This document shows, one piece after another, positions 1 through 21,987 of a stretch of 21,987 bases of DNA (its first letter is position 1; every line of letters begins with the position of its first letter). The notes beneath the pieces were generated by a model. The model had not been told where the DNA came from. It ran no database searches and worked only from the letters and a program-made list of their open reading frames with translations. The DNA is from a virus, in the IMG/VR virus record IMGVR_UViG_3300045944_000075, positions 1-21,987 of that record; one strand, given 5' to 3'. The translations under genes were made by a program, and so were the position numbers.

Positions 1-637
1 ACGTAGCCGCTGCGAAATAATCGACTCCGTTAATGGTGATGACCGTCGCCCCACCGCTCTGCAGGAGATTCTCTGAGGTAACAGCCGGTATCGCGATCCC
101 GGAATTGTTCAGGTACTTGCCACATCCGAACCAGCGCGAGGTCATCGTGGCGTTTTGGCGGCCAGGCCCAGACGACAATTTGATTTCGAACGAGTCCAGG
201 ATGGCTCCGATGAGTGCCATATCCAGCATCTCGCCGCCAGTACCGGCCCGCAGTCCGGAAACGATCGTAGTAGCAGGAAGGTTTACGCCGTCAGTTACGG
301 GATCCATCAGCGTGCAGACGTATTGGAAAGCTCCGGCACCGGGTGTTGACTCCACGGACTTGCCGAACCCAAACGTGAATACCTGGGCTGCATTCTGCGA
401 TGTGAGATAGTACGGCCACTCCCAGGGGAAGTTTATGTGAGACGGAAACACCTGCGTAACGAACTCGTCGCCCTTGTTGAAATCATCGGCGTCTGTTTCG
501 TTGACGTGCTCCGGAAAACTGGGATTGAAACTTGTCGATCGGAGCGTCCAGAGATCCGCAGCCGTCAATGCGGTTTGCAGAGCACCCTGCTTTTTAAATC
601 CAATCCCGGTTGCGAGTTCCTGTTCGCGTGCAGGCAT
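1..637 (-). CDS. Phage major tail tube protein (partial, 3' end beyond window)
   Basis: Translating the minus strand from the ATG at 637-635 gives an uninterrupted frame of 212 codons to the window edge, beginning MPAREQELATGIGFKKQGAL. It lacks its C-terminus because the window ends. The reading GGAGGGTAAGAAA immediately before the ATG is a strong ribosome site, and it overlaps the stop codon of the preceding gene. The composition (repeated beta-strand-like stretches, Trp/Tyr-rich WEWPYYLTS segment near residue 72, Gly/Thr-rich turns) and the position directly after head-tail joining and tail completion genes match the tail tube (gpV position in lambda) of siphoviruses. The tube protein polymerises into the tail shaft through which DNA passes. 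The function rests mainly on gene order and general sequence style; a related structural tail protein is the alternative. Confidence 0.72.
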   Translation of the reverse strand, partial: MPAREQELATGIGFKKQGALQTALTAADLWTLRSTSFNPSFPEHVNETDADDFNKGDEFVTQVFPSHINFPWEWPYYLTSQNAAQVFTFGFGKSVESTPGAGAFQYVCTLMDPVTDGVNLPATTIVSGLRAGTGGEMLDMALIGAILDSFEIKLSSGPGRQNATMTSRWFGCGKYLNNSGIAIPAVTSENLLQSGGATVITINGVDYFAAAT

Positions 638-641
638 TTTC

Positions 642-1097
642 TTACCCTCCTACTCTGTTTTCAACGAATGAAGTCAAGATCTCCCAGTAATCAAAGCTGG
701 ACTGCTCGCTCACTGGGATCACGCGACGCTGCATCGATGTAACTTCCATCGGATGCACGGCAAAGTGTATTGGCTCGTACAGCATTTTCAGACCAGTGCC
801 GCTGACTGGTATGCCGTCCTCGATTTGCTCGTAGATCGCAACCGGGCTCCCGGATACGCGAGGAATCAACGAGAAATTGTGCTGCCTGTACTCCATCTGC
901 GTGCGTGGAACCGAACCGGTGTACATGACCAAGAGCTTTGGAGGACTTAGCTTTGCGATGGTCCCGAAAGAATCGCCCTCCGCTTGCTCAATGAACTCGA
1001 CGATATTGGCCGGGTCTCCGCCGAGCAGCGCTACCAGCGATGGAATGTCGCGGAGCTTTGTCACAAGGTTCGCCCGCAGGATATCCGGATTGGTCAC
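642..1097 (-). CDS. Tail completion / tail terminator-like protein
   Basis: This 151-residue protein starts with GTG at 1097-1095, overlapping the TGA of the upstream gene (GTGA), and ends with TAA inside the ribosome site of the tail tube gene. The size and the slot between a gpFII-like joiner and the tail tube protein fit the minor tail or tail-terminator proteins (gpZ/gpU position in lambda) that cap the tail and dock it to the head. It has no signal peptide, membrane segment or cysteine cluster. An N-terminal helical part (TNPDILRANLVTKLRDIPSL) is followed by a mixed region rich in beta-prone residues. I do not recognise a specific family motif, so the call is from synteny. Confidence 0.6.
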   Translation of the reverse strand: MTNPDILRANLVTKLRDIPSLVALLGGDPANIVEFIEQAEGDSFGTIAKLSPPKLLVMYTGSVPRTQMEYRQHNFSLIPRVSGSPVAIYEQIEDGIPVSGTGLKMLYEPIHFAVHPMEVTSMQRRVIPVSEQSSFDYWEILTSFVENRVGG

Positions 1098-1384
1098 AGA
1101 GTCAACGAGAGTTGCGCCATTCCGCCGGCATCGGTGGAAATCGCGAAAACACGGTACTCCACGCTGCCAATTTGTATCTGGTCACCCTTTGCCGGCTGCG
1201 TGACAAAGTGTAAAGGCGGAGCGGCTGCCACAAGCAAAACACCAGGCGATACTTCCCCGAGCCGCGCCGGATCCAGGAGTGTCGCTTGCAGTTCCTGGTT
1301 CGGCCCGGCGTTGGGGATGTGTGTCACAGTTTGACCGTAGATGCTGGTTACAGCATCATTGAGTGGCCCAAAATCAAAGGCCAC
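1094..1384 (-). CDS. Head-tail joining protein, lambda gpFII-like
   Basis: This is a 96-residue protein with a GTG start at 1384-1382, preceded by AGAGG seven bases upstream. It has the layout of gpFII-type connectors: a short helical N-terminus (FGPLNDAVTSIYG), then a small beta barrel with a Gly-Asp turn (KGDQIQIGSVEYRVF) and a closing strand near the C-terminus (MAQLSLTL). These proteins sit at the bottom of the head connector and form the tail attachment surface. The spacing to neighbours is tight (2 bases after the upstream gene, a 4-base overlap with the next). Confidence comes from matching length, the GD.I.IG pattern and position in the head-tail gene series. Confidence 0.62.
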   Translation of the reverse strand: MAFDFGPLNDAVTSIYGQTVTHIPNAGPNQELQATLLDPARLGEVSPGVLLVAAAPPLHFVTQPAKGDQIQIGSVEYRVFAISTDAGGMAQLSLTL

Positions 1385-1386
1385 GG

Positions 1387-1764
1387 TTAGGCCTCTTTTG
1401 TGACCACTCCGCTATAGCCCGTTATCAAATAAGCCTCGCCATCGCTGAAGAGATCGACGTAATTGCCGATGACCCCAGCAAGCAACGCATATTTCGAAGC
1501 AACTCCGGAACCACCGAGGTATACCGACTTGCCAGACGGTGGCAGCAGTTGGACAGTTTGAGCTACTGTCAACTGGACTCGCAGAGTGACTCCCGCGGCA
1601 TCTGCCGGCGCCGGCAATGTATAGATAGTCGCTCCGGAGGCTCCAGTATTGGTGTGAATTTTACCGAAGTCTGCAACGGTTAACGTAGCGCTAGCAGCAT
1701 GAGCCACGACCGTGGCCTTCGGGCTGATTTGCGGTGGCGCAGGAACAAGATATCCAGTAGGCAT
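1387..1764 (-). CDS. Capsid decoration-like / structural protein
   Basis: This 125-residue protein begins at an ATG with AGGAG eight bases upstream. The N-terminus is proline-rich (PTGYLVPAPPQISP). The rest is Ala/Gly/Thr/Val-rich and looks like one compact beta domain, including NTGASGATIYTLPAPADAAG and a C-terminal DGEAYLITGYSG. Such Ser/Gly/Thr beta domains are common in phage head decoration and fibre proteins. It lies immediately after the major capsid gene, where lambda-like phages often keep a decoration or head-completion gene. There are no cysteines and no signal sequence. The exact role is not shown by the sequence; a head fibre or neck protein would look similar. Confidence 0.5.
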   Translation of the reverse strand: MPTGYLVPAPPQISPKATVVAHAASATLTVADFGKIHTNTGASGATIYTLPAPADAAGVTLRVQLTVAQTVQLLPPSGKSVYLGGSGVASKYALLAGVIGNYVDLFSDGEAYLITGYSGVVTKEA

Positions 1765-1788
1765 GTTGTTTTCTCCTCTTAAAAACGG

Positions 1789-3678
1789 TTATACGCCTGT
1801 GCTCTTGTAGAGCGGGCGCCAGTCGATGGCTTTCGCTCCGAAATCGAGGTACGCATAGAGCTGCACGCCAAGAATCGCGCCTTCGTTCTCTTTGCGGATG
1901 ATTTGCGGACCTTCCGCTCCCTCGAGGTGAGAGTATTCGATGCCGGGTGCAGTACTCGGATCTGCGGCGCCATACCACACGCTGGTTGAATTGGCGTCAA
2001 GTTCCCCATCCGCGACGATGGTCAGCCGGCCGGCGAACCAGTTCTGATCGGTGATCTTGACAGACGGTCCCACCGGAGTCATCACGCTTTGAGCGGTAGC
2101 AGCCTTCGCCATCGGGACAATCAGATACTGCGGTCGCAAATTAAGAACCGTCAGACCATCGAGCCCCTTTTGTGTTCCCATCGCCGTAAACATCGAATCC
2201 AGCCCTGGATTACCAAGGGCCCCGGATCCCAGGTTGTTGTGCGTGGCATGGAACAACGCGACTGTATCGGCCATGGCAGCATTCGCCGTCAGGATCGCGT
2301 AAACGGTCTTATTCTCCAGCCGGGAGGCCTGAATGCCGAACGCGGAGATCAAATCGTTGAACGCTCCGAGGTCGTCATTGATCAGCATCTGCCGAGTGAA
2401 CGATACGCCGCGGCCGTATGTGGCGATCGCGTACTGTTCGCGCGATTCCGTCATCGGCCCGAGCTGGATCTGTCCGCCTTCCGGAACCACGATGAACGCC
2501 GGGGTCTCACTGAGTCGTAACCGGCTCATCGTTTTGAAATCCGGAGTTGTCGAGCGCTTGGTCCAAGTCCTGTATGTTGGAGAAGCGTATTCATAGGCGG
2601 CCAGCAGCATCTTGCGCGCGCTGTTTTCGAGGATGTACGGAAAGTCGGCCGTCGCGTGCATGGTGAGATTCACGATTTCCGCCATGTTTTTGCCGCGAAC
2701 GCTGACGCCCGAGCGTGTGAGCAACTCCTCGGCCAGCCTGGAAATCCGCATGCCGCGGAAGTCATTCTCCGGTTCCACTTTGAATTTGCTCGGCAGGACC
2801 AGATTGAGAATGGCTGACTCGGCCAGTGCGCGCCTGGTTTCGCGTTCATCGCGCGTAATCTCGTGATGTTCCCGTGTCGGAATCGCTTCGCTGCGCGCCG
2901 CCATCCGGTCGAATCCCAGCCGGATGAATTCCTCAACCGACGTGCCAGCCTCGATGTGTTGAGTGACGAAAGCCGGCTCCAGCTTGGCCAGTGCGCCCTT
3001 TTTGGTAATTTCCAGGACTCTGGTACGCTCCGCGGCTTGCGCCGCTGCCACCGCATCCGAATTGTGGGCAGTTTCGCCCGTCTGTTCAGGCATGTGTGCC
3101 TCCTTTGGGCTAGTTGCCCGCGAAAACTCTTCGACTTCGATTTCCTGCTCGCCGGTATCGCCGGCGAGTTCAAGATGGGCTCCAGGATCAGCCCCGATCG
3201 GGACGATGGAAATTTCGAATGGCTCCCAGTCTGTCGCAAGGTACGACTTGATTTTGTCCTCGGCTGTCGAGGTCTCTTTCATCTTGTGAATCCGGACACC
3301 CATCGAAACGTTGCGCAGGATCTTCTGCTCGATCTTGTTCCAGACGCGATCGGCGGATTCATCGTTCTTGGCGAAACGCAGACTCGCTTTGGCCGAACCA
3401 TTCTCGAGCCAGCCTTTTTCCACGACACCAAGGACATCACTTGTCCTCCAATCGTTGTGTGCCTCGAGCACTGGGGCAGAGCCGGTGTTCAACTGACCGA
3501 GCCGCACTGCGCCTGGCTTGGTCTCCAGCGTGAGCATGTATTCGCCGCGGAGCCACGAAAACCGAGGTACTTCGGCGCCACTGTAAAATGTAGCGTCGAT
3601 TGTGCGTTCCTCGCCGTTGAGCGATTCCGGCGCGAGGGTCGCAATAATGCTAGGCCGCGGAATTCTGAGCTTCGCCAT
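1789..3678 (-). CDS. Prohead protease-major capsid protein fusion
   Basis: One 629-residue frame joins a prohead protease to a major capsid protein. The chosen ATG (3678-3676, MAKLRIPRPS) has AAAGGAAAC upstream; an in-frame start 63 bases earlier lies deeper inside the portal gene and lacks support. Residues about 20-165 show the HK97-type serine protease pattern, with His74 (LEAHNDW) and Ser125 (RNVSMGVRI) 51 residues apart. A linker rich in Ala/Glu follows near 196-230, and the capsid domain occupies about residues 300-629 with a Mu gpT-like look (SFTRQMLINDD, the C-terminal YLDFGAKAIDW). The protease cleaves the scaffold-like N-terminus during head maturation; the capsid domain builds the shell. 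A second, in-frame start with a near-perfect ribosome site at codon 196 probably makes capsid alone. The gene overlaps the portal gene by 29 bases. Confidence 0.88.
   Translation of the reverse strand: MAKLRIPRPSIIATLAPESLNGEERTIDATFYSGAEVPRFSWLRGEYMLTLETKPGAVRLGQLNTGSAPVLEAHNDWRTSDVLGVVEKGWLENGSAKASLRFAKNDESADRVWNKIEQKILRNVSMGVRIHKMKETSTAEDKIKSYLATDWEPFEISIVPIGADPGAHLELAGDTGEQEIEVEEFSRATSPKEAHMPEQTGETAHNSDAVAAAQAAERTRVLEITKKGALAKLEPAFVTQHIEAGTSVEEFIRLGFDRMAARSEAIPTREHHEITRDERETRRALAESAILNLVLPSKFKVEPENDFRGMRISRLAEELLTRSGVSVRGKNMAEIVNLTMHATADFPYILENSARKMLLAAYEYASPTYRTWTKRSTTPDFKTMSRLRLSETPAFIVVPEGGQIQLGPMTESREQYAIATYGRGVSFTRQMLINDDLGAFNDLISAFGIQASRLENKTVYAILTANAAMADTVALFHATHNNLGSGALGNPGLDSMFTAMGTQKGLDGLTVLNLRPQYLIVPMAKAATAQSVMTPVGPSVKITDQNWFAGRLTIVADGELDANSTSVWYGAADPSTAPGIEYSHLEGAEGPQIIRKENEGAILGVQLYAYLDFGAKAIDWRPLYKSTGV
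3091..3106 (-). promoter_or_regulatory. Internal ribosome binding site and start inside the protease-capsid gene
   Basis: On the minus strand AAAGGAGG (3106-3099) precedes an ATG (3093-3091) by five bases. That ATG is codon 196 of the fusion and in frame with it. Initiation here would make a 434-residue capsid protein (MPEQTGETAH...) without the protease. This is the strongest Shine-Dalgarno sequence of the whole head gene cluster. Confidence 0.7.
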
Positions 3679-5110
3679 TTTTGTTTCCTTTCGGATTGAA
3701 TGAGACTCCGACAGAGTCCAGCCTGGGCTTCCATGCCGCAATTTCCGTGAATTGTTTTTCCGGGTCTCTGCCTTGCTCGCCCAACATTTGTGGCCATGTC
3801 TTTTTACCGATGAGTAACTCGGTCATATCGGCCTTGCTCTCTGATTCACGGTCGAGCAGATCGAATGGCGGAGGATTCCACTTCACGCCGTAATTTGCCT
3901 CCGGAATGCCGCCCATCAGATACAGAGTGTCGACAAACTTACGCCAGATGGGGTCGAGGACCTGCGGGATAAACCAATTCCACCGGTATTCGTCGATGTC
4001 ATCCCGGTAAGCGACCGCGCCGCCGCGATAGCTCGAGTAATTGACATCGCTGAGGTCGTCCGCGAGCGTCACATAAGGAATTCCAAGGCCGGTGGAGACC
4101 TCCCGTAGTTCAGTTTTCTTATGTGAGGCGAAGTCGCCGGAGCTCGACGGAGCGAAGAACTCCGCGCTGACTCCCTGGGCGCCGTACATTATCATACCGG
4201 GTTGGAATTTCTCTACCTTGTTGCCGTCCGCATCCGTTACCAGGGAACCCATCGTTGGACCGTCGGCGCCCTCGGGCTGCGTAATCATGGCCGTTAGGCA
4301 CGCCTCGATTTTCTTACGCACAATCTCGGCATCGGCGTATTCATCGACGTCTCGCAGCTTGTTCATGACCGGCGCAAACCGGGTTACTGCCCTGACATCG
4401 CCCGGCCGCTCGATTTCGGCATGGTGCAGAATAACCTCGGCTGGTACGAATCTGCTAGCTAGATTTCTCCCGAGCCTCGTGTTGACAACATCCCCTGGAT
4501 GCTGCCCAAAGAGCCAGTAGCCGCGGATACGGCCGATAGGGTCGAACTCGATGCCATGGAGAATGTAGCCGGTCTCGAGCGTCTTTGTTTGGTTGATATC
4601 CAAATAATCAGACTCAAGAATCTGAATTTGAAACGGGACGGCGAGCTGATCTTGAATTCGCCTATCCCAGATCCTGACAAGGCACTCTCCGGACTCGAAA
4701 GCTGCCCGGCAAATGAGCTTTTGCGCCGCGTAGAACCCGAGCCGCCTGTCAGACATGCACTGCGGAACCCACTGTTCCCAGTACTGATCGATAATCTCGT
4801 TAAGCGAGGCGCTGCCGGTATCGGCCTGTGGTGTGATACCCCATCCGACGACGCGCTTCGACCATTCGCGCACCGCCTTTTTTGCGTAGGCGTTATTACG
4901 AACAAGGTCACGGGCGTTATCACGGAGTTTCGTGAGCGCAACGCCCATTTCGGCGTTGCCGCTGTTCTGCGCCGTGTTCCAGCCGCCCTGGCGCCGTGTA
5001 CTGCGAACGCCTTCATATCCGAGCAAAACCTCTTGAATGTGCCTGGCCCGGGCGCGCTTGAGACCCATGGCCGGCGACAGCCAGTCGATCGCTCGATCAA
5101 GCCAATTCAA
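3650..5110 (-). CDS. Phage portal protein, lambda gpB family
   Basis: This 486-residue protein matches the lambda-type portal family (Phage_portal_2). The portal is the dodecameric ring at the head vertex through which DNA is pumped and ejected. The start is TTG (5110-5108): the family's typical N-terminus (WLDRAIDWLSPAMGLKRARA) begins there and AAAGG lies seven bases upstream, so the later ATG at codon 15 would remove conserved residues. Recognisable stretches include RNNAYAKKAVREWSKRVVG, the GECLVRIW core, the IERPGDVRAV segment and DVNYSSYRGG near residue 370. The C-terminal tail is Asn/Lys-rich and overlaps the start of the capsid fusion by 29 bases. It follows the gpW-like gene, as in lambda. 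Confidence 0.93.
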   Translation of the reverse strand: MNWLDRAIDWLSPAMGLKRARARHIQEVLLGYEGVRSTRRQGGWNTAQNSGNAEMGVALTKLRDNARDLVRNNAYAKKAVREWSKRVVGWGITPQADTGSASLNEIIDQYWEQWVPQCMSDRRLGFYAAQKLICRAAFESGECLVRIWDRRIQDQLAVPFQIQILESDYLDINQTKTLETGYILHGIEFDPIGRIRGYWLFGQHPGDVVNTRLGRNLASRFVPAEVILHHAEIERPGDVRAVTRFAPVMNKLRDVDEYADAEIVRKKIEACLTAMITQPEGADGPTMGSLVTDADGNKVEKFQPGMIMYGAQGVSAEFFAPSSSGDFASHKKTELREVSTGLGIPYVTLADDLSDVNYSSYRGGAVAYRDDIDEYRWNWFIPQVLDPIWRKFVDTLYLMGGIPEANYGVKWNPPPFDLLDRESESKADMTELLIGKKTWPQMLGEQGRDPEKQFTEIAAWKPRLDSVGVSFNPKGNKNGEAQNSAA

Positions 5111-5113
5111 ATC

Positions 5114-5317
5114 TCAGCCTTTGGTGTACGAAGCGAGCGTGGTCCGAACCTGGCCGCTTGAACTGCCGCCTTCGATCGATTCCCGCATGATCTGGCGAAG
5201 CGCAAGCATTTCCTCGAGCGATTGGTAACGGACGCTCCGGTCTGCATAGCGCACTTCGCTCACACCGGTCTTGATGGCTGCTTCCAACGCTTCGAGGTCC
5301 GAGGGTAACCAGGGCAT
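5114..5317 (-). CDS. Head-tail joining protein, gpW-like
   Basis: This 67-residue protein has an all-alpha N-terminal half (LEALEAAIKTGVSEVRYADR), a short hairpin (VRYADRSVRYQS) and a second helix (LEEMLALRQIMRESIEG). That is the layout of gpW-family head-tail joiners, about 68 residues in lambda. It lies between the large terminase and the portal gene, the same place as lambda W. The ATG overlaps the upstream TAA by one base (TAATG), and the stop sits three bases before the portal TTG start. In lambda W completes the DNA-filled head before FII and tail addition. Family and position agree. Confidence 0.75.
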   Translation of the reverse strand: MPWLPSDLEALEAAIKTGVSEVRYADRSVRYQSLEEMLALRQIMRESIEGGSSSGQVRTTLASYTKG

Positions 5318-5496
5318 TATTTATTTCTGCGGAAGTGAAAAACAGCCTTGGAATTGTATTCGAGCGGAACGATCGCAAAGCATATCCAGCCTTCGTCGCC
5401 CCATTTACTGAGGTCCGTGTCGATATCCAGCACAGACGTTCGATATTCGTACTGTGCACGCCGTTCCTCGCCGATGCCCGGTTCCTGTACTCTCAT
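5317..5496 (-). CDS. Small DUF4177-like protein
   Basis: This 59-residue protein is chosen to start at the ATG at 5496-5494, which overlaps the TGA of the large terminase (ATGA). A TTG start 36 bases upstream is open but lies inside terminase coding sequence. The sequence runs from YEYRTSVLDIDTDLSKWGDE through GWICFAIVPLE to VFHFRR, and fits the DUF4177 pattern: a Y-E-Y strand, a helix with an E-GW turn, a further strand, and a closing F.RR strand. No function is known for that family. Its place between terminase and gpW suggests co-expression with packaging genes, not a proven role in packaging. Confidence 0.6.
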   Translation of the reverse strand: MRVQEPGIGEERRAQYEYRTSVLDIDTDLSKWGDEGWICFAIVPLEYNSKAVFHFRRNK

Positions 5497-7427
5497 CGTG
5501 AAAACCAGTTCTCGCCGCGGCCGCCCAGCCAACTTTGGGTGCGTTCGCGCACCACGCCAATCTCAGGGGACCGCTGAGCGATTTCAACCGCGGGTTTTAT
5601 TCCCGGTTCCGGCTCGAGTTCTTTAATATCGGCATACCTGAGAGCTGTTTCGAACTCATGCCATCGGCGCTCGCCGAATCTGTCAATACCGATGTGCGCG
5701 GCACAGGCACGGTTGATGATCGCGCAGTCGAGAGCCTCATTGCGCTCACGGATCTTGACCCATTCCGTTTTCCGGTAGCCTTTGACGATCCTGGTAACCA
5801 GAACTTCGGCTGTTAATTGCCTGAAGGTCTCTTCCTGGAGATCCGAGGGGAAATGGACCCAGCCTGGCGGATACGGTTCGCCGGCTGCCGGTCGCTCTTT
5901 GCCGAGCAGACCGTACAGTTCCGACTTTCCCATCGAAACATTGACCGGCCAGAGCTTCGAGCCATGCTTGATTTTTCGTCCGGCTATTGTGACGTCGACC
6001 TGCGTCGGAAGCCCCAATAACGCCGCACCTGAAGGCCGTCCGTCCGTCGCTATGACTCTGCCGCCGCCCTGTTCCCTGGCCCACCGGTAAACTTCCTGAG
6101 TGGCATATCCTGTATCGACTCCCATCCGCATGATGGCGAGATCGGCTCCGGACGAATGCCTATAGGTAGAATTCAGCCTGGTTGTCAGTGCATCCCACGC
6201 CGCCTGATCATACGGGTTGTGTTCGATCCGCCAATGGTCGATAATCCAGCGTTCTTTACCGCGGCCCCAGCCCCAGACATAACCCTCGAGCCAGGTCTTC
6301 TGGACGTCGACGCCGGCCGTGAGGAACAGAACAGGCGCCGGAACCTGACCGAGACGGTAATCCGGCTCTCTCCGCGCCATCAACTTCTCGTAATCCGGAG
6401 CATCGCCGCGTTCTTTCCATGTTTCAGCAAGCGAAGTGTTGACGAAGGTCTGCAGAAGCGCAGGATCGTCTTTCTTCGACAGGAAATCCGCAACCATGTC
6501 GCCCAGTGTCTTCCACGGACTGGCAAGTTCAGAGATCCAGAATCCAGCAATACCCTGAAAAGGGCGATCGGCTCTCCATTCTCCGCGGCTACACGCGCCC
6601 CAGCGCTCGAAATCGTTCCAGGGTGCGCCACAATCCTCGTTTTCGCACTTGTACCTGGCCGTTTCGCGCGGAGCTGCGGCTTCCCAGACTACTTGTGACC
6701 AGCGAAGAACCTGGGAATGGCCACAGGACGGGCATGGCACCCAAAATTTACGCTGATCGCTGCCCTGGTAGGCTTCTGCTATCTGCGAGGCGCCCTCGAT
6801 TGTAGGAGAGCATACCTGAACCAGTTTCGCCCGGCTCCGAAATGTGGCCGTGCGCTTCACCCCAAGGGAATAGCCGTCGCCTTCCCTGCCAACATTCCGC
6901 TTCCATTTGTCACGCTCATCCGCCAGGAACACACGAATAGACCGGCGCGCGAAATTGCCAGGCGTTTGGGCGCCGATGAGCGATAGCGAGCCACCGCGGA
7001 ATACTTTATGCAGGACCGTATTCGCGCTGCTCGTCTTTTTCGCCGGTGCGATGAGCTTTCTGAGGCATTCCATGTCACGGATCATTGGGTCGAGACGTTC
7101 CTTTGAGAACGTTTCGGCATCCGTTTCGGTAGGTTGAGCCAGTAGGATCGGGCCCGGATCCCGGGCGATCGTGTGGGCGATGATGCATTGCAGAAGTAGC
7201 GTCTTCACCATCTGGGTTGCGCTCATCACCACGAGCTCGCGGGTGTAAATGTCGCTGTAAGCATCCAGGATGCCGCGCTGGAACTGGTAAAGCCTGAGCG
7301 GGCCTTCATACGCCGAATACTCCGAACTGAGCCGGAAGTTCGCTTCTGCCCATTGCGAGAGCGATTCTCGGACTGGCGGCGCCCAAAGCCGGCAGCATTC
7401 CTTGAGTAATTGTTTAGCGCGATTCAC
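5493..7427 (-). CDS. Terminase large subunit, lambda gpA family
   Basis: This 644-residue packaging motor and nuclease matches the gpA family. The ATPase half has a Walker A-like loop (SATQMVKT, residues 69-76) and a Walker B/DE box (FLADERDKW, 167-175). A zinc-finger insertion follows with C232, C235, C261 and C266. The nuclease half carries the acidic residues expected for an RNase H-like fold: D374 (AGVDVQ), D438 (GVDTGY) and D567 (ALDCA). The protein cuts concatemers at cos and drives DNA into the prohead with the portal. It starts with GTG at 7427-7425, 14 bases inside the small terminase gene. Its last codons overlap the DUF4177-like gene by ATGA. Confidence 0.95.
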   Translation of the reverse strand: MNRAKQLLKECCRLWAPPVRESLSQWAEANFRLSSEYSAYEGPLRLYQFQRGILDAYSDIYTRELVVMSATQMVKTLLLQCIIAHTIARDPGPILLAQPTETDAETFSKERLDPMIRDMECLRKLIAPAKKTSSANTVLHKVFRGGSLSLIGAQTPGNFARRSIRVFLADERDKWKRNVGREGDGYSLGVKRTATFRSRAKLVQVCSPTIEGASQIAEAYQGSDQRKFWVPCPSCGHSQVLRWSQVVWEAAAPRETARYKCENEDCGAPWNDFERWGACSRGEWRADRPFQGIAGFWISELASPWKTLGDMVADFLSKKDDPALLQTFVNTSLAETWKERGDAPDYEKLMARREPDYRLGQVPAPVLFLTAGVDVQKTWLEGYVWGWGRGKERWIIDHWRIEHNPYDQAAWDALTTRLNSTYRHSSGADLAIMRMGVDTGYATQEVYRWAREQGGGRVIATDGRPSGAALLGLPTQVDVTIAGRKIKHGSKLWPVNVSMGKSELYGLLGKERPAAGEPYPPGWVHFPSDLQEETFRQLTAEVLVTRIVKGYRKTEWVKIRERNEALDCAIINRACAAHIGIDRFGERRWHEFETALRYADIKELEPEPGIKPAVEIAQRSPEIGVVRERTQSWLGGRGENWFSR

Positions 7428-7893
7428 AGAGCGATGAAAGGGCGTCGTGTATCGAACCAGTGATGATTTCCCGACAGCGTATGGGATCGGCCTCGGCCGC
7501 CACGGTATCGCTGACCTGCTCTCCGACGAGCAACAGTCTTGAGCGAGCGATTGAAATCATTCCAGCCCAGGCAGTTCTAACTTCGCGTACATCGAGCAGC
7601 GAGCCCTCGAGCTTCTGCCGCTCCAGTTCTGCGCGCGCTGCCTTCTCCCTTGTCAGGCGCCAGCTCTCGTAGGCTTGACTCCCTTGGCGAGGAGATACGG
7701 GAACATGGTCATCAGATGGCGACTCCGTGTGTATGATTGACCTGTCTAGATCCCGCCCGAGCGCGGCAGCGACTTTGTCGACGTCCCAGGAATTAGGGGC
7801 CTCTGGCTGAATTTTTCCCAGGCGGCCAAGCGTGTAGACACGGGCTAAGCTTAGCCCGAGCATCGCCGCCAATTGTCGAGTGCTTACGGTCAT
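7414..7893 (-). CDS. Terminase small subunit, Nu1-like
   Basis: This 159-residue protein starts at the ATG at 7893-7891, which overlaps the stop of a small membrane-protein frame (ATGA). A longer frame from a GTG at 7986 exists, but it would run through that small gene and adds no recognisable residues. Residues 1-45 look like a winged helix-turn-helix (VSTRQLAAMLGLSLARVYTL) followed by KIQPEAPNSWDVDKVAAALG, typical of Nu1-type DNA recognition. A long charged helix follows (REKAARAELERQKLEGSLLD) that would mediate oligomers, and the C-terminus should bind the large subunit. It recognises the packaging site. Position directly before the large terminase supports the call. Confidence 0.82.
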   Translation of the reverse strand: MTVSTRQLAAMLGLSLARVYTLGRLGKIQPEAPNSWDVDKVAAALGRDLDRSIIHTESPSDDHVPVSPRQGSQAYESWRLTREKAARAELERQKLEGSLLDVREVRTAWAGMISIARSRLLLVGEQVSDTVAAEADPIRCREIITGSIHDALSSLCESR

Positions 7894-8027
7894 TTGAGCA
7901 GTATCGAAAGCACCCAGAAACAGAACCCGAGCGCCATCACGTTGATCCTCGGAATTATTGCATTGATCGTCGCCAGTACAAAACACACCAACGCTAGAAG
8001 CAAACAGATCATCCCAGGTGAGATCAT
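7890..8027 (-). CDS. Small two-helix membrane protein
   Basis: This 45-residue frame begins at the ATG at 8027-8025 with AGGTG five bases upstream. Two hydrophobic stretches (MICLLLALVCFVLATINAII and VMALGFCFWVLSILL), joined by a short PRINV loop, predict a membrane hairpin. The TGA overlaps the small terminase ATG (ATGA), so it is placed as the first gene of the packaging operon. Similar tiny hydrophobic proteins are often found beside phage terminases, without a known role. Holin-like or regulatory functions are possible. Its ribosome site, codon phase with the next gene and clean membrane pattern make chance unlikely. Confidence 0.6.
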   Translation of the reverse strand: MISPGMICLLLALVCFVLATINAIIPRINVMALGFCFWVLSILLK

Positions 8028-8131
8028 TTTGACACCTATAACCTAACCATGGACGCTAAACTACTGATTTTACGCAATAGTTACACCCGCCCGTGGTGTA
8101 CGTCCTGGAAGGACCCGCAAAGTGATATTTT

Positions 8132-8434
8132 TCAAACAGGCTCCGGCTCTGGATGACACGCGGGACAGCAAGCCTCGTGGAAAATCCCCAGCGATTCGTT
8201 CGGCACGTGCGCATCCGAGTGCACGAACTGGCCGCATGCGTGACAGACCCCAACGACGCCAGTAACCGGTAGGCAGCGCTCGCGCGTGGGCTTCATCGGC
8301 TCTACGAAGTTCCACGCGGAACGAGGTTCGGACTGGTAGCAGGGCTTCGGTGCAGGCTCTTCCCACACAAGAATCATCGCGATAAAGATCAAGACCAGCA
8401 CGGCGCCCCAACAGAAGCCCATCAACATCTCCAT
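8132..8434 (-). CDS. Membrane-anchored zinc-ribbon-like protein
   Basis: This is a 100-residue protein starting at the ATG at 8434-8432, which shares bases with a preceding TGA (TGATG). An N-terminal membrane segment (residues 5-24, FCWGAVLVLIFIAMILVW) is followed by a soluble part with a Cys cluster: C64, C67, C89, C90 and C93 (VCHACGQ ... HEACCPACH). That suggests a zinc ribbon held at the membrane. A GTG 30 bases upstream is an alternative start. I do not recognise the family. It is the last gene of a short run of small proteins before the terminase operon, with about 100 bases of spacer after it. Confidence 0.55.
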   Translation of the reverse strand: MEMLMGFCWGAVLVLIFIAMILVWEEPAPKPCYQSEPRSAWNFVEPMKPTRERCLPVTGVVGVCHACGQFVHSDAHVPNESLGIFHEACCPACHPEPEPV

Positions 8435-8505
8435 CAGAGCAGTCCGTATCGACTCAGGAGCCACAGAACAACCACCAGCAGCAGCAGAAATAGCGCACCT
8501 CGCAT
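8434..8505 (-). CDS. Possible 23-residue membrane peptide
   Basis: The frame MRGALFLLLLVVVLWLLSRY plus GLL encodes almost nothing but a single membrane helix. Its TGA overlaps the ATG of the next gene (TGATG), which argues for translation. Against it, no clear ribosome site precedes the ATG. A second overlapping frame (8454-8537) starts with an ATGA overlap on the upstream gene, but gives a Cys/Trp-rich peptide that looks like a shadow. Listed as a possible gene only. Confidence 0.3.
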   Translation of the reverse strand: MRGALFLLLLVVVLWLLSRYGLL

Positions 8506-8533
8506 TTGGGTAAGTTCATACCCGCATTTGGGC

Positions 8534-8809
8534 TCATGGCGATTTCGTCGTGAACAGGCGCCTGACATCGCCGACCATCGGGATACGCCGCGCCTGGTCG
8601 TAGCGAGCGAGTGTGTCGCGGCCGGCTGAGTAGAGAGCACCTGGAGTAAGTACCGTTTCGTAGTGGTGATGGTTTATGTTTTTTGTGAAACAGATTGTGG
8701 GTACGGTGGCTTCCTCTACCCACTCCGCACGCTTGCGCCGAACGTAACTGCGGGCCCGTTTGATCGAGGTAGACCCATTACCTGACGAGTTCTCGATGAG
8801 GACTCTCAT
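8534..8809 (-). CDS. Small basic hypothetical protein
   Basis: This 91-residue protein starts with ATG at 8809-8807. It is basic in the first third (SIKRARSYVRRKRAEWVEE) and again near the end (ARRIPMVGDVRRLFTTK). It has no membrane segment and no cysteine pairs, and I recognise no family. It is the first gene on the late-gene side of the attachment site and would be transcribed from the 8.8-9.0 kb spacer. The basic N-terminal helix could bind nucleic acid, but this is inference from charge only. No good ribosome site is visible in front of its ATG, which lowers confidence. Confidence 0.45.
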   Translation of the reverse strand: MRVLIENSSGNGSTSIKRARSYVRRKRAEWVEEATVPTICFTKNINHHHYETVLTPGALYSAGRDTLARYDQARRIPMVGDVRRLFTTKSP

Positions 8810-9054
8810 GTCGTGGTTTGACGGGGTTTTTGGTGGTTTAGACGAAAGGACTCAAAAGGGTCCGTCGGTACGGTGGGGCAACAAGTATTGCCCAAGAGCT
8901 TACAAACACTCAGTTGTCAGTCTGCAACAAATCTGGAATCTTGTCAAATGTGGGGGTATAGACCGCTTGCCTCGGCCAGAAATCCGGTGATTTTGACTGC
9001 TACGTAACTGCTGATACCTTGCTACAGGCATCTAAGTGCCTATATTCTCAATCA

Positions 9055-9077
9055 TTTTCTGACCGACATTTGACTGA
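9055..9077 (+). repeat. Direct repeat copy 1 near attP (candidate integrase arm site)
   Basis: This 23-base element matches 9232-9254 at 19 of 23 positions, sharing TTTTCTGAC at the left and ATTTGACT on the right. It ends six bases before the tRNA core. A shorter related piece, TTTGACTGCTA, occurs at 8992-9002. Repeats flanking an attachment core are typical of integrase arm-binding sites. Confidence 0.5.
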
Positions 9078-9082
9078 GCCTG

Positions 9083-9132
9083 CTTGCCTCCGGAGCAAGA
9101 GGTCAGAGGTTCGAATCCTCTCGGGCGTACCA
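9083..9132 (+). other. attP core: 3' half of tRNA-Arg(CCG)
   Basis: The plus strand contains a precise tRNA 3' half. It has an anticodon stem CTTGC/GCAAG (9083-9087/9095-9099) with loop CTCCGGA, giving anticodon CCG with U33. Then come a variable loop AGGTC, a T arm AGAGG-TTCGAAT-CCTCT (9105-9121), an acceptor strand CGGGCGT (9122-9128), A73 and CCA (9130-9132). No matching 5' acceptor strand or D arm lies upstream, so this is not a complete tRNA gene. Tyrosine integrases commonly use the 3' part of a tRNA as crossover site and restore it on insertion. The site lies 1.8 kb from the integrase with phage genes on both sides, as expected of attP. Confidence 0.8.
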
Positions 9133-9231
9133 CTTAACTGCCTTATTTTTCAGTATGATATAAGCCACATTAAGTTACAGTTGAACTCTTAACATCCTGA
9201 GCGACAGTTTGCCTTGATGTCGAATCTGTAT

Positions 9232-9254
9232 TTTTCTGACTGCTATTTGACTAA
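9232..9254 (+). repeat. Direct repeat copy 2 near attP (candidate integrase arm site)
   Basis: Second copy of the 23-base element, 100 bases to the right of the tRNA CCA end. It contains TGACTGCTA, also found at 8994-9002, and TTTGACT, also found at 8992-8998 and 9069-9075. The motif therefore occurs on both sides of the tRNA core in the same orientation. Confidence 0.5.
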
Positions 9255-9262
9255 TTTCTGGT

Positions 9263-9308
9263 TGATCCCTTGGTGGCGGCCTCGCGAGTACGGGCCGCCA
9301 GTGGATCA
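9263..9308 (-). terminator. Large stem-loop at the 3' end of the integrase-side operon
   Basis: An outer stem TGATCC/GGATCA (9263-9268/9303-9308) and a perfect inner stem TGGCGGCC/GGCCGCCA (9274-9281/9293-9300) enclose an 11-base loop. The structure begins at the stop codon of the 78-residue gene, so it would form the 3' end of that message. There is no U run after it on the minus strand, so it may act as an RNA end-protecting hairpin or a factor-dependent terminator, not as a classical intrinsic one. Confidence 0.45.
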
Positions 9309-9542
9309 TTTACCCCCGTCTCCATCGTCAGAATCGACGGCGTCTTTAGCAAGCTCAAGGTATTGTCGGAGTCTTTCTAAATGGACAGAGCGAATGCCGC
9401 TTCCAGTGAGCTTGACCTCTGCCATGATCTCCTTGGAAAGCGGCCAACTGAAGATCATCACCGCATCCGGCAATTTGCTGGCTGCTGGCGTATTCAGAAT
9501 ATTGCTATGAACGGAAGACGCTCGCGCTTGGGGTTCAGGCAT
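9306..9542 (-). CDS. Small hypothetical protein of the attP-side cassette
   Basis: This is a 78-residue protein with ATG at 9542-9540 and AGGAGG eleven bases upstream, inside the previous gene's end. The core DAVMIFSWPLSKEIMAEVKL followed by HLERLRQYLELAKDAV looks like a short beta-alpha unit. The C-terminus is acidic (DSDDGDGGK). I do not recognise a named family; short phage and plasmid proteins with an 'L..L..YLELAK' helix are common. It is the last gene before the attachment site and its stop codon is part of a large stem-loop. Nothing shows its function. Confidence 0.55.
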   Translation of the reverse strand: MPEPQARASSVHSNILNTPAASKLPDAVMIFSWPLSKEIMAEVKLTGSGIRSVHLERLRQYLELAKDAVDSDDGDGGK

Positions 9543-9549
9543 GGCTTCA

Positions 9550-9813
9550 TCAGCCTCCTGCTCTGATATCCGCAGAAATTTTCTTGGCTTCTTCTTGATT
9601 GCCTGGGTTAGTCTGCTTGCCTTTCTCCATCGCCTTCAGTCTCAGCTCTATTAGTTGAGCCTGAATCTCAGTGAGTGTCCCCTTGATCGATGCCATGTCA
9701 GACTTCAGATAGTTCACATCAGACTGGACCGTGGCAGCCCAGTAAACAACACCACCTACAATCACAATTGTGGCAATGATGGCTATCCGCGATAGGAATA
9801 TACTAATGAGCAT
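9550..9813 (-). CDS. Membrane protein with coiled coil
   Basis: This 87-residue protein has one N-terminal membrane segment (residues 3-27, IAIIATIVIVGGVVYWAA) and then a helix with coiled-coil spacing (VQSDVNYLKSDMASIKGTLT and on to about residue 66). The last part is charged and probably loose. The ATG at 9813 is preferred; an adjoining TTG one codon earlier is equivalent. The shape (membrane anchor plus coiled coil) matches i-spanins and also superinfection-exclusion or anchor proteins. Its place in the cassette next to the integrase, away from lysis genes, makes the spanin reading uncertain. Confidence 0.6.
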   Translation of the reverse strand: MLISIFLSRIAIIATIVIVGGVVYWAATVQSDVNYLKSDMASIKGTLTEIQAQLIELRLKAMEKGKQTNPGNQEEAKKISADIRAGG

Positions 9814-9830
9814 CAATCTGTTGCTTGAGA

Positions 9831-9857
9831 GCCCCGGGTGTCCGGGGCCTTTTTTTT
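9831..9857 (+). terminator. Intrinsic terminator facing the plus strand
   Basis: The stem GCCCCGG/CCGGGGC (9831-9837/9842-9848) with loop GTGT is followed by C and eight T (9850-9857). It is a textbook rho-independent terminator for transcription in the plus direction. No plus-strand gene precedes it in the window. It lies in the 45-base gap between two minus-strand genes. Confidence 0.8.
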
Positions 9858-9858
9858 A

Positions 9859-9960
9859 TCAACCAACTTTTAGCGCACTACCGACCTTTTGGCAAACCGG
9901 GCAGCGAGAGAACCACGGCGGGTAGACGTTCCTACATGATTGGCACGTTTTTCCTTTCAT
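9859..9960 (-). CDS. 33-residue zinc-ribbon peptide
   Basis: The frame from the ATG at 9960-9958 reads MKGKTCQSCRNVYPPWFSRC then PVCQKVGSALKVG. Two CxxC pairs (C6, C9, C20, C23) with an aromatic/proline turn form a rubredoxin-like zinc knuckle. The start overlaps the upstream TGA (ATGA), so it would be translated by coupling to the 322-residue gene. It stops one base before a plus-strand terminator. It is too short for most gene finders, but metal-site spacing and coupling support it. It could be a small structural or nucleic-acid-binding protein; the function is unknown. Confidence 0.6.
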   Translation of the reverse strand: MKGKTCQSCRNVYPPWFSRCPVCQKVGSALKVG

Positions 9961-10925
9961 TTTCGCTTCCTCCTATTCGCCGCCGTTTGTTGGTTCTGCT
10001 GCCGCTGGATCGCCCGGTACTCTTCGTATTTCTTGGCCCTGATCAGGTCATGTCTGCTGGGATGAATTCGGCACTCCATGCCATGCCACTTGAATTGATT
10101 GCCGCCCCTCAGGTACGGCCAGATCTTAATCAACTCTTCCGTGCTGTCACCTGACGATTGATGCCTATAGTGTTCACCGACCCAATGTTTAAGAGCTTCG
10201 CGTCTGTCCTTTCCAGGCGGGAGATCGCGGAGTTTAAAAACTGTTCGTGCGGCAGGTGGATCGACCGTGAGGGCGATGGTCGGCATTTTTGTGTAGCCGA
10301 TTTCTACTTGCCAGTCGAAATGGCGTGCGTAAGCGTACCCTAGTGAGATTTCTACTTGCCGCCGCTCATGATCTAAAAGCAACTCTGGGATAACAGGGCC
10401 GGGTTGCCCAATTACATACCATCCGCTAGATCCCCATTGTTCGGCGTAAAAGCGAGAACTCGTGTACGTTCCATCACTATGAATTAAGGCAGCCGCTAAT
10501 TCGATTACCATTCCGCTTTTTAGTTTGAACCTCCCGCGAATCTCGCTCAGTGCGACACGTCGTATGCGCTGAACACCATAAATGGCCTTTTTATCCTTCC
10601 ACAGTTCAGCCGTCGGATTGGTGTCGTTCCCAGTGATTCTGTTTGTGAACCAGGAGACATCCCATTCGTCGTGGTCCACATCGCGCGGCGCCGCATCCGC
10701 CGGGATGAAGCGCTGATACGATTTGGGTAAATTCCCAAGTTCTTCGCAATGTGATATTGGCTCACAGCGATTGAAGTAGGTCAGTGGTAACATGCGAAAG
10801 CGGATTTTTTCTTCGTCTTCGTCTTCGTCTTCGTCTTCGCTAAATCGCAATTCAAGCTCATCGCAAAGGCTGAGGTAGGTCAGGATTCGCTCAATTGCTG
10901 CGAGCCTTTTTTGCTCCGTCGTCAA
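9957..10925 (-). CDS. Unrecognised 322-residue protein with an acidic repeat
   Basis: The gene starts with TTG (10925-10923), overlapping the integrase TGA (TTGA); AGGAGA five bases upstream supports this start. The first 25 residues look helical (EQKRLAAIERILTYLSL). Residues 29-39 are a run of alternating Glu/Asp encoded by a hexamer repeat. The middle is rich in aromatic and beta-prone residues (SRFYAEQWGSSGWYVIGQPG). The C-terminus is strongly basic and Gln-rich (RAIQRQQNQQTAANRRKRK), which may bind nucleic acid. There is no membrane segment or signal peptide. I recognise no family. Lying between integrase and attP and co-transcribed with the integrase, it resembles a lysogenic accessory gene (moron). 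Confidence 0.72.
   Translation of the reverse strand: MTTEQKRLAAIERILTYLSLCDELELRFSEDEDEDEDEEKIRFRMLPLTYFNRCEPISHCEELGNLPKSYQRFIPADAAPRDVDHDEWDVSWFTNRITGNDTNPTAELWKDKKAIYGVQRIRRVALSEIRGRFKLKSGMVIELAAALIHSDGTYTSSRFYAEQWGSSGWYVIGQPGPVIPELLLDHERRQVEISLGYAYARHFDWQVEIGYTKMPTIALTVDPPAARTVFKLRDLPPGKDRREALKHWVGEHYRHQSSGDSTEELIKIWPYLRGGNQFKWHGMECRIHPSRHDLIRAKKYEEYRAIQRQQNQQTAANRRKRK
10811..10840 (-). repeat. In-frame hexanucleotide repeat coding for an acidic run
   Basis: On the plus strand CTTCGT occurs four times, followed by CTTCGC. On the coding strand it gives alternating GAA/GAC codons (Glu-Asp). A hexamer is a multiple of three, so slippage would change the acidic run without shifting the frame. 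Confidence 0.75.
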
Positions 10926-12145
10926 CCAATTCTCCTGATCTCCACCACGTTCGAACCAGTCTTCGCCGGTTCAATCCGCGCCGCCAACTGATCGAGCACG
11001 CCGCGTATCCGCTCAAGCTCAGCGTGTGTGTAGCGCTGTGTCATCGTGGCCGGCGCATGCCCGAGGAGCACTTGTCGGTCAACCTCGTGCATCCCGAGTT
11101 CGGCGCACCAGCTGGCCACCGTGTGGCGAAAGATGTGCCAGCCGAGATATGGAAGCCCGAGCGATTCGGCAAGCGGCGCAAGATGGCGTCGGCGAATATT
11201 GTTCTCGGTTAGCGGCTTCCCATTGCGCGAGCAGAACACGCGGTCTGCGCCCGTGAGGAACACGCCGCGGGCCCGGATCTCCTCGAGAAGCTTTGCGAGC
11301 GCGCCGCAAATCGGGATGTTGCGGTACCGGTTGCCGGTCTTTAGTGCGCCGGCCTCACCGCGGTACCAGTGCTCGCGGACACCGATGCACTTCGCCGGAA
11401 TGTCGCCCGCCGGAGCGTCCGTCAAGTTCACTTGAGACCACCGCAGCCCGCAGAGTTCGGCCGCATTCATGCCGGTCAGCAACGCCGCGCGAATCATGTG
11501 CAGGAATCGATTTGGCGTGGCAAGAGAGCCATTCTGGGCGCCTTTAGGTTTTCCTGCCAGTATCGCCCTCGCTTGCGCCACAGAGAGCGCATACGGTTTC
11601 CTGACGCTTGTCGCAGGCTGCAATTCTACGAGTCCGGCTGGGTTGTCTCCCGTGAAGTATCCGAGCCTCTTTGCCCGGGTGAAGAGAGCCGAAAGCACCT
11701 TGCGCGCATGCTTTACGGTTGCTGGCGACTTTCCGGCACTGGCGATCTCGGCGAGTGTCTGCTCGATGTGTTCAACCGTCACGAGTGCAACTGAAGTGCT
11801 CCCGATCCGCGGCTTGAGCCAGTGGCCCCACAGCGACGAGTACTGCCCGCGCGTGCTCTTGCGGAGCCTGAGCTCCGCTTGTGGCCAGTACTTCGAATCC
11901 CAAAATTCTGTGACCGTAATAGTCGCTTTTGGCTTACGCGAAATGTCGTCTGCTTTGCTTAGGTAGTCGTCCCAGGCCCGTCGCTCGGCCTGCTTCGCCG
12001 TGAGTTTACCGGGCCCTTCGGCCGGCCCGATATACACGTCCTCGCGCTTCGGTCTGCCGAGCACGTCGTAGAGTCTGTACGTGAGCCGCCATTGCCCGCT
12101 CTGCTCGCGTAGCCAGCCCTTTCTCTGTCCGCGCCGACGTCCCAT
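10922..12145 (-). CDS. int: Tyrosine-recombinase integrase
   Basis: This integrase inserts the phage into the host attachment site. The start at the ATG 12145-12143 (MGRRRGQRKGW) has AGGAGG four bases upstream and gives 407 residues; an in-frame ATG at 12211 is possible but weaker. Arm- and core-binding helical domains occupy roughly residues 1-180, and the catalytic domain follows. It shows Lys269 (ALKTGNR), His337 and Arg340 (HIFRH), His363 (LLGHA) and the nucleophile Tyr372 (TQRYTH). Where the first catalytic arginine is expected, in TG.R..EL, the sequence reads TGMNAAELCGLRW with Asn227. A tRNA-derived site 1.8 kb downstream is its probable target. It is coupled to the next gene by TTGA. 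Confidence 0.93.
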   Translation of the reverse strand: MGRRRGQRKGWLREQSGQWRLTYRLYDVLGRPKREDVYIGPAEGPGKLTAKQAERRAWDDYLSKADDISRKPKATITVTEFWDSKYWPQAELRLRKSTRGQYSSLWGHWLKPRIGSTSVALVTVEHIEQTLAEIASAGKSPATVKHARKVLSALFTRAKRLGYFTGDNPAGLVELQPATSVRKPYALSVAQARAILAGKPKGAQNGSLATPNRFLHMIRAALLTGMNAAELCGLRWSQVNLTDAPAGDIPAKCIGVREHWYRGEAGALKTGNRYRNIPICGALAKLLEEIRARGVFLTGADRVFCSRNGKPLTENNIRRRHLAPLAESLGLPYLGWHIFRHTVASWCAELGMHEVDRQVLLGHAPATMTQRYTHAELERIRGVLDQLAARIEPAKTGSNVVEIRRIG

Positions 12146-12255
12146 GTCCCCTCCTCGAAGGGACAACATTCTATCGCGAATCGGCTCCGTGCGTATTAGC
12201 TGGGTTGACATGGGCTAAATCTCCCTTTCCGGCCTGAGCCTCTTGGTGTCCAGCG

Positions 12256-12435
12256 TCATGATTTCGGCTGCCCAAGCATCCACATGATCACCTTGGCGAG
12301 CGTCTGTCCATTCATCTCTTCACCGCGTTCTATCCTTGAGAGGGTAGCGGGCGAGACACCAATTTCTTTGGCCACTTCGCGGATGCCTAAGTTAGCAATC
12401 ACCCGCCAAGTCTTCAGTAGCCTTGCTACACGCAT
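12256..12435 (-). CDS. Small XRE-family DNA-binding protein
   Basis: This 59-residue frame starts at the ATG at 12435-12433, ten bases inside the preceding gene's end. It is essentially one Cro/CI-type helix-turn-helix: IREVAKEIGVSPATLSRIER, with the Q/E..G.S..TLSRIE.G signature of the XRE family. It has no dimerisation or RecA-cleavable domain, so it is more like Cro, an immunity regulator or an excisionase-like accessory protein than a full CI repressor. It precedes the integrase by about 110 bases in the same direction, suggesting control of integrase or of the early operon. It was missed by a 60-residue cut-off. Confidence 0.78.
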   Translation of the reverse strand: MRVARLLKTWRVIANLGIREVAKEIGVSPATLSRIERGEEMNGQTLAKVIMWMLGQPKS

Positions 12436-12680
12436 TTACTCACTTGCGGCTCGGCCTCCAGCCCTTTTCCATAGCATTCGTGCCGCTGCTCGGGTTCCAA
12501 GACAACGCCGCACAACAGGCATGCGGTGGTCCTGTCGGTGTACATCACACACCAGACGGACCTGGCGAACCGCTGCCCGTTCGCGCTGCGCGGCTGCCGG
12601 CGTGCGCGTTGCCGTGTCCGGATCAGAGATGCATTCCTCGCGCGCATTTTTGCTGCGCGCTGCTCTTGCTGGTACGTCAT
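12426..12680 (-). CDS. Small basic zinc-ribbon-like protein
   Basis: This 84-residue protein starts with ATG overlapping the upstream TGA (ATGA at 12677-12680). The first half is Arg/Ala/Gln-rich (QRAAKMRARNASLIRTRQRA). The second half has C44, C54, C57, C69 and C83, including ACLLCG, compatible with a zinc ribbon. A frame on the same strand at 12436-12741 overlaps almost all of it, but lacks both the coupling and the Cys spacing. No specific family is recognised. A nucleic-acid-binding role is inferred from charge and the metal-like site. Confidence 0.55.
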   Translation of the reverse strand: MTYQQEQRAAKMRARNASLIRTRQRARRQPRSANGQRFARSVWCVMYTDRTTACLLCGVVLEPEQRHECYGKGLEAEPQVSKCV

Positions 12681-12958
12681 GATACAGCTCCTTGCCTATC
12701 CTGCGTTGCGCCACCGCACCCGCATCCTCCCCACTCATCACGAGGGAACGTATCGCCAGACTGTATTCGTTCCCGAAGTTGCCAGAGATACAGATTTTTT
12801 ATTTGCCCGCCGCGCCTGTCTTTCAAAATCGAGAGCGGTTCAATGCCGCGAGATCTGAATTCTTCTGCTGTATTTCGTTCTTCAACTTCCCATTCCATAA
12901 ACCGCTCTGGCAGAATCTTGAATAAATGAACGAAGTGGCTTATCCCAGCACGATTCAC
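12677..12958 (-). CDS. Hypothetical protein
   Basis: This 93-residue protein starts with GTG at 12958-12956, overlapping the upstream TGA (GTGA). It has a helical N-terminus (HFVHLFKILPERFMEWEVEE) and charged middle (RRGGQIKNLYLWQLRERIQS). The C-terminus is Gly/Cys-rich (EWGGCGCGGATQD). I do not recognise a family. Its inclusion rests on the perfect chain of four-base overlaps that links it to the replication genes upstream and to the next small gene downstream. Confidence 0.5.
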   Translation of the reverse strand: MNRAGISHFVHLFKILPERFMEWEVEERNTAEEFRSRGIEPLSILKDRRGGQIKNLYLWQLRERIQSGDTFPRDEWGGCGCGGATQDRQGAVS

Positions 12959-13467
12959 TGCGTCCGTGCACTCTTCTGCCGCATCACTTTCGCAATTTCG
13001 GACACGCTTGGCTTAATTGGCGCATCGGTCCGCACCGAACGAACCGGGTCGGCCGCGGCCTGCGCCGTTTCGTTGAGCAGCTTCAGGAAGCGAGAATCGA
13101 TGTTTCTGCCGGCGTCACAGTTGCACCGCGCGAACTCGCCGGCGCCACGGATATAGCCATCGTCGCCGCAGCGCGAGCATTCCACCTGGTGCCGCCACTG
13201 GTCCGGATCCCACTCCTGCAGCTCAGCCCGTTGCGCCTGCGGCCTCATCTTGCCGCGTGCAAACTGCGTGAATTCCTGCGGACCAGGCCAAGTGTTGTAA
13301 GCCTCCACAATCTGGCGGAACAGTACGTCGGCCGCCTTATCTGTCGGGCAGATTTCCCGCACCATTTCCGCGATCGCGGCGCGCGCTTTTCCGGGTGCCG
13401 GATAGTGCTGCAGCACGTCCAATTTGTCGGCTATTTCGAGCGACTTTTTCTCGCTGCACATGGTCAA
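12955..13467 (-). CDS. Zinc-finger phage replication-associated protein
   Basis: This 170-residue protein is read from TTG (13467-13465), which overlaps the upstream TGA (TTGA) with GGAGG seven bases upstream; an ATG two codons later is the alternative. Residues 8-75 are helical (SLEIADKLDVLQHYPAPGKA and DVLFRQIVEAYNTWPGPQEF). A zinc site follows: C97, C100, C115 and C117 (CSRCGDDGYIR ... FARCNCD). It lies directly after a winged-helix replication-initiator-like gene. Phages with such initiators often carry a helicase-loader or loader-partner next to it, which this could be. No Walker motif is present, so it is not a DnaC-type ATPase. Confidence 0.6.
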   Translation of the reverse strand: MTMCSEKKSLEIADKLDVLQHYPAPGKARAAIAEMVREICPTDKAADVLFRQIVEAYNTWPGPQEFTQFARGKMRPQAQRAELQEWDPDQWRHQVECSRCGDDGYIRGAGEFARCNCDAGRNIDSRFLKLLNETAQAAADPVRSVRTDAPIKPSVSEIAKVMRQKSARTQ

Positions 13468-14243
13468 CTTTGGGCCTCCCGATCGCGTTTCATGCGGTAA
13501 AACTCGCGCTCAGTGGCTGAAATTTGCCTGCCTTCAGATGGCAAAGACCGCTCCCACAGGTGGTTCGCCAGGTAGTTTTCCGGCTTCGCTTTGAGGACAA
13601 AATCCCCTGTTCCTATGCGGTCGCGGATACCATTTACAGCAGCGATTCGTTCCTCTAACGCCAAGTTATTCCAGCACTTAGAGTAGGCTTGGCGCCAGTC
13701 AGCATCGCTCCACGAGATGCCAGCTTCCGCAACGGCTGCTCGCAATTCGAGGAATCCGGCATCGAATTTCGCGGCGCGGTTCCCGTTTGTCAACTTTTCG
13801 TTGTTTGTACAAACATCTTCCTCGCCTAGCCTAGCCTCCCGCGAGGGCGGACGCGTGTCTGTATTTTGTCCGGACGTTTGTCTGGACGAATTTCCAGACA
13901 TCTGCGCGTACACCGGAAGAAACTCCTTTCTGTTTCTCTCCAACCATTTCTTTACGGCTTGCTCTGCGTGGTCTGGCCAATCGTGGACTATCAGTCGATA
14001 TTTCTCGTCTCGATCGAGCCAGCCCGTTTCAATCAGAGCTTCTATGAGAATTGAAGGCTTTTTGCTCCAGTCGACAGCCACGGCGATCTCAATGTCCTTC
14101 GCTGTTCCGATGTCACCCTGGGGTGTTTCTATGCCGGCATAGTGCCAAAGCATCTCCATGATGCCGACGGCGTGTGAGAGCGGGACACCGAGTTTGGCAG
14201 CCAGGTCGCGCATTTTACGGTGACGAGGAGCACCACGCTTCAC
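13464..14243 (-). CDS. Winged-helix replication initiator-like protein
   Basis: This 259-residue protein starts with GTG at 14243-14241, overlapping the upstream TGA (GTGA). The first 100 residues look like a replication-initiator winged helix: helices around LAAKLGVPLSHAVGIMEMLW, the PQGDIGTAKDIEIAVAVDW segment, then LIEALIETGWLDRDEKYRLI and VHDWPDHAEQA. The middle (residues about 115-150) is polar and likely flexible. The C-terminal part is helical (ISWSDADWRQAYSKCWNNL). This matches the layout of phage O-like/DnaD-like initiators that bind the origin and recruit helicase loader. I cannot place it in a named family with certainty. Confidence 0.62.
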   Translation of the reverse strand: MKRGAPRHRKMRDLAAKLGVPLSHAVGIMEMLWHYAGIETPQGDIGTAKDIEIAVAVDWSKKPSILIEALIETGWLDRDEKYRLIVHDWPDHAEQAVKKWLERNRKEFLPVYAQMSGNSSRQTSGQNTDTRPPSREARLGEEDVCTNNEKLTNGNRAAKFDAGFLELRAAVAEAGISWSDADWRQAYSKCWNNLALEERIAAVNGIRDRIGTGDFVLKAKPENYLANHLWERSLPSEGRQISATEREFYRMKRDREAQS

Positions 14244-14419
14244 GCCGCATCCTCCGGCAGCACGACTACGTCCAGCCGCGCATTGATATTGTCCAGGCGC
14301 TCCTGCGCGGCCTCACGGCGCATGGCAAGCCGGCAAAGCCCGCAGTACATACTATCCGCGTCGGCCGAGACATAGGTCCGGTTGCACTTCTCGCACACCA
14401 ATGTGTGGACCTCAATCAC
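14240..14419 (-). CDS. Small zinc-ribbon protein
   Basis: This 59-residue protein starts with GTG at 14419-14417, with AGGAG five bases upstream, and overlaps the VRR-NUC stop (GTGA). A longer in-frame reading to 14629 would run through the nuclease gene and is rejected. C9, C12, C26 and C29 (VCEKCNRTY ... YCGLCR) form a four-cysteine zinc ribbon, followed by a charged helix (MRREAAQERLDNINARLDVV). Proteins of this type are common in phage early operons and are presumed nucleic-acid or protein adaptors. Its function is unknown. Confidence 0.62.
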   Translation of the reverse strand: MIEVHTLVCEKCNRTYVSADADSMYCGLCRLAMRREAAQERLDNINARLDVVVLPEDAA

Positions 14420-14811
14420 CACTTCTCCTCGGCGGACCCGGCAAGCGCAAGCTCCTGCTGCCCGGTCATCGCATGCAGCCAGCCGAATGTCTCGCGGTAC
14501 CACGCCTCGAATTGGTTGAAGTCGTAGACGGTGACCACGAGAGCACCTCGAGCCGCTTCGCGGGCCTGCCACTTCTTCTGCTGTGCGCTGCGTTTGCTGC
14601 CGGGCCTCGGGGATTTTGTTTCCAACCATAGCGAGGCGCTGGCACCAAGAGGCTTCTCAAAGTAAAAAATAAAGAGCGCATCACAAATACCAGGCTCACC
14701 AGTCTGAAATTGGCCTGGAACGACTGTGCGCTGCATCCGTACAGTACGCCAGCCACGAAACTCCAAGAAGTGCTTTGTCTGGAGATAGACATCACGTTCG
14801 AGAAGCGGCAT
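14416..14811 (-). CDS. VRR-NUC domain nuclease
   Basis: This 131-residue protein starts at the ATG at 14811-14809, with AGGAG five bases upstream, not at the in-frame codon at 14904 that lies inside the upstream gene. It shows the VRR-NUC (PD-(D/E)XK) core: a helix (VYLQTKHFLEFRGWRTVRM), GEPGICDALF with Asp44, LWLETKSPRP with Glu64 and Lys66, and a following Gln-containing helix (SAQQKKWQAREA). Family members act as flap or Holliday-junction-type nucleases in replication and repair. Short single-domain versions are frequent in phages, where they may resolve recombination or replication intermediates. The first 20 bases overlap the HNH gene. Confidence 0.85.
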   Translation of the reverse strand: MPLLERDVYLQTKHFLEFRGWRTVRMQRTVVPGQFQTGEPGICDALFIFYFEKPLGASASLWLETKSPRPGSKRSAQQKKWQAREAARGALVVTVYDFNQFEAWYRETFGWLHAMTGQQELALAGSAEEKW

Positions 14812-15580
14812 CTGATCTCCTGAAATGTGCGGTTTGGATAGCTTCGGATGGTGTTCTGCCGTGATACAGGCGCGTGTAGATTGTCGGAGCTGGAATACCG
14901 ACAAGTTTCGCCCACTCGGAAACAGGGTGTGTTTCTCCGTTAATGGTTAAAAGCCGGTTGGTGCTCCTAGCGGGAGTTCTTAGGGATTGGGCCTGGATGG
15001 CTTTCTCGGGCGGTATTCCGTAGCGTAAACGTAAATAAATTTTGCCCGCCGGGACGCCTGTTTTTTCTGCCCACGCAGAGACTGGCAGCGTCTCTCCATT
15101 TATTGTCAACAGCCTGTTATTGCGGCGATTTCTCTCCTGCTCGGTCCATGTTGCCCATCGGCAGTTGCCCGGTTCGTAGGGGCCGTTATTGTCGATGCGG
15201 TCGATACTGTGACCCTTGGATGGGCGCGGTCCCATGTCGTGATAGAAGTTGAGAAACTCGCGCCATTCAGGACAGACCGTAATTCCGCGTCCTCCGTATC
15301 TCGGATAATACTTATCGGATGGAGTAAGGCAACGAGCCAACATGCCTGCCCAGATCTTGTGCTCGGATGTCCGGCTCATTCCGTGTGTTGCCGATCGTTT
15401 GTTTCGCGCGATGGTTATTTCGCGTGACAGGCAGCCACATGACTGAACAAATCCACGCCGCAGGTCAGATGGTTGGACGCTTTTCTCATTACCGCATGTA
15501 CACCGGCACAGGGCCGTCTTTCTACCATTGGCCCGCCCCAGAGAGACAACTGTTAAGCGCCCGAACACCGTGCCGATCAT
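14792..15580 (-). CDS. HNH homing endonuclease with duplicated C-terminal DNA-binding repeat
   Basis: This 262-residue protein has three parts. Residues 1-55 hold a Cys-rich AP2-like head (CRCTCGNEKS ... SCGCL, C25/C27/C29 and C48/C50). Residues about 65-155 form the HNH nuclease core: YGGRGITVCPEW, then HSIDRIDNNGPYEPGNCRW and a QERNRRNN tail. Two copies of a 42-residue unit (156-197 and 209-250) follow, each with RLLTINGET.PVS.WA, a V/IPA turn, IY.RL and a final EAIQ-like helix, resembling NUMOD-type specificity repeats. Such free-standing enzymes cut DNA lacking their own gene and so spread. It sits between the 183-residue gene and VRR-NUC gene; the start is four bases after the upstream stop. 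Confidence 0.83.
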   Translation of the reverse strand: MIGTVFGRLTVVSLGRANGRKTALCRCTCGNEKSVQPSDLRRGFVQSCGCLSREITIARNKRSATHGMSRTSEHKIWAGMLARCLTPSDKYYPRYGGRGITVCPEWREFLNFYHDMGPRPSKGHSIDRIDNNGPYEPGNCRWATWTEQERNRRNNRLLTINGETLPVSAWAEKTGVPAGKIYLRLRYGIPPEKAIQAQSLRTPARSTNRLLTINGETHPVSEWAKLVGIPAPTIYTRLYHGRTPSEAIQTAHFRRSDAASRT

Positions 15581-15584
15581 CGTT

Positions 15585-16136
15585 CTAAACCTGTGCGGTA
15601 GTCTCCTGGGCTGAGGCCTGGCCGAATGGCGCCACGCGGCGGCCGCGCTTCGGCTTTTCCTTGGGCCCGGGTTCAGCAGGCTCGTCCTCTTCGGCCTCCT
15701 CCGCTTCCTCGAATTTGTCCTGTTGGAGCACGTTCACGGTGAGTTTGGCTTTGCCCTGTCCGATGGCTTTGACGTACTCATTAACAAGCGGAACAACAGA
15801 AGCCGGCGCATAGACGTGAAAGCGCAAGGTACGCTCGACGACACCGTCTTCCTCGTGCCGGATAACCCGGAAATCGCCGATGCGGTGAGCGAGCATCTCG
15901 AGGTCATGCTGCTCGAGGCCGGCGCACGTCATCCGCAGCTCTGTGGCGGTTTTGTCTTCGATGGTCAGCGGAATCCGTTTGGCGGATTCGATGGCGAGCA
16001 CATCTTCGCAGTTCAATTTCTCCGCCAGCGGCCTGGTCAGGTCGCAGGCAATGTCGATGCGCAGGAGCCAGTCGTTGTCCTGCGGGCGGACGTCGAAGTG
16101 TAGTATGTGTGCTCCGAGAAAGTTCAGTTTAGGCAT
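15585..16136 (-). CDS. Early protein of unknown function with charged tail
   Basis: This 183-residue protein starts with ATG, overlapping the previous gene by eight bases; AAGGGAAA lies upstream. Residues 1-135 look like one folded alpha/beta domain (NFLGAHILHFDVRPQDNDWL; later ERTLRFHVYAPASVVPLVNE). The tail is first acidic (EEAEEAEEDE, about 143-152) and then basic (KEKPKRGRR). Acidic or mixed tails of this kind are seen in ssDNA-binding proteins that recruit partners, and the neighbours are recombination enzymes. I cannot recognise an OB-fold signature, so this is only a possibility. Confidence 0.65.
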   Translation of the reverse strand: MPKLNFLGAHILHFDVRPQDNDWLLRIDIACDLTRPLAEKLNCEDVLAIESAKRIPLTIEDKTATELRMTCAGLEQHDLEMLAHRIGDFRVIRHEEDGVVERTLRFHVYAPASVVPLVNEYVKAIGQGKAKLTVNVLQQDKFEEAEEAEEDEPAEPGPKEKPKRGRRVAPFGQASAQETTAQV

Positions 16137-16362
16137 TTACAATTTCCCTTTGTTTTTTGAAGGTCTGGACACACGGACAATCGATGAAATGGTTTACGCC
16201 GGCGTGCTCGCCGTATAGCACATACGGCGCGATCCTGCCGGTCTTCTTGTGACGAACGAAGGCCAACTGCATACCGCAGGCTTTACACGGCCGGATCTCC
16301 TCGGCCACGTTGGCGAGCAGGGCTTCGATGCGCTGCTGTAAATTTGGAACCGATGTGGCCAT
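16129..16362 (-). CDS. Small zinc-binding protein
   Basis: This 77-residue protein contains a likely metal site: C26 and C29 (CKACGMQLAF), H58 and C62/C64 (NHFIDCPC). The span between the pairs (RHKKTGRIAPYVLY) resembles small phage zinc proteins with a 'CK.CG ... F.R ... K.G...P' pattern. The start ATG at 16362 lies five bases after the upstream stop; no strong ribosome site is seen. Role unknown. It lies with recombination genes, so nucleic-acid binding is a guess. Confidence 0.65.
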   Translation of the reverse strand: MATSVPNLQQRIEALLANVAEEIRPCKACGMQLAFVRHKKTGRIAPYVLYGEHAGVNHFIDCPCVQTFKKQREIVNA

Positions 16363-16366
16363 GGCT

Positions 16367-17329
16367 TTAATCGTTGATTTGCGAAAGCAGCATCACCTTA
16401 ATTCCCGAGGCAGCGAAGATCTGCTCCATTTGTTTAGATGTCGCGCCCACGCCGCGATAGCCGCCATGTCCGATCAGAAGGACATCACAGGAATTAGCTT
16501 TCATTTGTCGGAGTACGGCGGGATAGTCATCACCTATAACAGGCTTGCATTCAATTCGGAGATGATAGTTATTGGAGATGTGACTAAATGTCACGCATGA
16601 ATGGTCATTCCAATTGAAATAACTCTTAAAGCGGCAGTTGTCCGGCATGTCCGTACTTACATTAAAGCGAAATTGGACATCAGCTCCTTCTACCTCGAAT
16701 AGCAACTCCAAAATCTCAAGTACCGGTACTGGTGATGATTCCAGCCAATCCAATCGCGCCTTATATGCCAGATTGAGCCGCGCCAATTCGCTTTGCGCGT
16801 CTGTTATTTCCCTTGTAGGTGAACGAATAGAAAGGTTCCAGTGATTGGTCGTTGATTTTAGCCAGTCTTCTTCTGTAAGCGGGGCAATAAAAACTTCATT
16901 GGCGTGATCATACACGAACTTTTTTCTGTACCTCTCGTACGCCTGCGAGTCCGGCTTATCCCCAATGTTCACAAGTCGATCAGTATTCTTCTGAATAATG
17001 CTCTGGCACGCTTGTATATCTTTTTCACGTCGAGATATCGCGCGCATTTGTTCCTGTCGTAACAAGTTCTGCCAGTATCGTTCGCCCAGAAATGCCCACA
17101 GGAAAACTTTGCACCATTCCTTATCGGTGAACCGCACCTGTAGAGCGTTGTGTTCCGGAGTCTCGTGCGGCTGGGAAAAATTGTTGACGATGAGCGTGTG
17201 GATCGCGGTGTAACGTGTTCTGAACCAATCCTGTTCAGTAAGCCACTCGCAGTACTCCTGATCCTGTGCCATTACTTCAACAGGCTGGCCTTTGTATTTC
17301 CCGAACGGAACGACTGACAGGTTAGGCAT
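16367..17329 (-). CDS. ExoX-C-like domain fused to a PD-(D/E)XK-like domain
   Basis: This 320-residue protein has two recognisable ends. Residues 6-50 (VPFGKYKGQPVEVMAQDQEY, CEWLTEQDWF) match the exodeoxyribonuclease X C-terminal/DUF3820 type. Residues about 205-320 look like a PD-(D/E)XK nuclease fold: GADVQFRF with Asp217, LRIECKPVIGDDYP with Glu260-x-Lys262, a LRQMK helix with Gln275, then VLLIGHGGYRGVG and a final strand. The middle (90-200) is helical and charged. The family is not known to me as a named enzyme. It is placed one gene downstream of a Sak4-like ATPase, so a DNA-end processing role is likely but inferred. Confidence 0.65.
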   Translation of the reverse strand: MPNLSVVPFGKYKGQPVEVMAQDQEYCEWLTEQDWFRTRYTAIHTLIVNNFSQPHETPEHNALQVRFTDKEWCKVFLWAFLGERYWQNLLRQEQMRAISRREKDIQACQSIIQKNTDRLVNIGDKPDSQAYERYRKKFVYDHANEVFIAPLTEEDWLKSTTNHWNLSIRSPTREITDAQSELARLNLAYKARLDWLESSPVPVLEILELLFEVEGADVQFRFNVSTDMPDNCRFKSYFNWNDHSCVTFSHISNNYHLRIECKPVIGDDYPAVLRQMKANSCDVLLIGHGGYRGVGATSKQMEQIFAASGIKVMLLSQIND

Positions 17330-17332
17330 GCT

Positions 17333-17599
17333 TCACGCGACCTCCCCCACTTCCTGTTTTTCGACCTGCGTTGAGGTCGGCGCGCCTCTCTCCACATCCT
17401 GGGCAGCGAGCTTGTAGCCCTGCCAGCAGCGCTGCACCGCGGTGATCTGGACAAGCACCGGCTTGGCGTTGCCTTCCCTGATCCAGACGAAGTCGCCTAA
17501 TCGCATGACGATCTCCCCCGGCTCTTCCCAAGCGGGGATATCGTCAGCAACAGTGGCATCCACATCGGAAGGCCACGTACCTGGTTGCAGGTTGCTCAT
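17333..17599 (-). CDS. Hypothetical early protein
   Basis: This 88-residue protein starts with ATG overlapping the upstream ATPase stop (ATGA). It has an acidic N-terminus (DVDATVADDIPAWEEPGEI) and a small beta-type core (IVMRLGDFVWIREGNAKPVL, VQITAVQRCWQGYKLA), reminiscent of an SH3-like barrel. The C-terminus is acidic. There are two other open frames on the same strand in this interval, which lack coupling and look like shadows. No family recognised. Confidence 0.55.
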   Translation of the reverse strand: MSNLQPGTWPSDVDATVADDIPAWEEPGEIVMRLGDFVWIREGNAKPVLVQITAVQRCWQGYKLAAQDVERGAPTSTQVEKQEVGEVA

Positions 17600-18801
17600 T
17601 TCCGTCGTGACCTCTTGCTCGGTTGGTCGCCGGGATCGCCGGCATAAGCGAGTTCCGGTTCTGGGAACAGCGTCGGCTCCGCTTTAGCTGGACGCCAGGC
17701 GCTGACGTCAGCGCGGAAGACGTACTCGAGTCCCTGGAACGTGATGCGGTCACCGTCTTTCGACTCGGCAATATCAGGGAATCCATTGACCGGAACGGCG
17801 GGAGCATTGCTTGCGTTCACTGAAGTTGTCGCCAGATCCGCACCAGCTTCAGACTGGCCGGATCGCAATGCATTCCCGCCGTTTACTACCCCGTTGCTGT
17901 CTTCGTCGCGTGGGGTTTCCGTTGCGTTCGCATCTCGGTCTGATTTTTCGGCCGTCGCCTTGTTCTCTGCGTGGTACGGCTCAAGCGTCTTTCTTTGGGC
18001 AGCAGTCAGGCGCCCAAAGAACTGCTTGTACGCATCCATGCCCTGTTCCGCCGCAGCCTTCGATCGCTTGATAAGTTGCTCGTTCGCTTCCAGCGGCTGC
18101 CCGCTTTCGTTCCACCGACGGATACGCTCACCGTCGACCTTTGTGATCAGTTTCGGTTCAGGGAAGAACGCCCAGAGATCGTCGTGGCACTTCTTTACGG
18201 TGGACAGGTGCGTCTCGGGATCAACCGAGAAAGCCAGCAATTGAGGGTAAAAATTGTTCTTTTCCCAGATCGGCAAAACTCCGAGGTCGATGTATTCCTG
18301 TTTGCCTGACTCAGATTTAGTCTTGTCGATGATCTTGGTTTTAGCTTGCGCCTTCAGACACCAGATGACGTGCATATCCGAATTGGCGACGCGCGCCATC
18401 ATCCTCTTATTCGCAAGCTTTGCTCCAGCCCACATCCCCTTCGCAGCTTCCGCGATGTCAGTACAGCCACCGGGACCGTCCCAAGAATCAGAACCGCTGT
18501 CAATTAGGCAGACCTTATACCCGCTGCTCTCAGCGATGTCGATCGCTTCCACGTATCGTTTCGGATGATACGGTGGCTCAAGCTCTATAACGTCGAATCC
18601 TTGAGGTAGCGCTGAGAGGATTTTTTTGTTATCGGCGTAAAGAGACGCCCGACCGCGCTCCGAATCGATGACGACAACCTTTCCGTCCGGTGCCAAGCCG
18701 GCCGCGAATAGCAGCGCACTGAAAGTTTTTCCTGATCCCGCGGGCCCATAAAAAGCTAGTTGCAAGGAAAGGGATCGACGGACAGCATGTCTTACTTGCA
18801 T
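17596..18801 (-). CDS. Sak4-like RecA-fold ATPase (phage recombinase)
   Basis: This 401-residue protein has a Walker A loop (GPAGSGKT, residues 19-26), a strand with VVVIDSERGRASLYA and a Walker B (YKVCLIDSGSDSW, Asp101). This pattern (AAA_24, RAD51-like) is that of Sak4-type single-strand annealing ATPases, often encoded by phages next to an exonuclease. The ATPase core ends near residue 220; a helical piece (about 235-280) and a polar linker follow. The C-terminal part (DGDRITFQGLEYVFRADVSA) looks like a small beta domain. The gene lies three bases after the RecE-like gene, and with it forms a probable exonuclease-annealer pair. Confidence 0.82.
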   Translation of the reverse strand: MQVRHAVRRSLSLQLAFYGPAGSGKTFSALLFAAGLAPDGKVVVIDSERGRASLYADNKKILSALPQGFDVIELEPPYHPKRYVEAIDIAESSGYKVCLIDSGSDSWDGPGGCTDIAEAAKGMWAGAKLANKRMMARVANSDMHVIWCLKAQAKTKIIDKTKSESGKQEYIDLGVLPIWEKNNFYPQLLAFSVDPETHLSTVKKCHDDLWAFFPEPKLITKVDGERIRRWNESGQPLEANEQLIKRSKAAAEQGMDAYKQFFGRLTAAQRKTLEPYHAENKATAEKSDRDANATETPRDEDSNGVVNGGNALRSGQSEAGADLATTSVNASNAPAVPVNGFPDIAESKDGDRITFQGLEYVFRADVSAWRPAKAEPTLFPEPELAYAGDPGDQPSKRSRRK

Positions 18802-18804
18802 CGT

Positions 18805-19815
18805 CTAGACCCCATAGGCCAACGCTGGGAATTCTTCATCCACGAGCGGCTCAACATCACTCGGATCACGCCAGGGTTTTGTGCCGTACTTTTCTGAGCA
18901 GGCTGCGTACAGCCGAATCAGATTACGCACCTCAATGCGCGCCGTCTCCCAAAGCATGTTGACCTGGGCGGCCGCTTTGGGAAGCAATGAGCGAATTCGC
19001 ACCTCATGCGGCTGTTCTGACTCGACAAAGGCCAGCACGTAGCGCTGTACTTTCTGCGGTCCTGACGTTGGATCAAGGCCAGCAAACAGCGCCATCAGGA
19101 GGCTATAGAAGTAGCCCTGCAAATGATATTGCTCCCAGTAGATAGCGTCGGTGACAGTCTTATCGATCGACTTGCCGCGCTTCTGGCTGAAGGTCTTCAG
19201 GTCGAGGATTGTCTTTTCTGTCACCCAATCGAGACGGCCCTTCAGCCGGACGCCTGTCTCTGGATCTCGCACGAGAATGCAGAATTCGGACTGTCCGCCT
19301 TCGGATAGGATTGCCTGCAACTTTGGTTCAGCTTGCAGGGCCTTCGCAGCCGCGTACACGCGGTCCCAGTCATCGCGCGGCAACATGACCTTACCGTTAT
19401 GCTGCGCGAAGTGACGGCGCTCCAGAACGTCGAAGATCGGCACGCTGGCATCAATGGAGACAGCCTGCTCGATGACATCTGCCTTTCGCGTGCCTTTTGG
19501 AGTTTGCCCTTTGCTCCTGATCCACAAACGGATGTCTTCGATAGTTTCCAGGCAGCCGTCGAAATCTTCCGGCCCGATCTTGGAGGCGTAACGGTCCAGA
19601 AACACATCCGGCTCGAGCACCGCACAGTGGAGCGCTGAACCAAGCCGCATTTCTGGCGTAGGCTCCTCGATCACGCGCTCAGGGTTGATCCAGCGAAACC
19701 AGAAACGTAACGGCGAGACAGCGAGATCTTTCATCTGCGAGTACGATAGACCTGGCGCATCGAAGTACTCAGCCGCCGACATACGCCGCGCTTCGATCTG
19801 TGCCGCGACACCCAT
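18805..19815 (-). CDS. RecE-like PD-(D/E)XK exonuclease
   Basis: This 336-residue protein matches the RecE/lambda-exonuclease-like (exodeoxyribonuclease VIII) family that trims 5' strands to make 3' single-stranded DNA for recombination. Motifs in order: SYSQMKDLAVSPLRFWFRW (N-terminal), GSALHCAVLEPD with His63, SEFCIL with Glu177, LKGRLDWV with Asp196, ILDLKT with Asp205-x-Lys207, and YHLQGYFYS with Gln233. These are the residues of the metal-dependent active site. The start ATG overlaps the previous stop (TAATG). The partner ATPase follows immediately. Confidence 0.88.
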   Translation of the reverse strand: MGVAAQIEARRMSAAEYFDAPGLSYSQMKDLAVSPLRFWFRWINPERVIEEPTPEMRLGSALHCAVLEPDVFLDRYASKIGPEDFDGCLETIEDIRLWIRSKGQTPKGTRKADVIEQAVSIDASVPIFDVLERRHFAQHNGKVMLPRDDWDRVYAAAKALQAEPKLQAILSEGGQSEFCILVRDPETGVRLKGRLDWVTEKTILDLKTFSQKRGKSIDKTVTDAIYWEQYHLQGYFYSLLMALFAGLDPTSGPQKVQRYVLAFVESEQPHEVRIRSLLPKAAAQVNMLWETARIEVRNLIRLYAACSEKYGTKPWRDPSDVEPLVDEEFPALAYGV

Positions 19816-20054
19816 TACGCTGCCTCCACCAGAAGATTACGGTGCGCAATTTCATGCGTTCGGACTGCGGCGTAATCGCGCCTCGTGTCCCAAGAGCAAG
19901 CTATCGGGCGATCTCCAAACCCCGTGACGATCTTCGCGCCGCACCCGTCGCAGGTATACTCATCGCCCAGGTAGATCTGCTCCCGGATCTCGACGGCGCG
20001 ATTGTTCCGAGTCGGGTGCATCTCGCGGCAGCACTTCGCGCAGAATGGCCTCAC
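19815..20054 (-). CDS. Small zinc-ribbon protein
   Basis: This is a 79-residue protein with GTG start overlapping the upstream TGA (GTGA). C5 and C8 (FCAKC) and C35 and C38 (YTCDGCG) give a four-cysteine zinc ribbon around a charged loop. The C-terminal half (DTRRDYAAVRTHEIAHRN) is helical. It is coupled to the RecE-like gene by TAATG. Its role is unknown; small zinc ribbons are scattered along this operon. Confidence 0.65.
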   Translation of the reverse strand: MRPFCAKCCREMHPTRNNRAVEIREQIYLGDEYTCDGCGAKIVTGFGDRPIACSWDTRRDYAAVRTHEIAHRNLLVEAA

Positions 20055-20296
20055 GCGGCTTCCTCCTGCTTGCGCGGCCGGCCGCGGCGCTTCGGAGTGC
20101 TCAACTGTGGTGCTTGCCGTTGACGTTTCGCCGCGTATCGTTCGACCCTGGCTAGGGAGCGCCCGAGCTCGTCGCGGTCGACTTGCTCCATATCGGCGAT
20201 CCCATTCGCCAATGACATGACTGTCGGCCTGTACTGTGCCGGCACCGTCATCAGGATGTCCAGCGCTGTGTCTACTGCTGTTGATTGTTCGCTCAC
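20051..20296 (-). CDS. Small helical protein with AT-hook-like tail
   Basis: This protein of 81 residues is read from GTG at 20296-20294, which overlaps the upstream TGA (GTGA) and has GGAG eight bases upstream. An ATG 39 bases earlier is in frame, but would overlap the previous gene. The body is helical (SLANGIADMEQVDRDELGRS, LARVERYAAKRQRQ). The tail PKRRGRPRKQ contains the GRP core of an AT-hook, a minor-groove binding element. This suggests a DNA-binding accessory protein. No specific family recognised. Confidence 0.6.
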   Translation of the reverse strand: MSEQSTAVDTALDILMTVPAQYRPTVMSLANGIADMEQVDRDELGRSLARVERYAAKRQRQAPQLSTPKRRGRPRKQEEAA

Positions 20297-20613
20297 TTCA
20301 CGGTCTCCATTTTGCTCATAGGAACCACCGCGCATTTCAATTTCATGCTGGAAGTGCCGTCCGTCGATCTAAAGTTTTCAGCGGCCTTGATAACATTGCA
20401 ATCCAGGTTTAATTCAGACGACGAACCTAACGTCTTTTCGCCGCAGTACACCGTGCCCGTGTCCGACCTGGCTGGCTCCGGCGTCGGCGGATTGCAGCGG
20501 ATCGCCCACGTCGGTTGAATTTCGGTGAACCCACAGAATAGCCGCTCGTCCTTCTCGTCCCAGAGGCAGGCGTGCGCTGAGACGGCGAGAAGAGCGAGGA
20601 GCGGAAGCCTCAT
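20293..20613 (-). CDS. Secreted cysteine-rich protein
   Basis: This 106-residue protein starts with ATG overlapping the methyltransferase TGA (ATGA). The N-terminus MRLPLLALLAVSAHA is a short signal peptide with a likely signal peptidase I site after A15. The mature part has six cysteines (C16, C27, C40, C57, C72, C94), an even number suited to disulfides outside the cytoplasm. The sequence AHAC is not a canonical lipobox. The family is not recognised. A periplasmic protein coupled to cytoplasmic recombination genes is unexpected; superinfection exclusion or host-surface modification would be sensible but untested roles. Confidence 0.68.
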   Translation of the reverse strand: MRLPLLALLAVSAHACLWDEKDERLFCGFTEIQPTWAIRCNPPTPEPARSDTGTVYCGEKTLGSSSELNLDCNVIKAAENFRSTDGTSSMKLKCAVVPMSKMETVK

Positions 20614-21233
20614 GCGGCAACCTCGCTTTCACGCGGCTTGAAGCACTTGGCGATGTGGTTCGCGAGTGCAAAAGGGATGCGGGCTATTTGTGCGGATGCT
20701 GCTTTTCGTGCATGGCTGCGCGAGGAGTGCCACGCCATCGGCGTATTCTCAAAGCGCCGCCTGAATCCCTTCGTTTCGACAGATACCGGCAAAAGAGCCG
20801 GGACATCACCCCACAGGTACTGCGACCCGTAATGCGACACCGCACGCCCAACCCACCGCTGCGCTCCATTCACGTTCTCCACCACCATCGGGATGTACCT
20901 GCCTGCCGCCTCGCACGCCTCGCGCTGAATCCGGAAACAGGCATCGAAAAGTTCGTTACCCGGAGGCGGAAGCGCCTTCGCGCGCTTCCACGGCATCGCC
21001 CGGTAGCTGTACTCCTGACAAGGCGGGCTGGCCATGATGCACGTCGCATTCTTGAACTGGGCGCCATTAAGCGTCAGCACGTCTTGGAGAACCAGCGTGC
21101 AGCCATCCGGCACTTCGCCGTGATATGGCTCGTGTACGATGTCGAACCCCACCACGCGAAAGCCTTCCGCCACAAAACCTTCTCCCCAGCCGGAACAACC
21201 CGCAAAAAGATCAATACACAGCGGCTTCTTCAC
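20610..21233 (-). CDS. Short C5-cytosine DNA methyltransferase
   Basis: This 207-residue protein starts at a GTG (21233-21231) that overlaps the upstream TGA (GTGA); a TTG five codons earlier is weaker. Motif I is IDLFAGCSGWGEGF (AdoMet binding), motif IV is SPPCQEYSYR with the catalytic Cys72, and motif VI is VVENVNGA. A C-terminal ALANHIAKCF stretch may be motif X. Most such enzymes exceed 300 residues; here only about 75 residues separate motif VI from the end, so the target recognition domain is reduced or missing. It probably modifies phage DNA against host restriction. Confidence 0.82.
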   Translation of the reverse strand: MKKPLCIDLFAGCSGWGEGFVAEGFRVVGFDIVHEPYHGEVPDGCTLVLQDVLTLNGAQFKNATCIMASPPCQEYSYRAMPWKRAKALPPPGNELFDACFRIQREACEAAGRYIPMVVENVNGAQRWVGRAVSHYGSQYLWGDVPALLPVSVETKGFRRRFENTPMAWHSSRSHARKAASAQIARIPFALANHIAKCFKPRESEVAA

Positions 21234-21586
21234 CGGGACGCTCCCCAAAAGATCAGTAAAATGAAATTCGCCGGGAGCAGGCAGCCAATAACGATGATCA
21301 GCCAGCCGATGGACTGTTCACGACGGACGAGTTTCCACAGCAGACACTCAATGGTGTCGCGGTTATCGACGACCTCGGTTGTCAGATGCTCAATCTCCCG
21401 GGCCCGCGCGCTGGCATCGCCCAGGAGCGCAATCCTCTCGCGGTATTCGGCGTAGCGATCAGATCGCGGAGTCAGGGTGATATGCCCATCACGCAGCCAG
21501 AGTTCGTCCGAAGCGCTGAATACAGACGAGCGCCTCTCGGCCGTAGGCTCGATGCGGTTCCCGTATGCGTCGTAATCTGGGATCAC
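21230..21586 (-). CDS. Tail-anchored membrane protein
   Basis: This 118-residue protein starts with GTG overlapping the preceding gene's TGA (GTGA). Residues 45-90 form a charged helix (RYAEYRERIALLGDASARAR, EIEHLTTEVVDNRD) with coiled-coil character. Residues 93-114 are a single membrane helix (GWLIIVIGCLLPANFILLIF) near the C-terminus, typical of tail-anchored proteins. The N-terminus is soluble. It is coupled to the methyltransferase downstream. No family recognised. Confidence 0.58.
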   Translation of the reverse strand: MIPDYDAYGNRIEPTAERRSSVFSASDELWLRDGHITLTPRSDRYAEYRERIALLGDASARAREIEHLTTEVVDNRDTIECLLWKLVRREQSIGWLIIVIGCLLPANFILLIFWGASR

Positions 21587-21987
21587 GCCACACGCTCCTG
21601 AAGATCTTCCAGCGTTATTGCGATGTTTTCTGATGCAGGAGTGCTATCAGGTAGGAGGTATCGCCTGATGATCGCGGCTTGTGCTGCCCCGGCGGCTTCC
21701 CTGGCGGCTGCCCCGGCGGCTTCCCTGGCGGCTGCCCAGGCGGCTTCCCTGGCGGCTTCCCAGGCGGCTGCCCCGGCGGCTGCCCCGGCGGCTTCCCTGG
21801 CGGCTGCCCAGGCGGCTGCCCCGGCGGCTTCCCAGGCGGCTGCCCCGGCGGCTTCCCTGGCGGCTGCCCCGGCGGCTTCCCAGGCGGCTGCCCCGGCGGC
21901 TTCCCTGGCGGCTTCCCAGGCGGCTTCCCAGGCGGCTGCCCAGGCGGCTTCCCAGGCGGCTTCCCAGGCGGCTGCCCCGGCGGCTGC
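21583..21987 (-). CDS. Alanine-rich tetrapeptide-repeat protein (partial, 5' end beyond window)
   Basis: The frame is open for 135 codons from the window edge to the TGA at 21585-21583. It consists of at least 24 exact four-residue units, each [R/G/W]-[A/E]-A-A, followed by a non-repeat tail QAAIIRRYLLPDSTPASENI and the last residues AITLEDLQERVA. Its TGA overlaps the next gene's GTG. Predicted structure is a very long alanine-rich helix with Trp, Arg and Glu every four residues. Ala/Trp-repeat proteins with a C-terminal IIR..LP tail occur in bacteria and phages, sometimes named Imm-5-like immunity proteins; that assignment is from memory and weak. The start is not in the window. Confidence 0.68.
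   Translation of the reverse strand, partial: AAAGAAAWEAAWEAAWAAAWEAAWEAAREAAGAAAWEAAGAAAREAAGAAAWEAAGAAAWAAAREAAGAAAGAAAWEAAREAAWAAAREAAGAAAREAAGAAQAAIIRRYLLPDSTPASENIAITLEDLQERVA
21691..21987 (-). repeat. 12-bp coding minisatellite, 24 full units plus part of a 25th
   Basis: From 21691 to 21978 there are 24 perfect 12-base units with no insertion or deletion; on the plus strand each is GGCGGCT[T/G]CCC[T/C/A]. Only two positions vary. Four of the six possible versions are used: TTCCCT (6 copies), TGCCCC (8), TGCCCA (3) and TTCCCA (7). The array runs off the window end. On the coding strand the units read Arg-Glu-Ala-Ala, Gly-Ala-Ala-Ala, Trp-Ala-Ala-Ala and Trp-Glu-Ala-Ala. Confidence 0.95.

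Follow-up and report, generated by a model that had tools for sequence, protein, structure and literature searches.

A two-part family of virus proteins that joins an ExoX-C-like module to a predicted PD-(D/E)XK nuclease core

Results

A further candidate nuclease gene in a minus-strand gene run

The stretch of virus DNA analysed here (the window, 21,987 nucleotides, IMG/VR record IMGVR_UViG_3300045944_000075) carries an intact 320-residue open reading frame (ORF) with an ATG start at positions 16367-17329. The frame had been proposed in an earlier note and is real, with the correction that it is read from the minus strand, the plus strand of the same segment being interrupted by many stop codons. 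The gene is part of a tight minus-strand run, between p88, from which 3 nt separate it, and p77, which follows at a distance of 4 nt, with the order RecE-like, Sak4-like, p88, the gene described here, p77, p183, HNH, VRR-NUC-like and replication initiation protein (Table 1). With genes for a RecE-like nuclease and for HNH and VRR-NUC-like endonucleases already present in the window phage, the need for a further nuclease is not obvious.

Other features of the run deserve mention. At least four nuclease genes stand in it. The HNH endonuclease contains two copies of the repeat LLTINGETxPVSxWA in its C-terminal half, which are likely to bind DNA, and p183, located between two nucleases of the recombination module, had no match in Pfam and PHROG searches. 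The G+C content of the nuclease gene (0.472) is the lowest among 19 tabulated genes, compared with 0.565 for the window, so the gene is perhaps a recent arrival there. An identical protein is encoded on a 49,411-base IMG/VR contig.

Table 1 Features of the window and of the 320-residue protein
Feature	Position in window	Strand	Basis
ORF, ExoX-C-like module plus predicted PD-(D/E)XK-type nuclease	16367..17329	-	ORF call, Pfam, alignment, AlphaFold2
ExoX-C-like module, residues 1-50 (PFGKYKG, D23, Y26 and W29 conserved)	17180..17329	-	Pfam, NCBIfam, alignment
PFGKYKG motif, residues 8-14 (G10 and K11 in 64/64)	17288..17308	-	alignment
Helix 58-68, taken as first nuclease-core helix (N61 in 64/64, H60 and Q64 in 63/64)	17126..17158	-	alignment, models
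Variable insertion, residues 70-200, mainly helical, separating first helix from strand 1	16730..17122	-	alignment, model
Residues 202-320, remaining predicted nuclease core	16370..16726	-	model
Glu212, strand 1, invariant	16694..16696	-	alignment, model
Asp217, start of strand 2, invariant, predicted metal ligand	16679..16681	-	alignment, model
Glu260-Cys261-Lys262, strand 3, E and K invariant, predicted catalytic E-x-K	16544..16552	-	alignment, model
Gln275 (59/64), helix after the E-x-K strand, within GDDYPxxLRQ	16505..16507	-	alignment, model
RecE-like exonuclease (DUF3799; PHROG 412 exonuclease VIII)	18805..19815	-	Pfam, PHROGs
Sak4-like AAA_24 ATPase (PHROG 1366)	17596..18801	-	Pfam, PHROGs
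VRR-NUC-like endonuclease, overlaps end of HNH gene	14419-14904	-	PHROG 93 'endonuclease'; the VRR-NUC name is our reading
HNH endonuclease	14795-15580	-	
p183, 183-residue protein	15588-16136	-	

Homologues and conserved residues

Profile searches recovered 64 viral loci and 21 loci in bacterial genomes, and the first 95 residues, used as query, returned 35 viral loci, some of which hold the module only. A more diverse profile gave 70 viral loci, mostly on the same contigs; the further contigs that it reached (e.g. L142 and L151) were left out of the alignment. Starting from 81 loci, we dropped L090, L093, L094, L095 and L110-L118, which are truncated or carry the N-terminal module only, and from the remaining 68 the fragment L091, the duplicates or near-duplicates L087, L088 and L105, and L070, which is the window protein itself. 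The 63 non-redundant homologues thus obtained were aligned with the window protein (alignment A2, in which some rows stand under an earlier locus identifier of the same contig; a second alignment, A3, omits L057, L072, L108 and L109). Starts were taken mechanically as the first ATG, GTG or TTG, and some N-terminal extensions (e.g. in L072) are probably too long.

All 64 proteins share the two-part layout. Despite a mean column identity of 13% in A2, ten residues (G10, K11, Y26, W29, N61, E212, D217, E260, K262 and P263) are invariant, and R274, P270 and Q275 are retained in 62, 62 and 59 rows, respectively. The residues that the earlier note had singled out in the window protein (D217, E260-x-K262 and Q275) are therefore exactly numbered, and these putative active-site positions are kept in 64, 64, 64 and 59 of the 64 rows. 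In a 15-sequence alignment D217 appeared to be missing from L012; FEVMGADV occurs nearer the N-terminus of this protein, which as L057 shows the aspartate in A2. The substitution pattern is that of purifying selection, with dN/dS of 0.26-0.52 in five of eight pairs (of the others, one is saturated and two are identical). Inactive members exist in the PD-(D/E)XK superfamily, and the protein could in principle be a catalytically dead scaffold of this type; we regard this as very improbable, as none of the 64 rows departs from D, E or K at these positions, which is unexpected for a dead site.

Searches of the window protein against Pfam, PHROGs, NCBIfam and PADLOC gave nothing significant except ExoX-like_C and a DnaQ-type C-terminus, and no model in these four collections describes the two-part layout, in line with the earlier note, which knew no named family of this kind. 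None of the 64 members matches NucS_C (PF01939), DUF3799 (PF12684) or VRR-NUC (PF08774) at E <= 0.01, and NucS_C has no match in the window record. The PDB sequence search returned chance-level matches for the window protein (neurexin, E 0.83) and likewise for the family profile, and no sequence-profile link from the family to a characterised nuclease was found.

The ExoX-C-like N-terminal module

The resemblance of the N-terminus to the segment behind ExoX-type exonucleases, suggested in the earlier note, is weak in the window protein itself, in which residues 9-32 match Pfam ExoX-like_C (PF20600) with E 8.7e-5 and 22.3 bits, below the curated cut-off of 26.5. Across the family it is clear, with a match at E <= 0.01 in 51 of 64 members (best 4.5e-10) and 27.6 bits, above the cut-off, for L010. 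Residues 2-37 likewise align with the C-terminal end of PRK06309, the NCBIfam model of DNA polymerase III epsilon (E 2.2e-4); the NCBIfam matches reach the C-terminal end of their models only. As in the ExoX-like_C segment of ExoX/DnaQ-type exonucleases, PFGKYKG is followed by conserved D, Y and W. By contrast, the module is here the leading part of PD-(D/E)XK-type proteins that lack the DnaQ exonuclease domain, and no Pfam match to a DEDD exonuclease domain precedes it in any of the 64 members. A PDB sequence search with the N-terminal module gave chance-level matches only.

The ExoX-C-like unit is, as judged from sequence, a portable module, because it recurs in helicases, ATPases and further proteins met in the search. 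It lies at the C-terminus of ResIII-type helicases in L026 and L032 (by the related QSregVF_b model). As side observations, PFGKYKG modules stand behind phage SF2 (ResIII/DEAD) helicases (L026 3585-5174, L030 3597-5162 and L032 3591-5177) and before AAA_15/AAA_21 (SMC/OLD-like) ATPases (L110 3665-4561, L111 7995-8924 and L112 7977-8891). These three ATPase loci come from Campylobacterota and Saprospiraceae contigs; the calls in L110 and L111 are by Pfam and that in L112 is by eye from the PFGKYKG sequence. In four further proteins (L028 4320-5207, L034 4404-5156, L114 868-1581 and L115 7365-8231) the module is C-terminal with no other Pfam match, and our impression, and no firmer than that, is that L028 and L115 resemble single-strand annealing proteins.

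In the one open-access library searched we found no paper on PFGKYKG, none on ExoX together with phages, and no relevant title for DUF3820, ExoX-like or QSregVF. E. coli ExoX had residues 168-220 removed for crystallization and structure determination and the remainder was still active, according to PMC3753628, so the presence of the module alone does not imply exonuclease action.

Predicted fold of the nuclease domain

The AlphaFold2 model of the window protein has a pLDDT of 80.8 and a pTM of 0.66, with parts of the insertion below 50, whereas that of the compact homologue L038 (185 residues) reaches 93.0 and 0.75. The predicted models contain an alpha-beta-beta-beta-alpha-beta core of PD-(D/E)XK type, as the earlier note would have had it. 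After the insertion, the window model comprises strands 202-213, 216-226 and 253-265, helix 269-278, strand 283-291, helix 298-307 and a last strand. D217 is located at the start of strand 2, E260 and K262 in strand 3 and Q275 in the following helix, which is the order of D, E-x-K and Q in PD-(D/E)XK enzymes.

Structure comparison of the L038 model with VIA-align gives NucS (2vld_B) as the best match (Z 10.0, rmsd 2.4 over 98 residues, chain 126-231), followed by EndoMS (9.5 and 8.6), Card1 (8.2) and Cdn1 (8.0). Other rows list restriction, CRISPR-associated and defence nucleases, including Can2, BstEII, PaqCI, FokI, MspJI, BamHI, Shedu and Cap4. For the window model, Cdn1 (Z 7.3) and EndoMS (Z 7.2) rank highest in a list that also holds matches of helices in the insertion. 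In both comparisons, the top rows for L038 excepted, most Z values are no higher than unrelated folds may attain. Foldseek against the PDB assigns L038 probabilities of 0.97 to MspJI, 0.97 to NucS 2vld, 0.89 to SfsA and 0.80 to EndoMS, with E values that are not significant alone (0.007-0.011 for L038, best 0.0068; best 0.036 for the window model). Families that do not appear in these comparisons are not thereby excluded.

The structural alignments begin at residue 52-58 of L038 and at chain position 126 of 2vld, and the catalytic region of NucS spans residues 126-233 according to PMC5290159. From this shared starting point we take helix 58-68 to be the first helix of the core and the variable middle, 20-143 residues long across the family, to be an insertion inside the predicted nuclease domain. 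The assignment of the nuclease to the C-terminal 115 residues in the earlier note covers most of the predicted core but leaves out this putative first helix, which precedes the insertion.

NucS/EndoMS, the archaeal and actinobacterial mismatch endonuclease, thus matches the L038 model across its whole catalytic domain and likewise combines an N-terminal accessory domain with a C-terminal nuclease. It differs in that its N-terminus is the NucS DNA-binding domain and that of the present family is ExoX-C-like, and in that the family has an insertion after the first helix. We considered membership of the NucS family and rejected it, there being no NucS_C profile match in the 64 members at E <= 0.01 or in the window record. 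The phage RecE-like DUF3799 nucleases, one of which is encoded close upstream in the window, belong to the same broad superfamily according to their Pfam description, but the present family has no DUF3799 match and differs in motifs and accessory domain.

Genomic neighbourhood

DUF5906 is matched by 15 of the 110 nearest ORFs on the same strand, D5_N by nine, VapE by eight and Prim-Pol by four, and DNA primases and helicases are the commonest named PHROGs among these neighbours. L039 and L074 are examples of loci with an adjacent primase-helicase. A DUF5906 or VapE match (E <= 0.001) is found in 21 of the 50 records analysed (out of 54), and in 19 of these 21 it lies within 1.5 kb of the nuclease gene (the exceptions are G010 and G028), compared with 3.0 expected at random placement; the corresponding probability of 5e-16 assumes independent records, and these are independent only in part. 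ResIII helicase matches occur in 10 records, directly behind the gene in G044 and G046 and within about 1 kb in G035 and G045. As a side observation, an SF2 helicase gene begins directly behind the nuclease gene in L086 (7911-8741) and in L084 (1861-2658), an arrangement that suggests a helicase-nuclease pair. Because the gene adjoins primase-helicases and SF2 helicases, replication intermediates are the probable target.

The primase-helicase neighbourhood, far beyond chance, also speaks against a different role, in which the protein would attack host or competitor DNA or exclude superinfecting phages instead of serving phage replication. Enzymes of restriction or defence account for many of the fold matches (Card1, Cdn1, Can2, MspJI, Shedu and Cap4) and a low G+C content is what mobile cargo may have, but PADLOC, run on six proteins, gave only a weak match to SspE (E 0.005) in one of them, and we consider such a role improbable.

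The vicinity of RecE-like and Sak4-like genes, to which the earlier note drew attention, is found in the window, but it is closeness to primase-helicases that is a feature of the family. The RecE/Sak4 vicinity was rejected as the usual setting of the family: across the 68 loci the two genes occur together only in the near-identical contig L070, and a Sak4-like gene is present in one other locus, L063, 3.7 kb away. In G001, a near-identical relative of the window, the nuclease gene lies inside a recombination module and no primase-helicase of DUF5906/VapE type was seen. The two neighbours in the window, and a module named for exonucleases, would suit a narrower form of the nuclease reading, an exonuclease that resects ends together with an annealing or strand-exchange protein, as RecE does with RecT. 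The rarity of the setting, the RecE-like exonuclease already present in the window and the activity of E. coli ExoX lacking its C-terminal segment weigh against it, and we hold this form to be rather unlikely.

Another narrower form, which we rate somewhat higher though still below an even chance, is a structure-specific junction or flap endonuclease of resolvase type that would clean recombination and replication intermediates before packaging. The fold is nearest to that of NucS, a structure-specific endonuclease as described in PMC5290159; the gene occupies a replication module, and RusA occurs in only two of the 50 records. The last point is weak, since the records are fragments and the search misses genes: DUF3799 was found in two of 50 records and not in G001, in which phmmer detects the window's RecE-like protein with E 2.2e-232. 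We therefore rejected the RusA and DUF3799 absences as strong evidence. Another resolvase candidate is moreover often at hand, VRR-NUC-type nucleases being present in 11 of the 50 records at E <= 0.001 (six above the cut-off).

Members in bacterial genomes and probable members in a cultured phage and giant viruses

In tblastn searches the window protein had no match among 50,697 phage records or 72,556 plasmid records, and a third family member had none among the phages; a compact homologue matched a single phage, Phaeobacter phage MD18, whose laboratory host is P. inhibens DSM 17395, and no plasmid. The MD18 protein (QJA43040.1, 351 residues, deposited as a hypothetical protein) carries a degenerate N-terminal motif, PIGKFSG, together with SPEHNKIQxxFLD, FESFCDV and ELKPTIGDEYPKIMRQM, and its N-terminal 81 residues give a profile match with a probability of 99.5. 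It is a probable distant member of the family, from which it differs by long insertions. The bacterial contigs with homologues (21 loci) come from several phyla according to their record titles, which we take to be Bacteroidota, Desulfobacterota and Pseudomonadota.

When the L038 model was compared with BFVD, full-length proteins of LCMAC102 (193 residues, E 3.5e-12, 28% identity over 200 columns) and LCMAC101 (254 residues, E 2.7e-11) were retrieved, suggesting that marseillevirus-like giant viruses probably have a member as well. According to PMC6401483, LCMAC102 consists of one contig of 395,459 bases that includes the full set of core genes, so a binning error is unlikely. A further BFVD row, A0A6H1Z762 (351 residues, E 3.1e-7), may, to guess from the equal length, be the same protein as QJA43040.1.

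Discussion

The two-part layout is a new, unnamed architecture inside a very large known superfamily. We consider it likely that the protein acts on DNA as a metal-dependent PD-(D/E)XK nuclease within the phage replication and recombination module, a reading that includes Mg2+ because the conserved D, E and K sit in the right fold. The further DNA-processing enzyme with a PD-(D/E)XK-like domain foreseen in the earlier note thus gains support from the predicted fold and from residue conservation. The Mg2+ ligands would be D217, E260 and the main chain of residue 261; K262 would serve to place the water, and the active site would be bordered by Q275 and the conserved helix 58-68; the roles of the D, E, K and Q residues are those generally known for the superfamily. 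The ExoX-C-like module, in the simplest view a targeting unit, may recruit the enzyme to the DNA on which it acts or to a replication-fork partner, a role comparable to that of the N-terminal domain of NucS, which positions the catalytic domain of that enzyme. As substrate we favour single-stranded or branched DNA (flaps, junctions or forks), which the neighbouring primase-helicase or recombination proteins would supply.

More tentatively, and in our view with the odds against it, these proteins may form a widespread, as yet unnamed family of replication-fork nucleases common to tailed phages and marseillevirus-like giant viruses, with the PFGKYKG module as a portable docking or single-strand-binding unit that directs nucleases, SF2 helicases and SMC/AAA-type ATPases to the same DNA intermediate.

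The finding offers a testable function for virus proteins left without a family name and would mean that many uncultured phages carry a nuclease in their replication module. It also provides a handle on the C-terminal segment of ExoX, cut off for the structure reported in PMC3753628. The probable member in MD18, a cultured phage with a laboratory host, makes tests practical.
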